This document shows, piece after piece, positions 1 to 64,000 of a stretch of DNA of 64,000 nt. Position numbers and translations under genes: made by a program. Below the pieces are notes generated by a model. The model searched no databases. It was not told the DNA's origin and worked only from the letters and a program-made list of their open reading frames with translations. Position 1 is the first letter of the stretch. Every line of letters starts with the position of its first letter. The DNA is taken from the NCBI GenBank assembly GCA_018824405.1, contig JAHJGO010000016.1, positions 124,001 through 188,000 on the forward strand. Direction: 5' to 3'. This DNA is from Gammaproteobacteria bacterium (GTDB lineage Bacteria; Pseudomonadota; Gammaproteobacteria; Burkholderiales; Sulfuricellaceae).

Positions 1-1138
1 GATGATCCTGGCCATGGCTATCGGCGTGGCGGCGGTGGTGGTGCTTACTGCGCTGGGAGAGGGTGCAAGACGCTATGTGGTGGGGCAGTTTTCATCCCTG
101 GGCACGCATCTGCTGATCGTGTTCCCCGGCCGTTCTGAAACCACCGGCAACCCCGGCATGCTGCTGGGTGAAACGCCGCGCGACCTGACCCTCGATGATG
201 CCCTGATGCTCACCCGCAGCCGCGCCATTCGTCGAATTGCGCCCTTGACGGTGGGTTCTGCGCTGGTGACCACGCACAGGCGGAGCCGCGAAACGCCGGT
301 GCTGGGATCGACGGCGGAAATGCTGGAAGTGCGCAAGATGAGCATGGGCCAGGGGCAATTTCTGCCCGGCGGTGACCCGCGTCTGGCCTCGCCGGTGTGC
401 GTGCTGGGCGACACGGTCAGGAAAGAGCTGTTCGGCAACCAGCCTGCAGTCGGCGAGTGGCTGCGCATCGGCGACCGGCGTTTTCGCGTCATCGGCGTGC
501 TGGCCGCGCAGGGACAATCCATGGGCTTCGATACTGACGAACTGGTGATCGTGCCGGTGGCTTCGGCGCAAATGCTGTTCAATACCTCATCGCTGTTTCG
601 CATCCTGATTGAGGCGCGAGGCCGCGAGAGCATTGAAAAAGCCAAACAGGATGCACTGGAGATTCTGGCCCGGCGTCATGACGGGGAAAAGGATGTGACC
701 GTGGTCACCCAGGACGCGATTCTGGCAACCTTCGACCGGATTTTGCGCGCACTGACCCTGGCCGTCGCGGGGATCGCGGCGATCAGCCTGTCGGTGGCCG
801 GTATCCTGATCATGAATGTGATGCTGATCGCGGTGTCGCAGCGCAGGCAGGAAATTGGCCTGCTCAAGGCCATCGGAGCGGCTCCTGCGCAGATCCGCGC
901 CCTGTTCTTTGCCGAGGCGGCGGTGCTGTCCTTTGCGGGCGCACTGGCGGGTCTGGCGCTGGGCTTGCTGGGCAGCTTCATCATCGGCAGGATTTATCCC
1001 GTCCTGCCGAGCGTTCCGCCCTGGTGGGCGGTAGTCGCGGCCTTCAGCACCGCGCTACTTACCGGCATCCTGTTCAGCGTGGCCCCAGCGCGGCGCGCCT
1101 CGCGGCTTGATCCGGTCGAGTCACTGGCCAGGCACTAG
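1..1138 (+). CDS. MacB-type ABC transporter permease, 5' end cut by window
   Basis: Inner-membrane permease of the MacB/FtsX type, which couples a cytoplasmic ATPase to export or mechanotransmission across the envelope. The frame is open from the first base, so the true start lies upstream; about 378 residues are visible. It begins inside the first membrane helix (IGVAAVVVLTALGEGAR), followed by a large periplasmic MacB_PCD-like region and then three C-terminal helices from about residue 250 on, with the FtsX hallmark RRQEIGLLKAIGA. The next permease starts 2 bases after its stop, so the two are translationally linked and may form a heterodimer. The ATPase and any MacA-like adaptor would be upstream, outside the window. 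The substrate cannot be inferred. Confidence 0.88.
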   Translation, partial: MILAMAIGVAAVVVLTALGEGARRYVVGQFSSLGTHLLIVFPGRSETTGNPGMLLGETPRDLTLDDALMLTRSRAIRRIAPLTVGSALVTTHRRSRETPVLGSTAEMLEVRKMSMGQGQFLPGGDPRLASPVCVLGDTVRKELFGNQPAVGEWLRIGDRRFRVIGVLAAQGQSMGFDTDELVIVPVASAQMLFNTSSLFRILIEARGRESIEKAKQDALEILARRHDGEKDVTVVTQDAILATFDRILRALTLAVAGIAAISLSVAGILIMNVMLIAVSQRRQEIGLLKAIGAAPAQIRALFFAEAAVLSFAGALAGLALGLLGSFIIGRIYPVLPSVPPWWAVVAAFSTALLTGILFSVAPARRASRLDPVESLARH

Positions 1139-1140
1139 CC

Positions 1141-2343
1141 ATGCTGATTCAGGATTTTTTACCTTTTACCGCGAGTTCCATCATTGCGCACCGCATGCGC
1201 AGCTTTCTCACTGCATTGGGGATTGCGGTCGGCATCGCCGCAGTCATTCTGCTGACTTCCATCGGCGAAGGCATACACCAGTTTGTGTTGTCCGAATTTA
1301 CCCAGTTCGGCACCAATCTGATCAGCGTAGCACCGGGCAAATCTTCCACGCGCGGCGGGCCATCCGCCGGAATCATCAGCTCAGTGCGTCCCCTCAGCAT
1401 CGAGGATGCCGAGGCCTTGCGGCGCGTGCCCCATGTCGAGCATGTGGACCCCAGCGCTCAGGGCAATGCCGACGTGGAAGCAGAGGGCAAGTCGCGGCGC
1501 GTGACAGTGTATGGCGTTGGTCACGAAATGGCGCAAACCTTCCGCATGAAAGTGCAGCTTGGAAAATTCCTTCCCCCCGACGACCCGAGCGCGGCGCGTG
1601 CTTTCGTGGTGCTGGGATCGAAGGTAAAACAGGAACTGTTCGGTACGGTAAATCCTCTCGGCAGCCGCATCCGCATCGGCAGCGAACGCTATCGCGTGAT
1701 CGGCGTGATGGAATCCAAGGGCCAGGTACTGGGCTTTGATCTGGACGATACTGTGTATATCCCGGTTTCACGCGCCCTGGAGCTGTTCAATCGGGCAGGC
1801 CTGATGGAAGTGCACGTCACCTATCACAGCAACGCACCTCTGGATAAAGTGGTGAAGGGGATCAAAACCGTGCTGCTGGCACGTCACGGGCGCGAGGATT
1901 TCACCATTACGCCTCAGCAGCAAATGCTCGAGGTCATGGGCTCGGTTCTGGATGTGCTGACTTTTGCCGTGGGCGCCCTGGGGGGTATTTCACTGCTGGT
2001 GGGCGGGGTCGGCATCCTGACCATCATGACCATGTCCGTGACCGAGCGCACCAGCGAAATCGGCCTGCTGCGTTCGCTGGGCGCCAAACGCAGCCAGATA
2101 CTTGCACTTTTTCTCGGTGAAGCTGCCTTGCTCGCCGCTGTGGGTGGGGCGGCTGGACTGGTGCTGGGCGTCGGCCTGGCGCAATTGCTGCACGTGAGTT
2201 TCAGCGCCCTGCCCGTGCATACCCCCTGGTCTTACGTCCTGCTGGCCGAGGGAATCGCAGTGGTCATCGGCCTTGTGGCCGGTGTGCTGCCTGCGCGTCG
2301 TGCCGCCATGCTGGACCCGGTGGAAGCGCTGAGGTCTGAATGA
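1141..2343 (+). CDS. MacB-type ABC transporter permease
   Basis: Second MacB/FtsX-type permease, 400 residues. The N-terminal helix (about residues 20-45, ALGIAVGIAAVILLTSIGEG), the periplasmic domain and three C-terminal helices match the preceding gene in layout. The conserved stretch ERTSEIGLLRSLGAKRSQI follows the second helix. The closing DPVEALRSE is typical of the family. The start at 1141 is chosen because it is 2 bases after the upstream stop and preserves the full first helix. Tandem divergent permeases suggest a heterodimeric exporter. Family assignment is secure; the substrate is unknown. Confidence 0.9.
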   Translation: MLIQDFLPFTASSIIAHRMRSFLTALGIAVGIAAVILLTSIGEGIHQFVLSEFTQFGTNLISVAPGKSSTRGGPSAGIISSVRPLSIEDAEALRRVPHVEHVDPSAQGNADVEAEGKSRRVTVYGVGHEMAQTFRMKVQLGKFLPPDDPSAARAFVVLGSKVKQELFGTVNPLGSRIRIGSERYRVIGVMESKGQVLGFDLDDTVYIPVSRALELFNRAGLMEVHVTYHSNAPLDKVVKGIKTVLLARHGREDFTITPQQQMLEVMGSVLDVLTFAVGALGGISLLVGGVGILTIMTMSVTERTSEIGLLRSLGAKRSQILALFLGEAALLAAVGGAAGLVLGVGLAQLLHVSFSALPVHTPWSYVLLAEGIAVVIGLVAGVLPARRAAMLDPVEALRSE

Positions 2344-2377
2344 ATATTGCCCCATGTCTGAAATTTTAGGAGTCTGA

Positions 2378-3565
2378 ATGTCTGAAATGTTTTCCATTGC
2401 CCGTCTGCCGCGCATCGATTTTGGTCCCGGCAGCATCATGAAATTGCCTGCCCTGCTGGCCAGATACGGCAAACGGGTATTGCTGGTAACCGGTGGCGCT
2501 TCTTTTTGCGCTACGCCGTATTGGGCGGAATTGAGTGACACGCTGCGCGATCAGGGATTTGCCTGGGAGATTTTCAGGGTGAACGGCGAGCCGTCTCCGC
2601 AACTGGTGGATGATGCAGTGGCCGTGCTGCGAGGCAGCCAGTTCGACGTGGTGCTGGGCATCGGCGGCGGCAGCGTGCTGGATGCGGCCAAGGCTATCGC
2701 CGGTCTGCTCGGGTCGGGAAATTCGGTGATGGATTACCTCGAAGGCGTGGGGCCGGAACTGCCTTATCTCGGGCCGTCCACGCCTTTTATCGCGGTACCC
2801 ACCACGGCCGGCACCGGTTCCGAGGCTACCAAGAATGCGGTGCTTTCCGCTCACGGCCCGGAAGGTTTCAAGAAATCTTTCCGCGACGAACAACTGGTAC
2901 CGGAATATGCCGTGGTCGACCCGGATCTGCTGGCTTCCTGTCCGCCGCACCTGATCGCGGCCAACGGCATGGATGCCTTCACCCAGCTGCTGGAGTCTTT
3001 CGTTTCCAGTAAGGCCAACCCGTTTACCGATGCCCTGGCGTGGTCGGGTATGGAAGCCGTGCGGGATGGCCTGATGGCCTGGTACGAGGGCGGGGAGGAT
3101 GCGGCGATGGGGCGGGAGAAAATGGCTTATGCCGCACTGCTTTCCGGTATTACCCTGGCCCAGGTGGGGCTGGGAGCGGTGCACGGACTGGCGGCGCCGC
3201 TGGGGGCTTTTTTCCCCATTCCCCACGGCGTGGTATGCGGCACCCTGCTGGAAGCGGCAACGCGGGAGAATATCCAGGTCATGGAGGCGCGCGATCCGGC
3301 CAATCCTGCGCTGGCGAAATATGCCCGTGTCGGGCGCCTGCTGCGCGGCAAGACCCATGTCGATGATGTCGGAGCGCGCGGGGTCCTGTTAAAAGTGCTT
3401 GGTGAATGGACCGAACGTATGGGCTTGCCGCGCTTGGGCGAGTTTGGCGTGAATGAGGCCGATTTGCCGCGCATCGTCGCCAACTGCCGCGGCAGCAGCA
3501 TGAAAACCAATCCCATTGTCATATCTGACGCAGAGGTAGGCAATATCCTACAGGCGCGCCTATAA
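2378..3565 (+). CDS. iron-containing alcohol dehydrogenase family protein
   Basis: Group III (Fe-ADH fold) dehydrogenase of 395 residues, normal length for the family. The N-terminal Rossmann-like half has the GIGGGSVLDAAKAIAG nucleotide signature (about residues 94-109). The C-terminal helical half carries the metal-site motifs, including NGMDAFTQLLESF and VHGLAAPLGAFFPIPHG with its conserved histidines. Such enzymes reduce aldehydes or oxidise alcohols with NAD(P)H; the substrate cannot be read from sequence. A TAGGAG ribosome site precedes the start. A near copy of the start region (ATGTCTGAAAT) lies 24 bases upstream and encodes a 7-codon frame ending directly before the true ATG. It lies 34 bases after the permease pair and may be co-transcribed. 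Confidence 0.9.
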   Translation: MSEMFSIARLPRIDFGPGSIMKLPALLARYGKRVLLVTGGASFCATPYWAELSDTLRDQGFAWEIFRVNGEPSPQLVDDAVAVLRGSQFDVVLGIGGGSVLDAAKAIAGLLGSGNSVMDYLEGVGPELPYLGPSTPFIAVPTTAGTGSEATKNAVLSAHGPEGFKKSFRDEQLVPEYAVVDPDLLASCPPHLIAANGMDAFTQLLESFVSSKANPFTDALAWSGMEAVRDGLMAWYEGGEDAAMGREKMAYAALLSGITLAQVGLGAVHGLAAPLGAFFPIPHGVVCGTLLEAATRENIQVMEARDPANPALAKYARVGRLLRGKTHVDDVGARGVLLKVLGEWTERMGLPRLGEFGVNEADLPRIVANCRGSSMKTNPIVISDAEVGNILQARL

Positions 3566-3597
3566 TTCAGGACTTACTCGTTTTATAGAATTCCCCA

Positions 3598-4509
3598 ATG
3601 CAGAGTTCCTTGCCCTCGAATACTGGCGATTTGTTAAACGCTTTGCGTGAACTGGACGCTGGCGTCCACAAGCACATGTCCTGGCTCAAGGTGTTGCATC
3701 GTTCTCTGATCTGCAATAGTGCATCCAATGCGGAAGACATGCTGGATGACGCCCACTGTCGTTGCCAGTTCGGACTGTGGTATTACGGACAGCCGCACCC
3801 GGAGTTGCTGGGCGATAACAGCTTCGAAAAAATCGGTACCTTGCATCAGGAAGTGCATGAATGCGCCCGTGCGCTTCTGCTCAAGAGCCAGGATGGCCAG
3901 GTGATTTCGCCGGACGAATACAATCAGTTCATGGATGCTGCGCTTCAATTCAAATTTGAAGTGGGCAAACTGCAGGCGAATATCATTAACCAGGTTTGTG
4001 TGGTGGACCATCTGACCGGCGTGTGGAACCGCAGCAGCATGCAGCAAAAGCTCGAGGAGGAACATGAGCGCATGATGCGCAGTGATCAGCAATGCTGCGT
4101 TTGCATGATGGATCTGGATAACTTCAAACAGGTCAATGATACCTACGGCCATCCGGTCGGCGATCTGGTATTGCAGGCGGCCACCCAATTTCTGAATAAA
4201 CAGTTGCGGAAATACGACTCGGTTTTCCGCTACGGGGGCGAGGAATTTCTGTTGTGCCTTCCCAGTACAACGATAGAGGATGCTCAGTCCCTGATGGATC
4301 GTCTGCGCAGTGAATTGGCCGCATTTCCGATTGAGTTGAAGGGCAAGAGTGCAATCCATATCAGTGCTTCGTTTGGCCTTGCAACAATGAGACCGGATGA
4401 AAGTATCGCCAACACAATCGAGCAAGCCGACCACGCCTTGTTGTGTGCCAAAGCCAATGGCCGCAATCTGGTTTGTGTCTGGAGCCTGGATTTCAAGATG
4501 CCTGACTAG
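3598..4509 (+). CDS. CZB-domain diguanylate cyclase (DgcZ-like)
   Basis: Predicted cytoplasmic diguanylate cyclase making c-di-GMP, 303 residues, close to E. coli DgcZ in size and architecture. Residues 15-130 form a chemoreceptor zinc-binding (CZB) domain: H24, C56 in CQFGLWYYG, and the H83-x3-H87 pair match the 3His/1Cys zinc site. The GGDEF domain (about 135-300) has an intact GGEEF at 213-217 and an RxxD inhibitory site (R204-D207) five residues upstream, so it should be catalytically active and product-inhibited. By analogy with DgcZ, zinc would inhibit it, linking zinc availability to biofilm behaviour; that is inference. The ribosome site is weak. Confidence 0.9.
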   Translation: MQSSLPSNTGDLLNALRELDAGVHKHMSWLKVLHRSLICNSASNAEDMLDDAHCRCQFGLWYYGQPHPELLGDNSFEKIGTLHQEVHECARALLLKSQDGQVISPDEYNQFMDAALQFKFEVGKLQANIINQVCVVDHLTGVWNRSSMQQKLEEEHERMMRSDQQCCVCMMDLDNFKQVNDTYGHPVGDLVLQAATQFLNKQLRKYDSVFRYGGEEFLLCLPSTTIEDAQSLMDRLRSELAAFPIELKGKSAIHISASFGLATMRPDESIANTIEQADHALLCAKANGRNLVCVWSLDFKMPD

Positions 4510-4616
4510 GTGCTAACACGCCTTAATCAAAACTAACCGTACCTGAACAACCCGGGGTTTTTCATAAATTCGGGCAATTCCCCTTTTATTTTGGAATAAA
4601 AATAAATCACTTCCAA

Positions 4617-4640
4617 AAGCATTGATCTAGATCAATGCTT
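4617..4640. promoter_or_regulatory. FNR/Anr-type binding site upstream of the FccAB-like genes
   Basis: A perfect 24-bp palindrome whose centre (4622-4635) reads TTGATCTAGATCAA, exactly the FNR/Anr/Dnr consensus TTGAT-N4-ATCAA. Its centre is about 90 bp before the cytochrome start codon, inside the 207-bp gap after the diguanylate cyclase. No T-tract follows, so a terminator is unlikely. It suggests oxygen- or NO-responsive control by an FNR-family regulator. Confidence 0.75.
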
Positions 4641-4717
4641 GTTTCCTGGCTTGCCTCCAATCTTCCAGTCGCAGTGCGTTTCATCGTCCATTGGTAGTTA
4701 AATTATAAGGAGGAGAT

Positions 4718-5302
4718 ATGAAGCCCATGGGGATTGCCGCCATCATTGGTGGTTGTTTTATGATTCAAATGCCGGTATGGGCCGAAAGCCCAAGCCAGGC
4801 GGCCATGTTGTCGAATACTTGTGCCGGCTGTCACGGCACCAACGGAAGCAGTGTCGGACCCAGCATGCCTACCATCGCGGGTATGCCCGAAGTCTACCTG
4901 CTGGACACCATGAAGAAGTTCAAGAGCGGGGAACGTCCGTCCAGCATCATGGGGCGCCTGGCTAAAGCCTATTCGGACGAAGAGATCAAAATGATGGTGG
5001 ATTTCTTTGTTAAACATCCGTTCGGTCGCGAGAAGCAGGATGTGGATGCGGCCAAGGTTGCCATCGGCAAGCAGATTCACGATCAGCGTTGCAAGAAGTG
5101 CCATATGGATAATGGTCGCGATTCCGAGGATAGCGGCATCCTGGCCGGACAGTGGAAAGAATACCTGCAAATCAGCATGCACGAGTTCCGTTCCGGCAAA
5201 CGCAAGATGCCTGAAAAAATGGCAGAAAAAATCGAGGGCGAAGGCAAGTTGACGCCTGCAGAGGTGGAAGCCGTCATCCATTTTTACGCCAGCCAGCAAT
5301 AA
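4718..5302 (+). CDS. fccA: diheme cytochrome c, FccA-like subunit of flavocytochrome c
   Basis: Periplasmic diheme c-type cytochrome, 194 residues with an N-terminal Sec signal peptide ending near VWA (residue 22). Two heme sites are visible: CAGCH (35-39) and CKKCH (125-129), in tandem cytochrome c4/c553-like domains. It lies 10 bases before an FccB-like flavoprotein, so it should accept electrons from sulfide oxidation and pass them to the respiratory chain. An excellent ribosome site (AAGGAGGAG) fixes the start. An FNR-type box lies upstream. The fccA name rests on the gene pair; a general cytochrome c4 role is the alternative. Confidence 0.85.
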
Positions 5303-5312
5303 GGAGCCGATC

Positions 5313-6581
5313 ATGAATCGCAGAAATTTCATACAAATGGCCGGTCTTGCAGCAGGAGCAGGCTTGTCTTCCTTTTCCATCCTGGCGCGCGCGGGTGAAG
5401 TACTGCCCAAGAAGGGCCGTCGCGTGGTCGTGGTGGGGGGCGGCTACGGCGGCACCATCGTGTCCAAATACATCCGCATGAGCGATCCTTCCATTGAAGT
5501 GGTGATGATCGAGCGCAACAAGACTTTTGTGTCCTGTCCGTTCAGTAACCTGGTGATCGGCGGTAGCCGCGATCTCAAGGACAACATGATCACCTACGAT
5601 AAGCTTGAGGCAAAGCACGGTATCAAGGTGATTTATGATGAAGTGACCGGCATTGATGTTGCCGCGAAGCAGGTCAAGGTTGGCGCCGGAACCATCAGTT
5701 ATGACAGGCTCGTGCTTTCTCCCGGTATCGATTTCCGCTTCGATGAACTGGAAGGCTACGATCCGGTTGAAACGCCGAAATACATGCCGCACGCCTGGAA
5801 GGCCGGCGAGCAGACGCTGCGTTTGCGCAAGCAGCTGGTGGATATGGCCGATGGCGGCACGGTTGTGCTGTCGGTGCCGGTGACCCCTTTCCGCTGCCCG
5901 CCCGGTCCTTACGAGCGTATCAGCCAGATTGCATGGCACCTCAAAAACCATAAACCCAAGTCCAAGATCCTTGTTCTGGATGCCAATCCGGATATCGTTT
6001 CCAAAGGCCCACTGTTCAAAAAAGCCTGGGAAAAGCATTACAAGGGCATTATCGAGTTTCACGCCGGCAACAAGGTGGTCAAGGTAGACCACAAGGCCAT
6101 GATGGTGGATACCGGTGTGGAAGAGGTCAAAGGCGCCGTGATCAACGTTGTGCCGCCACAAAAGGCGGGTGCGGTTGCATACATGGCGGGTGTGGTGGGT
6201 GAAGACAAGAAATGGTGCCCGGTGAATCAGGTCACCTTCGAATCCACTATCGTGCCCAATGTACATGTGATCGGCGATGCTTGCAGCGCTGGTGCCATGC
6301 CGAAGTCGGGGTATTCTGCCAACTCTCAGGCCAAGGTGTGCGCGCTCAACGTGGTTCAGCTGATGAATGGCAAGGAGCCGATTCCGCCTTCACACGTCAA
6401 TGTCTGCTACAGCTATGTCACAGACAAGGAAGCCATTTCGGTTTCGGCAGTGTACAAGGTGGCTGAGGGTAAAACGATTGCCGTGCCCAACTCGGGCGGG
6501 GTGTCTCCTGATCTGTCCGAGCTGGAAGGCGTTTATGCTCACAGCTGGATCAAGAATATCCTCCACGAAATGTCTTCCTGA
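5313..6581 (+). CDS. fccB: flavocytochrome c sulfide dehydrogenase flavoprotein subunit (FccB-like)
   Basis: Periplasmic flavoprotein of 422 residues related to sulfide:quinone oxidoreductases. A twin-arginine signal ([17 protein letters not shown]) indicates Tat export of the folded, FAD-loaded protein. The dinucleotide fold is seen in [10 protein letters not shown] (about 38-47). [11 protein letters not shown] places C75 where FccB binds FAD covalently, and C195 in RCPPGPYER matches a redox-active cysteine of the family; other cysteines lie at 302, 324, 343 and 365. It would oxidise sulfide to sulfur or polysulfide and transfer electrons to the cytochrome encoded just upstream. The Tat signal and partner gene favour FccB over membrane-bound SQR. 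The operon ends at the terminator that follows. Confidence 0.88.
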
Positions 6582-6612
6582 ATCACATTCAGTAAGTATT
6601 TCGTTTTTTTTG

Positions 6613-6639
6613 CCCCGCCAACCCGGCGGGGTTTTTTTT
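6613..6639 (+). terminator. rho-independent terminator after fccAB
   Basis: A perfect 7-bp stem CCCCGCC/GGCGGGG with a 5-base loop is followed directly by eight T residues. It closes the fccAB transcript and separates it from the next gene. Confidence 0.92.
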
Positions 6640-6671
6640 GGGGGGCACAGAATTAGTCCGTGCCGTGTAAA

Positions 6672-6702
6672 TTCAACCGACCGGTATATATGGCGTTATA
6701 AT
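6672..6702 (+). promoter_or_regulatory. probable sigma70 promoter of the DAHP synthase gene
   Basis: A consensus -10 hexamer TATAAT lies at 6697-6702, 38 bp before the start codon, in the gap after a terminator. The -35 is weak (TTCAAC at 6672-6677, 19-bp spacing). The position fits the start of a new transcription unit. Confidence 0.55.
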
Positions 6703-6739
6703 CTATTTTTCCCCGACATTAAGTGATTAAACACCGACT

Positions 6740-7804
6740 ATGCGTCCCGAAACAGACGACTTGCGAATTCGTGAAATCAAGGAGCTCATACCCCCTGCCC
6801 AGCTGCAGGCAGAACTTCCCATCACCGACAGTGCCGCCGCCACTGTCTTTGAGGCGCGGCAAGGCATTCACAAAATTCTCCACGAAGAGGATGACCGCTT
6901 GCTGGTGATTATCGGGCCCTGTTCCGTTCACGACCCTATTGCCGCTCGGGACTACGCTGAACGGCTGAAAAAGCTGAAGGATGAGCTGAAGGGCGATCTG
7001 CTCATCGTCATGCGGGTTTATTTCGAGAAGCCGCGCACCACCGTCGGCTGGAAGGGGCTGATCAATGACCCGGAGCTCGACGGCACCTTCAATGTCAACA
7101 AGGGTCTGCACTTGGCGCGGCAACTGCTGCTCGACATCAACAACCTGGGGCTGCCGGCGGGAAGCGAGTTTCTCGACCTGATTTCGCCTCAATATATTGC
7201 CGACCTCATCAGTTGGGGGGCGATCGGCGCCCGCACCACCGAGAGTCAGGGGCACCGCGAACTCTCCTCCGGCCTCTCATGCCCTGTCGGTTTCAAGAAC
7301 GGTACCAGCGGTTCGCTCAAGATCGCCCTCGATGCGATGCGCGCCGCCTCTCAGCCGCACCACTTCCTCTCTGTCACCAAGGATGGTTTCTCTGCCATCT
7401 TTTCCACCACCGGCAACGAGGATTGCCATGTCATACTGCGTGGCGGCATCCGTCCCAACTACGATGCCGAGTCGATCAACATCGCCGCCGACGAGATAGC
7501 GGCGGCCGGTCTCAAGCCGCGCTTGATGGTCGACTTCAGTCACGCCAACTCGCGCAAGAACCACCTCAAACAGATCGATGTAGGCCGCGATGTGGCGGGG
7601 CAGATAGCTCGTGGCGACCGCCGTATCATGGGGGTGATGATCGAGAGTTTCCTGGAGGCGGGGAGGCAGGATTGGCGTACGGGTCAGGATCTGGTTTACG
7701 GCCAGAGCATCACAGATGCCTGCATCTGCTGGGATGACAGCGAACCACTGCTGCGTGAACTTGCTGAGGCGGTACGAAAACGCCGAAGCACACATCAGGG
7801 GTGA
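6740..7804 (+). CDS. aroG: 3-deoxy-7-phosphoheptulonate synthase, class I-alpha (AroG type)
   Basis: First enzyme of the shikimate pathway, condensing phosphoenolpyruvate with erythrose 4-phosphate. The 354-residue protein has the AroG-type hallmarks IIGPCSVHDP (phosphate/PEP region), VYFEKPRTTVGWKGLINDP, and CPVGFKNGTSG, with VDFSHANS near the C-terminus. Length matches E. coli AroG/AroF/AroH. An N-terminal extension of the I-alpha kind usually mediates feedback inhibition by an aromatic amino acid; which one cannot be told. It stands alone behind its own promoter, far from the second, class I-beta DAHP synthase at 61.9-62.9 kb. The ATG at 6740 preserves the family N-terminus. Confidence 0.93.
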   Translation: MRPETDDLRIREIKELIPPAQLQAELPITDSAAATVFEARQGIHKILHEEDDRLLVIIGPCSVHDPIAARDYAERLKKLKDELKGDLLIVMRVYFEKPRTTVGWKGLINDPELDGTFNVNKGLHLARQLLLDINNLGLPAGSEFLDLISPQYIADLISWGAIGARTTESQGHRELSSGLSCPVGFKNGTSGSLKIALDAMRAASQPHHFLSVTKDGFSAIFSTTGNEDCHVILRGGIRPNYDAESINIAADEIAAAGLKPRLMVDFSHANSRKNHLKQIDVGRDVAGQIARGDRRIMGVMIESFLEAGRQDWRTGQDLVYGQSITDACICWDDSEPLLRELAEAVRKRRSTHQG

Positions 7805-7893
7805 CAGAATCGTACATTTACCCCTTAGGAGAATGACAGATTGCTTCAATATCCTTGAGGTCTGTGCGTCTTCACGATTAATGAACTAGTGTT

Positions 7894-8616
7894 TTAAATC
7901 CTGATTGCTTCACACCCATACTCGTCGCAGCGCAGATAGCCGCCCTGTTCGTACCAGTCTGGCAGAACCCAGCGTTCGCAACGATGCTGGTCAATTTCAT
8001 GTTCATGTCGCGCCGGCCGATGGGTGTGGCCATGTATCATGCGCGGATAGTGGTAATCCCTGAAAGTATTTATAACAGATTCAGTGTTGACATCCATGAT
8101 ATCTGCTGTTTTCTGGCTTTGCGCCAGTTTGCTTTGTGCGCGCAAATGTTCGATCTGGGCTTTGCGTTGTGCCAGTGGCTGGGCAAGAAAATTTGTCTGC
8201 CACTTTGGGCTGCGGACCTGGGCGCGGAATGCCATGTAATCGGTGTCGTCAGTGCACAGAGTGTCGCCATGCATCAGCAGGGTCGGAGTGCCGTGAATGC
8301 CGATCAGGCTGGGGTCGGGCAGCATGTGCGCGCCGCAGGCGGTTGCCATGACTTTGCCCATGAGAAAATCGCGGTTGCCGTGCATCAGGTAGATCGCCAC
8401 ACCATTTAAATGCAGCCTGGCGAGCGCCTGGATTGCCTGCCGATTGAATGGATCGTGAATATCGTCGTCACCTGCCCAGTATTCGAACAGATCGCCCAGA
8501 ATATACAGGGCTTCTGCCTGAGTTGCGGTGCTTGCAAGGAATCGCGAGAAAGCTGAGGAGATTTCCGGACGATCCGCGCTCAGGTGCAGATCGGAAATGA
8601 AAAGGCTGAAAGGCAT
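7894..8616 (-). CDS. lpxH: UDP-2,3-diacylglucosamine diphosphatase
   Basis: Lipid A pathway enzyme that hydrolyses UDP-2,3-diacylglucosamine to lipid X plus UMP at the inner face of the inner membrane. The 240-residue calcineurin-like phosphoesterase has all metal-site blocks in order: ISDLHLS (about 8-14), LGDLFEYWAGDD (41-52), HGNRDFLMG, HGDTLCTDD and HGHTHRPA. Length and motifs match LpxH. It sits downstream of two cyclophilin genes on the same strand; ppiB-lpxH is a common arrangement in betaproteobacteria. Confidence 0.93.
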   Translation of the reverse strand: MPFSLFISDLHLSADRPEISSAFSRFLASTATQAEALYILGDLFEYWAGDDDIHDPFNRQAIQALARLHLNGVAIYLMHGNRDFLMGKVMATACGAHMLPDPSLIGIHGTPTLLMHGDTLCTDDTDYMAFRAQVRSPKWQTNFLAQPLAQRKAQIEHLRAQSKLAQSQKTADIMDVNTESVINTFRDYHYPRMIHGHTHRPARHEHEIDQHRCERWVLPDWYEQGGYLRCDEYGCEAIRI

Positions 8617-8674
8617 TCAAGGCAAGGGGGAAGGACGGCTGGCTTACGCGTCGCCCCTACCCCTCACTCCCCGC

Positions 8675-9166
8675 CTATACGGCTTCAGCGCTTTCGATTA
8701 TGACTGGCTCCACCGGCACGTCCTGATGCCCGTCCTTGTTGCCGGTGCGGACTTTCTTGATCTTGTCGATCACGTCCTGGCCTTCCACAACCTTGCCAAA
8801 TACGCAGTAGCCCCAGCCTTGTTGTGTTTCAGCTGTAAAATTGAGAAAGCTGTTGTCCGATGCATTGATGAAGAACTGCGACGAGGCCGAGTGCGGGTTG
8901 GGCGTACGTGCCATGGCGATGGTGTAGTTATCATTCTTGAGGCCGTTATTGGCTTCGTTCTTGATCGTGTCGCGCGTGGCCTTCTGCATCATGTCCGGCA
9001 TGAAGCCGCCGCCCTGGACCATGAAGCCGTCGATCACGCGGTGGAAGATGGTGCCATTGTAGAAACCGTCGTTCACATATTGAAGAAAGTTGGCAACAGT
9101 CTCCGGAGCCTTTTCGGCGTCGAGATCGAGCGTGATGGTGCCAAAGTTGGTTTGCAGCTTAACCAT
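8675..9166 (-). CDS. ppiB: cytoplasmic peptidyl-prolyl cis-trans isomerase (cyclophilin B type)
   Basis: Cyclophilin that catalyses proline isomerisation during protein folding, 163 residues with no signal peptide, hence cytoplasmic. The cyclophilin core is evident: [15 protein letters not shown] around residues 41-55 and [12 protein letters not shown] with the active-site glutamine and phenylalanine. The length equals E. coli PpiB. It starts 3 bases after the stop of the exported paralogue, so the two are co-expressed. The 58-bp gap to lpxH contains a C-rich stretch of no clear function. Confidence 0.94.
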
Positions 9167-9169
9167 GTT

Positions 9170-9823
9170 TTACGTCCTTTTCTTGGGAGTGGGTTGCTTT
9201 GCGGGTTTTTTTGTCACGGCAGGAGGCGTCTCCGCCTGCTGTATTTCAGCAGGGGAAATGGGGCTGATTTCCTCTATCACAATCCTTTCCACCGGCACCT
9301 CTTCCTTGAAAGGTCCGCTGGCAGTAGTCTGGACAGCGCCAATTTTTTTTGCTACATCCATCCCTTTGATAACTTTTCCAAATACGCAGTACCCGTAATA
9401 GTCAGGTTCGGGCTTGTAAAAATTGAGATGCAGGTTATTGTTGAGATTGATAAAAAACTGCGCAGTGGCGGAATTTGGCTCGTAAGTGCGCGCCATGGCC
9501 AGCGTGCCTGGTTCATTCTTGAGACCGTTGTCGGCCTCATTATCGATGGGCGACAGGGTCTGTTTCTGCTCCAGAGCGGGCGTAAAGCCGCCACCCTGGA
9601 TCATGAAATTGTTGATGACGCGATGAAAAACTGTGCCGTTGTAGAAACCATCCTGAACATAATTGAGAAAATTCGCTACCGTTTTCGGCGCTTTCTGGGG
9701 ATAGAGCTCGACCAGCATTTCACCGGCGCTGGTTTTGATCATGACCTGTGGATTGGCTGCGGCTTGACTGCCGAAGCTGGTTAGCAGCGCCACAAGGGCA
9801 ATAAGGGAGCGGAAATATGGCAT
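9170..9823 (-). CDS. ppiA: periplasmic peptidyl-prolyl cis-trans isomerase (cyclophilin A type)
   Basis: Exported cyclophilin, 217 residues. A Sec signal (MPYFRSLIALVALLTSFGSQ, cleavage near AAA) precedes the isomerase domain, with FHRVINNFMIQGGGF and the QFFINLNNN block. The start at 9823 is chosen over an in-frame codon 30 bases upstream because AAGGAG at 9832-9837 is correctly spaced and the signal peptide begins there. The C-terminus is a Pro/Lys-rich tail (TPPAVTKKPAKQPTPKKRT), unusual for PpiA and perhaps a cell-wall or nucleic-acid interacting tail. It lies 33 bp downstream of the L,D-transpeptidase gene, hinting at a periplasmic folding and cell-wall unit. Confidence 0.9.
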   Translation of the reverse strand: MPYFRSLIALVALLTSFGSQAAANPQVMIKTSAGEMLVELYPQKAPKTVANFLNYVQDGFYNGTVFHRVINNFMIQGGGFTPALEQKQTLSPIDNEADNGLKNEPGTLAMARTYEPNSATAQFFINLNNNLHLNFYKPEPDYYGYCVFGKVIKGMDVAKKIGAVQTTASGPFKEEVPVERIVIEEISPISPAEIQQAETPPAVTKKPAKQPTPKKRT

Positions 9824-9856
9824 GCGAACTCTCCTTGAATAATGGAACTGCACGGC

Positions 9857-11080
9857 TTATGCCGCACCTTCGTATATGATGCGCCACTGGCCGCTTTCCA
9901 GTTGCCAGTACTGACGCTTTTTCATCACGTTGTTGAGGTTGTTGCTCTGATAGTCCTGGGTGAAAGTCACCACCATCAGATTTTCCTTACCCGGATACTG
10001 GAACAGACTGACATCGGACATTTTCACCCGTAGTGCCGATTTTCCCGCATGGACCTGCCGTTTCTGGGTGCTGAAGGTATTGAAATCCTGGCCGTTGGCG
10101 GAAAACTTGCCCGAGTAATGCCGTAGATAGCGCTCGTTGTCCAGGCTTTCCCAGTCCCTGCGCCAGACTTCCAGTTCGCCCTTGAAACGTTCGCGCTGAC
10201 TGCGCCATTCTTCAGGGCTGACCCATTCTACATTGTTGCTGATGATCACCGGGGTGAGCCCCGCCTGCAGCGATTTTCCTACATCGGCCATGTCGGGGTT
10301 GCTGAGCACCACGCAGCCATTGCTTGCCCTCGGTGGGCGGCTGTAGGTGTCTTTTGGCACGCCATGCAGCCAGATGCCATGGCCGCTTTTGCCCAATCGT
10401 TTGTCCCATTCGTTGGGGTAATTTATGGGAAAGGCGCCTACACCATAGAAGTCGGTAAGCTTTTCCACCGGCAGGCTGGAAGTGACAAAATAAACCCCAA
10501 GCGGTGTTTTCTGGTCACCCTCGCGTATCTTTTCGGCACCGGCCTTGCCCTGGGTGATGTAGTAATCGCTGACATAGCGCGGTTCACCATTATTGTTTTC
10601 GAACACATAAAGACGTGATTTTGTGGTGTCCACCACGATGGCATGACGTTGTTCTGCTTGCATCTGCAGCAGGTATTTGGGGATTTTCCCCGCAGGCGGC
10701 TGCTCGAGGTGTCGTTGCAGGCGTACGCGCGCCTCATCCCGGAAATCGGCCACCTGTTCTGTTCCTGCGCCATCCGCGTTGCCAAATGCTGTCAGGGGTT
10801 TTGCGCGTGCCATGAGCAGGTCGCCGCGGATCAGATGGGCAAGTTTGAAGTTGGGTTTGCTGTCGAGCAGAGCATCGACGTCGCGCAGTGCGGTATCGAG
10901 CTGGTTATGTCTGATTTTGAGGAGGATGTTGACCAGTAATGCTTCCGGATCGTTGCTGTGGCTGCGCGCATATTGCAGAGGCGGCAACAGATCCCCCATG
11001 CCGCCGGCGGGAGCCGTTGTCAGCCCCAGCATCAACAGCAGGAACGTGCGCGTAAAATGCTTAAGCCTGCCTTTAATCAA
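9857..11080 (-). CDS. L,D-transpeptidase (YkuD) with C-terminal NTF2-like domain
   Basis: Predicted periplasmic L,D-transpeptidase acting on peptidoglycan stem peptides, 407 residues. A signal peptide covers about residues 1-25, a short helical repeat-like region follows (35-90), then the YkuD domain (about 145-290) with catalytic motif H239 ... SNGC, cysteine C256. Residues 300-407 form an NTF2-like domain of the type seen at the C-terminus of L,D-transpeptidase Cds6. It overlaps the upstream TPR gene by 4 bases (ATGA), and that protein ends in a similar domain, so the two probably work as a pair. Whether it makes 3-3 crosslinks or anchors lipoprotein cannot be told. Confidence 0.87.
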   Translation of the reverse strand: MIKGRLKHFTRTFLLLMLGLTTAPAGGMGDLLPPLQYARSHSNDPEALLVNILLKIRHNQLDTALRDVDALLDSKPNFKLAHLIRGDLLMARAKPLTAFGNADGAGTEQVADFRDEARVRLQRHLEQPPAGKIPKYLLQMQAEQRHAIVVDTTKSRLYVFENNNGEPRYVSDYYITQGKAGAEKIREGDQKTPLGVYFVTSSLPVEKLTDFYGVGAFPINYPNEWDKRLGKSGHGIWLHGVPKDTYSRPPRASNGCVVLSNPDMADVGKSLQAGLTPVIISNNVEWVSPEEWRSQRERFKGELEVWRRDWESLDNERYLRHYSGKFSANGQDFNTFSTQKRQVHAGKSALRVKMSDVSLFQYPGKENLMVVTFTQDYQSNNLNNVMKKRQYWQLESGQWRIIYEGAA

Positions 11081-12186
11081 CGTCCAATGCGCTCTTCATG
11101 GATTAGCCATTTCCCTTCCGATTTGACCATCACCAGAGTTTTCCAGGTTTCACTTTTGAAGCTGGAAGCACGATAATTCTGTTTGAATATGACTTTTGCG
11201 TTGTTGGCATCGATTAGTTTGACCTCGGGTGTAATAATATCCACCGAAATCGATTTTGGTCTGCTGATCCGTTCGCGCCGTGTCTGCTCCCAGTTCTTGC
11301 GACTTTCGCCTTTGGCTAGCACCAGGTCAGGGGCGTAGAATTTCAGATAGCCAGCAACATTCTTGTCAGACCAGGCCTTTGCCCAGGCATCAACAGTGGC
11401 GATCAAAGCCGAATACTCGTCGCTGCTCTTGGCTTCCGGGGGTGCTTTTTCTGCTGCAGGTTTTGCTGCTTCCACGACAGGCTTGGTCGTTGGCGTAGGC
11501 GCAACTGCCGTCGGGTGGGGCTTGGCAGGCTCTGTCTGGGTGGGAGTTTTTGCCGGGGCGGCAACGAGGGGTGTCGCGGCAACGGGAGCAGGGGCCGGTT
11601 TTGCTGCCGTAGCGGCGGCGGGCGCTGCACTGGCGACAACTGCAGGTTTGGCTGGTGCTGCGCGACTGCCCTGTCTGGAGAAGATATCCTTGATCAGTGA
11701 CAGTTTTGACTGGGCATTGGCATTTCCCTTATCCAGTTGCAGTGCCTTGTCGTAGGCCTGGCTCGCCATCTTGGCGTAAATATCGCCGAGATTTTCATGT
11801 GCCGTGGCGTAACTGGGGTGGGTGTTGATCGCCATTTCCAGTGCGGTCTTGGCTTTCTCATACTGTCCCTGGGAGGCATAAAGCACGGCCAGGTTGTTGT
11901 AGGGCTCCGGCAGTTCCGGGAAATCGTCAGTGATACTGGTGAAGATCTTGATCGCATCGCCGGTTTTGTTCTGTTCGGTCAGGATCAGACCCTTGAGAAA
12001 GCGCACCTGGGCATCCTTGGGGTGGGCTGTGAGATAGCCGTTGGCGCGCTCCAGTGCTTTTTCCTGCTGGCCCTGTTTCAGCATGCGGCTGATTTCCTGT
12101 GCTTCGTCGGCACTGGCAGGGGTGACGGCAAGCAGTAGCGCTGCGATAAGGAAGGAAAAAACGGGAACCATGCGGGAACGGCTCAT
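11077..12186 (-). CDS. TPR-repeat periplasmic protein with C-terminal NTF2-like domain
   Basis: Exported protein of 369 residues with a signal peptide (cleavage near ASA, about residue 26). Tetratricopeptide repeats span about 30-175 (for example ELPEPYNNLAVLYASQGQYE), then an Ala/Pro-rich low-complexity linker runs to about 265, then an NTF2-like domain (AWAKAWSDKNVAGYLKFYAP to the end). The same kind of terminal domain ends the L,D-transpeptidase encoded just downstream, which overlaps by 4 bases. TPRs suggest a scaffold, perhaps recruiting the transpeptidase. A second in-frame ATG five codons in could be the real start. Function is inferred from context only. Confidence 0.82.
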   Translation of the reverse strand: MSRSRMVPVFSFLIAALLLAVTPASADEAQEISRMLKQGQQEKALERANGYLTAHPKDAQVRFLKGLILTEQNKTGDAIKIFTSITDDFPELPEPYNNLAVLYASQGQYEKAKTALEMAINTHPSYATAHENLGDIYAKMASQAYDKALQLDKGNANAQSKLSLIKDIFSRQGSRAAPAKPAVVASAAPAAATAAKPAPAPVAATPLVAAPAKTPTQTEPAKPHPTAVAPTPTTKPVVEAAKPAAEKAPPEAKSSDEYSALIATVDAWAKAWSDKNVAGYLKFYAPDLVLAKGESRKNWEQTRRERISRPKSISVDIITPEVKLIDANNAKVIFKQNYRASSFKSETWKTLVMVKSEGKWLIHEERIGR

Positions 12187-12210
12187 TGATTGAATCTCTA
12201 TTGAACAGAT

Positions 12211-12240
12211 AACATCAGGATTCTAGCAAGAACTGATGTT
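12211..12240 (-). promoter_or_regulatory. inverted repeat overlapping a probable promoter of the TPR/transpeptidase operon
   Basis: Perfect 8-bp arms AACATCAG/CTGATGTT with a 14-base loop lie 25 bp upstream of the TPR gene. Read on the minus strand the loop holds an extended -10-like TGCTAGAAT. No T-run follows, so an operator is more likely than a terminator for the upstream RND gene. Confidence 0.35.
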
Positions 12241-12276
12241 TAACGCCATTCCATGGATGCCGGTCAACGCTGCCAG

Positions 12277-15200
12277 TCACTCCTCCCTGACCCGGTACCA
12301 GGCAGCATAGAGGGCCGGCAGGAACAGGCAGGTGAGGGCGGTGGCGATGATCAGTCCGCCCATGATTGCCACCGCCATCGGACCCCAGAAAATCTGGCGC
12401 GTCAGCGGGATCATGGCCAGCACGGCTGCCGCTGCAGTCAGGGTAATGGGGCGGAAGCGGCGCACCGTGGAGCCGATAATGGCTTCCCAGGTACTCTTGC
12501 CGGCTTTCTCGTCCTGGTCGATCTGGTCCACCAGGATCACCGAGTTGCGCAGGATCATGCCCATCAGGGCAATGACGCCGAGCTGGGCGACGAAGCCGAA
12601 CGGTACCTGAAATGCCAGCAGCGACAGGGTGACGCCGATCAGGCCCAGGGGCGCGGTCAGCAGCACCATGATGGTACGGCGCATGCTCTGGAGCTGGATC
12701 ATCAGCAGGGTGATGACGCCGACTATCATGAGCGGCATCACGGCCTGGATGGATTTCTCGCCCTTGGCCGATTCCTCGATGGTGCCGCCCATCTCGACAC
12801 GGAAGCCCGGCGGCAACTGGGCGCGGATCGGATCGAGTCTGGGGTCGAGGCGGGCCGATACTGCCGGGGCCGTAGTCTGGCCCGCGAGGTCGGCGCGTAC
12901 CGTAATGGCCGGCAGCCGGTCGCGCCGCCAGATGATGCCCTCTTCCAGCACCGGTTCCAGTCTGGCAACCTGGGCCAGTGGCACATGGCGTCCGCCAGCC
13001 GTGGCGATGTCGAGATCGGGCAGTCCGTCTAGGGAGTCGCGATTGACGCCGCTACCGCGCCAGACCACGTCGATCAGCTGGTCGCCTTCGCGGAACTGGG
13101 TGATGGCGGCACCCTTGAGCCAGGCCTGCAGGGTCAGCGCCACGTCCTGGCTGGAAATGCCAAGCAGGCGCGCACGGTCCTGGTCGATGGCGACGCGTAC
13201 GCTCTTCACCTTCTCGTTCCAGTCGAGATGGACATCCTGGAGATCGGGGTCGGTGCGCATGACCTCCGCTACCTGCCCTGCTATGGTCCGAAGTTGCTCC
13301 AGATCTTCGCCCATGACCCGGAACTGTACCGGAAAGCCTACCGGCGGGCCGTTTTCCAGCCGCAGGACGCGCGCCCGCAAGCCGGACCAGGCGCCGTCGC
13401 TGGCGGAGAATTGTTCTTCCAGGCGTGTTTTCAGGTCTTCGCGCGCCTTCACGTCCCCGGTCACCACCACGAACTGGGCGAAGTTGTCGTTGAATAATTG
13501 CTGGTCCAGCGGCAGGTAGAAGCGCGGCGCGCCGTTGCCCACATAGGCAGACTGTGCGGTGACGGCGGGATCGCCCGCGAGGAGCGTTTCCAGGCGTCGC
13601 ACCTCGGCTTCGGTGGCTTTGAGGGACGCGCCCTGGGGTAGCCACAGTTCGATCAGCAGCTCGGAGCGGGAAGATGAGGGGAAAAATTGCTTCTTCACCA
13701 CCGTGCCAAAAACCGCGACGGATATCAGGAAGATGGCCAGGGTGGCTGCGATCACGGTCTTGCGATGGCGCAGGCACCATACCACCAGGATGCGGAAACG
13801 CAGGTAGAAGGGGGAGTCGTAGATGTCGCCGCCGTGCTTGCGGCCGATTTCGGCCAGTTTTTCCGCGTTGAGCAGCTTGTAGCCCAGATAGGGGGTGAAT
13901 ACCACGGCCACGATCCAGGATGACAGCAGGGCGATGGAAACCACGGCGAAAATGGAGAAGGTGTATTCGCCCGCCGCCGACCGGGCGAAGCCCACGGGCG
14001 TGAAGCCGGCCACCGTGATCAGCGTGCCGGTGAGCATGGGGAAGGCGGTGGAGGTATAGGCGAAGGTGGCGGACTTGAACTTGTCCCAGCCCTGTTCCAT
14101 TTTTACCACCATCATTTCGGCGGCGATGATGGCATCGTCCACCAGCAGGCCCAGGGAAATGACCAGGGCGCCGAGCGAGATGCGTTGCAGGTCGATGCCG
14201 AAGATCTTCATGAGGAAAAAGGTCAGTGCCAGCACCAGCGGGATGGACAGGGCCACCACCGTGCCGGTGCGCCAGCCCAGGGAGAGAAAGCTCACGGCCA
14301 GGACGATGGCGATGGCCTCGGCCAGGGACTGGACGAACAGCCGGATCGACATCTGCACGACCTCGGGCTGGTTGGCCACGGTATGCACTGTGATGCCTGC
14401 AGGCAGGTCAGCTTCCAGCCGGCGCATGGCCGTCTCGAGATTTTCGCCCAGGTGAATGACATCGCCGCCCTTGTCCATGATCACGCCGATACCGATGGCC
14501 TCTTTGCCGTCCACCCGCATGCCCGGACTGGCCGGATCGGCGAAACCGCGCTTCACCTCGGCGATGTTGCCAAGACGGAAATGTTTTCCGGCCACGGCGA
14601 GGTCGGCTTCGCGAATGCTCTCCAGCGTGTCGAAGGGGCCGGTGACATGCAGGCGCAGACGGGCCGTGTCGGTCTCGACGAAACCGGCAGCGGCCACTGC
14701 ATTCTGGCGCTGGAGCGCGTCAAAAACCTGGTTCGGCGCCAGCCCCAGGGCGGCGAGGCGCGTCGGGGTGACCTCGATGTAGATTTTTTCCTGCTGGACC
14801 CCGATCAGTTCCAGCTTTTTTACATCGGGCACGCGCTTCAGTTCCCGCGCCACACGGTCCGCCTCCTGGCGCAGAGAAGCAAGGTCAAAGCCATCGCCCG
14901 TCAGCGCGAAGATGCTGACCTGCACATCGCCGAACTCGTCGTTGGGAAACGGTCCCTGCACGCCGGCGGGCAGCGTGTGGCGGATATCGTCCAGCTTTTT
15001 TCGCACCTGGCGCCAGGCCTCGGGTACTTCGGGCTTGGGGGTGTAATCCTTGAGGATCACGAATACCAGCGATTCGCCCGGCTTGGAGGCGGAACGCAGC
15101 ACGTCCACCCAGGGCGTCTCGGACAGTTTCTTCTCGATGCGCTCGGTCAGTTCCAGTTCCACCGTGCGCGCATCGGCACCCGGCCAGAGTGTGCGCACCA

Positions 15201-15345
15201 CCATCACCTTGAAGGTGAAATCCGGATCCTCGGCGCGGCCCAGCTTGAGATAGGAAAGGACCCCCGCGCCCATGAGCACAATAATCAGGTAAAGCACCAT
15301 GGAAGGGTGTGTCAGCGACCAGGCTGACAGATTCGGGGTTTTCAT
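12277..15345 (-). CDS. RND efflux transporter (AcrB/HAE1-like inner-membrane pump)
   Basis: Proton-driven RND pump subunit of 1022 residues, full length for the AcrB/MexB superfamily. It has the first helix near residues 12-32, a large periplasmic loop, the central helix bundle (about 335-490) with the functional GLLVDDAIIAAEMM segment carrying the paired aspartates, a second periplasmic loop, and the C-terminal bundle with MTGTLI- and GMILRNSVILVDQ-type motifs. The start overlaps the adaptor stop by 4 bases (ATGA). No outer-membrane factor is present in the window, so the pump must borrow a TolC-like protein. Substrate class (drug or heavy metal) is unclear; the motifs resemble the HAE1/multidrug group. 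Confidence 0.93.
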   Translation of the reverse strand: MKTPNLSAWSLTHPSMVLYLIIVLMGAGVLSYLKLGRAEDPDFTFKVMVVRTLWPGADARTVELELTERIEKKLSETPWVDVLRSASKPGESLVFVILKDYTPKPEVPEAWRQVRKKLDDIRHTLPAGVQGPFPNDEFGDVQVSIFALTGDGFDLASLRQEADRVARELKRVPDVKKLELIGVQQEKIYIEVTPTRLAALGLAPNQVFDALQRQNAVAAAGFVETDTARLRLHVTGPFDTLESIREADLAVAGKHFRLGNIAEVKRGFADPASPGMRVDGKEAIGIGVIMDKGGDVIHLGENLETAMRRLEADLPAGITVHTVANQPEVVQMSIRLFVQSLAEAIAIVLAVSFLSLGWRTGTVVALSIPLVLALTFFLMKIFGIDLQRISLGALVISLGLLVDDAIIAAEMMVVKMEQGWDKFKSATFAYTSTAFPMLTGTLITVAGFTPVGFARSAAGEYTFSIFAVVSIALLSSWIVAVVFTPYLGYKLLNAEKLAEIGRKHGGDIYDSPFYLRFRILVVWCLRHRKTVIAATLAIFLISVAVFGTVVKKQFFPSSSRSELLIELWLPQGASLKATEAEVRRLETLLAGDPAVTAQSAYVGNGAPRFYLPLDQQLFNDNFAQFVVVTGDVKAREDLKTRLEEQFSASDGAWSGLRARVLRLENGPPVGFPVQFRVMGEDLEQLRTIAGQVAEVMRTDPDLQDVHLDWNEKVKSVRVAIDQDRARLLGISSQDVALTLQAWLKGAAITQFREGDQLIDVVWRGSGVNRDSLDGLPDLDIATAGGRHVPLAQVARLEPVLEEGIIWRRDRLPAITVRADLAGQTTAPAVSARLDPRLDPIRAQLPPGFRVEMGGTIEESAKGEKSIQAVMPLMIVGVITLLMIQLQSMRRTIMVLLTAPLGLIGVTLSLLAFQVPFGFVAQLGVIALMGMILRNSVILVDQIDQDEKAGKSTWEAIIGSTVRRFRPITLTAAAAVLAMIPLTRQIFWGPMAVAIMGGLIIATALTCLFLPALYAAWYRVREE

Positions 15346-16352
15346 CGGGCAATCCGCACTTTCTGGCCGGCATTCAGCTTGTGTACACCCACGGCAACGA
15401 TGCGTTCCCCTGGCTGGACGCCAGCTGAAATTACGGCACCGGCATCGGTGTAGCCCGCCACCGTCACGGGCCTGAGGCTGACTGTCGAGTCGCTGCCAGT
15501 AATCCAGACGGCGAGCTTGTCGCCTTGCTGGAACAGCGCGGCCAGAGGCACCACGGGTGCGGGTGCGGGTTCGCCGGCGAAGCGGACGCTGGCCGTCATG
15601 CCGAGAACAAGATGGGTATCGGCATCCGGAACGGATACCCGTGCCGCATAGGTGCGGGTTGCCGGATCAGCTGCAGGGGAAAGCTCCCGTAATCTGCCTC
15701 GGTAGGTTTTATTGCCACTCCAGGCACTGATTTCCGCTTCCATGCCCGGCTTCATTCCGGTTACGGCTGTTTCCGGCAGGGATATGGCGACTTCCCTTTC
15801 CCCGTCCCGGGCGATGCGCAGCACCGGCTGTCCGGCACTCAGCACCTGGCCGGGTTCCGCCAGCACGGCGGCGACGATGCCGGCATGATCCGCTCTGAGG
15901 TTTGCATAGGCGGCCTGGTTGCGAGCCATGCCGGCCTGGGCTTCAGCGGATGCCAGCGCCGTTTCCTTTGCCTCCAGGGCCGCAGCGCTGACGAAATTGC
16001 GGGTATGGAGGTCACGGTAGCGCCTGGCCTCTGCCAGTGCCAGGGCGCGTTGGGCTTCGGCCTGTCCGGCAGCGAGGCGCAGGTCGGCGGGGTCAAGGCG
16101 CGCCAGCACTTGGCCCACCTTGACAGCAGCCCCCGCATCCACGCTGCGCTCCAGCAGCTTGCCGTCAAGGCGGAAGGCCAGAAGTGTTTCATGGCGGGCG
16201 CGGATCTCGCCGCTATAAGAACGTCCGGTGTTCGCCGCACTCTGGCCAATGATCAGCGTTTTGACCACGGGCGGCAGCGGCGGGGGTGGCGTGGCCTTGT
16301 CGCAGGCGACCAGAAGAAGGGCGGCGAGAAATGGCAGAAAGACGTGCTTCAT
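15342..16352 (-). CDS. RND efflux periplasmic adaptor lipoprotein (membrane fusion protein)
   Basis: Adaptor that bridges the RND pump to an outer-membrane channel, 336 residues. The start at 16352 is chosen because it begins a lipoprotein signal (MKHVFLPFLAALLLVACDK) with lipobox LVAC at the cleavage site; the open frame extends upstream but without signal features. A proline-rich spacer, lipoyl-like half-motifs, an alpha-helical hairpin rich in Ala/Glu (about 90-150), and beta-barrel regions follow, as in AcrA/MexA. The ribosome site is weak. It is the promoter-proximal gene of the operon, divergent from glnS across 161 bp. Confidence 0.9.
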   Translation of the reverse strand: MKHVFLPFLAALLLVACDKATPPPPLPPVVKTLIIGQSAANTGRSYSGEIRARHETLLAFRLDGKLLERSVDAGAAVKVGQVLARLDPADLRLAAGQAEAQRALALAEARRYRDLHTRNFVSAAALEAKETALASAEAQAGMARNQAAYANLRADHAGIVAAVLAEPGQVLSAGQPVLRIARDGEREVAISLPETAVTGMKPGMEAEISAWSGNKTYRGRLRELSPAADPATRTYAARVSVPDADTHLVLGMTASVRFAGEPAPAPVVPLAALFQQGDKLAVWITGSDSTVSLRPVTVAGYTDAGAVISAGVQPGERIVAVGVHKLNAGQKVRIAR

Positions 16353-16513
16353 GGGGAGTGGTGCCAATATTTGACTGGAATAGCCGACAATTTGCGCATT
16401 GCCGGGAGCGACTGTCAAGTGCAGATACACGATGCTGCAAACAGAACGGTGCCCGTTCGACTTTGTTTTTCGGGTAAAATTGGCTCGTTCAACCATTTTA
16501 TTGAAGCCCAGTC

Positions 16514-18187
16514 ATGAGCAGCGAGCGCGAACCCGTTCCCCACTTTATCCGCAATATCATTGAAGACGATCTGAAAAGCGGCAAGCATCAGACTATTGTC
16601 ACCCGCTTTCCGCCCGAGCCGAACGGCTACCTGCATGTCGGTCACGCCAAGTCGATCTGCCTGAATTTCGGTCTGGCGCTGGATTTCAATGGTAAGTGCA
16701 ATCTGCGTTTCGATGACACCAACCCCGAAAAAGAGAGCGAGGAATATGCCCGCTCCATTCAGGATGATGTGCGCTGGCTGGGTTTCCAGTGGGACGGCGA
16801 AGTGCGCTGGGCGTCGGACTATTTCGACGCGCTGTATGCTTATGCAGTGGAACTGATCAAGGCCGGCAAGGCCTACGTGTGCGACCTGACGCCGGACGAA
16901 ATGCGCGAATACCGCGGCACGCTGACCGCGCCCGGAAAAAACAGTCCCTACCGCGAGCGTTCCGTGGCGGAAAACCTCGACCTGTTCGCCCGCATGAAGA
17001 ACGGAGAATTTCCCGACGGCAGCAAGGTGCTGCGCGCCAGAATCGACATGGCTTCGCCCAATATCAACCTGCGCGACCCGGCCATCTACCGCATTCGCCG
17101 CGCCCACCATATCCGCACCGGCGACCAGTGGTGCATCTATCCGATGTACGATTACACCCACTGCATTTCGGATGCGCTGGAAGGCATCACCCATTCGCTG
17201 TGCACGCTGGAATTCGAGGATCATCGCCCGCTCTACGACTGGGTGCTGGACAATATCACCATCCCCTGCCATCCGCGTCAGTATGAATTTTCCCGCCTTG
17301 AACTGCAGTACACCATTACCAGCAAGCGCAAGCTCAACCAGCTGGTGACCGAGAAGCGCGTGTCCGGCTGGGACGATCCGCGCATGCCGACCATCGCCGG
17401 CATGCGGCGGCGCGGTTACACTCCGGCGGGAATTCGCGAATTTGCGCGCCGCATCGGTATTTCCAAGAGCGATAACGTGATCGACATGGCGGTGCTGGAA
17501 GGCTGCATCCGCGAGGACATGGAAACCAGCGTGCCGCGCGTGATGGCGGTGGTGAAGCCGCTCAAGGTGGTGCTGACCAATTTCGTGGCGGGCGAAACCC
17601 AGTCGCGCGAGGCGGGCTTCCATCCCAATCACCCCGAGTTCGGCAGCCGCGAAGTGCCGATTGCGCGGGAAATCTGGATCGAGTCCGACGATTTCAGCGA
17701 AACGCCGCCACCCGGCTGGCAGCGCCTGATTCCGGGCGGCGAGGTGCGGCTACGCTACAGCTATGTGATCAAGTGCGATGAAGTGATCAAGGATGCGGCC
17801 GGCAATGTGGTCGAATTGCGCTGTTCGCTGGATGCCGAGACCTTGGGCAAGAACCCGCAGGGGCGCAAGGTCAAGGGCGTGATTCACTGGGTTTCAGCGG
17901 AGCATGCGCTGGCTGCGGAAATCCGCCTGTATGATCGCCTGTTTACCGTGGCCCGGCCGGATAGCGACAAGGAGCGCGATTTCCATGAATTTCTCAACCC
18001 TGAGTCACTGGCCGTAGTGCAGGGCTGGGTGGAGACCTGCGTGCGCGATGCGGCGCCTGAAACGTGCTATCAGTTCGAGCGCCTTGGTTATTTCTGTACC
18101 GATCGTCGCGAGCATCGGCCCGGTGACAAACTGGTGTTTAATCGCACCGTAACGCTCAAGGATACCTGGGCAAAAGAGTCCGTTTAG
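16514..18187 (+). CDS. glnS: glutaminyl-tRNA synthetase
   Basis: Charges tRNA-Gln with glutamine in the cytoplasm. The 557-residue protein has the class I HIGH-type signature [15 protein letters not shown] (about 34-48), the FDDTNPEKE block, and the KMSKS-equivalent SKRKLNQLV, followed by the two anticodon-binding beta-barrels. The length is close to E. coli GlnRS (554). The start gives the expected short N-terminus ahead of [11 protein letters not shown]. Presence of GlnRS fits beta/gammaproteobacteria rather than lineages relying only on the GatCAB route. Confidence 0.96.
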
Positions 18188-18204
18188 AGCGAGCTTGTTC
18201 GTGC

Positions 18205-18221
18205 TGCGGCATTTTGCCGCA
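18205..18221 (+). terminator. weak hairpin after glnS
   Basis: A perfect 6-bp stem TGCGGC/GCCGCA with a 5-base loop lies 18 bp after the glnS stop. Only TTCTC follows rather than a T-run, so termination would be weak. Confidence 0.35.
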
Positions 18222-18298
18222 TTCTCGCCGCAGTCCTGGCGATTTACTATCTAAAATGGTTTGCCTCTCTCGATTTTTACTCAAGCAAGGAGCTTTTC

Positions 18299-18793
18299 AT
18301 GAAATCACCAATTTTGACTTTTGTGGCTGCAGCTGTTCTGGCTGTTTCCACCCCTTCTTTTGCTGCAGGCAGCGCCGCCGACAATGTGACGGCTGGTGAC
18401 CCCTATGTTCGCCTTGCTCCTCCGGGGCAGATGGTAACGGGCGCATTTCTGGTGTTGAAAAACAATGACGACAAGGATCACAAGGTCGTCAAGGCCGATA
18501 GCTCGGCTTCAAAGGTTACCGAGTTGCACACCCATACCATGGAAGGCGGCATGATGAAGATGCGCCAGGTCAAGGACATTGAAATCAAGGCCAAGGGCGA
18601 AACTGCGCTCAAGCCTGGTGGTTTGCATATCATGCTGATCGACCTCAAGCAGCCGTTGAAAGAAGGTGAAAACGTGGCCATCAGCGTCACCTTCGAGGAT
18701 GGCAGCAGCAAGAAAATTGATGCCCAGGTACGCAAGCCCCAGGCTGCAATGGCAATGCCCATGGATCAAGATCACAAGGGCATGAAGCACTGA
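18299..18793 (+). CDS. PCu(A)C-type periplasmic copper chaperone
   Basis: Periplasmic copper(I) chaperone that helps build the CuA or CuB centre of cytochrome oxidase, 164 residues. A Sec signal ends near AAG (about 22). The diagnostic H-x10-M-x21-H-x-M site is exact: H77, M88, H110, M112. The C-terminus is Met/His-rich (AMAMPMDQDHKGMKH), suggesting extra copper binding. A good AAGGAG ribosome site precedes it. No Sco or oxidase genes are adjacent, so it is a solitary copy. Its copper role is family knowledge. Confidence 0.92.
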   Translation: MKSPILTFVAAAVLAVSTPSFAAGSAADNVTAGDPYVRLAPPGQMVTGAFLVLKNNDDKDHKVVKADSSASKVTELHTHTMEGGMMKMRQVKDIEIKAKGETALKPGGLHIMLIDLKQPLKEGENVAISVTFEDGSSKKIDAQVRKPQAAMAMPMDQDHKGMKH

Positions 18794-18887
18794 TCCAGAA
18801 AATCCGCGTTTGACAGGATGAACAGGAGGGTCCAGGATTCCGGGCCTCCCCTGTCAATCCCTTCCCAGCCTTTCCATTGCCGCCTTA

Positions 18888-19838
18888 ATGTCCGATTTTT
18901 CCGCTTTTCTTAATCGCCTGCGCAAGAATGCCCGCCACTGGGGCAAATGGGCGCGTCGCCAAGGTATTTCCTGCTACCGGGTTTATGACCGCGATGTTCC
19001 GGAGTTTCCTCTGGCGGTCGATATTTACCACGACCAGGCTCATCTGCAGGAGTTCGATACCGGCTGGCAGATGCCAGATGATGAACATGCTGCGTGGGTG
19101 GAAACGGTTCGCGAAAACGCCGCAGAAGCTCTTGAATTGCCATTGCAGCACATTACCTACAAGCTGCGCGCACGCCAGCGTGGCGAAAGCCAGTATGAGA
19201 AAAGCGGTACAGCAGGCGAGGATTTTGTGGCGGAAGAGGGCGGGCACCGCTTTGTCGTCAACCTGGCAGCGTACCTCGATACCGGACTGTTTCTCGATCA
19301 CCGCATCACACGTCGCATGGTACAGGAGCGCGCGGCGGGCAAGCGCTTTCTCAACCTGTTTGCCTATACCGGCAGCTTTACGGTCTATGCGGCGGCGGGA
19401 GGTGCTTCCAGCTCTGTGACGGTGGATATGAGCAATACTTATCAGGACTGGTCACTGCGCAATTTCGAACTTAATGGCATGGATCTGAAGCGTCACAAGC
19501 TGGTGCGTGCCGACGTGTTCACTTTCCTCGAACAGGCGCTTGCCGCAGGTGAAAAATTCGACCTGATCGTGATGGATCCGCCCAGTTTTTCCAATTCCAA
19601 AAAAATGCAGGGTGTGCTCGATGTGCAACGCGACCATCCCAGTCTGATCAAGTCATGCATGGCGTTGCTGACTCCGGATGGCGAGTTGTTTTTCTCCACC
19701 AATCTGCGCAGCTTCAAACTTGATGCTTCTGCACTCGCCCCTTTTCGCGCCCAGGATATTTCTGTCCAGACCGTGCCCGAAGACTTCCGCAACAAAAAAA
19801 TCCACTACTGCTGGCTGATCAAAAACCTGTTTCGGTAA
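18888..19838 (+). CDS. stand-alone RlmK-like 23S rRNA methyltransferase
   Basis: SAM-dependent methyltransferase of 316 residues matching the C-terminal RlmK half of E. coli RlmKL (N7-methylation of 23S rRNA G2069), not the full fusion. Diagnostic stretches are NRLRKN near the start, RQRGESQYEK, LDTGLFLDHR, the SAM-fold FLNLFAYTGSFTVYAA and the catalytic-region DPPSFSNSKKM. The THUMP/RlmL half is absent, so if the organism has RlmL it is encoded elsewhere. The ribosome site is poor. RlmI-type enzymes are an alternative, but the N-terminus resembles RlmK rather than a PUA domain. Confidence 0.82.
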   Translation: MSDFSAFLNRLRKNARHWGKWARRQGISCYRVYDRDVPEFPLAVDIYHDQAHLQEFDTGWQMPDDEHAAWVETVRENAAEALELPLQHITYKLRARQRGESQYEKSGTAGEDFVAEEGGHRFVVNLAAYLDTGLFLDHRITRRMVQERAAGKRFLNLFAYTGSFTVYAAAGGASSSVTVDMSNTYQDWSLRNFELNGMDLKRHKLVRADVFTFLEQALAAGEKFDLIVMDPPSFSNSKKMQGVLDVQRDHPSLIKSCMALLTPDGELFFSTNLRSFKLDASALAPFRAQDISVQTVPEDFRNKKIHYCWLIKNLFR

Positions 19839-19880
19839 GTTTGATGTCTGCTTTGCCCAATTGAGGCGAATGTGCGGCGA

Positions 19881-19984
19881 AAAAAAACGCGGCCCAGTTT
19901 TGGGTCGCGCTTAAAATCCACCAAAAAAGGAGGATGGAGGAGACAACACAAAAATCTCAAAGGGGTATGAGCGTTTCCATGTTG
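19881..19984 (-). ncRNA. candidate small RNA with CCUCC motifs
   Basis: On the minus strand a promoter-like pair TTGCAT (20019-20014), 17 bp, GATAAT (19996-19991) is followed about 100 bases later by a GC hairpin (19908-19889) and seven to eight U residues (ending near 19881). No minus-strand gene lies nearby, so the terminator lacks another explanation. The predicted RNA has a pyrimidine stretch UCUCCUCCAUCCUCC, complementary to Shine-Dalgarno sequences, as in several known proteobacterial sRNAs. The hairpin could instead terminate rlmK on the plus strand, although the T-tract faces the minus direction. Confidence 0.4.
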
Positions 19985-20209
19985 ATTAGAATTATCTAAT
20001 ATAATAATTTTCTATGCAAGTCTTTTGGCAAGATATTTTTCTCTCTGGTAAAAAACACTTGTTTCTTTTAAACGCTGCTTAATCAGTGAGCTAAAGAACC
20101 TGTGGCAAGAGGCGGGGTCTGATGTATGCTAATCCTCTTTCTTCTTTTCTGGATGATGAGGGCGGCCATGACGGGACTTAGCGTATCAAGAAATATCATT
20201 TAAAACTTG

Positions 20210-20238
20210 TTGATAACTATTCTCATTAGCATTAGAAT
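20210..20238 (+). promoter_or_regulatory. iron-transporter promoter with overlapping Fur box
   Basis: A -35 TTGATA (20210-20215) and a -10 TAGAAT (20233-20238) are spaced by 17 bp. Between them, 20212-20230 (GATAACTATTCTCATTAGC) matches the 19-bp Fur consensus GATAATGATAATCATTATC at about 14 positions. Fur with iron would block this promoter, so the transporter should be induced by iron limitation. Confidence 0.7.
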
Positions 20239-20279
20239 CCCTCCATCGATCACGATTAATTACTTTCATGGAGACCGCA

Positions 20280-21278
20280 ATGAGAATTCTCAAGACTCTG
20301 TTCGCAAGCACACTCTTCTGTTTTGCTGCCACATCGGCCAGCGCGGCTGAAGTAGTGGTGTATTCAGCCCGTAACGAACAGCTCATCAAACCCCTGTTCG
20401 ACGCCTACGCCAAAGAAACCGGCGTGCAGGTCAAGTTCATTACCGACAAGGAAGGTGCGCTGCTGCAGCGACTCAAGGCGGAAGGCCAGAATACCCCGGC
20501 TGACATGCTGATAACCGTGGATGCCGGCAACCTCTGGGAAGCCGCCAGGGAAGACCTGCTCAAGCCGGTCCAGTCGCGGACGCTGAGCGCCAACGTGCCG
20601 GCGTACTTGCGCGATCCGGGCAATCAGTGGTTTGGCCTGTCGGTGCGTGCGCGAACCATATTTTATAATAACCAGAAGGTAAAACCTGGAGATCTGTCCA
20701 CCTATGAAGATCTGGGCAATGCAAAATGGAAAGGCCGCCTGTGCCTGCGGACTTCCAAGAAGGTCTACAATCAGTCGCTGGTAGCGATGATGATCGCCGA
20801 GCATGGTGAAGCCAAAACCGAACAGATCGTCAAATCCTGGGTTGCCAATCTTGCGACCGAACCGTTCCCGGACGACACCAAGATGCTGGAGGCCATTGCC
20901 GCCGGGCAGTGTGATGTCGGCATCGCCAACACCTATTACTTCGGGCGTCTGATGGAGAAGAAAGCCGGTCTGCCGCTGTCCATCTTCTGGCCCAATCAGC
21001 AGGGCAGTGGCGTGCATGTGAATGTCTCCGGTGCGGGCGTGGTCAAGCATGCCAAGCATGAGAAAGAAGCCGTTGCCCTGCTGGAATGGCTGTCTTCCGT
21101 CAAGGCGCAGAACCTGTTTGCCGACGTGAACATGGAATACCCGGTCAATCCAGCAGTCAAGACCGACCCGGTAGTCGCTGCCTGGGGCAGCTTCAAGCAG
21201 AACCCGCTGAATGTCGCCAAGGCGGGCGAGCTGCAGGCCGCTGCGGTGAAACTGATGGACCGGGCAGCTTATAGATGA
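20280..21278 (+). CDS. fbpA: ferric iron ABC transporter, periplasmic substrate-binding protein (FbpA-like)
   Basis: Periplasmic Fe(III)-binding protein, 332 residues from the start used here. The second of two nearby ATGs is chosen because GGAGA at 20270-20274 is correctly spaced and the signal peptide MRILKTLFASTLFCFAATSA starts there. The mature protein begins with VVVYSARNEQLIKPLFDAY, typical of FbpA/FutA, and the tyrosine pair of NTYYFGRL is the expected iron-ligand region. It is the first gene of a three-gene operon with permease and ATPase, behind a Fur-type promoter. Confidence 0.93.
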   Translation: MRILKTLFASTLFCFAATSASAAEVVVYSARNEQLIKPLFDAYAKETGVQVKFITDKEGALLQRLKAEGQNTPADMLITVDAGNLWEAAREDLLKPVQSRTLSANVPAYLRDPGNQWFGLSVRARTIFYNNQKVKPGDLSTYEDLGNAKWKGRLCLRTSKKVYNQSLVAMMIAEHGEAKTEQIVKSWVANLATEPFPDDTKMLEAIAAGQCDVGIANTYYFGRLMEKKAGLPLSIFWPNQQGSGVHVNVSGAGVVKHAKHEKEAVALLEWLSSVKAQNLFADVNMEYPVNPAVKTDPVVAAWGSFKQNPLNVAKAGELQAAAVKLMDRAAYR

Positions 21279-22879
21279 AACGCCATGGCTGGTGCCTGGC
21301 TGCGGCCTTCATCGCACTCCTGATCATTGTTCCGCTGGCGGTGGTGCTGGCATCGGTGTTCAGCCCGGAGCGCGCGATATGGCAGCATCTGCTGGAACAT
21401 GTCTTGCCCGGCCTGCTGGGTAACACTTTCCGCCTGGTGGTGGGGGTGGCGATCGGCGTGACGCTGCTGGGCGTAAGTCTGGCCTGGCTGACTGCCGTAT
21501 GCGAATTCCCGGGGCGGCGTTTCTTTTCCTGGGCGCTGCTGCTGCCACTGGCAATGCCAGCCTATGTCACGGCCTTTGTCTATGTGGCTCTGCTCGATTT
21601 TACCGGCCCGCTGCAAACCGGGCTGCGCGAGCTGGCCGGCGGCCCGGTGGCTTTCCCACCCATACGCTCCGCTGGGGGCGTGATCATGGTGATGAGCCTG
21701 GCCCTCTATCCCTACGTTTACCTGCTGGCGCGCAACGCCTTCCTGACACAGGGAAGGCGTGCGCTGGAAGCGGCGCAGTCGCTGGGCTACAGCCGCAAGG
21801 CGGGGTTTTTCAAAGTGGCGCTACCGCTGGCCCGGCCCTGGATCATGGCCGGCCTGATGCTGGCCCTGATGGAGACGCTGGCGGATTTCGGCACGGTCGC
21901 GGTGTTCAATTACGATACCTTTACTACCGCCATCTACAAGACCTGGTTCGGCCTGTTTTCTTTGCAGGGCGCATCCCAGCTTGCATCGGTCCTGATCCTG
22001 CTGGTTTTTGCCCTGATTGCCGCGGAGCAGTTTTCGCGCCGCGGCCTGCGCTTCACCCAGGCGGGGCGTCATACCCGGATGGAACGAATTGTTCTGAGCG
22101 GTTCCCACGCCTGGCTGGCAAGCGGATTTGCCGCAGTGGTGCTGCTGGTGGCGTTCGCCATCCCGGTGGTGCAATTGCTGGTCTGGGCGGAAAAAGTGGT
22201 GGCGCAGGATTTCGACGCGCGCTACCTGGGCTTCCTCTGGCATTCCCTGCTGCTGGGCGGTCTGGCTGCCGCGCTGATTGTCGTTGCCGCGCTGGTGCTG
22301 ATCTATGCCCAGCGCCAGCATGACGATACCTGGACGCGCGCCATGGCGCGGATTGCCACGCTGGGCTATGCCGTGCCCGGCCCGGTACTGGCGGTGGGCA
22401 TCGTCATCCCGCTGGCCTGGCTCGATCAGCAGTTGATCGGCGCAGCCAGGAACTGGTTCGGGATCGACACCGGCCTGATATTGCAGGGCACTTTGCTGGT
22501 CATGCTGCCGGCCTATCTCACGCGCTTCCTGGCCGTGGGCTACAACCCAATCGACAGCGCCATGCAGCGCGTCACCCGCAATCTCGACGAGGCGGCGCAC
22601 AGCCTCGGCGTGTCCGGCCTCGCCATGCTGCGCCGCGTGCATTTGCCGATGCTGCGCGGCGGCCTGCTCTCGGCGGCGGCGCTGGTGTTCGTGGATGTCA
22701 TGAAGGAGATGCCGATCACCCTGATGACCCGCCCCTTCGGCTGGGACACGCTGGCGGTACGCATTTTTGAAATGACCTCGGAAGGCGAATGGGAACGCGC
22801 AGCCTTGCCTTCTGTGGCACTGGTGCTGGCCGGCCTGCTGCCGGTCGCCTTGCTGATGAAACATACGGAAAAATCATGA
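21275..22879 (+). CDS. fbpB: ferric iron ABC transporter permease (FbpB-like, fused double permease)
   Basis: Inner-membrane permease of 534 residues containing two copies of the binding-protein-dependent transport domain, about 12 membrane helices. EAA-loop motifs appear in each half: EAAQSLGYSRKAGFFKVALP and DEAAHSLGVSGLAMLRRVHL. This duplicated form is typical of FbpB/SfuB/HitB. It overlaps the fbpA stop by 4 bases (ATGA) and its own stop overlaps the ATPase start in the same way, so the three are translationally coupled. Confidence 0.94.
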   Translation: MKRHGWCLAAAFIALLIIVPLAVVLASVFSPERAIWQHLLEHVLPGLLGNTFRLVVGVAIGVTLLGVSLAWLTAVCEFPGRRFFSWALLLPLAMPAYVTAFVYVALLDFTGPLQTGLRELAGGPVAFPPIRSAGGVIMVMSLALYPYVYLLARNAFLTQGRRALEAAQSLGYSRKAGFFKVALPLARPWIMAGLMLALMETLADFGTVAVFNYDTFTTAIYKTWFGLFSLQGASQLASVLILLVFALIAAEQFSRRGLRFTQAGRHTRMERIVLSGSHAWLASGFAAVVLLVAFAIPVVQLLVWAEKVVAQDFDARYLGFLWHSLLLGGLAAALIVVAALVLIYAQRQHDDTWTRAMARIATLGYAVPGPVLAVGIVIPLAWLDQQLIGAARNWFGIDTGLILQGTLLVMLPAYLTRFLAVGYNPIDSAMQRVTRNLDEAAHSLGVSGLAMLRRVHLPMLRGGLLSAAALVFVDVMKEMPITLMTRPFGWDTLAVRIFEMTSEGEWERAALPSVALVLAGLLPVALLMKHTEKS

Positions 22880-23961
22880 TGACCCGCTCCATCCAATGTC
22901 CGGTCCCCGTTCCCGGTGCGCCGCTACTGGAAGTACAAGAGATCCGTCAGGCATATGGCAGCCAGGAGGTGGTGAAGGGGCTTTCCTTCGGCCTTGCCCA
23001 GGGAAGCATAGGCTGTCTGCTGGGCCCGTCCGGCTGCGGCAAGACTACCGTGCTGCGTGGTGTCGCCGGCTTCGAGCCGGTTACTGGCGGAGAAATTGTT
23101 CTAAATGGCGCCAGTGTGAGCCGGCCCGGCTTCATGCTCCCGCCCGAGCAGCGGCGCATCGGCATGGTGTTTCAGGATTACGCCCTGTTTCCTCATCTCA
23201 GCGTGGCGGACAACATCGCCTTCGGCCTGCACGGTATGAACAGGCAGGACAAGGCCCTGCGTGTGGCGGAGCTGCTGGAAGTGGTGGGTCTGCCCGATAG
23301 CGGGCGCAAGTTTCCCCATGAACTGTCCGGTGGCCAGCAGCAGCGCGTGGCGCTGGCCCGTGCCTTGGCGCCGTGTCCCGCCCTCCTGTTGCTGGACGAG
23401 CCGTTTTCCAGCCTCGACGTGGAATTGCGCGAACGATTGGGGCAGGAAGTGCGCGAGATCATCAAGCAGCAGAACACCACTGCGCTTATCGTCACCCACG
23501 ACCAGCACGAGGCTTTCGCCATCGCCGACGAGATCGGCGTCATGCATCAGGGCGTGCTGCAGCAATGGGATAGTGCCTACAATCTTTACCATCAGCCCGC
23601 CAGTCGTTTTGTCGCGGATTTCATCGGCGAGGGAGTGCTGATTGCGGGAACCGCGTTGAATGGCGAGCAGGTTGAAACCGAACTGGGCCTGCTGAAGGGG
23701 GAAATCCCGGAAGCGTGCCGCGACCGGCGCAAGGTGGAAGTGCTGCTGCGGCCAGACGACATCGTGCATGACGACGCCAGCCCGATGCAAGCCGAAGTGG
23801 TGCACAAGGCTTTTCGCGGTGCCGACATCCTTTATACCCTGCAGCTGTCGAGCGGGCAGAAAGTGCTTTCCCTGGTGCCCAGCCACCACAACCACGCTTA
23901 CGGAGAGAAGATCGGCATTCGCCTGGAAGCCGATCATGTGGTGGTGTTTCCGTGTGCGTGA
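22876..23961 (+). CDS. fbpC: ferric iron ABC transporter ATP-binding protein (FbpC-like)
   Basis: Cytoplasmic ATPase energising the iron importer, 361 residues. Walker A GPSGCGKTT, signature LSGGQQQRVALARAL, Walker B LLLLDEPFSSLD and the H-loop THDQHEAFAIAD are all present. A C-terminal regulatory TOBE-like domain (about 250-360) is of the FbpC/CysA type. The start is placed at 22876 in an ATGA overlap with the permease; the adjacent ATG at 22879 is equally possible. Confidence 0.93.
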   Translation: MMTRSIQCPVPVPGAPLLEVQEIRQAYGSQEVVKGLSFGLAQGSIGCLLGPSGCGKTTVLRGVAGFEPVTGGEIVLNGASVSRPGFMLPPEQRRIGMVFQDYALFPHLSVADNIAFGLHGMNRQDKALRVAELLEVVGLPDSGRKFPHELSGGQQQRVALARALAPCPALLLLDEPFSSLDVELRERLGQEVREIIKQQNTTALIVTHDQHEAFAIADEIGVMHQGVLQQWDSAYNLYHQPASRFVADFIGEGVLIAGTALNGEQVETELGLLKGEIPEACRDRRKVEVLLRPDDIVHDDASPMQAEVVHKAFRGADILYTLQLSSGQKVLSLVPSHHNHAYGEKIGIRLEADHVVVFPCA

Positions 23962-24015
23962 ACAGACTGGCATGGCGAATGCGCCACCCTTGATGGTGAA
24001 GTCTGCCATGACTTA

Positions 24016-24106
24016 AACCCCCCTCAGTCCCCCCTTGTCAGGGGGGAGACTGGCTCGCTCCTGCCCGGTTTGCCCCTCCCCTGACAAGGGGAGGCCGGGA
24101 GGGGTT
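24016..24106. repeat. GC-rich palindromic repeat, family A copy 1
   Basis: About 90 bp bounded by AACCCC and GGGGTT. It contains two hairpins, each with a core CCCCTTGTCAGGGG or its complement. It lies between the convergent ends of fbpC and dnaE and may act as a bidirectional transcription stop. Two further copies lie at 41616-41723 and 52022-52107. Confidence 0.85.
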
Positions 24107-24111
24107 GAGCT

Positions 24112-27100
24112 TCAATACACGATCTGCACGTTTTCCTTTTGCAGTTGCTCGCGCAGCGAACTCAGCAGTTCGTCATGCAGGTTGACATACCACGTCTCGC
24201 CCAGTTGCAGTTCGCAGGCAGCGTCCTTGTTGCGGTAGGCGATGCGCACCGGGCAGCCGCCATTGCGGTAGGGCGTCAGCAAGTCTATTAACTTGCCCGC
24301 ATCGCTGCCGCCGTTGCACTTGAGCAGCATGGCCTTGGCGAAGCGGGTGCGCGCGCCGGCCAGGCCAAGCAGTTTCTCCGCCACGACCCTGAAGCCGCCG
24401 GCGTAGTCATCCTTGCTCACCTTGCCTTCCACGATCAGCAACTGGTCTTCCCTGAGCAACTCGCGGTTGCTGTCGAACAGTTCGCTGAACACCGATACGT
24501 CCTGGCGCCCGCTGCCGTCGTCGAGGGTGATGAAGGCCATTTTGCCGCGCCGCGTCATCTGGGTGCGGATGGCGTAGATCACTCCTGCCATGTAAACCGG
24601 CTGGTGCTGCGGCGCCAGATCGGAAAGTCGGGTGCGGATGAAGGTGGAGAGTTCCTTGCGGTAGCTGTCGTAGGGATGGCCGCTGAAATAGAAGCCCAGG
24701 CTTTTCTTTTCGTATTGCAGTTGTTCCGCTTCGGCCCAGCGTGGAACTTCCACCAGATTCTCGGCGGAATCGCCCGCTGTATCTTCGCCGAACAGGCTGG
24801 CCTGATTGATCGAACGGTTATGCTGCTCGGCAGATTCCATCGCCAGACCGACTGAAGCCAGCAGGCTGGCGCGATGGTCGGCAATGGCATCGAAGGCCCC
24901 GGCGCACACCAGCGCCTCGATGGTACGGCGGTTGACGACGCGCTTGTCCACGCGGCGGCAGAAGTCAAAGATATCCTTGAACGGGCCGCCCGCCTTGCGC
25001 TCGGCTTCAATAGACAGCACTGCCTGCTCGCCCGTGCCCTTGACCGCGCCCAGGCCATAGCGAATCTCGGTTCTTGAGACCGGCTCGAAGCGATAATTGG
25101 AAACATTGATGTCCGGCCCCAGCACCTTGATTTTGTTGGCCAGAGTGTCTTCATAAAACACCTTGAGCTGGTCGGTATTGTCCAGTTCAGAGGACAGGGT
25201 CGCAGCCATGAAGGCTGCGGTATGGTGCGCCTTGAGCCAGGCGGTCTGGTAGGACACCACGGCGTAGGCGGCGGTGTGCGATTTGTTGAAGCCGTATTCG
25301 GCGAATTTCTCCATCAGGTCGAACAGACGCATGGCCAGTTCCTTGCCATAGCCCTTTTTTTCTGCGCCGCTGCTGAACAGCTCGCGGTGCTTGGCCATCT
25401 CGTCGGCCTTTTTCTTGCCCATCGCGCGGCGCAGCAAATCCGCGCCGCCCAGGGTGTAGCCTCCGATGATCTGGGATATCTGCATCACCTGCTCCTGATA
25501 CACGATCACGCCGTAGGTGGGCGTGAGGCAGGCTTTCAGATCCTCGTGGAAATAGTCGATCTTCTGCAAACCCTTCTTGCGCAGGATGAAATCGTCCACC
25601 ATGCCTGAACCGAGCGGGCCGGGGCGATACAGCGCCAGCACAGCGATGATGTCCTCGAAGCGGTCCGGCTGCAGCTTGGCCAGCAATTTTTTCATGCCGT
25701 CCGATTCGAGCTGGAACACCGCGGTGGTGTTGGCTTTTTTCAATACTTCATAGGCGGCTGGATCATCGAAATGCTGGGTGTCGAGCGGCCCGGAGAAGGT
25801 CGGATCGAGCCGCTTGAGGTATTTCAGTGCCAGCTCGATGATGGTCAGGTTGCGCAGGCCAAGAAAGTCGAATTTCACCAGGCCGACGGCTTCCACGTCG
25901 TCCTTGTCGAACTGGGAGACTGGCACGGCCTCGGCGCCGGAGGCGACATACAGCGGACAGAAATCGGTCAGCTTGCCCGGTGCGATCAGCACGCCGCCAG
26001 CGTGCATGCCGACGTTGCGGGTCATGCCTTCGAGCTTCCTGGCCAAGAAGAACAGTTCGCGCACTTCCTCTTCGTTGTCGTAACGCTCCTTGAGTTCCGG
26101 CACTTCTTCCAGCGCCTGGTCGAGGCTGACGAACTTGCCCGGCTGGGCGGGGATAAGTTTGGAGAGGCCGTCGCAGAAGTTGTAGGGCATGTCCAGCACG
26201 CGCCCCACGTCGCGCAGCACGGCCTTGGCCGCCATGGTGCCGAAGGTGGCGATCTGCGATACCGCATCCGCGCCATATTGGCGCCGCACGTACTCGATCA
26301 CCTTGTAGCGGGTTTCCTGGCAGAAATCGACGTCGAAGTCGGGCATGGATACCCGCTCCGGGTTGAGGAAGCGCTCGAACAGCAGGGCGTAGCGCAAGGG
26401 GTCGAGGTCGGTGATGCCAAGGCTGTAGGCCACCAGCGAACCGGCACCGGAACCCCGTCCCGGGCCGACCGGCACCTCGTTGTGCTTGGCCCAGTTGATG
26501 AAGTCCGCCACGATCAGGAAGTAGCCGGGGAAGCCCATCTGCAGAATGGTGTCAGTTTCAAACTTAAGCCGGTCCGAATAGGTGGGGTATTGCGCCGCGC
26601 GCTTGGCTTCGTCCGGATAGAGTTCCTGCATGCGCTCCGCCAGCCCGTCCTCGGCGCGCTTGATCAGGTATTCGCTTTCGCTCATGCCCTCGGGAATAGG
26701 AAACAGCGGCAGCTTGCTCTTGCCCAGCTCCACGGTCAGGTTGCAGCGCTTGGCGATCTCGACCGTGTTTTCCAGTGCTTCCGGAATGTCGGCGAACAGT
26801 TCCGCCATCTCGGCCTGGGTTTTGAAAAACTGTTGCTCGGTAAAATGCTTGGGACGGCGCTGGTCACCCAGTACATAGCCCTCGGCAATGCATACCCGTG
26901 CTTCGTGGGCACGGAAATCGTCCTGGTCGAGGAACTGGATCGGATGGGTTGCCACCACCGGCAGATCGAGTTCCCCGGCCAGAACCAGCGCCTGCTGGAT
27001 ATATTCTTCCGCCGGATTGGAGCCGGGGCGCTGCAATTCGAGATAAAAGCGCTGCGGAAAGCACTTTGACCATTCTTCTGCCAGTTGCCTCGCCTGCTCT

Positions 27101-27567
27101 TCGTTGCCGTTTAGCAGCGACTGGCCGATATCGCCAAGGTGTGCGCCGGACAAGGCGATCAGGCCATCGCCAAGGCTGGAAGCCAGCCATTCCTTCCTGA
27201 TTTCAGCCCGGCCACGGTACTGGTTGCCGCGGAAGGCCTGCGACAGCAGTTCGCACAGGTTGCCGTAACCCAGCCTGTTCTGGCACAGCAGCAGCAGGCG
27301 GCCCGGCTGGTCCCGGTTGGCCTGGTTCTCTATCCATACGTCGCAGCCGATGATGGGCTTGACGCCGCCGCTGCGTGCCGCCTTGTAGAACTTCACCATC
27401 CCGAACAGGGTGTTCAGGTCGGTCAGCGCCAGGGCCGGCATGCCATCGGCCCTGGCCCGTTCCACCGGCGGGCAGGAATGATCCTTGCCCACGTCCAGGC
27501 GCACGATGCCGTCGGTGATGGAGTATTCGCTGTGGAGGCGGAGGTGGATGAAAGAAGGCGGGTTCAT
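24112..27567 (-). CDS. dnaE: DNA polymerase III alpha subunit
   Basis: Replicative polymerase catalytic subunit of the C-family, 1151 residues, standard DnaE1 size. The N-terminal PHP domain opens with FIHLRLHSEYSITDG. The palm carries the catalytic aspartates in PDFDVDFCQETR, and GPGRGSGAGSLVAYSLGI and the GVIVYQEQVMQIS stretch are family signatures. C-terminal helix-hairpin-helix, OB-fold (about 985-1060, VYMAGVIYAIRTQMTRRGK) and tau-binding regions follow. The start at 27567 gives the expected N-terminus. A GC-rich repeat lies just past its stop. Single gene, convergent with the iron transporter. Confidence 0.97.
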   Translation of the reverse strand: MNPPSFIHLRLHSEYSITDGIVRLDVGKDHSCPPVERARADGMPALALTDLNTLFGMVKFYKAARSGGVKPIIGCDVWIENQANRDQPGRLLLLCQNRLGYGNLCELLSQAFRGNQYRGRAEIRKEWLASSLGDGLIALSGAHLGDIGQSLLNGNEEQARQLAEEWSKCFPQRFYLELQRPGSNPAEEYIQQALVLAGELDLPVVATHPIQFLDQDDFRAHEARVCIAEGYVLGDQRRPKHFTEQQFFKTQAEMAELFADIPEALENTVEIAKRCNLTVELGKSKLPLFPIPEGMSESEYLIKRAEDGLAERMQELYPDEAKRAAQYPTYSDRLKFETDTILQMGFPGYFLIVADFINWAKHNEVPVGPGRGSGAGSLVAYSLGITDLDPLRYALLFERFLNPERVSMPDFDVDFCQETRYKVIEYVRRQYGADAVSQIATFGTMAAKAVLRDVGRVLDMPYNFCDGLSKLIPAQPGKFVSLDQALEEVPELKERYDNEEEVRELFFLARKLEGMTRNVGMHAGGVLIAPGKLTDFCPLYVASGAEAVPVSQFDKDDVEAVGLVKFDFLGLRNLTIIELALKYLKRLDPTFSGPLDTQHFDDPAAYEVLKKANTTAVFQLESDGMKKLLAKLQPDRFEDIIAVLALYRPGPLGSGMVDDFILRKKGLQKIDYFHEDLKACLTPTYGVIVYQEQVMQISQIIGGYTLGGADLLRRAMGKKKADEMAKHRELFSSGAEKKGYGKELAMRLFDLMEKFAEYGFNKSHTAAYAVVSYQTAWLKAHHTAAFMAATLSSELDNTDQLKVFYEDTLANKIKVLGPDINVSNYRFEPVSRTEIRYGLGAVKGTGEQAVLSIEAERKAGGPFKDIFDFCRRVDKRVVNRRTIEALVCAGAFDAIADHRASLLASVGLAMESAEQHNRSINQASLFGEDTAGDSAENLVEVPRWAEAEQLQYEKKSLGFYFSGHPYDSYRKELSTFIRTRLSDLAPQHQPVYMAGVIYAIRTQMTRRGKMAFITLDDGSGRQDVSVFSELFDSNRELLREDQLLIVEGKVSKDDYAGGFRVVAEKLLGLAGARTRFAKAMLLKCNGGSDAGKLIDLLTPYRNGGCPVRIAYRNKDAACELQLGETWYVNLHDELLSSLREQLQKENVQIVY

Positions 27568-27625
27568 GAATGGGAGATTTTACGCCCCCTCGGCAAGGAG
27601 GGCCAAGCACATTAAAAATGTTTGC

Positions 27626-27658
27626 TTGAGGTGATATGTGGTATCAAATACAATACCA
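27626..27658 (+). promoter_or_regulatory. promoter and operator of the PIN/RHH toxin-antitoxin pair
   Basis: A -35 TTGAGG (27626-27631) and a -10 TACAAT (27649-27654) are 17 bp apart. The inverted repeat TGGTAT-N8-ATACCA (27639-27658) covers the -10. The predicted transcription start is about 1 base before the toxin ATG, so the mRNA may be leaderless. The ribbon-helix-helix antitoxin is the likely repressor. Confidence 0.5.
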
Positions 27659-27661
27659 AAA

Positions 27662-28084
27662 ATGAAATATCGGATTGTGCTTGATACCAATGTGATTGTC
27701 TCCGCCCTGCGTTCCAGTCAGGGTGCTTCTTTCAGGCTGCTGGGGCTGGTTGGGCAGGGAAAGTTTGAATTCAGTGTATCCGTGCCACTGATATTTGAAT
27801 ACGAGGACGCTTGCAACCGGCAGGGAGCCAGCAGGCTAAAACCTCAGGAGATTGGTGGCATCATCGATTACCTTTGTCTGGCGGGCGACAGGCGGCAGAT
27901 ATATTTTCTCTGGCGCCCTTGTCTGAAAGACCCGAAGGACGATCTGGTGCTGGAACTGGCGGTGGAATCCGGCTGTGATTTTATTGTCACATACAATCAG
28001 AAAGATTTTACGGGCAGTGAAAAATTCGGCGTGCGCGTTCTGGCCCCGAAAGAATTCCTGACCCTGATAGGAGAATGTTCATGA
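27662..28084 (+). CDS. PIN-domain toxin of a type II toxin-antitoxin pair
   Basis: Predicted RNase toxin of 140 residues in the COG1569-like PIN group. Acidic active-site residues are visible: D8 in IVLDTNVIVSALR, the glutamate of FEYED, and aspartates in LKDPKDDLVLELA and GCDFIVTYNQKDF. The start at 27662 begins the conserved MKYRIVLDTN; a GTG 24 bases upstream would place coding sequence over the promoter. No ribosome site is visible. It precedes, and overlaps by 4 bases, a ribbon-helix-helix antitoxin, the reverse of the usual VapBC order. Confidence 0.85.
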   Translation: MKYRIVLDTNVIVSALRSSQGASFRLLGLVGQGKFEFSVSVPLIFEYEDACNRQGASRLKPQEIGGIIDYLCLAGDRRQIYFLWRPCLKDPKDDLVLELAVESGCDFIVTYNQKDFTGSEKFGVRVLAPKEFLTLIGECS

Positions 28085-28317
28085 GCACCATCAGTCTTCG
28101 TTTACCGGAATCCCTGCACCAGCAGGCGCGGCAATTGGCGCAGCAGGAAAATATTTCGATCAATCAACTTGTTGCGACTGCACTGGCAGAAAAAATGTCA
28201 GCCTTGATGACAGAGACGTACCTGGAGCAGCGTGCTGCCCGCGCCAGCCGTGAAAAATTCGAGGCTGCGCTGGGCAAGGTTCCGGGTATAGCCCCCGACG
28301 ATCAGGACAAACTCTAA
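28081..28317 (+). CDS. ribbon-helix-helix antitoxin
   Basis: Antitoxin partner, 78 residues. The N-terminal ribbon-helix-helix (STISLRLPESLHQQARQLAQ, then ISINQLVATALAEK) binds DNA and the polar C-terminal tail should wrap the PIN toxin. The start at 28081 is chosen over an ATG two codons upstream because AGGAG at 28069-28073 is correctly spaced and the ATGA overlap with the toxin stop is typical. A stronger ribosome site than the toxin fits the need for antitoxin excess. trhP starts 1 base after its stop. Confidence 0.85.
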   Translation: MSTISLRLPESLHQQARQLAQQENISINQLVATALAEKMSALMTETYLEQRAARASREKFEAALGKVPGIAPDDQDKL

Positions 28318-28318
28318 A

Positions 28319-29668
28319 ATGAATCAACAATTTTCACCCGAACTTCTCTTGCCTGCCGGTTCGCTGGAAAAAATGCGTACCGCCTACGCCTTTGGCGCCG
28401 ATGCTGTTTACGCTGGCCAGCCGCGCTATTCCCTGCGAGCGCGCAACAACGAATTCAAGCTGGAGCAACTGGAAACCGGCATTAAGGAAGCGCATGCGCT
28501 GGGCAAGAAATTTTTTGTCGCCAGCAATCTCATGCCGCACAACGCCAAGGTCAAGACTTATATGGCCGACATGGAGCCGGTTATTGCCATGAATCCCGAT
28601 GCCCTGATCATGGCCGACCCCGGCCTGATCATGATGGTGCGCGAGAAGTGGCCGGAGGTGGCGATCCATCTCTCCGTGCAGGCCAATACGGTGAACTATG
28701 CGGCGGTTAAATTCTGGAAAAGCATGGGTCTGACCCGGGTGATCCTGTCGCGCGAGCTTTCCCTCGACGAGATCGAGGAAATCCGCCAGCTGTGCCCGGA
28801 CATGGAGCTGGAAGTATTTGTCCACGGCGCGCTGTGCATCGCCTATTCGGGGCGCTGCCTCTTGTCCGGCTATTTCAACCACCGCGACCCCAATCAGGGC
28901 ACCTGCACCAATTCCTGCCGCTGGGATTACAAGGTGCATGAGGGCGAAGAGGATGCAGTCGGGGTGATCCGCGCCGATTTTTCCGCCCAGATGCAGGAAA
29001 GCGCCCTGTCGGATTGCGGCAGCCTGCCGCGCCACCCACTGGCAGACAAGGTGTATTTGCTGGAAGAGCAGAACCGTCCGGGCGAACTGATGCCGGTGAT
29101 GGAAGACGAACACGGCACTTATATCATGAATTCCAAGGACTTGCGTGCGGTGGAGCATGTAGAGAGGCTGACCAAAATGGGTATCGATTCCCTCAAGATC
29201 GAGGGACGCACCAAGTCGATCTACTATGTCGCGCGCACCGCGCAGGTCTATCGCCAGGCCATTGATGATGCGCTGGCCGGGCGGGCTTTCGACCTGAAAC
29301 ATATGTCTTCGCTGGAAGCGCTGGCCAATCGTGGCTATACCGACGGCTTCTACCAGCGCCATCACACCGCCGAACACCAGAACTACATGCGCGGCTACTC
29401 GGAAAGCGCCAAAAGCCAGTATGTAGGAGATATCGTGGGCTTCGATGCCGCCAGCAACATGGCCGAGATCAGCGTGAGGAACCGCTTCGTGGTAGGCGAC
29501 CGGCTGGAAATTCTTTTGCCTTCCGGCAACCGGGTGGTGCAGCTGGAACGCATGGAAAATCTGGAAGGCGAGGCCATGGATGTCGCACCCGGTAGCGGCT
29601 GGACGGTACGCATCCCCCTGTCGCCCGGAGATTATGCCCAGGGACTGGTGGCGCGCTTCGTGGCCTGA
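28319..29668 (+). CDS. trhP: tRNA hydroxylation protein, peptidase U32 family (TrhP/YegQ)
   Basis: U32-family protein of 449 residues similar to E. coli YegQ/TrhP, which is needed for prephenate-dependent 5-hydroxyuridine formation at tRNA position 34. The N-terminal barrel begins FSPELLLPAGSLEKMRTAYAF and has the family signature with cysteines in VFVHGALCIAYSGRCLLSGYF, plus NQGTCTNSCRWDY. These four cysteines are thought to hold an Fe-S cluster. The C-terminal domain ends in a beta-barrel. It abuts the toxin-antitoxin genes by 1 base but its function is unrelated. Confidence 0.9.
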   Translation: MNQQFSPELLLPAGSLEKMRTAYAFGADAVYAGQPRYSLRARNNEFKLEQLETGIKEAHALGKKFFVASNLMPHNAKVKTYMADMEPVIAMNPDALIMADPGLIMMVREKWPEVAIHLSVQANTVNYAAVKFWKSMGLTRVILSRELSLDEIEEIRQLCPDMELEVFVHGALCIAYSGRCLLSGYFNHRDPNQGTCTNSCRWDYKVHEGEEDAVGVIRADFSAQMQESALSDCGSLPRHPLADKVYLLEEQNRPGELMPVMEDEHGTYIMNSKDLRAVEHVERLTKMGIDSLKIEGRTKSIYYVARTAQVYRQAIDDALAGRAFDLKHMSSLEALANRGYTDGFYQRHHTAEHQNYMRGYSESAKSQYVGDIVGFDAASNMAEISVRNRFVVGDRLEILLPSGNRVVQLERMENLEGEAMDVAPGSGWTVRIPLSPGDYAQGLVARFVA

Positions 29669-29732
29669 TTACGTATTTTTGACGTTGATTTCCGGTATAC
29701 TTTCAGCCGTTTAACTGTTCACTATTTCCTAA

Positions 29733-30983
29733 ATGCAGCTTTTCGCTTTCGGCATCAATCACCATACCGCGCCGCTCGCCATCCGCGAGCAGGTGGCGTT
29801 TCATGCCGAAAATCTGCAACAGGCGCTGCTGAATCTGGTGGAGCACCGCCCGGTCAAGGAAGCAGCCATCCTCTCCACCTGTAACCGCACCGAGGTGTAT
29901 TGCAACACCGAGGAACCGCAGCAGGCGATCAACTGGATGGCGGATTTCCACCAGCTCAAGACCCACTCTATTGAGCCGTATCTCTACACTCTGCCCAAGC
30001 AGGACGCGGTGAAACATGCTTTCCGCGTCGCCAGCGGGCTGGATTCCATGGTGCTGGGCGAAACCCAGATTCTCGGTCAGCTCAAGCAGGCGGTCAGAAG
30101 CGCGGAGAAGGCCGGCACCATGGGCACCCTGTTGCACAAGCTGTTTCAGCGCACTTTTTCGGTGGCCAAGGAAGTGCGTGGCACGACTGCCATCGGGGCC
30201 AATTCGGTATCCATGGCTGCTGCCGCAGTGCGTCTGGCACAGCGCATTTTTCCCAGCATCCACGAGCAGAACGTACTGTTCATCGGCGCGGGGGAAATGA
30301 TCGAGCTGTGCGCCAATCACTTCGCCGCCCAGCACCCCAAGCATATCCTGGTCGCCAACCGTACGCTGGAGCGCGCCAGTACTTTGGCGCAGCGCTTCGG
30401 CGGCGGTGCCATCACGCTCAACGACCTGCCTGACCACCTCGCGGCTTACGACATCATCGTCACTTCCACCGCCAGTCCGCTGCCGATTCTGGGCAAAGGA
30501 ATGGTGGAACGCGCCATCAAGGCACGCAAGCACCGCCCCATGTTCATGGTCGATCTGGCCGTGCCGCGCGATATCGAGGAAGAAGTGGCGGACATGGACG
30601 ACGTTTTCCTTTACAGCGTGGACGATCTTTCGCAAGTAGTGCAGGAAGGCATGGACAGCCGCCAGGTGGCTGCCGCCGAGGCCGAGGCCATCGTCGAGTC
30701 GCGCGTGCGCAGTTTCGTTGAATGGATGGAAAACCGCGAAGTGGTGCCGACCATCCGCGCTCTGCGCGACCATGCCGACCGCGTGCGCCGCCAGGAGCTG
30801 GAACATGCCCAGCGCATGCTGGCCCGGGGCGAAGATCCGCATGAAGTGATGGAACTGATGGCGCGGGCGCTTACCAACAAGTTCCTTCACAATCCTAGCC
30901 ACGCGCTGAGCCACGCCTGCGGCGAAGACCGTACCCTGCTCGAATCGGCCCTGCGCCGCCTTTATCACTTTCACCAGAATTAG
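29733..30983 (+). CDS. hemA: glutamyl-tRNA reductase
   Basis: First committed enzyme of tetrapyrrole synthesis by the C5 route, reducing glutamyl-tRNA to glutamate semialdehyde with NADPH. The 416-residue protein has the catalytic cysteine C50 in [11 protein letters not shown], the [16 protein letters not shown] substrate motif, the NADPH-binding [12 protein letters not shown], and the C-terminal helical dimerisation domain. It leads the conserved hemA-prfA-prmC cluster, 3 bases before prfA. A -10-like TATACT lies at 29696-29701 without a well-spaced -35. Confidence 0.96.
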
Positions 30984-30986
30984 CGC

Positions 30987-32069
30987 ATGAAACCATCTAT
31001 CCTGGCCAAGCTCGCCTCCCTGAGCGAGCGGCTGGAGGAGCTCAATTTGCTTCTTTCCAGCGCCGACATCACCAGCAACATGGACAACTATCGCAAGCTG
31101 ACGCGCGAGCATGCGGACATCACGCCGGTGGTGGAGCAGTATCGCGCCTGGCAGCAGTGCGAGCAGGACATGAGTGATGCAGAGGAAATGTTGGCCGATC
31201 CGGAAATGAAGGAGTTTGCCACCGCTGAGATCGAGGATGGCAAGGCGCGGCTGGAGCAGATCGAAATCGATTTGCAGAAGCTGCTGCTGCCCAGGGATCC
31301 CAACGACGAACGCAATGTGTTTCTGGAAATCCGCGCCGGGACCGGCGGCGATGAATCGGCGCTGTTCGCTGGCGACCTGTTCCGCATGTACACGCGCTAC
31401 GCCGAGCGCCAGCGCTGGCAGGTGGAAATCGTTTCGGAAAGCCTGGGCGAGATGGGCGGCTACAAGGAAATCATCGCCAAGATCATCGGCCAGGGCGCCT
31501 ATTCCAAGCTCAAATTCGAGTCCGGCGGGCACCGCGTGCAGCGCGTCCCGGCCACTGAAACGCAAGGCCGCATCCACACTTCCGCCTGCACCGTCGCCAT
31601 CATGCCGGAGGCGGACGAACTGGCCGAGGTCAACCTCAATCCCGCCGACCTCAGGATCGATACCTTCCGCGCTTCCGGCGCGGGCGGCCAGCACATCAAC
31701 AAGACCGATTCGGCGATCCGCATTACCCATTTGCCGACTGGCATCGTGGTGGAATGTCAGGATGACCGTTCGCAGCATAAGAACAGGGCTCAGGCCATGA
31801 GCGTGCTGGCGGCGCGCATCATGGACGGGCAGCTACGTGAGCGCAACGCCAAGGAGGCCGCCACGCGCAAATCCCTGATCGGCAGCGGCGACCGCTCCGA
31901 GCGCATCCGCACCTACAACTTCCCGCAAGGGCGCATCACCGACCACCGCATCAACCTGACTCTGTACAAGATCGACCAGATCATGGATGGTGACATGGAT
32001 GAACTCACCGGCTCGCTGATGGCCGAGCACCAGGCGGAATTGCTGGCCAGTCTGGCCGGAGAAGGCTGA
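30987..32069 (+). CDS. prfA: peptide chain release factor 1
   Basis: Terminates translation at UAA and UAG. The 360-residue protein equals E. coli RF1 in length. The GGQ catalytic motif is at 233-235 ([14 protein letters not shown]) and the RF1-specific codon reader PAT is at 188-190, which distinguishes it from RF2 (SPF). The gene lies 3 bases after hemA and directly abuts prmC, whose product methylates the GGQ glutamine. Coupled expression of substrate and modifying enzyme is expected. Confidence 0.97.
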
Positions 32070-32927
32070 TTGGCGACGCTGGCCGAGACGCTGGCAGAGG
32101 ACAGCCAGAAGCTGCAACAAGCCCTCGGACTTGATCTGCGAGAAGCGCGGCTGGAAATCCAGATCCTGCTGTGTCATGTGCTTGGCGTGCCTCGCTCCTG
32201 GCTTATCAGCCATGACCGCGATCACCTGGCAGATACTGCCGCACAAGCTTACGCAGCCTCTCTGGCCCGGCGTCTTTCAGGCGAACCCATTGCCTACATC
32301 GTGGGCAGACGCGAATTTTTCGGGTTGGAATTCTTCACGACTCCCGCGGTATTGATTCCGCGCCCCGAGACCGAACTGCTGGTCGAACTGGCGCTGGAAC
32401 GCATTCCGCAAAACCAGCCCGGCAATGTGCTGGATCTCGGCACCGGCAGCGGTGTCATCGCCATCAGCATCGCCAAGAACCGGCCGTTTGCGACGGTTTC
32501 GGCGGTGGATCAGTCTCAGGCGGCGTTGGCTGTGGCGCGCGAGAACGCCGCACGGCTGCAGGTGCCAAATCTGCGCCTGTTACAAAGCAACTGGTTCAGT
32601 TCGCTTGAAGATGAAGTGTTCGAGCTCATTGTTTCAAATCCACCTTACGTAGAAGCTGCCGACCCGCATCTGCTTCAGGGTGATGTGCGTTTCGAACCCC
32701 TGTCAGCGCTGGCTTCCGGGGCAGATGGGCTGGACGATATCCGCCGCATTGCCGCTGCCGCACTGCAACATCTCAAGCCTGGCGGCTGGTTGTTGTTCGA
32801 ACATGGCTACAATCAGGGAGAACGCTGCCGCGAGATATTGCGCCAGCAGGGGCTTTCAGCAGTGGAAACCATCCGCGATCTGGCCGGGCTGGAACGCGTA
32901 AGCCTGGGGGTGAAGGAAAGTGTTTAG
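32070..32927 (+). CDS. prmC: release factor glutamine N5-methyltransferase
   Basis: Methylates the glutamine of the GGQ motif in release factors. The 285-residue protein has an N-terminal helical domain and a SAM fold with VLDLGTGSGVIAISIA (about 120-135) and the catalytic NPPY at 190-193. The start is a TTG directly after the prfA stop; GGAGAAGG in the end of prfA provides the ribosome site and no closer in-frame ATG preserves the N-terminal domain. It completes the hemA-prfA-prmC operon. Confidence 0.94.
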   Translation: MATLAETLAEDSQKLQQALGLDLREARLEIQILLCHVLGVPRSWLISHDRDHLADTAAQAYAASLARRLSGEPIAYIVGRREFFGLEFFTTPAVLIPRPETELLVELALERIPQNQPGNVLDLGTGSGVIAISIAKNRPFATVSAVDQSQAALAVARENAARLQVPNLRLLQSNWFSSLEDEVFELIVSNPPYVEAADPHLLQGDVRFEPLSALASGADGLDDIRRIAAAALQHLKPGGWLLFEHGYNQGERCREILRQQGLSAVETIRDLAGLERVSLGVKESV

Positions 32928-32936
32928 ATTATGGCT

Positions 32937-32988
32937 TTGACAATCTAACGTTGACGTTATATATTCAAACCTCACTTACACGTTAGAT
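32937..32988 (+). promoter_or_regulatory. MerR-type promoter/operator of the HMA-like/MerR pair
   Basis: A -35 TTGACA (32937-32942) is followed by the dyad TAACGT-TG-ACGTTA (32946-32959) and -10 candidates TATATT (32960-32965, 17-bp spacing) or TATTCA (32962-32967, 19-bp spacing). A dyad within a -35/-10 spacer is the classic MerR arrangement. ATCTAACG (32943-32950) recurs inverted as CGTTAGAT (32981-32988), adding a third half-site next to the ribosome site. Confidence 0.6.
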
Positions 32989-33000
32989 ATGGAGAGCGCC

Positions 33001-33222
33001 ATGCAAGCCGTTGACATCATGATTCACATCGACGAAATGCTCGATACAACTCAGCAACAGGCCATTGAGGTCGAACTGAGGGAGATAGAGGGTGTAATTG
33101 CCCCGCGCTTCAATAAACCTCATCTGCTCGTCATCTCGTACAACGCTGACAGCACAAATACGGCTACATTACTGAAAACCGTGAAAGACAGGGGCTGTCA
33201 GGCTCAGGTCGTAGCCTTGTAA
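33001..33222 (+). CDS. small HMA-like ferredoxin-fold protein lacking the CxxC metal site
   Basis: A 73-residue protein whose predicted beta-alpha-beta-beta-alpha-beta pattern and length resemble heavy-metal-associated (HMA) domains: VDIMIHID, then helix TTQQQAIEVELREIEGV, paired strands, helix TATLLKTVKDRG, final strand. The canonical metal-binding MxCxxC loop is replaced by IDEMLDTTQQQ and the only cysteine (RGC, near residue 65) is elsewhere, so copper-chaperone function is unlikely. The start at 33001 has GGAGAG at 32991. It sits between a MerR-type promoter and the regulator gene 6 bases downstream, so it is probably the regulated target or an accessory sensor. Function unknown. Confidence 0.7.
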   Translation: MQAVDIMIHIDEMLDTTQQQAIEVELREIEGVIAPRFNKPHLLVISYNADSTNTATLLKTVKDRGCQAQVVAL

Positions 33223-33228
33223 TTCGGC

Positions 33229-33702
33229 ATGACCAGCGGATTGTATAAAATTGGGGACGTGGCGGACATGCTGGATACGTCCGTCCGAACCCTTCGCTAC
33301 TACGAGGAAGAGGGTCTGGTAACGCCGGTGCGGACCGAGGGCGGAACACGCCTTTATTCCATAGGTCATATTGATCGGCTGCGCGCCATTCTGAACCTGG
33401 TCAAAAGTGGTTATTCCATCGATGCGGTTAACCTCGTGGCAAAGCTGCGAGAGAACAGCCAGACCGGGGATGAGAGCCAGGAAGTGGTATCTGCCCAGCT
33501 GGACAGAATACTCAATGACATAGATTCCAGAATCAATGATCTAAAGAAACTTGCAGCCGAGATTGAGGCCGCAAGGGGGACGGTCCAGCAGTGTGCTGGC
33601 TGTCACAATCACCCCAGTACGCATGGCTGTCCGAATTGTCCGGTACGCAGCCATCTGCGTGACATTGAATTGCTGAATCTGGTATGGGATCAAAACGGGT
33701 GA
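33229..33702 (+). CDS. MerR-family transcriptional regulator with Cys-rich C-terminus
   Basis: Regulator of 157 residues. The N-terminal winged helix (LYKIGDVADMLDTSVRTLRYYEEEGL, about 5-30, in part) is canonical MerR, followed by a coiled dimerisation helix (85-118). The C-terminal CAGCHNHPSTHGCPNCP holds C122, C125, C134 and C137 plus histidines, a likely zinc, Fe-S or redox site; the spacing differs from the short loops of MerR, CueR and ZntR. Promoter architecture upstream of the small HMA-like gene fits autoregulation by DNA distortion. The inducing signal is unknown; a metal, thiol or sulfur species are candidates. Confidence 0.85.
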   Translation: MTSGLYKIGDVADMLDTSVRTLRYYEEEGLVTPVRTEGGTRLYSIGHIDRLRAILNLVKSGYSIDAVNLVAKLRENSQTGDESQEVVSAQLDRILNDIDSRINDLKKLAAEIEAARGTVQQCAGCHNHPSTHGCPNCPVRSHLRDIELLNLVWDQNG

Positions 33703-33727
33703 TCGTCGCCTTGATCAGGAGACGATC
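33701..33727 (+). terminator. hairpin at the end of the MerR gene
   Basis: Perfect 7-bp arms GATCGTC/GACGATC with a 13-base loop begin at the MerR stop codon. No T-run follows, so termination is uncertain. purB converges from the other side. Confidence 0.3.
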
Positions 33728-33816
33728 CTGGCTGGCCCAGTGAAAATTTTGCGCGGTTTCATGAGCGGCGGCATCAGCCCCTGTATTTCCGGCATTTAAT
33801 CCAGCCGTTCGGCGCG

Positions 33817-35253
<1,437 letters not shown>

Positions 35254-35267
35254 TCATCTGTGGCGGC

Positions 35268-35678
35268 TTACGCTTCTCTTTCGCTCTTGCCAAGCTGATA
35301 AGCCTGGAATAGGGCATTTGTCAGCCCCTGGTGTTGATGGAGATCATCAATCGCCATTTCACGCGTGGCGATTGTCTGCAGCCTGCCGAGTACCTGGTTT
35401 TCCTGCCATGTGGCGGCAAAGGCTTTCTCGTCAAACTCCCCGTTAACCAGGAAATCAGCGGCTAGCCCCTGTGCGTTATCGAAAAAAATCTCTGCCTGCT
35501 GCATGACTTCATAGAGATAGGAGTAGGTATCTATGCCATGTTTCTCGGCGAGGATCGCATGAGTTGCCTGGAGAGATCCATGGCTTTCGACTAAGTCGTC
35601 AAGGTTGATCGTTGCAGATGGCGCATAGGTCTCGCCCTTGAAAGAGAACTCGACATGAGCATCAATGCTGTTTTTCAT
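35268..35678 (-). CDS. unknown protein, 136 residues
   Basis: I do not recognise this protein. From the start used here (GGTGA ribosome site 6 bases upstream) it has 136 residues, no signal peptide, no membrane helix and no cysteines. It is acidic and mostly helical, starting with a beta-like segment (IDAHVEFSFKGETYAPSATI). It looks like a compact soluble protein with normal local codon usage. It is divergent from a small secreted protein gene across 226 bp that holds the inverted repeat GTAACA-N3-TGTTAC. Role unknown. Confidence 0.7.
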   Translation of the reverse strand: MKNSIDAHVEFSFKGETYAPSATINLDDLVESHGSLQATHAILAEKHGIDTYSYLYEVMQQAEIFFDNAQGLAADFLVNGEFDEKAFAATWQENQVLGRLQTIATREMAIDDLHQHQGLTNALFQAYQLGKSEREA

Positions 35679-35748
35679 CTTGTTCACCCGTGCTGAATAA
35701 TTGTGACGGCCTGCGTTCACGCCGCATGCCAGGCCATTGAAACACTTC

Positions 35749-35763
35749 GTAACATCTTGTTAC
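35749..35763. promoter_or_regulatory. inverted repeat in a divergent promoter region
   Basis: GTAACA-TCT-TGTTAC is a perfect 6-bp dyad between two divergent unknown genes. Its position fits a shared operator, but no regulator gene is adjacent and no known consensus is matched. Confidence 0.35.
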
Positions 35764-35904
35764 CCGGTTGATATAAGTCGGAAACCCCTTTTCCCTATTA
35801 TGCTTCACATCGACGGACAACAAAGCATCTCCGCAGTATGACGGGTGATCACAGCGGGTTGCTTGGTTCGTTCGATTATTGTTAAATTTTACAGGAATAG
35901 GATT

Positions 35905-36075
35905 ATGAAAAAAGCACTTCAAGTTGCAGTACTCGCCTCCTTGCTGACCTCGTTCTCGGCTTTTGCCCACCACCCTGCTGAGGATATCGTCGACCCGGAC
36001 ATCTACGAGATGATTGACCTGAATGTGGCCGATACGCCGCATGCGCTTCTGGATTTCACGGATATGGGCAATTAA
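35905..36075 (+). CDS. small secreted protein, 56 residues
   Basis: A 56-residue protein with a clear Sec signal: MKKALQVAVLASLLTSFSAF then AHH, cleavage probably after AFA. The mature peptide is only about 34 residues, strongly acidic (ten Asp/Glu), and opens with HHP, which could bind a metal; it has no cysteines. CAGGAATAGG precedes the ATG. A hairpin follows the stop. Family and function are not recognised. It is easily missed because of its size. Confidence 0.65.
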   Translation: MKKALQVAVLASLLTSFSAFAHHPAEDIVDPDIYEMIDLNVADTPHALLDFTDMGN

Positions 36076-36089
36076 GAGCAAGCAGGATC

Positions 36090-36132
36090 AACCCCGGTTT
36101 CTTGGCCGTTAAGCGGGCGAGAGGCCGTGGTT
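36090..36132 (+). terminator. imperfect hairpin after the small secreted protein gene
   Basis: Arms AACCCCGG and CCGTGGTT pair with one mismatch and enclose a second short stem. A weak T-rich sequence follows. The rest of the 279-bp gap to the next gene shows only a doubtful 46-codon frame (36213-36353). Confidence 0.3.
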
Positions 36133-36212
36133 TGTAAACTTATGTTTAGCATGATTCAAGGCTGGTATGAGCCTGGTTGTTCATCCTTAAATCTTTGCCT
36201 GTGACCTGAAGC

Positions 36213-36353
36213 ATGGGCTTTGCTGCAGGCAAGGTTGATTCGCAGACAAGAAACGCAGCGCAGCCCAGGAGGGTTAATGCCTGGTCGCCGGACGCCAATT
36301 CACTGATGATTCCAGATGGGCGCGCCGTCTATTACTGCGGCGACGACTTGTAA
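36213..36353 (+). CDS. doubtful 46-codon ORF
   Basis: An ATG-started frame of 46 codons ends 2 bp from the stop of the opposing thioredoxin gene. The product ends IPDGRAVYYCGDDL, which looks protein-like, but there is no good ribosome site, signal or recognisable family. It may be a small gene, a remnant of one, or chance. Confidence 0.2.
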   Translation: MGFAAGKVDSQTRNAAQPRRVNAWSPDANSLMIPDGRAVYYCGDDL

Positions 36354-36354
36354 C

Positions 36355-36684
36355 CTATGATACTTTCCACAGCCGGTAAATACGTTCAACTTGGGTGACC
36401 AATTCCATGAGGCTGAAGCTACGGGCTTTTTCCAGGCACAACTGACCTTCTATATATAATTTTATGGCTGGAAGGCTGAATACGCCATTCTGAGCACAAA
36501 TGTCGGAATTCAGCTCGCAGTCGACATACGCCAGGGCAATGTCAGGGAATTGTTGTGCCATCAGGCTTTCGATCTTGGGTTTGATGATTTGGCAAACACC
36601 ACAATGAGCTCCTCCAAAAAGGATAAAAACAGCCTGTCCCGGTTTCAGTTGTTCAATCTGGCTGGCCGTAGTGAGGGTTTGCAT
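36355..36684 (-). CDS. thioredoxin-like protein with CGVC active site
   Basis: A single-domain thioredoxin-fold protein of 109 residues without a signal peptide. The redox pair is C28-G-V-C31 in FGGAHCGVCQIIKP, in place of the canonical WCGPC, and the cis-proline region reads VFSLPAIKLY. Further cysteines (DCELNSDIC, LC) are present. The altered active-site dipeptide should shift redox potential and partner choice. It starts 53 bp downstream of the adenine deaminase gene on the same strand. Confidence 0.85.
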   Translation of the reverse strand: MQTLTTASQIEQLKPGQAVFILFGGAHCGVCQIIKPKIESLMAQQFPDIALAYVDCELNSDICAQNGVFSLPAIKLYIEGQLCLEKARSFSLMELVTQVERIYRLWKVS

Positions 36685-36736
36685 GGTGGCGTTGGCTTGG
36701 ATGAATAGTGGGACGGGCTAATCAACGGATTCCCGC

Positions 36737-38383
36737 TTAAACCGCAAGTGGGACAAAGGCGAATTGGTCGCCATCGAAAAGGCCCTTGTCGCTCAGTTTT
36801 AAGGCCGGAATGACCAGCAGGGCCATGAACGAGAGCGTCATGTAGGGCGCGCGCAGCGGAGAGCCGAGCGCCCTGGCCGCATGATCCAGCTCGGCATAAC
36901 GCTGGCCCACCATTGCGGCAGGTTCCTGGCTCATCAGGCCTGCGATCGGGAGCGGCAGGCTTTGTACAGATTCCCCATCGCATACGGCGATACCGCCGCT
37001 GCTCTCAACCAGAATGTTCACAGCGCGCGCAATTTCCTCACGCGAGCAGCCAACGGCAATCAGGTTGTGGGAGTCGTGGGCGACTGAGGAGGCAATCGCG
37101 CCGCGCTGAAATCCGAAGCCGCTTATGAAGGCGAGGGCGGGTTTGGCATCCGGCTGGTAGCGATTAAGCACCATCAACAGAAGCATGTCGCGCTCCGGGT
37201 CGGGCTCCAGTATGTGGTTGACGCTACGCGGCGGCATGTGGCGTTGCCGGGTCAGCAGTTCGCCATCTACTGCTTCGATAACACGCACCATGCTTGCGCC
37301 TTCATCAGCGATACAAAGCGCTTCGGGGTCAATCGGGCGGGCGTTGAAACGGTTGATTGCCTGCCCCGCTTTGCCGGCAACCAGGCAGTGGCCATCCTCG
37401 GCCACCTTGGCGCCGTTCACGTAGGTGGCGATGGGCTGGAATTCATGCAGATTGGCGAACAGGACAGCATCCATCGGGTCACCCAGTTGCAGGGTGCCGA
37501 CGGGCAGATGATAGTGGCGGACCGGGTTCAGACAGGTGCAGCGCAGCACGTCGAAACGGTCATGGCCCTTGGCGACTGCTCGTGCAGCGAGGCGATTGAT
37601 ATGCCCGGCGACTAGATCATCCGGGTGTTTATCGTCGCTGCAAAGCATGACCTGTTCGGGGGTTTCCGTGATCAGGGAATGCAAAGCCTCGAAATTACGC
37701 GCTGCCGACCCTTCCCGGATTTGCACCATCATGCCGGCGGCGATTTTGTCACGTGCTTCTTCCAGCGAAAAACATTCGTGATCGGTGGAAATGCCCGCCC
37801 CGGCATAACGGCGGGCTGCTTCACCCAGCAAGCCGGGCGCGTGGCCATCGATGGGATAACCCCGCTCGCGCGCCAGATCGAGCTTCGCGCCAACTTCCGG
37901 GTCGCCATTGAGAACGCCAGGGAAATTCATCATCTCGGAGAGCGCAACAACGCGCGGCTCATCAAACAGCGCCGCGATATCCGCCAGTTCGATGCGGGCG
38001 CCCGCTGTCTCGAACGGTGTTGCCGGCACGCAGGAAGGGGCGCCATAAAATATTTTGCACGGTGATGCCTGAGCCGATTCAAGCATGAAACGCACGCCCT
38101 CTATGCCGAGCACATTGGCGATCTCGTGCGGATCGGAGACGGTGGCGATTGTGCCGTGGCACACCGCCTGGCGCCCGAATTCGGCAGGGGTCAGCATCGA
38201 ACTCTCGATGTGAACATGGGCATCGATCAGCCCAGGGGAGAGGTAACACGCCTCTGGCCGCTCTTCCCCCAGCACTTCTATCGCGCTGATCACCCCATTC
38301 TGCCAAGCAAGCCTGCCGTAGCGGACGGTGCGCATCTCGATGTCGACCAGGTTGGCGGTCAGTTCGCCGCTGAGATTGTTCAT
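36737..38383 (-). CDS. ade: adenine deaminase
   Basis: Amidohydrolase that deaminates adenine to hypoxanthine in purine salvage, 548 residues, usual length. The N-terminal metal motif DAHVHIESSMLTP, the central GHAPGLLG and STDHECFSLEEA blocks, and the C-terminal adenine deaminase domain with SVAHDSHNLIAVGCS are all present. This Ade type is common in Bacillus and many proteobacteria and is distinct from the adenosine deaminase family. It is divergent from the UDG-family gene across 181 bp that contains a hairpin. Confidence 0.94.
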   Translation of the reverse strand: MNNLSGELTANLVDIEMRTVRYGRLAWQNGVISAIEVLGEERPEACYLSPGLIDAHVHIESSMLTPAEFGRQAVCHGTIATVSDPHEIANVLGIEGVRFMLESAQASPCKIFYGAPSCVPATPFETAGARIELADIAALFDEPRVVALSEMMNFPGVLNGDPEVGAKLDLARERGYPIDGHAPGLLGEAARRYAGAGISTDHECFSLEEARDKIAAGMMVQIREGSAARNFEALHSLITETPEQVMLCSDDKHPDDLVAGHINRLAARAVAKGHDRFDVLRCTCLNPVRHYHLPVGTLQLGDPMDAVLFANLHEFQPIATYVNGAKVAEDGHCLVAGKAGQAINRFNARPIDPEALCIADEGASMVRVIEAVDGELLTRQRHMPPRSVNHILEPDPERDMLLLMVLNRYQPDAKPALAFISGFGFQRGAIASSVAHDSHNLIAVGCSREEIARAVNILVESSGGIAVCDGESVQSLPLPIAGLMSQEPAAMVGQRYAELDHAARALGSPLRAPYMTLSFMALLVIPALKLSDKGLFDGDQFAFVPLAV

Positions 38384-38474
38384 CCGGCTATATCCATTCG
38401 GTGATTTTTGAGGAAATATGATAAGAAGTTTGGATAAGTTTCATGTAATTTATCATTGTGTTAATGCTTTGAGA

Positions 38475-38513
38475 AACCATAAACGCTTGTGCCGGATAAG
38501 CGGCATGATGGTT
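38475..38513. other. hairpin between ade and the UDG-family gene
   Basis: Outer arms AACCAT/ATGGTT (38475-38480, 38508-38513) enclose an inner GCCG-6 nt-CGGC stem. It lies in the divergent promoter region; no T-run is present. Its role is unknown. Confidence 0.35.
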
Positions 38514-38564
38514 ACGGCTATAGGCTTGGTTCTTGCGATCTGTCTGTGCAGAGGCTAGAAACAT

Positions 38565-39146
38565 ATGGATATTGACGTATTGCTGCAACAAATCCGCACT
38601 TGCCGCGTTTGCGAGGCGCATCTGCCGCTGGGGGCGAATCCGGTTCTGCGCGCGGCGGGCAGCGCGCGTCTGATGATCGTGGGGCAGGCGCCGGGGCGGC
38701 GGGTGCATGAGACCGGCATCCCGTGGAACGATCCTTCCGGCGATCGTTTGCGGCTGTGGCTGAACATGTCGCGTGAAATGTTCTACAACGAGCAGCGCAT
38801 CGCCATTATCCCGACGGCTTTCTGCTATCCCGGCACCGGCGCCAATGGTGATCTGCCGCCACGCCCGGAATGCGCGCCCCTGTGGCACCCGCAATTGCGC
38901 GCCCAGTTGCCGCATCTGCGCCTGACGCTGCTGGTCGGCCGTTACGCGCAGGCTTATTACCTCGGCAGGCGCGCCAAAAAGACGCTGGCTGCCACGGTGC
39001 AGGCGTGGCAGGAGTATTTGCCGGAATTCCTCCCGCTGCCGCATCCCAGCCCGCGCAATCAGCGCTGGTTCAAGGCGAATCCATGGCTGGAAGAAGATGT
39101 CATTCCGGCGCTTCGGCAGAGATTAACGCTACTCATGGCAGACTAG
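38565..39146 (+). CDS. uracil-DNA glycosylase superfamily protein
   Basis: Protein of 193 residues in the broad family 4/5-like uracil-DNA glycosylase superfamily, which removes uracil from DNA. The N-terminal CRVCEAH holds two cysteines of a possible Fe-S site. The active-site region reads MIVGQAPGRRVHETGIPWNDPSGDRL, and the C-terminal LPLPHPSPRNQRW matches the HPSP substrate loop. It is shorter and more divergent than UdgA, so activity is not certain. It may be co-transcribed with the OmpA-like gene 72 bp downstream. Confidence 0.85.
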   Translation: MDIDVLLQQIRTCRVCEAHLPLGANPVLRAAGSARLMIVGQAPGRRVHETGIPWNDPSGDRLRLWLNMSREMFYNEQRIAIIPTAFCYPGTGANGDLPPRPECAPLWHPQLRAQLPHLRLTLLVGRYAQAYYLGRRAKKTLAATVQAWQEYLPEFLPLPHPSPRNQRWFKANPWLEEDVIPALRQRLTLLMAD

Positions 39147-39218
39147 ATCCGGCTAGAATTGAAGATATTCGCAGCGCTCAGCTTTGGCTCTGGTCTGCAC
39201 CTAAATAAGGAGGCAAAA

Positions 39219-40220
39219 ATGCTACGCACTTTTTTCCGCATGCTCATGACGCTTTTCATTCTGATCCCTGCTGTCAGCGCTGCGCCCTTGAAGGATGTGG
39301 CGGGCAGCCAGGACCATCCGATGGTGTCGCGTTACGCCGATTCCATCGTGATCGGCTACAAGCTGGATAAATTCGATGAAGCGGAGCTGGTGCTGGGGCC
39401 TGCCACCTACCGCGACGGCAAGCGCGGCTTCGAGAAATCCCAGATTCTGCAGGGGCAGCGCACCCGGCTGCTGTATGTGGCGCCGAAAGACCGCAGCTCG
39501 CTGGAGGTGATGAAAAATTACGAAGAAGCCCTGGCGAAGGCGGGTTTTTCCACCCTCTATGCCTGCTCGCGCGCCCAGTGCGGCAAGCAGATGGCCTCTG
39601 CAATCTACTTCAGCCCGCAAAACCCGCGTCAGATTACCGGCAAGCAACTGTCCGAATACGCTTTCTCCATGAAAGTGGACGACGATCGCCTGCTCACCGC
39701 CAAGCTAGCCCGCCCCAGCGGGGATGTTTACGTGACGGTGTTTGCGGCCATGCAGGAGAATGCCTCGAATGTCGATGCCAGCCACCGCGTCGCGGTCTTC
39801 GTCGAGGTGGTGGAAGTCAAGCCGATGCAGAGCAATATGGTGACTGTCAACGCTGCGGCCATGCAGAAAGGTCTGAGCAGCGAGGGCAAGATCGCCATTT
39901 ACGGGATTTATTTCGACTCCGACAAGGCAGACATCAAGCCGGAATCCAGGCCGCAGCTCGATGAAATGGCCGCATTGCTGAAGAACAATGCCGGACTCAA
40001 GGTTTTCATCGTCGGCCACACCGATAATCAGGGCAAGCTCGATTACAACCTCAGCCTCTCACAGCGCCGCGCGGAAGCCGTTGCCAAGGCGCTGGCCCAG
40101 CAGGGCATCCCAGCCCAGCGGATGCTTGCCAAGGGCGTTGCCAATCTCGCCCCGGTATCGAGCAATGCCAGTGAGGATGGGCGCGCCAAGAACCGGCGTG
40201 TGGAGCTGGTCGAGCAATAA
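39219..40220 (+). CDS. OmpA-family protein with DUF4892-like N-terminus
   Basis: Envelope protein of 333 residues. The start at 39219 follows a strong AAGGAGG and opens a Sec signal ending near VSA (about 20). The N-terminal part resembles DUF4892 (DHPMVSRYADSIVIGYK). The C-terminal OmpA peptidoglycan-binding domain (about 225-333) has IYFDSDKADIKPESRPQLDE and GHTDNQGKLDYNLSLSQRRA, including the Asp/Arg pair that binds diaminopimelate. It probably anchors a periplasmic or outer-membrane component to peptidoglycan. Confidence 0.9.
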   Translation: MLRTFFRMLMTLFILIPAVSAAPLKDVAGSQDHPMVSRYADSIVIGYKLDKFDEAELVLGPATYRDGKRGFEKSQILQGQRTRLLYVAPKDRSSLEVMKNYEEALAKAGFSTLYACSRAQCGKQMASAIYFSPQNPRQITGKQLSEYAFSMKVDDDRLLTAKLARPSGDVYVTVFAAMQENASNVDASHRVAVFVEVVEVKPMQSNMVTVNAAAMQKGLSSEGKIAIYGIYFDSDKADIKPESRPQLDEMAALLKNNAGLKVFIVGHTDNQGKLDYNLSLSQRRAEAVAKALAQQGIPAQRMLAKGVANLAPVSSNASEDGRAKNRRVELVEQ

Positions 40221-40238
40221 GCTTTAGCGCCTACTGGT

Positions 40239-42488
<2,250 letters not shown>

Positions 42489-42609
42489 GCGGCTATTTTA
42501 GTCTCAAAGAACACGTTACGGTCAGTCATAAAACCTTAAGCGGGTTGTCACCTGTCTGTCATCGTCCCTGTTTATCGTTCGCACATACGAAACGACAGGA
42601 GAGAACGAG

Positions 42610-43374
42610 ATGTTGCTGAGCCAACAGACAGACGTGGCGCCACGCCGTGAGGCCAAACTCTTTTACTGCTTCGCTCAGAGCGAAGCCGATATAGAGGAAG
42701 CGCAGCGCCTGCGTTACAAGGTCTTCGCCGAGGAGATGGGGGCGCGTTTGCCGACCCGCAAGGCCGGCGTCGATCAGGACATGTTCGACCCCTATTGCGA
42801 TCACCTGCTGGTGCGCGATGGCGACAGTAACGAAGTGGTCGGCACTTATCGCATCCTGAGTCCGGAGCAGGCGAAAAAAATTGGCGGTTTCTATTCCCAG
42901 AGCGAATTCGATCTGACCCGCATTGCGCATCTCAGCGACCGCATGGCGGAAGTGGGCCGCTCCTGCGTGCATCCGGATTACCGCAGCGGCGCCGCGATCA
43001 CCTTGCTGTGGGCGGGGCTGGCCGAGTACATGATCACTCGCGGTTACGACTACCTGATCGGCTGCGCCAGCATCAGCATGGCCGACGGCGGCCACAGTGC
43101 CGCGAGCCTGTATCAGCGCATCAGCGTGGACAACATGTGCCCGGTGGAGTGGCGCGTGTTTCCGCGCCATCCGCTACCGCTGGAGGCGCTTAACCGCGAG
43201 CTGAACCCGCCCATGCCGCCGCTGATCAAGGGTTACCTGCGCACCGGCGCCTGGATTTGCGGCGAGCCGGCCTGGGATCCGGATTTCAATACCGCCGATG
43301 TGCTGGTGCTGCTGCCGCTGGCGCGCCTGAACCAGCGCTACGCGCGTCACTTCATGGGCCGTCAGGCGGCCTGA
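42610..43374 (+). CDS. OlsB-like GNAT N-acyltransferase
   Basis: Acyltransferase of 254 residues in the hemolysin/OlsB family, which transfers a 3-hydroxyacyl group from ACP to ornithine as the first step of ornithine lipid synthesis. Recognisable blocks are EAQRLRYKVFAEEMGA, DPYCDHLLVRD, EVGRSCVHPDYRSGAAITLLWAGL (written here in parts: EVGRSCVHPDYR and GAAITLLWAGL) and GCASISMADGG. The PPLIKGYLR stretch near 210 is normal for the family. GGAGAG precedes the ATG. No olsA-like acyltransferase is adjacent, so the ornithine-lipid role is inference. Confidence 0.87.
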   Translation: MLLSQQTDVAPRREAKLFYCFAQSEADIEEAQRLRYKVFAEEMGARLPTRKAGVDQDMFDPYCDHLLVRDGDSNEVVGTYRILSPEQAKKIGGFYSQSEFDLTRIAHLSDRMAEVGRSCVHPDYRSGAAITLLWAGLAEYMITRGYDYLIGCASISMADGGHSAASLYQRISVDNMCPVEWRVFPRHPLPLEALNRELNPPMPPLIKGYLRTGAWICGEPAWDPDFNTADVLVLLPLARLNQRYARHFMGRQAA

Positions 43375-43395
43375 ACGATGGAGCTTTCAGAATTT

Positions 43396-44793
43396 TCAGG
43401 CGCGACGCCACAGGGTTTCGCTGCCGGGCTTGTCTTCGAGGACGATGCCAGCTTTCAGGAGATCGTCGCGGATGCGGTCCGACTCGGCGAAATTCCGTGC
43501 TTTGCGAGCTTCGGCACGAGCGGCAATCTGCTGCTCGATCTGCTCTGGCGTTAAGCTGCCTTCGGATTTTCCACCCAGGCTGCCTTGCAGGAACTCGCTG
43601 GGGTCGCGTTGCAGCAGGCCGAGAGTCGCGCCCAGCGCCTTGAGCAATCCCGCGCGTTGCGGATCATTGCTCCTGTTGACCTCATTCGCCAGTTCGAACA
43701 GCGCGGCCACCGCTTCCGGTGTATTGAAGTCATCCTCCATGGCCTGCTTGAAGGCGGTGGCGTAGGCATTGCTCCAGTCTACTTGGTGAGGAGTGAGGGG
43801 TGAGGAGTGAGGGGGGGTGTTGTTGAGCGCGGTATACAGCCGCGTCAGCGCGCCCTTTGCGTCATCCAGATGATGGTCGGAGTAGTTCAGCGGGCTGCGG
43901 TAGTGGGCGCGCAGGATGAAAAAGCGCACCACTTCCGGATCGTATTTTTCCAGCACTTCGCGGATGGTGAAGAAGTTGCCCAGCGACTTCGACATCTTCT
44001 CGTTGTCTATGCGCACAAAGCCGTTGTGAATCCAGTAATTGACGTGCTGGTGACCGTGCGTGCCCTCGGACTGGGCGATCTCGTTCTCGTGGTGGGGGAA
44101 CTGCAAGTCCGCGCCGCCGCCGTGGATGTCGAAATGCTCACCCAGCAGGGCGTCGCTCATCACCGAGCATTCGATATGCCAGCCCGGCCGCCCCGCGCCC
44201 CAGGGCGAGTCCCAGCTGGGTTCGTTTGGCTTGGCCGATTTCCACAGCACGAAATCGAGCGGGTCGCGCTTGCCGGTGGCGACATCCACCCGTTCGCCGG
44301 CGCGCAGGTCGTCGAGGGATTTGCCCGAAAGCTTGCCGTAGCCGGGAAAGTCGTGCACCGAATAGCACACGTCGCCATTGTCCGCGACATAGGCCAGCCC
44401 GTTTGCGATGAGCTGCGAGATCATCGCGATCATGCCCGGCACATACTGGGTGGCGCGTGGCTCGTGATCCGGCTTCTCCACGCCCAGTTTCGCGGCATCC
44501 TCGTCCATGGCGGCAATGAAGCGCCCGGTCAGGATGTCGATGGCTTCGTGATTTTCCGCAGCACGCTTGATGATCTTGTCGTCGATGTCGGTGATGTTGC
44601 GCACATAGGTGACATCCAGCCCTTCCGCCCTGAGCCAGCGCTGGATCATGTCGAACACCACCAGCACCCGGGCATGGCCGAGGTGGCAGTAGTCGTACAC
44701 CGTCATGCCGCACACGTACATGCGGGCTTTTCCGGGTTCGATGGGGATGAATTCCTGCTTGGCGCGGGCGAGGGTGTTGTAGATTTTCAGCAT
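43396..44793 (-). CDS. cysS: cysteinyl-tRNA synthetase
   Basis: Charges tRNA-Cys. The 465-residue protein has zinc ligand C28, HIGH as HLGH (37-40) in [11 protein letters not shown], and KMSKS in [11 protein letters not shown]. Length is close to E. coli CysRS (461). Residues 328-337 ([10 protein letters not shown] region) are encoded by four tandem 7-base repeats in the variable linker after LTRLYTAL, where homologues differ in length. This should not affect catalysis. Transcribed away from the OlsB-like gene. Confidence 0.96.
43786..43813 (-). repeat. tandem heptamer repeat inside cysS
   Basis: Four tandem copies of GTGAGGA/GTGAGGG (plus-strand reading), 28 bp. The unit is one base from the GTGATGA heptamer at the start of cmk. 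Confidence 0.85.
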
Positions 44794-44823
44794 ATTATAT
44801 TTAAAATGTTCAGGTGGATTTTG

Positions 44824-45255
44824 TCAGGAAAATTGGCTTACCCAACTTTCAGGTGTCATTGCATTTGCGCCTGCCGGTGCGCGTGCCAGCAGTTCACGAT
44901 CCCAGGATACCAGCGGGGCACCGAGTCTGTCCGCCAGGGCGGCATAGCTTGCATCAGCGCCCCGGATAAAGCATTCGAGCGCGACTTTCTCTGCAGCGAG
45001 TGCCAGAGGTTCGTCAATGGGGTGAATGCGGATGGGGGTCCAGACACGGATTTGCTCCATTATCCGGGACGCAAGAGGGGTGTTTTTGCCTGGGCGTGAA
45101 AAAGCTGCCGCGGTTTCCGGAAAGAGTATGGCAGGCGCGCAGAGTTGCACGCTGCATTCAATCGAGGCACTCAGGAAATCCAGGCTTGCCAGGTGCTGGT
45201 CTTCGTCCGACTTGAATGCGGATACGAGTACCGAAGCATCAATAATCGCGAGCAC
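44824..45255 (-). CDS. VapC-like PIN-domain toxin
   Basis: PIN-domain RNase toxin of 143 residues. The active-site aspartates are in LAIIDASVLVSAFKSDED, the conserved acidic pair in FIRGADASYAALADRLGAPL and the closing D of LVSWDREL. The start is a GTG at 45255, 17 bases inside the antitoxin gene, with GAGGA upstream; a longer open frame exists but lacks PIN homology. Order antitoxin-toxin and the overlap are standard for VapBC. The natural target (often tRNA) is unknown. Confidence 0.87.
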   Translation of the reverse strand: MLAIIDASVLVSAFKSDEDQHLASLDFLSASIECSVQLCAPAILFPETAAAFSRPGKNTPLASRIMEQIRVWTPIRIHPIDEPLALAAEKVALECFIRGADASYAALADRLGAPLVSWDRELLARAPAGANAMTPESWVSQFS

Positions 45256-45514
45256 GGCGGTCCTCAAAAAGCTGTTGCATGGCCGATTTGTCGCTATTCC
45301 AGTCCGCCGCATTGTCCCGCGCCAATCGACTTATTTCGGTAGAGAAGCGGGCGGCCCGCTGGTGTGCGGTTTCCTGGTCGTCCTTGTTCGTGATCTGCCC
45401 CAGTTCGTGCTCGACGGCGCCGGTAATCAGTTGTTTCAATGTCATGCCACGGGCTACAGCGGCGGCCTTGGCCTGGCGAAAGAGATCATCAGGAATTTCA
45501 ATGGTGGTTTTCAT
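45239..45514 (-). CDS. VapB-like ribbon-helix-helix antitoxin
   Basis: Antitoxin of 91 residues. The N-terminus MKTTIEIPDDLFRQAKAAA followed by MTLKQLITGAVEHEL is a ribbon-helix-helix DNA-binding fold; the polar C-terminal part (NAADWNSDKSAMQQLFED) should bind the toxin. Directly upstream is a promoter with a perfect palindrome between -35 and -10, fitting autorepression by the VapBC complex. Confidence 0.87.
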   Translation of the reverse strand: MKTTIEIPDDLFRQAKAAAVARGMTLKQLITGAVEHELGQITNKDDQETAHQRAARFSTEISRLARDNAADWNSDKSAMQQLFEDRRARDY

Positions 45515-45547
45515 GGTGGATTATTTCCCGCTAGAGGGGGAGGAATA

Positions 45548-45576
45548 ATCATACCCATAAATATGGGTGTCGACAA
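45548..45576 (-). promoter_or_regulatory. vapBC promoter with operator palindrome
   Basis: On the minus strand, -35 TTGTCG (45576-45571) and -10 TATGAT (45553-45548) are spaced by 17 bp. The dyad ACCCATA-AA-TATGGGT (45553-45568) fills the spacer, so a bound antitoxin would block RNA polymerase. Confidence 0.7.
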
Positions 45577-45615
45577 GTTGTGTTGAGTGATTCAGGGCGT
45601 GTTAACTCGCCCTGG

Positions 45616-47151
45616 CTAGGCTGCCCGGCGGATGTAATCTCGTGGGCGGAATCCCAGCAGTCCGAGCGCGGCGAAGTAGGCGCCCGCGCCGACAATGACC
45701 ACCCAGCTCAAATGCAGCGCCCGGTCGAGGATGTCGCCAGTGAGCCAGGCTGCTTGGGGCCCCATGACATACCACAGGGTTGCACCCATGACCGTCAGCG
45801 CGACGCCAAGTTTGAGCAGGAAAACCAGCCACCCCGACTGGGGCTGAAAAATCTGGTGGCGGCGCAACTGGTAGTACAGCAGGCTGGCATTGATACAGGC
45901 ACCCAGACCGATGGCCAGCGCCAGCCCGGTGTGCTGAAGTTTCCAGACGAAGGCGAGATTCATGAGCTGGGTGGCGAACAGGGTGAAAATTGCGATCTTG
46001 ACCGGGGTGCGGATATTCTGCCGCGCATAGAACCCAGGCGCCAGCACTTTTACCATGATCAGGCCCACCAGGCCGGCGCTGTAAGCGACCAGCGCCTCGC
46101 GCGTCATCCACAGGTCGTGGGCGGAAAACTTTCCATAGTAGAACAGCGTGGAAATCAGCGGCACGGCCAGCATCGCCAGCGCCAGTGCCGCCGGCAGGGC
46201 CAGCATCAGGGTCAGGCGCAGCCCCCAGTCGAGCAGGCTGGAAAATTGCTCAGGCGAGTCGTCGGAATAGTGCTTGGCCAGCGAGGGCAAGAGAATGGTG
46301 CCGAGCGCCACGCCCAGCATGCCGGTGGGGAATTCCATCAGGCGGTCGGCATAGTAAAGCCAGGACACGCTGCCGGTTACGAGGAAGGAGGCAAAGATGG
46401 TGTTGATCAGCAGGCTGATCTGGGCAATAGAAACGCCGAATACCGCCGGCCCCATGAGTTTCAGGATGCGCCATACGCCTTCGTCCTTCAGGTTCAGGCG
46501 GAAGCGTGGCAAAAGGCCGACTTTTACCAGAAATGGAAGTTGAAAGCCAAGTTGCAGCACGCCGCCGAGCAGCACCGCCACGGCCAGCGCCAGCACCGGC
46601 GGGTTCATGTGGGGCGCCAGCCATAGCGCGCAGCCGATAAAAGAGAGGTTCAGTAGCGCCGGCGTGAAAGCGGGTACGGAAAACCTGCTGTAGGTGTTGA
46701 GAATGCCGCCTGCCAGCGACACCAGCGAGATGAAGAAGATATAGGGGAAGATGTAGCGCAGCAGTTGCACGGTGAGGTCGAATTTTTCCGGCGTGGCGGA
46801 GAAGCCAGGTGCACTGATATAGATTACCACCGGCGCGGCGAGCATGCCGATCAGGCTTACGCCCAGCAGGATCAGCGCCAGCAGCGTGGCGACATGGTCC
46901 ACCAGATCGCGCGTGGCATCGTGGCCGCGGCGCGTTTTGTATTCTGCCAGGATGGGTACGAAGGCCTGGGAGAAGGCGCCTTCGGCAAACAGGCGGCGCA
47001 GCAGGTTGGGCAGTTTGAAGGCGACGAAAAAAGCATCGGTGGCGATCCCGGCACCGAAGGCGCGGGCGATGATGGCATCGCGCAGGAAGCCGAGAATGCG
47101 CGAAATCAGGGTCATGCCGCCAACGGTGGCGAGGGCTTTGAGCAGGTTCAT
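45616..47151 (-). CDS. murJ: lipid II flippase MurJ
   Basis: Polytopic membrane protein of the MOP/MVF superfamily with about 14 helices, 511 residues, matching E. coli MurJ (511). It flips undecaprenyl-linked lipid II to the periplasm for peptidoglycan synthesis. N-terminal [20 protein letters not shown] and [14 protein letters not shown] and the following [20 protein letters not shown] are MurJ hallmarks, with the arginines of the central cavity. The gene begins 4 bases after the radical SAM gene, placing an essential envelope gene at the end of the cysM-lbpA-like operon. Confidence 0.95.
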
Positions 47152-47155
47152 GGAG

Positions 47156-48226
47156 TCAGATCGTCGCTGTTATTTTTATTTCGGCCAGTTTGTCATGCCG
47201 GTTGCTGATTGGCTTTGGTTCAAGCAACTCGAATTCGCTGGCGATGGAGCAGCAGGTGGGCAAAACATGCATCGGTCTGCCGAGTCGGGAGGCCAGTTCA
47301 ACCATGCCCTCGGAGGGATGAGCAAGTCCATTCAGCCCGGCCATGATGGCGTAGCTTTCGATTTCCAGCTTGGCGCGCCCCGGCGGACGGGCGCAGCCCA
47401 GCAACAGGGGAATGTCGGGGAGTGCATGCCGCGCCGCGCGGAAAAAATGGCCCACGGCATGGCTGTCGGGTGTGGTAAAAAGGCGTTGCGGAGGAGCATA
47501 AAATGGCATGGCAACCACCAGTACCACTGCGCACGGGGTGTGGCGTTGCAGCATGGCGAGCGCATTCCATTCGCCAAGCATCTTGCCGTAGTGCAGGCCG
47601 ATGACGATGTGCGGCACGACCTGCATGCGGGTAGCGGTCAGGGTTTCCAGGGTGCGTTCGAAATCGGCTACGCTGCGTTTCAGGTGATAGACCTGGGTGA
47701 TGGTGTCCTGTGCGCCGATGACATCCAGCATGGCGGTATCAATCCCTGCGTCTTCCATGCGCCATGCCGCATCCTGCTCCACCAGGGCCGTGTGGAGGGC
47801 GATCCTGAAGTGGGGAAAGGTACTTTTGATGCGACGCAGGGTGGGGTAATAGGGATCGTATTCGACCTCGTTGCGATGGTTGGAACCGCCGGTCAACAGC
47901 ATGCCGGCAGCACCCAGGGCAATTTTCTCGTTGACTACGCGCCACAAATCTTCCGCTGTGCGGGCGGGGATCATGGGTACGAGGATTTTTCCCTTGCAGT
48001 GGTCGCATTGCAGCTTGCAATCGCCACCGGTGATGGAGATGGCAGGCCAGCTTTCCTTGCCGCATCCTGGCGCTGAATCCAGGGAGCAGGACTTGAAGCC
48101 GGGAACGTGAAAGCGGACCGGTGCGGGTGCATGTTGCTGCCGCTCCAGTGCTGCGACCAGAGCAGGATCCAGCACGAGGTCTTCCAGCGCTTCGATTTGC
48201 CGGGTGGCGTAGAGCCAGTCGGACAT
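47156..48226 (-). CDS. radical SAM protein, candidate LipS-type lipoyl synthase
   Basis: Radical SAM enzyme of 356 residues resembling the COG1856-like group. The SAM cluster motif is C70-x3-C74-x2-C77 ([16 protein letters not shown]), preceded by C47 and C55 ([12 protein letters not shown]) and followed by C232, C278, C325 and C326, enough for an auxiliary Fe-S cluster. It begins 5 bases after the stop of a GcvH/LbpA-like gene. LipS1/LipS2 radical SAM proteins insert sulfur into octanoyl groups on such carriers in sulfur oxidisers and archaea, so that role is the best guess. The classical LipA signature is absent. Only one such gene is here, so a partner would lie elsewhere. Function is inferred. 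Confidence 0.75.
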
Positions 48227-48231
48227 GAAAG

Positions 48232-48675
48232 TCAGTCGCCGCAGCCAGCAAAGCCTTCAGCTGCCATCTTGGCTTCGAATGCCTCTGCCGTGGCGGGACC
48301 GCTTATCAGTTCTCCGCACTCGTTTTGCCACTGTGCGGGCGTCATTCTGACCACCCAGCCCTGAACATAGGGGTCGCGGTTCATCAGGCCGGGGTCAGCG
48401 TCCAGTTCTTCGTTGACTGCGATGATTTCGCCGCCCACAGGAGCCTTGACAGGCCCTACCCATTTTCCGGACTCGATGGTGGCGACCGATTTGTTCTGTT
48501 CGATGACTTTGCCGGGCTTTTTCGGCATGCAGGATACGATTTCTCCCGCCAGCGCACAGCCATATATGGTCATGCCCACGGTGATCGAGCCGTTTTGCTC
48601 AAGCCTTGCCCAGACGTTATTTTCGACGTTGTAATAAAGGTCATCGGGAAAATCGCAGCCGCGTACTGTTGCCAT
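48232..48675 (-). CDS. GcvH-like lipoate-binding protein (LbpA type)
   Basis: Single-domain lipoyl carrier of 147 residues, start set at MATVRGCDF since the upstream frame shows no homology. The lipoylation site is K71 in VATIESGKWVGPVKAP, a context typical of LbpA proteins of the sulfur-oxidising heterodisulfide-reductase-like (sHdr) system rather than glycine-cleavage GcvH (ESVK-type). GGEIIAVNEELDADPGL and GWVVRM complete the fold. No gcvT or gcvP is present, and neighbours are cysM and a radical SAM protein. Unlike usual LbpA it has several cysteines (C7, C40, C49, C120, C145). The sHdr genes themselves are not in this window. Confidence 0.8.
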   Translation of the reverse strand: MATVRGCDFPDDLYYNVENNVWARLEQNGSITVGMTIYGCALAGEIVSCMPKKPGKVIEQNKSVATIESGKWVGPVKAPVGGEIIAVNEELDADPGLMNRDPYVQGWVVRMTPAQWQNECGELISGPATAEAFEAKMAAEGFAGCGD

Positions 48676-48700
48676 GTGAACTAGTCCTGATAAATCATTC

Positions 48701-49588
48701 TTATGCCGGAAATATACCGGTAGAGAGGTAGCGGTCGCCGCGGTCGCAGACGATGGAGACGATGATGGCATTTTCTGTCCGGGCGGAAACCTCAAGTGCC
48801 GCAACCAGCGCGCCACCCGATGAGATGCCGGCAAAGATGCCTTCCTCGCGAGCCAGGCGGCGGGTCATGTCTTCTGCTGCTGCCTGGCGGACTTCGACGA
48901 TCTGGTCCACCTGGCTGAAATCGCAGATTTTGGGCAGGTATTCCGGCGGCCATTTGCGTATGCCGGGAATCTGCGAGCCTTCGGACGGCTGGGCGCCGAT
49001 GATCTGGATGGCCGGATTCTGTTCCTTGAGGTAGCGCGAGCAGCCCATGATGGTGCCGGTGGTGCCCATGCTGCTGACAAAGTGGGTGATGGTGCCCTCC
49101 GTGTCGCACCAGATTTCGGGGCCGGTGCTTTCGTAGTGGGCGAGCGGATTGTCCGGGTTGGAAAACTGGTCGAGGATGATGCCCTTGCCTTCTTCGTGCA
49201 TGCGGTTGGCGGTGTCGATGGCCGCTTCCATGCTGCCTTCTTTCGGCGTGAGCACGATTTCCGCTCCAAAGGCGCGCATGATCTGGCGTCGTTCCACGCT
49301 CATGTGTTCCGGCATCACCAGCACCATCCTGTAGCCGCGCATCGCTGCCGCCATGGCCAGGGCAATCCCCGTGTTGCCGCTGGTGGCCTCGATCAGGGTA
49401 TCGCCGGGCCTGATTTCGCCGCGCGCCTCGGCGCGCATGATCATGGACAGGGCAGGGCGGTCTTTGACCGATCCCGCCGGGTTGTTGCCTTCCAGTTTGA
49501 GCAGCACGGTATTCGAGGTGTTGCCGGGAATGCGCTTGAGCTTGACCAGCGGAGTGTTGCCGACAAAATCTTCGATGGTTTTAAACAT
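48701..49588 (-). CDS. cysM: cysteine synthase B (O-acetylserine sulfhydrylase)
   Basis: PLP enzyme making cysteine from O-acetylserine with sulfide or thiosulfate, 295 residues. The PLP lysine is K42 in AGSVKDRPALSM, with the phosphate-binding TSGNTGIALAMAAA and the CysM-like MPEHMSVERRQIMRAFGAE. CysM rather than CysK is favoured by length and the MFKTIEDFVGNTPLVKL start. The start at 49588 has AGGA upstream and overlaps the diguanylate cyclase stop by 8 bases. Its position ahead of the lipoate-binding protein suggests a sulfur-metabolism operon. Confidence 0.93.
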   Translation of the reverse strand: MFKTIEDFVGNTPLVKLKRIPGNTSNTVLLKLEGNNPAGSVKDRPALSMIMRAEARGEIRPGDTLIEATSGNTGIALAMAAAMRGYRMVLVMPEHMSVERRQIMRAFGAEIVLTPKEGSMEAAIDTANRMHEEGKGIILDQFSNPDNPLAHYESTGPEIWCDTEGTITHFVSSMGTTGTIMGCSRYLKEQNPAIQIIGAQPSEGSQIPGIRKWPPEYLPKICDFSQVDQIVEVRQAAAEDMTRRLAREEGIFAGISSGGALVAALEVSARTENAIIVSIVCDRGDRYLSTGIFPA

Positions 49589-50564
49589 TGGATTCCTGGG
49601 GCGCAGCTTGGTAGAGATGATCGCATTCGGCCACAATTCCTGCGATGGCAATGCAGTTCTTGCCATGAGCCTTGGAGTATTTCATTGCGCGCCCGGCACG
49701 CACATAATAGGCTTCGCGCATTTCGTCCGGTTGCAGCAGGGCGACGCCAAAGCTGGCGGTCAGGGGGCGCAGCAGGGGCAGGATAAGCAGGCTTTCGAGA
49801 TCCATGCGCAGGCGCTCAGCCACGATCATGGCGCCCATTTCGTTGGTTTCCGGCAGCAGGATGGCAAATTCCTGTCCGCCGTAACGTGCGACCAGATCCA
49901 GTGTACGGGTTGCGCCATTGAGGATGGTGGCGACATGTTGCAACAGTTCGTCGCCCACTTCGCGGCCGAATTCATCGTTGATTGCGCTGAAATTGTCCAG
50001 ATCCATCAGGACTAATGCCAAGGGTCGGCGGTAGCGCTCCCAGCGCAGAATCTCCTCGCTCACGCGCGAGTCGAGCAGCTTGATATTGGCCAGGCCGGTG
50101 AGTCCGTCATTGCGCTTGATGGTTTCCATTTCCTCCTGCAGTTTCTGCAGGGCGTGATTGCGCTTGGAAAGGATTTTCCGGTTTTCTTCCAGTTCCTGGT
50201 TAAGGCGCTCGTTTTCGCTGCTGAGCGACTCGAAGGCAGAGATATCCAGCTCGGCTGCAAGCATGAATAACTGGTTGCGGCGAAAAATCGAACCGGCAAA
50301 AGCACGTGTCAAGCCATGTCCGATGTTGAGCGTGATCAGGCCGGTGTAAAGCAGGCCTGTTTCATCCGGCTGCATCAAGACCAGCTGGTGGAGCGGCGGC
50401 TCGGCAAGGCGCTGGGCGATGCTGCCACTGGCCTCGGGCGTGAGGGTAAAGCGAAACCCCTCGTTGGCTTCGATGATATCGCCGTTGCTGTCGAACATGG
50501 CTACGGCTATCGCGCGCAGCGGATCAAGCCAGGACGGTATGAAAGTGAAGTTGGCCGAATTCAC
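49581..50564 (-). CDS. GGDEF-domain protein with GGQEF active site
   Basis: Predicted c-di-GMP signalling protein of 327 residues. An N-terminal PAS-like domain (about 15-110) is followed by a coiled coil (115-150, ENERLNQELEENRKIL) and a GGDEF domain (152-315). The signature is GGQEF (229-233): the third residue, normally Asp/Glu and a metal ligand, is Gln. The inhibitory RxxD (R220-D223) and the substrate-proximal MDLDNFSAINDEFG are intact. Activity may be reduced or lost, leaving a c-di-GMP or GTP sensor; GGQEF variants are nonetheless known among putative cyclases. It overlaps cysM by 8 bases. Confidence 0.87.
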   Translation of the reverse strand: MNSANFTFIPSWLDPLRAIAVAMFDSNGDIIEANEGFRFTLTPEASGSIAQRLAEPPLHQLVLMQPDETGLLYTGLITLNIGHGLTRAFAGSIFRRNQLFMLAAELDISAFESLSSENERLNQELEENRKILSKRNHALQKLQEEMETIKRNDGLTGLANIKLLDSRVSEEILRWERYRRPLALVLMDLDNFSAINDEFGREVGDELLQHVATILNGATRTLDLVARYGGQEFAILLPETNEMGAMIVAERLRMDLESLLILPLLRPLTASFGVALLQPDEMREAYYVRAGRAMKYSKAHGKNCIAIAGIVAECDHLYQAAPQESNV

Positions 50565-50627
50565 ACTAAAAGATTTCTTGTGCAGAGAATGGTTGATTAT
50601 TATGCACGTTTTTTTTCGCTACAAATA

Positions 50628-50655
50628 GCAAAGCCCCGCATGGAGCGAGGCTTGC
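50628..50655 (-). terminator. hairpin after the comEA-like gene
   Basis: A stem of about 11 bp (GCAAGCCTCGC against GCGGGGCTTTGC, with one wobble and one bulge) lies 20 bp past the comEA-like stop. The following TATTTG is only mildly U-rich, so it may be a partial terminator. Confidence 0.4.
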
Positions 50656-50675
50656 TGGAAATTCCTGCCGCTAGT

Positions 50676-50978
50676 CTACCTGTTTTTTCTGGTATCGGGC
50701 TTTGCCGCAGATGAACGTGAGCTGCCGACTGTCAGTTCGGAGCGCATTTTGGCGACTGTTTTTGCGCCAAACCCGGTCACGTTCTTCAAATCATCCACGC
50801 TTCTGAAAGGCCCCATTTTACTGCGGTAGTCGATGATGGCCCGGGCTTTTGCCGGGCCGATCCCTTTTACCGATTCGAGCTGTGCCTGGGTCGCGCTATT
50901 GAGGTCGACCAGCTCACCCGCCCAGGATGCAGTCATGAAAGCAAGGCAGGCAAATAAAACGATCAGGAATCTTTTCAT
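50676..50978 (-). CDS. ComEA-like helix-hairpin-helix DNA-binding protein
   Basis: Exported protein of 100 residues: Sec signal MKRFLIVLFACLAFMTASWA, then a tandem helix-hairpin-helix domain (LVDLNSATQAQLESVKGIGP, KARAIIDYR, GFGAKTVAKM) that binds double-stranded DNA without sequence preference. This is the ComEA module used in natural transformation. The C-terminal tail is basic and low-complexity (SSRSSAAKPDTRKNR). Placement downstream of hldD is a recurrent betaproteobacterial order. No other competence genes are in the window. Confidence 0.9.
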   Translation of the reverse strand: MKRFLIVLFACLAFMTASWAGELVDLNSATQAQLESVKGIGPAKARAIIDYRSKMGPFRSVDDLKNVTGFGAKTVAKMRSELTVGSSRSSAAKPDTRKNR

Positions 50979-51004
50979 TCTGCAGCTCCGGCCGGATTGT
51001 GTAC

Positions 51005-52000
51005 TCAGGACTGTTTCAAAAGATGCTCGACATAACGCTCCACGCCCTGTTCCACGGTGTACAGCGGGGTGTCGTAGCCGGCTTTGCGCAGGGCCGAGAT
51101 GTCGGCCTGGGTAAAGCTCTGGTACTTGCCCTTGAGCGCTTCCGGGAAGGTGACATATTCGATGATGCCCTGCTGCTGTAATTGTTCCAGCGTCAGTGCG
51201 GCCTCGCCTTTGGCTGTGCGGCAGGCATTGATGGCGGCTACGGCGACGTCGTTGAAAGCCTGGCTGCGACCGGTGCCGAGGTTGAATATGCCGGACTGGT
51301 CGGGATGATCGAGGAACCACATGTTGATCTTGACCACGTCTTCCACCGACACGAAATCGCGCCGCTGTTCGCCATGGCCATAACCTTCGCAGCCTTCGAA
51401 CAGCTTGACCTTGCCTTCGGCCTGGTACTGGTTGAAGAAATGAAAGGCAACCGAGGCCATGCGCCCCTTGTGCTGCTCGCGTGGGCCATACACGTTGAAA
51501 TAACGGAAGCCGACGATCTGGCCGGTTTTTTCTTCCCACATGCGGCGCACATACTGGTCGAACAGAAACTTGGAATAGCCGTAGACGTTGAGCGGACTCT
51601 CGTGTTCGCGCGACTCGCTGAAAATGCTGCCGCCGCCATAGACGCTGGCGGATGAAGCGTAGAGGAACGGGATTTCCTCGTTCTGGCAGTGCTCCAGCAG
51701 GGTGATGGAATAGCGGTAGTTGTTCTCCATCATGTAGCGGCCATCGGTCTCCATTGTGTCGGAGCAGGCGCCTTCGTGGAAAACGGCTTTCATGGAATCG
51801 TCGAATGCACCATCCAGTACGGCATCGAGAAAGTCTTCCTTGTCCATGTAATCGGCGATTTCACAATCCACCAGATTTTTGAACTTGTCGGCTTTCTTAA
51901 GATTGTCCACCGCGATGATGTTGGTCTCGCCGCGTTCGTTGAGTGCCTTGACGATGTTCGCGCCGATGAAGCCCATGGCGCCGGTAACGATGTAGTACAT
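51005..52000 (-). CDS. hldD: ADP-L-glycero-D-manno-heptose 6-epimerase
   Basis: Final step of ADP-heptose synthesis for LPS inner core, converting the D,D to the L,D epimer with bound NADP. The 331-residue extended SDR protein has [16 protein letters not shown] at the N-terminus, the Y-x3-K pair in [12 protein letters not shown], and [15 protein letters not shown]. Normal length. Downstream of rfaE1, separated by a GC-rich repeat (52022-52107), so the two heptose genes share direction and probably a transcript. Confidence 0.95.
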
Positions 52001-52021
52001 GTTTTTTCCTTTTTAAAAGCT

Positions 52022-52107
52022 AACCCCCTCAGTCCCCCTTGTCAGGGGGAAGAGGGCAATCCTCTCCGAATAGCGCCTCCCCTGATAAGGGGAGGATGGG
52101 AGGGGTT
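52022..52107. repeat. GC-rich palindromic repeat, family A copy 3
   Basis: 86 bp bounded by AACCCC and GGGGTT with cores CCCCCTTGTCAGGGGG and CTCCCCTGATAAGGGGAG. Same orientation as copy 1. It lies between rfaE1 and hldD and could form RNA hairpins within the transcript. Confidence 0.85.
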
Positions 52108-53026
52108 AAAACAGTTCTTCTGCGCTCACCACGGCCGTACCCAGCTTGCCGACCACGATGCCGGCTGCGCGGTTGGCAAACTGCACCGCTTCTGGCAAAT
52201 CCGCTCCGGCTGCTAGCATGGTGCCCAGCGTGGCGATCACCGTATCCCCGGCGCCGCTGACGTCGAATACTTCGCGTGCCTGAGTTTGTTCGTGCAGGGT
52301 ATCGCCTTCGCGATACAGCGTCATGCCTTCTTCACTGCGCGTGACCAACAGCGCCTCAAGTTCGAGCTGGCTGCGCAGTGCCTGGGCCTTGCGCGTCAGT
52401 TCTTCCTCGTTGTGCCAGCTGCCTGCGACCTGCTTGAATTCGCTGCGATTGGGGGTGAGCAGGGTAGCGCCGCGGTAGCGTTCGTAGTCCTCCCCCTTGG
52501 GGTCGGCCAGCACCGGCTTGCCTGCGGAGCGGGCCAGTTCGATCATGCGCTTGATATGTGTCAGGCCACCCTTGCCGTAATCGGAGAGGATCACCACGTC
52601 GGCATCCGCCAGCATGCGTTCGAAATCGGCCAGTTTGTTCTGCAGCACCTCGTGGCCGGGCCAGGTTTCGAAATCGATGCGCAGCAACTGTTGCTGGCGG
52701 CCAATGACACGCAGCTTGATGGTAGTGTCGAGTCCCGCATCGCGATGCAGCACCACGCGGATATTTTCGTGTTCCAGCAGGCGGGCCAGGCACTCACCCG
52801 CTTCGTCGGTTCCCGCTACCGAGAGCAGTGACACCTGAGCGCCCAGGGCGGCAGCATTGCGCGCTACGTTGGCCGCGCCGCCGGGGCGTTCCTCGGTCTT
52901 GCCGACATGCACCACCGGGACAGGGGCTTCCGGCGAGATGCGGCTGACTTCGCCGAACCAGTAGCGGTCCAGCATGACGTCGCCGACCACCAGGACGCGG
53001 GCTTTGGAAATATCTTGGATTTTCAT
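52106..53026 (-). CDS. rfaE1: D-glycero-beta-D-manno-heptose-7-phosphate kinase
   Basis: PfkB/ribokinase-family kinase phosphorylating heptose 7-phosphate at O1 in the LPS heptose pathway, 306 residues. It corresponds to the N-terminal kinase half of E. coli HldE, so the adenylyltransferase (RfaE2) must be encoded separately. ARVLVVGDVMLDRYWFG opens the fold, RPGGAANVARNAAALGA binds sugar, and the anion-hole/catalytic base sits in DVSGAGDTVIATLG. Part of the ugd-rfaE1-hldD run. Confidence 0.94.
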   Translation of the reverse strand: MKIQDISKARVLVVGDVMLDRYWFGEVSRISPEAPVPVVHVGKTEERPGGAANVARNAAALGAQVSLLSVAGTDEAGECLARLLEHENIRVVLHRDAGLDTTIKLRVIGRQQQLLRIDFETWPGHEVLQNKLADFERMLADADVVILSDYGKGGLTHIKRMIELARSAGKPVLADPKGEDYERYRGATLLTPNRSEFKQVAGSWHNEEELTRKAQALRSQLELEALLVTRSEEGMTLYREGDTLHEQTQAREVFDVSGAGDTVIATLGTMLAAGADLPEAVQFANRAAGIVVGKLGTAVVSAEELF

Positions 53027-53030
53027 GGTT

Positions 53031-53107
53031 GGGTTATGGGTAATTGGGAATGGGTGATGGGTGAAGAGCGGTGGTTTTCATTCCACATCACTCATCTCCC
53101 ATTACTC
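53031..53107. repeat. inverted heptamer-type repeat between rfaE1 and ugd
   Basis: The 84-bp gap is filled by an inverted repeat: AATGGGTGATGGGTGA and TCACTCATCTCCCATT pair at 14 of 16 positions. The arms are built from the GTGATGG/GTGATGA unit that also appears at the start of cmk. Confidence 0.7.
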
Positions 53108-53110
53108 GTT

Positions 53111-54433
53111 TTACAATCGGCCAATCGGGAAATACTCCAAGCCCTGTTCACGCACCGCTTTCGGCTCATACAGATTACGGCCGTCAAAAATGACCGGGGT
53201 TTTCAGGCTGGATTTGATGGCGGTGAAATCCGGGGCGCGAAACTCTTTCCACTCGGTGACAATGGCCAGTGCATCGGCGCCGGCCATGGCTGCCATGGGC
53301 GAGTCACAGAGGGTGAGACGTTTGTCGTCGCCGTAGATGCGGTGCGTTTCTTCCATCGCAGCCGGATCGTAGGCGGCAACCGTGGCGCCGCGCTGCCACA
53401 AACCTTCGATCAGCACGCGACTGGGTGCTTCGCGCATGTCGTCGGTGTTGGGTTTGAAGGCCAGGCCCCAGAGCGCGAAGCGCTTGCCGGACAGATCGTT
53501 GCCGAAGCGCTCGGTAATTTTCTTGAGCAGAATATGCTTCTGCTGGTCATTGGCGTCTTCCACTGCTTTCAATACCTGCAGTTCGACGCCATTGGCGCGC
53601 GAGGTACGTTGTAATGCCTGCACGTCCTTGGGGAAACAGGAGCCGCCGTAGCCGCAGCCGGGATAAAGAAAATGGTAGCCGATGCGCGGGTCGGAGCCGA
53701 TGCCCTGGCGCACGTGCTCGATGTCTGCGCCGAGGATTTCTGCCAGGTTGGCGAGCTCGTTCATGAACGAAATACGGGTGGCCAGCATGGCGTTGGCGGC
53801 GTATTTGGTCAGCTCGGCCGACTTGATGTCCATCACGATCAGGCGTTCGTGGTTGCGCTGGAACGGGGCGTACAAGGCGCGCATCAGCTCGGTCGGCCTG
53901 GCGTCGTCAGTGCCAACTACAATGCGGTCGGGGCGCATGAAGTCATCCACCGCAGCGCCTTCCTTGAGGAATTCGGGATTGGAAACCACGCTGAAATTGA
54001 GGCTGGTGCCGCGTTTCTGCAATTCTTCCTGCACTGCCGCACGTACCTTGTCAGCCGTGCCGACCGGGACCGTGGATTTGTCCACGATCACCTTATATTC
54101 ATTCATGTGCTGGCCAATCGCGCGTGCGGCCGAGACGACATACTGCAGATCAGCAGAGCCGTCTTCGTCCGGCGGCGTGCCCACGGCAATGAACTGGATC
54201 ACGCCATGGGCAGCGCTTTCTGCGACATCGGTGGTGAAACGCAGACGCCCGGCAGCCTGGTTGCGTCGCACCATGTCTTCCAGACCCGGCTCGTAAATGG
54301 GAATCTGGCCCTGTTTGAGCATGCCGATCTTGCGTTCATCCAGATCCAGGCACACCACGTCGTTGCCCACTTCTGCCAGGCAGGTGCCGGTCACAAGGCC
54401 GACATAACCGGTTCCAACAATACTGACTTTCAC
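53111..54433 (-). CDS. ugd: UDP-glucose 6-dehydrogenase
   Basis: Oxidises UDP-glucose to UDP-glucuronate with two NAD, supplying uronic acid for polysaccharide or lipid A modification. The 440-residue protein has the N-terminal NAD motif [19 protein letters not shown], the catalytic cysteine in [18 protein letters not shown], and FDGRNLYEP near the C-terminus. It overlaps the pyrF stop by 4 bases (ATGA) despite the unrelated pathway. Its location between lapAB and heptose genes suits envelope polysaccharide supply. Confidence 0.96.
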
Positions 54434-55158
54434 TTCTTTTCTCCAATATTTGCAATTTCTTGAGCGATCGCCTGCAAAGCCTGCAGGGGATCAGCCGCCT
54501 GGGTGATGGGGCGCCCTATGACCAGGTAATCGGCTCCCGCGCTCAGTGCATCGGCTGGCGTCATAATGCGTTTCTGGTCGTCCTGGCTGGCGCTGGCCGG
54601 GCGGATGCCGGGCGTGACAAGGCAGAAATTCGCTCCCAGGTCCTGCCGCAACAAGGCCGCTTCCTGTGCCGAACAGACCACGCCATCGAGCCGGCATTCC
54701 TGCGCCAGTCTGGCTAGCCGGCGCACCAACTGCTGCGGTTCCTCGCTGATGCCGAGGTCTGCCAGATCGTTCGAACCCATGCTGGTCAGGACCGTGACTG
54801 CGATCAGTTTTGGCCGTTTCGGCAAGCTATCCAGCGCCTCGCGCGCGGCGTTCATCATAGCACGGCCGCCAAGGGCATGAACATTGACCATCCACACCCC
54901 AAGGCTGGCTGCAGCCTTGCATGCCTGCGCGACAGTATGGGGAATATCGTGGAACTTGAGGTCGAGAAACACGCCGTAGCCCCGGCTGACCAGTTGTTCC
55001 ACCCAGGCCGGGCCGGCCGCAGTAAACAGCTCTTTGCCCACCTTGAGTTTGCACAGGCCGGGATCGAGGCGTTCCACCAGTTTCGATGCGTCTGCTGTGC
55101 TGGAGTAATCCAGTGCGACGATGATTTTTGGGTCCGGGAGTTGAAAATCGCTGATCAT
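54430..55158 (-). CDS. pyrF: orotidine 5'-phosphate decarboxylase
   Basis: Last step of UMP synthesis, 242 residues. The catalytic Lys-Asp array is in [16 protein letters not shown]; phosphate-binding residues lie in TPGIRPA and [12 protein letters not shown]. The start overlaps the lapB stop by 4 bases and its own stop overlaps ugd, so lapA-lapB-pyrF-ugd form a coupled block. The lapB-pyrF linkage also occurs in gammaproteobacteria. Confidence 0.96.
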
Positions 55159-56330
55159 GATGGGGTGTCCTGGTCTTCCTTGCGCTTTGGTGGCAACGTT
55201 TCCCAGCCGCCACAGGCGGGGCAGTGCCAGTGAAAAAGGCGCGCCTTGAAGCCGCAGCTTTCGCAGCGGTAGAGGGCAAGGCGCTGGCTATGCTGATGAA
55301 TCAGATTCTTTATCAGCGCGATATCCTGCCGTCGTTCGGCAGGGGCGTCCAGCAGCGCGGCTTCCAGCAGTTTGTCCAGGCCAAGCAGGCTGGGGTTGCG
55401 CCGCAGTTCGTCGCGTACCAGTTCGTAAGCGGCACGCGGACCCTCCAGTTCCAGCACGGCCTGGAAGGTGGTGTTGAGCAAGTCGATGGAAGTATGGTGG
55501 GCCAGATAGCCGCGCAGCAGAATCAGGGCTTCGCTGCTCTGTCCCAGTTGTCGATAATTGTCGAGCAGCTTTGCGGCGGTAAGCGTCAGGTATTCCGGGT
55601 TCTGGGTTTCTATCCGTTTCCAGAACTGGATGGCTTCGGTGTGGCGCCCCGCTTGCGCTTCCAGGTCTCCCAGCATGATGTTGGCGCGGGCGCAGCCGCG
55701 AGAGTTTTGTAATGCCTGGTTGAGGTTGTCGCGAGCGGCATCCGGATTGCTCTGGGCAATGTCATTCGCCGCCTGTTCGCAGTAAAACTGTGCAATTTCC
55801 TTGTTGAATGGTGTGGGCGATGTCGCGCTCAACTGCTGCGCGATGACGATGGCGTTTTTCCAGTCGCGTTCGGTTTCGTAAATTTCCAGCAGGAATTTAA
55901 GTGCCTGTTCGGCATAGGCAGTCTGGCGCAAGTCGCTGAAAATCTGCTCTGCACGATCGAGCAGGCCCGCTTTCAGATAGTCCTGGCCCAATTCGAAGCT
56001 TGCGCTGAGCTTTTTTTCAGCATCCAGTCCTGTGCGTTCAACCAGGGTCTGGTGCATGCGGATGGCGCGATCGATTTCACCGCGACGGCGAAACAAACTG
56101 CCGAGTGCGAAGTGCAGCTCCACGGTTTCCGGATCGGCGCGCACGACTTCGATAAAGGACTCGATTGCCTTGTCCTGCTGTTCGTTGAGGAGAAAGTTCA
56201 GTCCCCTGAAATACGATGCCGGAAGACGGCGAGACTCGGATTGCAGATGTTTGATGTCAATTCGCGCGGCCAGCCAGCCGAGGCTGAAGAACAGGGGGAG
56301 AGCCAGCAGCCACCAGAATTCAAATTCCAT
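55155..56330 (-). CDS. lapB: lipopolysaccharide assembly protein B (YciM)
   Basis: Inner-membrane-anchored regulator that presents LpxC to FtsH and so limits LPS synthesis, 391 residues (E. coli 389). An N-terminal anchor helix ([20 protein letters not shown]) is followed by TPR repeats (about 40-350) and a C-terminal rubredoxin-like zinc site, CESCGF ... CPACGGW. The start at 56330 is chosen since it begins this anchor helix; the frame continues upstream into the lapA region without similarity. Adjacent lapA is its partner. Confidence 0.95.
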
Positions 56331-56344
56331 CGTGGGTTCGCTCT

Positions 56345-56641
56345 CTAGGGATTGGGCTGGACATTTGCGTCCAGAGAAATGGGTGCGGAAGTTTGCATGG
56401 AAATTTTGGCTTCGCGGCGCAGTTTCTGGATTTCCCGCCTTTGCTTGAAAATGTGTCCAAGCGTTGCGGCAATGCCAGAAGCCGTTCCAAGGCAAAACGC
56501 AGTCACCAGTACCACGACCAGTGGTGCCTCCCACTGATAGCCGAGAAAATAATGCAAGGTGACGCTTTCACTGTTTTTGAGGGCAAAACCGAGCGCCAGC
56601 AGAAACAGGGCGATACCAGAAATCAGGGACAAATAGCGCAT
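56345..56641 (-). CDS. lapA: lipopolysaccharide assembly protein A (DUF1049)
   Basis: Small inner-membrane protein of 98 residues with two helices: ISGIALFLLALGFALKNS (about 7-24) and APLVVVLVTAFCLGTASGIA (about 39-58). The segment SVTLHYFLGYQWEAPL between them is typical of DUF1049/LapA. A cytoplasmic helical tail (IFKQRREIQKLRREAK) likely contacts LapB, encoded 14 bases downstream. The region just upstream holds the ihfB terminator, so lapA may have its own promoter. Confidence 0.93.
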   Translation of the reverse strand: MRYLSLISGIALFLLALGFALKNSESVTLHYFLGYQWEAPLVVVLVTAFCLGTASGIAATLGHIFKQRREIQKLRREAKISMQTSAPISLDANVQPNP

Positions 56642-56659
56642 TTCATGGTCTTTGGGATG

Positions 56660-56692
56660 AAAAAAGCGGCATGATCTTGCGATTATGCCGCC
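56660..56692 (-). terminator. rho-independent terminator after ihfB
   Basis: On the minus strand GCGGCAT and ATGCCGC form a perfect 7-bp stem followed by TTTTTT. It lies 37 bp past the ihfB stop and separates rpsA-ihfB from lapAB. Confidence 0.85.
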
Positions 56693-56728
56693 ATATTGGT
56701 TGACCGGCCAGAAGCCGGGTCAAATGCT

Positions 56729-57013
56729 TTATTCCGGGTAGTCCACACGTTCACGCAGTTCTTTGCCTGCTTTGAAATGGGGAACATACTTTTCCGGCAC
56801 GCTTACCTTGCCGCCGGTTTTCGGATTGCGTCCGACGCGAGGCGGGCGGTAGTTCAGACTGAAGCTGCCAAAACCGCGAATTTCAATGCGTTCTCCCTGG
56901 GCCAGGCTTTCCGCCATGGCTTCCAGTACAGTCTTGACCGCAAGCTCTGCGTCTTTTGCCACAAGCTGGGGGTAGCGAGCCGCCAGTTTGTTAATCAATT
57001 CTGACTTGGTCAT
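56729..57013 (-). CDS. ihfB: integration host factor beta subunit
   Basis: Nucleoid protein that bends DNA as a heterodimer with IhfA, 94 residues (E. coli 94). [15 protein letters not shown] opens the helical body, [15 protein letters not shown] precedes the arm, and the beta-ribbon arm carries [17 protein letters not shown] with the intercalating proline. The C-terminal [15 protein letters not shown] is typical. It follows rpsA, a conserved pairing, with a stable hairpin between. Confidence 0.96.
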
Positions 57014-57035
57014 GAGTTTTCCCTGCGTGGGTTGA

Positions 57036-57059
57036 CCGACCGGGGCGAACCCCGATCGG
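57036..57059 (-). other. 10-bp hairpin with UUCG loop between rpsA and ihfB
   Basis: In the minus-strand RNA a 10-bp stem (nine Watson-Crick pairs plus a G-U) closes on a UUCG tetraloop, an extra-stable RNA structure. No U-run follows. It is more likely an mRNA stability or processing element than a terminator. Confidence 0.6.
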
Positions 57060-57072
57060 ATTTGCCCGATTT

Positions 57073-58785
<1,713 letters not shown>

Positions 58786-58868
58786 AAAAAATAAAATCCA
58801 CTAACCCGTAATGAGCCACGGGGCAAGTTGTTGATTGTCAGAATCGGCTGAAATTACAAAAGATAAAA

Positions 58869-58908
58869 CGGCGCGTCCGGTTCGGCTATCAAGCCGAGAA
58901 ACGCGCCG
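58869..58908 (-). terminator. double-stem hairpin between cmk and rpsA
   Basis: Outer arms CGGCGCGT/ACGCGCCG and an inner stem TCGGCT/AGCCGA form a stable structure; on the minus strand it is followed by the U-rich TTTTATCTTTT. It could terminate cmk or act in the rpsA leader, where S1 autoregulation occurs in other bacteria. Confidence 0.55.
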
Positions 58909-58932
58909 CTTAGAATTCTGTAAAACCTAAAT

Positions 58933-59637
58933 TCATGACGCCAGTTGGATGCGTTCCCGATAGTGAGTCAGAACTTCAGCCACCGCCTCGGCGATGTTGA
59001 GTGTGCTGGTTTCTAACAGGTGAGCATCCGCAAATTTTTGCAGGGGGGCAACACTACGGGCGCTGTCGCGCGCATCGCGTTGTTGAAGATCCTGCAAAAT
59101 CTGCGAAAGATTAGCATGTATTCCTTTCTCGATCAACTGTTTATAGCGACGTTCGGCTCGAACCTCGGCGCTGGCAGTGAGGAAAATTTTGAGCGCGGCG
59201 TCGGGAAACACCACCGACCCCATGTCGCGGCCATCCGCAACCAGGCCCGGTGCTGTGCGGAAACTGCGCTGGAACTCCAGCAAGGCCTGCCGCAAACGGG
59301 GCAGCGCTGCGATACGGGAAGCCGCGTTGCCGGATGCCTCGGAACGCACGTCATCACCGACTTTTTCCCCCGCCAGCCAGATTTCGCCGTTGTCGAAGCG
59401 GACATCAAGCTGGCCCGCCAGTTGCGCCAGGGCGTCTTCGTCGTCCAGAGAAATGCCTGCCCGCAAGGCGGCCAATGCAGTGACGCGGTAGATTGCGCCG
59501 CTGTCGAGGTAATGGAAGCCTAGTTCCCTGGCAACCAGCGCAGCCACTGTACCCTTGCCGGAAGCGGAAGGGCCGTCAATGGCAATGACGGGGATTTCTG
59601 GTGATGAGTGATGGGTGATGAGTGATGAGGTGGTCAT
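58933..59637 (-). CDS. cmk: cytidylate kinase
   Basis: Phosphorylates CMP and dCMP, 234 residues. P-loop [17 protein letters not shown] at about residues 20-36, the NMP-binding insert, and [20 protein letters not shown] are characteristic. The N-terminus is about ten residues longer than usual ([10 protein letters not shown]) and is encoded by a tandem heptamer repeat; no alternative start lies between the repeat and the conserved core. It follows aroA by 6 bases without a clear ribosome site and may depend on translational coupling. Confidence 0.95.
59601..59628 (-). repeat. tandem heptamer repeat at the cmk N-terminus
   Basis: Four tandem units GTGATGA, GTGATGG, GTGATGA, GTGATGA (plus-strand reading) encode part of the first codons of cmk. 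Confidence 0.85.
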
Positions 59638-59643
59638 TATGAA

Positions 59644-60936
59644 TCAGCCCTGATGGGCGATGGATTGAAATTTTTCGAAATAATCGGGGAAAGTCTTGGC
59701 CACGCATTTGGGGTCGTTGATGCGTACCGGCACGCCCCCCAGTGCAATCAGCCCAAAACACATGGCCATGCGGTGGTCGTCGTAGGTGTCTATTACAGCA
59801 TTGGGCGTCAAGGCAGCGGGGGGGGTAACGCGGATGTAATCCGCGCCTTCCTCGACAGTCGCGCCGACCTTGCGCAACTCGGACGCCATGGCGGCGATGC
59901 GGTCGGTTTCCTTGACGCGCCAGCTGGCGATGTTGCGCAGGGTGGTGGTGCCGTCTGCGAACAGCGCGGCCACCGCCAGGGTCATGGCGGCATCGGGGAT
60001 GTGGTTGCAGTCGAGGTCAATGGCCCGGAGTTTGCCGGTGCCGCTGGATTCGATCCAGTTGTCACCCATTTCGATTTTGGCGCCCATGAGCGCCAGCGCT
60101 TCGGCGAAACGAACATCACCCTGGATGCTGGTCTTGCCCACGCCTTCGACGCGCACCGGCCCTTTTCCGATGGCGCCGGCAGCGAGAAAATAGGAGGCGC
60201 TGGAGGCATCGCCTTCGACATGAATCTCGCCCGGGCTGGTGTATTTCTGGCCGGCGCGGATGGTGAAGCCTTGCCACTCCTGGCGCTCTACTTCGATGCC
60301 GAAACGGCGCATAAGGTTGAGCGTGATTTCGATGTAGGGCTTGGAAATCAGTTCGCCGATCACTTCAATGTACACGTCCTGCCCGGCCAGGGGCGCGGCC
60401 ATCAGCAGCGCGGTGAGGAACTGGCTGGAGACGTTGCCGCGTATTTTGACGCTGCCTGCAGAGTGAATGGCAGCCGGTTTGATGGCCAGCGGTGGAAAAC
60501 CTTCGTTGCCGAGATAGCTGACATCGGCACCGAGCTGGCGCAGGCCGTCAATCAGGTCGCCGATGGGGCGCTCGTGCATGCGCGGCACGCCGCTGAGATG
60601 ATATTCGCCACGGCATAAAGCCAGCACGGCGGTCAGCGGGCGAAAGGCGGTGCCTGCATTGCCGAGGAACAGTTCAGCCTGCTTGACGGGAAATGCGCCT
60701 CCTGCGCCATGGATTCGGTAGTCGCGGCTGTCGCCGTGCTGTTCCCATTCGACACCGAGTTTTTTCAGCGCCACCAGCATGTGGCCGGTGTCGTCTGACG
60801 CCAGCAAGGCTTTGACTTCGGTCACGCCTTCGGCCAGCGCGGCAAGCAGCAGGGTGCGGTTGGAAATGCTTTTCGAACCGGGCAGGATGATGCTGCCGCT
60901 GACGCGGGTGATGGGGGAAAGATCGATGTGTTCCAT
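59644..60936 (-). CDS. aroA: 3-phosphoshikimate 1-carboxyvinyltransferase (EPSP synthase)
   Basis: Sixth step of the shikimate pathway, 430 residues in two inside-out alpha/beta domains. Class I motifs are present: [18 protein letters not shown] near the N-terminus, [15 protein letters not shown], and [12 protein letters not shown] toward the C-terminus. The Ala/Thr pattern in GNAGTAFRP is the ordinary bacterial type. The start at 60936 (MEHIDLSPI) is chosen because it gives the family N-terminus and lies 4 bases after tyrA. Confidence 0.96.
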
Positions 60937-60940
60937 GAAT

Positions 60941-61813
60941 TTAAGAATCCTGTTTGCCAGCAAGCCATTCAGCGCGGGCGGTACGGGCATGGCCAAATAT
61001 TTCTTCCAGCGATTTACCGTCGCCCTGTTCCAGCATGCCGCGCAGACGGTCGAGCTGGGATTGATAGGTGTCGACTTCCCGGATCAGTACATCGCGATTC
61101 GCCAGGCAGATGTCGCGCCACATCTCCGGGTGGCTGCCGGCAATGCGGGTGAAGTCGCGGAACCCGCCCGCCGCATAGCTGAACAACTCTTTTGCATTGG
61201 GGCGAAAGGCGATGTCTTCAACCAGGGCAAAAGACAGCAGATGGGGAAGGTGCGAAACCGCGGCAAAAATTTCGTCATGCCTGAGTGCTGGCATGGTGTT
61301 GACGATGGCGCCGCAAGTCGTCCACATGTTGGAGATTTTAGAGACTGCTTCCGCATCGTTCTCGGGCAGCGGTGTCACGACCACGTTGCGGCCCTGAAAC
61401 AGATCGGGAAAAGCTGCGGCAGCGCCGCTTTTTTCCGCGCCTGCAATGGGGTGGCCCGGAATGAAACGGCTGACGTGGTCAGGCAGGTGTTGCAGCGCAT
61501 AGCCGATGACATCGCGCTTGGTGCTGCCGACATCGGTCACGATGGTGTCAGGTGACAAATGCGGAGCGAGTTCTTGTATGGTCGGCAGCATGGAAGCTAC
61601 GGGCACGGCCAGCACGACTACGTCTGCATCTTTTATCGCGGTTGCCAGATCGGTTTCAATCCGGTCGATGATGCCTCGTTGGCGGGCGGTTTCGAGATTC
61701 TCCCGGCTGCGCCCGACGCCTACTACTTCCTTCACAGCACCTGCCTGGCGCAAGGCCAGCGCGAGCGAGCCGCCGATCAGACCGACACCGACAATGACGA
61801 GTTTGTTAATCAT
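60941..61813 (-). CDS. tyrA: prephenate dehydrogenase
   Basis: NAD(P)-dependent oxidative decarboxylation of prephenate toward tyrosine, 290 residues, monofunctional (no chorismate mutase domain). The nucleotide fold is [20 protein letters not shown] and the catalytic region contains [18 protein letters not shown]. The C-terminal helical dimerisation domain follows. No strong ribosome site is visible; a 20-bp inverted repeat separates it from aroF upstream. aroA follows within 4 bases. Confidence 0.95.
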
Positions 61814-61825
61814 TAAAAATAATTA

Positions 61826-61886
61826 AACCACGGGGCACACGGGGACAACCCCAATATTTACTGCTTTCCCCGTGTGCCCCGTGGTT
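61826..61886. repeat. perfect 20-bp inverted repeat between aroF and tyrA
   Basis: Arms at 61826-61845 and 61867-61886 are exact reverse complements (AACCACGGGGCACACGGGGA) with a 21-base loop. On the minus strand the sequence TAATTATTTTTAATG follows, overlapping the tyrA start region. It could act as an attenuator or is a dispersed repeat. Confidence 0.88.
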
Positions 61887-61895
61887 AAACAATCC

Positions 61896-62912
61896 TTAGA
61901 TGGTCCGGCCAATTGCGCCGGCGATCAGGCCGAGCGTGCCCATCAGGTCTTTCAGTTCCTGCGGGGTGAGGGCCTGGTCGGCGTCGCACCAGGCTTCGCA
62001 TGGGGTCGGGTGCATTTCCACCAGCAGGCCGTCGGCACCTGCCGCAATGGCCGCACGGGACAGAGCCGGCACCATCCATGCCTTGCCGCCAGCGTGGGAA
62101 GGGTCGACGATGACCGGCAGGTGAGTTTCCTTCTTCAGCACCGGGATCGCGGTAACGTCGAGAACGTTGCGGTAGTAGGTTTCGAAGGTGCGGATGCCGC
62201 GCTCGCAGAAAATGATGTTGTGGTTGCCACCGGCAGCGATGTACTCGGCAGCCATGAGCCACTCGGAAATGGTGGCGGACATGCCGCGCTTGAGAATCAC
62301 CGGCTTGTTGATCCTGCCCACTTCCTTCAGCAGATCGAAGTTCTGCATGCTGCGGGTACCAATCTGGATCACGTCCACGTCGTGTTTCATGAAAGTATCC
62401 AGCTGGCGCGCATCCATCAGTTCGGTGACCATGGGCAGGTTGTAGCGTTCTGCCGCCTTGCGGAACATGGTCAGGCCTTCCTCGCCGTGGCCCTGGAAAG
62501 CATAGGGGCTGGTGCGGGGCTTGAAGGCGCCGCCGCGCATCAGGCGGCAACCGGCCTCATGGACGTATTGGGCTGCGGCATCCATCTGCGGCTGGGTTTC
62601 CACCGAACACGGACCGGCGATGATCTGCACCTGGTTGCCGCCCAGCTTGATGCCCTTGATGTCGACGATCGAATCCTGCTTGTGCCATTCGCGTGCGACG
62701 ATCTTGTAGGGCTTGACGATGTGCATGGACTGTTCCACGCCGGGAAGGGCATCGATCAGTTCCTGATCCAGCTTGCGTTCGTCACCGATGGCGCCGATGA
62801 CGGTACGTTCAGTGCCGCGCGAGATATTGACTTCGAGGCCGAATTCACGGATTTTTTTGACTACGCCATCGATTTGTTCTTCGTTGGCGCCATTGTTCAT
62901 GACGATAATCAT
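61896..62912 (-). CDS. aroF: 3-deoxy-7-phosphoheptulonate synthase, class I-beta
   Basis: Second DAHP synthase in the window, of the I-beta (KDOPS-like) type, 338 residues. An N-terminal ferredoxin-like regulatory domain (about 1-70, IIVMNNGANEEQIDGVVKKI) of the Thermotoga kind, which binds Tyr or Phe, precedes the barrel with IIAGPCSVETQPQM, GGAFKPRTSPYAFQGHG and VDPSHAGGK. It has no close sequence match to AroG at 6.7 kb, so the two probably respond to different end products. It sits between hisC and tyrA. Confidence 0.94.
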   Translation of the reverse strand: MIIVMNNGANEEQIDGVVKKIREFGLEVNISRGTERTVIGAIGDERKLDQELIDALPGVEQSMHIVKPYKIVAREWHKQDSIVDIKGIKLGGNQVQIIAGPCSVETQPQMDAAAQYVHEAGCRLMRGGAFKPRTSPYAFQGHGEEGLTMFRKAAERYNLPMVTELMDARQLDTFMKHDVDVIQIGTRSMQNFDLLKEVGRINKPVILKRGMSATISEWLMAAEYIAAGGNHNIIFCERGIRTFETYYRNVLDVTAIPVLKKETHLPVIVDPSHAGGKAWMVPALSRAAIAAGADGLLVEMHPTPCEAWCDADQALTPQELKDLMGTLGLIAGAIGRTI

Positions 62913-62963
62913 TAGGTTTCTCCGTTAGCTGTATTCGTTGTATCTGGGGGCGATGGATGATGC

Positions 62964-64000
62964 TTAATTCGGTGCGGCCAGAGAATGTTCAAGTGCCTGC
63001 AGGAATCGGGCATTCTCGGTCTTCAGCCCGACACTGACACGCAGGTATTCCGGCATGCCATAGTTGGCGGTGGGGCGCACGATGACACCTTGTTTCAGCA
63101 GGCTGTGGTTGATGGCGGCGGCATTGCCGACCTTGACCGCCACGAAATTGCCTGCGGACGGGATATAACTCAATCCCATCCGAGCGAGGCCGCTGGTGAT
63201 CTGTTCCATGCCGCTACGGTTGATTTCCACGCATTCTTCCAGAAAAGCTTCGTCTTTCATCGCGGCCACTGCTGCTGCCTGCGCCAGGCTGTTGACGTTG
63301 AAGGGCTGCCGTACACGATTGAGAATATCCACCAATTCCGGGCGGCCCAGTGCGAAGCCGACGCGCAGTCCCGCCAGCCCGTAGGCCTTTGAGAAAGTGC
63401 GGGTGATGAGCAGGTTGGGGTGTTTTTGCAGCCAGGCGATCGAATTGCTGCGCTGGGATTCCGGCAGGTATTCGGTATAGGCTTCGTCCAGCACCACCAG
63501 CACGGTGTCGGGCACCTGGTCGAGAAAATGCGCCAGTTCCACGCCACCCAGCAGCGTGCCGGTAGGGTTGTTTGGGTTGGCGATGAAAATGACCCGCGTG
63601 TCGGCACTGATCGCTTCCAGCATGGCCTTGAGGTCGTGACCATATTCGTGCGCCGGGGTTTCGATGCCGCGCGCGCCGGCCGCCTGGGTGGCCAGCGGGT
63701 AGACGGCAAAAGCATACTGGGAATAGACGGCGGAAGTGCCGGGCGCGAGGAAGGCGCGCGCAGCCAGTTCCAGCAAATCGTTGGAGCCGTTGCCGAGTAT
63801 GATCTGGTTCAGTGCAACGCCGTACTTCTCCACCAGCGCGGATTTGAGCAGGAAGCCATTACCATCCGGGTAGCGCGCAACTTCCATCAACACATTTTCA
63901 ATTGCCGCCAGGGCGCGAGGACTGGCGCCGAGTGGGTTCTCGTTGGAAGCGAGCTTGACGATGTCTTCCTCGGCCAGGTGCATTTCCCGCGCCAACTCGG
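62964..64000 (-). CDS. hisC: histidinol-phosphate aminotransferase, 5' end cut by window
   Basis: PLP-dependent class I/II aminotransferase; about 345 residues are visible and the frame stays open past the window end, with LAREMHLAEEDIVKLASNENPLGASP lying near the N-terminus (quoted in parts: VKLASNENPLGASP). The PLP lysine lies in TRTFSKAYGLAGLRVGF. NPNNPTGTLL and VVLDEAYTEY are family motifs. HisC2-like copies next to pheA/tyrA may also act on aromatic keto acids. Its place ahead of aroF and tyrA supports a dual role, which is inference. Confidence 0.93.
   Translation of the reverse strand, partial: ELAREMHLAEEDIVKLASNENPLGASPRALAAIENVLMEVARYPDGNGFLLKSALVEKYGVALNQIILGNGSNDLLELAARAFLAPGTSAVYSQYAFAVYPLATQAAGARGIETPAHEYGHDLKAMLEAISADTRVIFIANPNNPTGTLLGGVELAHFLDQVPDTVLVVLDEAYTEYLPESQRSNSIAWLQKHPNLLITRTFSKAYGLAGLRVGFALGRPELVDILNRVRQPFNVNSLAQAAAVAAMKDEAFLEECVEINRSGMEQITSGLARMGLSYIPSAGNFVAVKVGNAAAINHSLLKQGVIVRPTANYGMPEYLRVSVGLKTENARFLQALEHSLAAPN

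What the first reader, a model, noticed from the sequence alone, without database searches (positions are those of the whole stretch)
47156..48675. LbpA-like lipoate carrier paired with a radical SAM protein: possible non-canonical lipoylation for sulfur oxidation
A GcvH-like protein with the LbpA context ESGKWVGPVKAP is followed 5 bases later by a radical SAM protein with CxxxCxxC and six extra cysteines, within a cysM-carrier-radSAM-murJ run and without glycine cleavage genes. In sulfur oxidisers LbpA serves the sHdr pathway and is lipoylated by an LplA-like ligase plus LipS1/LipS2. The unusual features are the link to cysM and murJ, the single radical SAM gene, and a cysteine-rich LbpA.
Basis: partly seen in the sequence, partly recalled or inferred. 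Interest (0 to 1): 0.75.

Follow-up and report, generated by a model that had tools for sequence, protein, structure and literature searches.

The report
Lipoate sulfur carrier without its partner
A sulfur-eating bacterium carries a dedicated lipoate-bearing carrier protein and all the genes needed to build its lipoate, but lacks the enzyme complex that such carriers are known to serve; comparing genomes suggests it has been rewired to a different sulfur-oxidation machine (Dsr), together with a lipoate-recycling enzyme encoded in the dsr operon.

Summary
Window 48232-48675(-) encodes an LbpA2-type lipoate-binding protein and 47156-48226(-) a LipS1-type radical SAM lipoyl synthase. "A single radical SAM gene" is wrong: sLpl, LipT and LipS2 lie 20 kb away on the same contig, 5 kb past the window end, so the lipoyl-assembly set is complete but split. 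cysM and murJ are only an insertion site; they abut in three congeners. The assumed client, sHdr, is missing: sHdrB1 is absent from all 22 genomes of this family (Sulfurimicrobium/Sulfuricella). Instead, 16 of 17 LipS1+ sHdr- relatives have dsrA.

The new result: a dihydrolipoamide-dehydrogenase-like gene sits directly behind dsrN-dsrR in 14 of 15 dsr operons of genomes with LipS1/LbpA, and in 0 of 19 without. On a Dsr tree the two traits change together in 5-6 of 6 independent pairs. One lipS1-less congener keeps a decayed stub of that gene in the right place.

Best reading: lipoyl-LbpA, with a dsr-operon Lpd, has been coupled to reverse-Dsr sulfur oxidation instead of sHdr. The parts list is shown; the biochemical step is inferred. 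I found no earlier description of this coupling.

The parts
48232..48675 (-). lbpA (LbpA2 type), 147 aa lipoate-binding carrier protein
   Evidence: Pfam GCV_H 7.5e-33; falls outside the LbpA1 clade, with the LbpA2-side rows, in the tree; K71 in 144/144 and C7 in 141/144 LbpA rows
48463..48465 (-). codon of K71, predicted lipoylation site in ESGKWVGPVKAP
   Evidence: invariant in 144 LbpA sequences and aligned with the GcvH lysine
47156..48226 (-). lipS1, 356 aa radical SAM lipoyl synthase subunit
   Evidence: NCBIfam LipS1 6.7e-55, 186.6 bits, cut-off 230; syntenic orthologue of lipS1 in sHdr clusters; model resembles BioB, HydE and LipA folds
47996..48019 (-). CxxxCxxC (C70, C74, C77), ligands of the SAM [4Fe-4S] cluster
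   Evidence: invariant in 32 sequences
48701..49588 (-). cysM, flank of the insertion site, not part of the system
   Evidence: NCBIfam CysM 531 bits; abuts murJ in three congeners
45616..47151 (-). murJ, flank of the insertion site, not part of the system
   Evidence: synteny in the genus

Best explanation
The two genes are half of a split lipoyl-carrier module. sLpl(AB) attaches octanoate to K71 of LbpA2; LipS2, then LipS1, insert the sulfurs; LipT supplies electrons. In this lineage (Sulfurimicrobium/Sulfuricella) the usual client, the sHdr complex, is lost together with LbpA1, and lipoyl-LbpA2 now works with the reverse dissimilatory sulfite reductase (rDsr) pathway. A dihydrolipoamide-dehydrogenase-like flavoenzyme encoded directly behind dsrNR is its redox partner: dihydrolipoyl-LbpA, reduced while sulfane sulfur is handed on or oxidised in the DsrEFH/DsrC/DsrAB relay, is reoxidised by this Lpd, most likely giving NADH. 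Shown by sequence: identity of the parts, completeness of the set, absence of sHdrB1, presence of the dsr operon, co-occurrence of lip genes and lpd, purifying selection. Inferred: lipoylation of K71, the partner within Dsr, the direction of electron flow.
For: LbpA and LipS1 identity. LipS2, sLpl and LipT on the same contig. sHdrB1 absent from 22/22 family genomes, found in order controls. dsrA over its cut-off with a full operon. 16/17 LipS1+ sHdr- genomes have dsrA against 22/117 LipS1- sHdr- genomes. Lpd behind dsrNR in 14/15 Lip+ and 0/19 Lip- operons, Fisher p 1e-8; within the family 8/8 against 0/7. Six independent pairs on a Dsr tree, Lpd following in 5.8 of 6 on average. Lpd stub 20 bp behind dsrR in lipS1-less G003. 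Lpd keeps the redox C41/C46 pair and the His-Glu motif HPSWCE. Compact rhd-tusA-dsrE2-lbpA-lipS1-slpl-lipT-lipS2 clusters without sHdr in many genomes. dN/dS 0.1-0.18 for the lip genes.
Against: The lip genes and the dsr operon are on different contigs in this genome; the link is by co-occurrence only. Most genomes are MAGs. G054 (sHdr+ dsr+) has no lpd at dsr. Most rDsr organisms do without LbpA, so the module is optional. G005 keeps a lone LbpA without the lip genes or lpd and without the C-terminal Cys, which shows that the module can decay. The Lpd scores 382 bits, below the NCBIfam lipoamide_DH cut-off of 409. Only sHdrB1 was searched genome-wide. Six pairs give only p = 0.03.
Confidence: 0.55

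Rival explanations
1. The genes are leftovers of a lost sHdr system that are still decaying and have no present function.
For: Patchy presence in the genus; cysM and murJ abut in G001, G003 and G004; G005 keeps only an LbpA that has lost the C-terminal Cys. Loss of the hdr cluster in Sulfuricella was already inferred by Watanabe et al. 2019 (PMC6397845).
Against: Purifying selection on all lip genes; intact frames after relocation into two places; retention in at least four families without sHdr; tight covariation with the dsr-linked lpd.
Confidence: 0.13
2. LbpA serves another Hdr-type complex (for example HdrAACB/Qmo-like, or a divergent sHdr) and not Dsr itself.
For: HdrAACB/QmoABHdrCB was one of the sulfur-oxidation gene sets scored in Proteobacteria by Watanabe et al. 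2019 (PMC6397845); only sHdrB1 was searched here.
Against: The lpd that covaries with lipS1 is in the dsr operon, 12 bp behind dsrR in this genome.
Confidence: 0.14
3. LbpA and Lpd act in sulfur trafficking upstream of Dsr (the rhodanese/TusA/DsrE2 relay to a common pool), so the tie to Dsr is only through the shared substrate.
For: In related genomes lbpA directly follows rhd-tusA-dsrE2, in one family behind a likely soeABC set.
Against: rhd-tusA-dsrE2 is present in all family genomes tested, with or without LbpA, so it does not covary with LbpA, whereas the dsr-linked lpd does.
Confidence: 0.16
4. The carrier is an ordinary GcvH and the radical SAM gene is unrelated.
For: Pfam GCV_H match and NCBIfam GcvH models at 111 and 82 bits, below their cut-offs.
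Against: True gcvH with gcvT and gcvP genes elsewhere; LbpA tree and Cys pattern; LipS1 match and synteny.
Confidence: 0.02

Closest known systems
sHdr-LbpA sulfur oxidation with sLpl(AB)-LipS1/LipS2 lipoylation (Cao et al. 2018 PMC6067878; Tanabe et al. 2023 PMC10332631)
   Same: LbpA2, LipS1, LipS2, sLpl and LipT are orthologous and in the same gene order in relatives; rhodanese-TusA-DsrE transfer genes beside them
   Different: No sHdr complex, no LbpA1, gene set split over two places, and an Lpd-like gene inside the dsr operon
Reverse Dsr (rDsr) sulfur oxidation, dsrABEFHCMKLJOPNR
   Same: Complete dsr operon in this genome with dsrL, dsrN and dsrR
   Different: An extra lipoamide-dehydrogenase-like gene behind dsrR, found only where LipS1/LbpA is present
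Archaeal Hdr-like clusters with a linked dihydrolipoamide dehydrogenase (stated in PMC6067878; Metallosphaera cuprina, PMC4175335)
   Same: Lipoate-binding proteins and Lpd placed in one sulfur-oxidation system
   Different: There Lpd goes with Hdr-like genes; here with dsr genes, in Betaproteobacteria
Loss of hdrCBAhyphdrCB in Sulfuricella (Watanabe et al. 2019, PMC6397845)
   Same: The absence of sHdr and the presence of dsr in this family were already reported
   Different: That paper's text, as far as searched, does not treat the retained lbpA/lip genes or any dsr-linked lpd

Membership tests
LbpA | conserved lipoyl lysine | tested here: met
   K71, invariant in 144 rows
LbpA | two Cys absent from GcvH, one near each end, the C-terminal one beside Gly (PMC6067878) | tested here: met
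   C7 and C145 in GFAGCGD; own GcvH lacks both
LbpA | separate from GcvH, with a true GcvH elsewhere | tested here: met
   GcvH, GcvT and GcvP genes at G000:C3; tree
LbpA | association with sHdr genes | tested here: not met
   no sHdrB1 in the genome. So it is an LbpA by sequence but not part of an sHdr-LbpA system
LbpA | modified by sLpl, not by LipB or canonical ligases | not testable with these tools
   needs biochemistry; sLpl is encoded
LipS1 | radical SAM CxxxCxxC and further conserved Cys | tested here: met
   C70/C74/C77, C278, C325, C326 invariant in 32 sequences
LipS1 | NCBIfam LipS1 model over its cut-off | tested here: inconclusive
   186.6 bits against 230; the 15 aligned orthologues, some from sHdr clusters, all hit only this family
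LipS1 | LipS2 partner in the genome | tested here: met
   G000:C24:195202-196239, NCBIfam LipS2 1e-59
LipS1 | second-sulfur insertion activity | not testable with these tools
   needs an enzyme assay
sHdr sulfur-oxidising complex | shdrC1B1A-hyp-C2B2 genes | tested here: not met
   sHdrB1 absent from 22/22 family genomes; other subunits not searched genome-wide
rDsr pathway | dsrA over cut-off in an operon with dsrB, E, F, H, C, M, K, L, J, O, P | tested here: met
   506 bits; operon
dihydrolipoamide dehydrogenase (the dsr-linked gene) | redox CxxxxC, His-Glu dyad, best match to lipoamide_DH | tested here: met
   C41/C46 in 14/14, HPSW[CA]E in 14/14; TIGR01350 381.6 bits is the best model, next 270.7
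dihydrolipoamide dehydrogenase (the dsr-linked gene) | NCBIfam equivalog cut-off | tested here: not met
   381.6 against 408.8 bits: called Lpd-like, not a proven E3

The most novel reading that the evidence does not exclude
There is a lipoate-dependent branch of the reverse Dsr pathway: lipoyl-LbpA2 collects electrons or sulfane sulfur from the Dsr relay and a dsr-operon dihydrolipoamide dehydrogenase turns them into NADH, sparing reverse electron flow. sHdr and rDsr would then be two alternative clients of one lipoyl carrier module.
Probability: 0.5. Interest if true: 0.85.

Novelty: new variant of a known kind. Interest (0 to 1): 0.68.

Why it matters
LbpA and its private lipoylation pathway are known as parts of the sHdr system. 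If they also serve rDsr, lipoate becomes a cofactor of a widespread sulfur-oxidation route in some lineages, offers a direct path from sulfur oxidation to NADH, and links two pathways regarded as almost exclusive alternatives. The prediction can be tested in cultured Sulfuricella strains with gene deletions and a native-gel or mass-spectrometric assay.

Tried and rejected
Functional link to cysM or murJ: rejected, they abut in G001, G003 and G004 and the order is confined to the genus. Single LipS enzyme: rejected, LipS2 found. Second LipS1-like hit at G000:C17: it is BioB in a bio cluster. A weak Lpd match in G017 (L223) lies inside dsrN and was discarded; the G003 match lies 20 bp behind dsrR and reads as a stub of the Lpd N-terminus. 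PDB sequence search of LipS1 gave nothing meaningful; its AlphaFold model (pLDDT 74, pTM 0.79) matches BioB best, then HydE, and LipA more weakly, which fits sulfur-inserting radical SAM enzymes but does not prove LipS1. I first called the neighbour DsrE3 (notes, scripts); the NCBIfam model says DsrE2. Papers on LbpA with Dsr, or on lipoamide dehydrogenase with dsr genes, gave no description of this coupling.

Full report
Observation. The window holds, on the minus strand, cysM (48701-49588), a 147-aa GcvH-like carrier (48232-48675), a 356-aa radical SAM protein (47156-48226) and murJ (45616-47151). The carrier matches GCV_H; its lysine is K71. The radical SAM protein matches NCBIfam LipS1 at 6.7e-55, 186.6 bits against a cut-off of 230. 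Fifteen aligned orthologues, some from sHdr clusters, also hit LipS1 and no other family. The window is G000:C24:124001-188000 of a 3.03 Mb, 29-contig genome.

Which organism. The nearest named record (86% in LipS1) is a Sulfurimicrobium MAG whose contig length, 26475, equals that of G002:C45, a congener of the window. G008:C75 has the length (138363) of a Sulfuricella sp. T08 contig. So the window lies in Sulfurimicrobium, with Sulfuricella as the related genus g2.

What the genes are. In 27 stretches from relatives and 80 named loci the radical SAM gene is lipS1 of the known order rhd-tusA-dsrE-shdrC1B1A-hyp-C2B2-lbpA1-dsrE-lbpA2-lipS1-slpl-lipT-lipS2, or of a compact version without the shdr block. 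In a tree of 144 LbpA proteins, the 56 LbpA1 sequences form a clade and the window protein stays outside it, with the LbpA2-side rows. K71 is invariant, C7 is in 141 of 144, and the C-terminal Cys beside Gly is kept. These are the features that define LbpA (PMC6067878). A true gcvH with gcvT and gcvP genes is at G000:C3.

The set is complete but split. LipS2 (G000:C24:195202-196239) and sLpl (193098-194135) flank LipT, 20 kb from lbpA and 5 kb past the window. NCBIfam LipS2 gives 1e-59 and the lipoate-protein ligase model 4e-42. The split order lbpA-lipS1 / slpl-lipT-lipS2 is shared by G002 and G007. In G001, G003 and G004 cysM and murJ abut, and G005 has cysM-lbpA-murJ without lipS1. cysM and murJ are therefore just the place of insertion. 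dN/dS against G002 is 0.15 (lbpA), 0.16 (lipS1), 0.12 (slpl), 0.18 (lipT) and 0.11 (lipS2): the genes are maintained.

The missing client. sHdrB1 is absent from all 22 genomes of the family and found in the two order controls. Across 150 relatives, 33 have LipS1 and 16 have sHdrB1, all of them LipS1+. Of the 17 LipS1+ sHdr- genomes 16 have dsrA; the exception, G021, is 74% complete. Among LipS1- sHdr- genomes 22 of 117 have dsrA (Fisher 1.5e-9). These counts are not corrected for kinship; the LipS1+ sHdr- genomes fall in four families (f1, f35, f45, f50). Watanabe et al. 2019 had noted that Sulfuricella lost hdrCBAhyphdrCB and has Sox-Dsr-Soe (PMC6397845).

The new partner. This genome's dsr operon (G000:C20, from 14.2 kb) runs to dsrN and dsrR; 12 bp further is a 498-aa flavoprotein (C20:27176-28672) whose best NCBIfam model is lipoamide_DH, 381.6 bits, next MerA 270.7, cut-off 408.8. 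Its best PDB matches are E3 dihydrolipoamide dehydrogenases. It keeps the redox CxxxxC and the His-Glu motif, here HPSWCE. After seeing it in this genome I predicted that it would follow the lip genes (note) and fetched dsr stretches of LipS1+ and LipS1- genomes to test it. It is behind dsrN/dsrR in 14 of 15 assessable Lip+ operons (G000, 002, 007, 008, 010, 012, 013, 016, 055, 065, 070, 114, 048, 053; not G054) and in none of 19 Lip- operons (G001, 003, 005, 006, 011, 015, 017, 040, 044, 057, 063, 086, 090, 101, 102, 107, 122, 142, 147). Operons cut by contig ends were left out. On a tree of six Dsr proteins there are six independent pairs that differ in the lip trait; lpd goes the same way in 5.8 of 6 on average, never the other way, p 0.03, the least possible with six pairs. 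In lipS1-less G003 a stub matching the Lpd N-terminus (22 aa, 54%) stands 20 bp behind dsrR, so loss rather than late gain is likely there. Lpd shows silent divergence like dsrN and dsrR, as expected of an old member of the operon.

How it most likely works. Established: sLpl loads octanoate or lipoate on LbpA, and LipS2 then LipS1 insert sulfur (PMC10332631). Dahl and colleagues proposed that lipoyl-LbpA carries sulfane sulfur and that Lpd reoxidises dihydrolipoyl-LbpA to yield NADH in the sHdr system (PMC6067878). Inferred here: the same carrier and recycling step, attached to Dsr. I cannot say from sequence whether LbpA meets DsrC, DsrEFH, DsrL or DsrAB.

Limits. Most genomes are MAGs. sHdr was judged by sHdrB1 alone. 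The lip genes are not next to dsr in this genome. The coupling is a correlation, if a repeated one. G005, with a lone LbpA that has lost its C-terminal Cys, shows that the module is dispensable in some species. The literature library lacks most subscription papers, so novelty is judged on open-access text only.

Noticed in passing
window 24030-24046, 41646-41709, 52034-52049: Short palindromic repeat CCCCCTTGTCAGGGGG, several copies, far above chance (16 matches against 1.2 expected); two copies lie inside the YgiQ-like radical SAM ORF 40239-42488, where they add residues in frame.
   Followed up: partly
window 44824-45514: A VapBC-like toxin-antitoxin pair between murJ and cysS, present in G002 but not seen in G001 or G003, where cysS follows murJ closely.
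   Followed up: no
L082:5589-7163 (G000:C5): A second lipoate-ligase-like protein of 524 aa with a C-terminal extension rich in Cys, next to an alternative (N-type) ATP synthase operon; similar long forms occur in most relatives.
   Followed up: no
L176:8501-9333 and L177:335-1161: A diverged LbpA-DsrE pair lacking C7, in genomes without LipS1; in L176 it stands beside likely selA/selB and formate dehydrogenase genes.
   Followed up: no
L174:9598-10032 (G005): A lone LbpA between cysM and murJ in a single-contig genome with no LipS1, LipS2, sLpl or dsr-linked lpd; K71 is kept but the C-terminal Cys is lost.
   Followed up: partly
L195, L198, L217, L220, L222: Many genomes of genera g2 and g3 have a second, lone dsrA far from the dsr operon.
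   Followed up: no
L078:10417-14537 and most lip clusters: FadL/OmpP1-like outer-membrane proteins follow lipS2 in nearly all clusters, possibly for uptake of octanoate or sulfur.
   Followed up: no
L108, L154 (Thioalkalivibrio MAGs): lipS1-slpl-lipS2 clusters without lbpA or shdr within the stretch held.
   Followed up: no
L175 (G018:C142): This contig of a Sulfuricella MAG carries murJ-lbpA-cysM of the Sulfurimicrobium type and looks like a stray contig.
   Followed up: no
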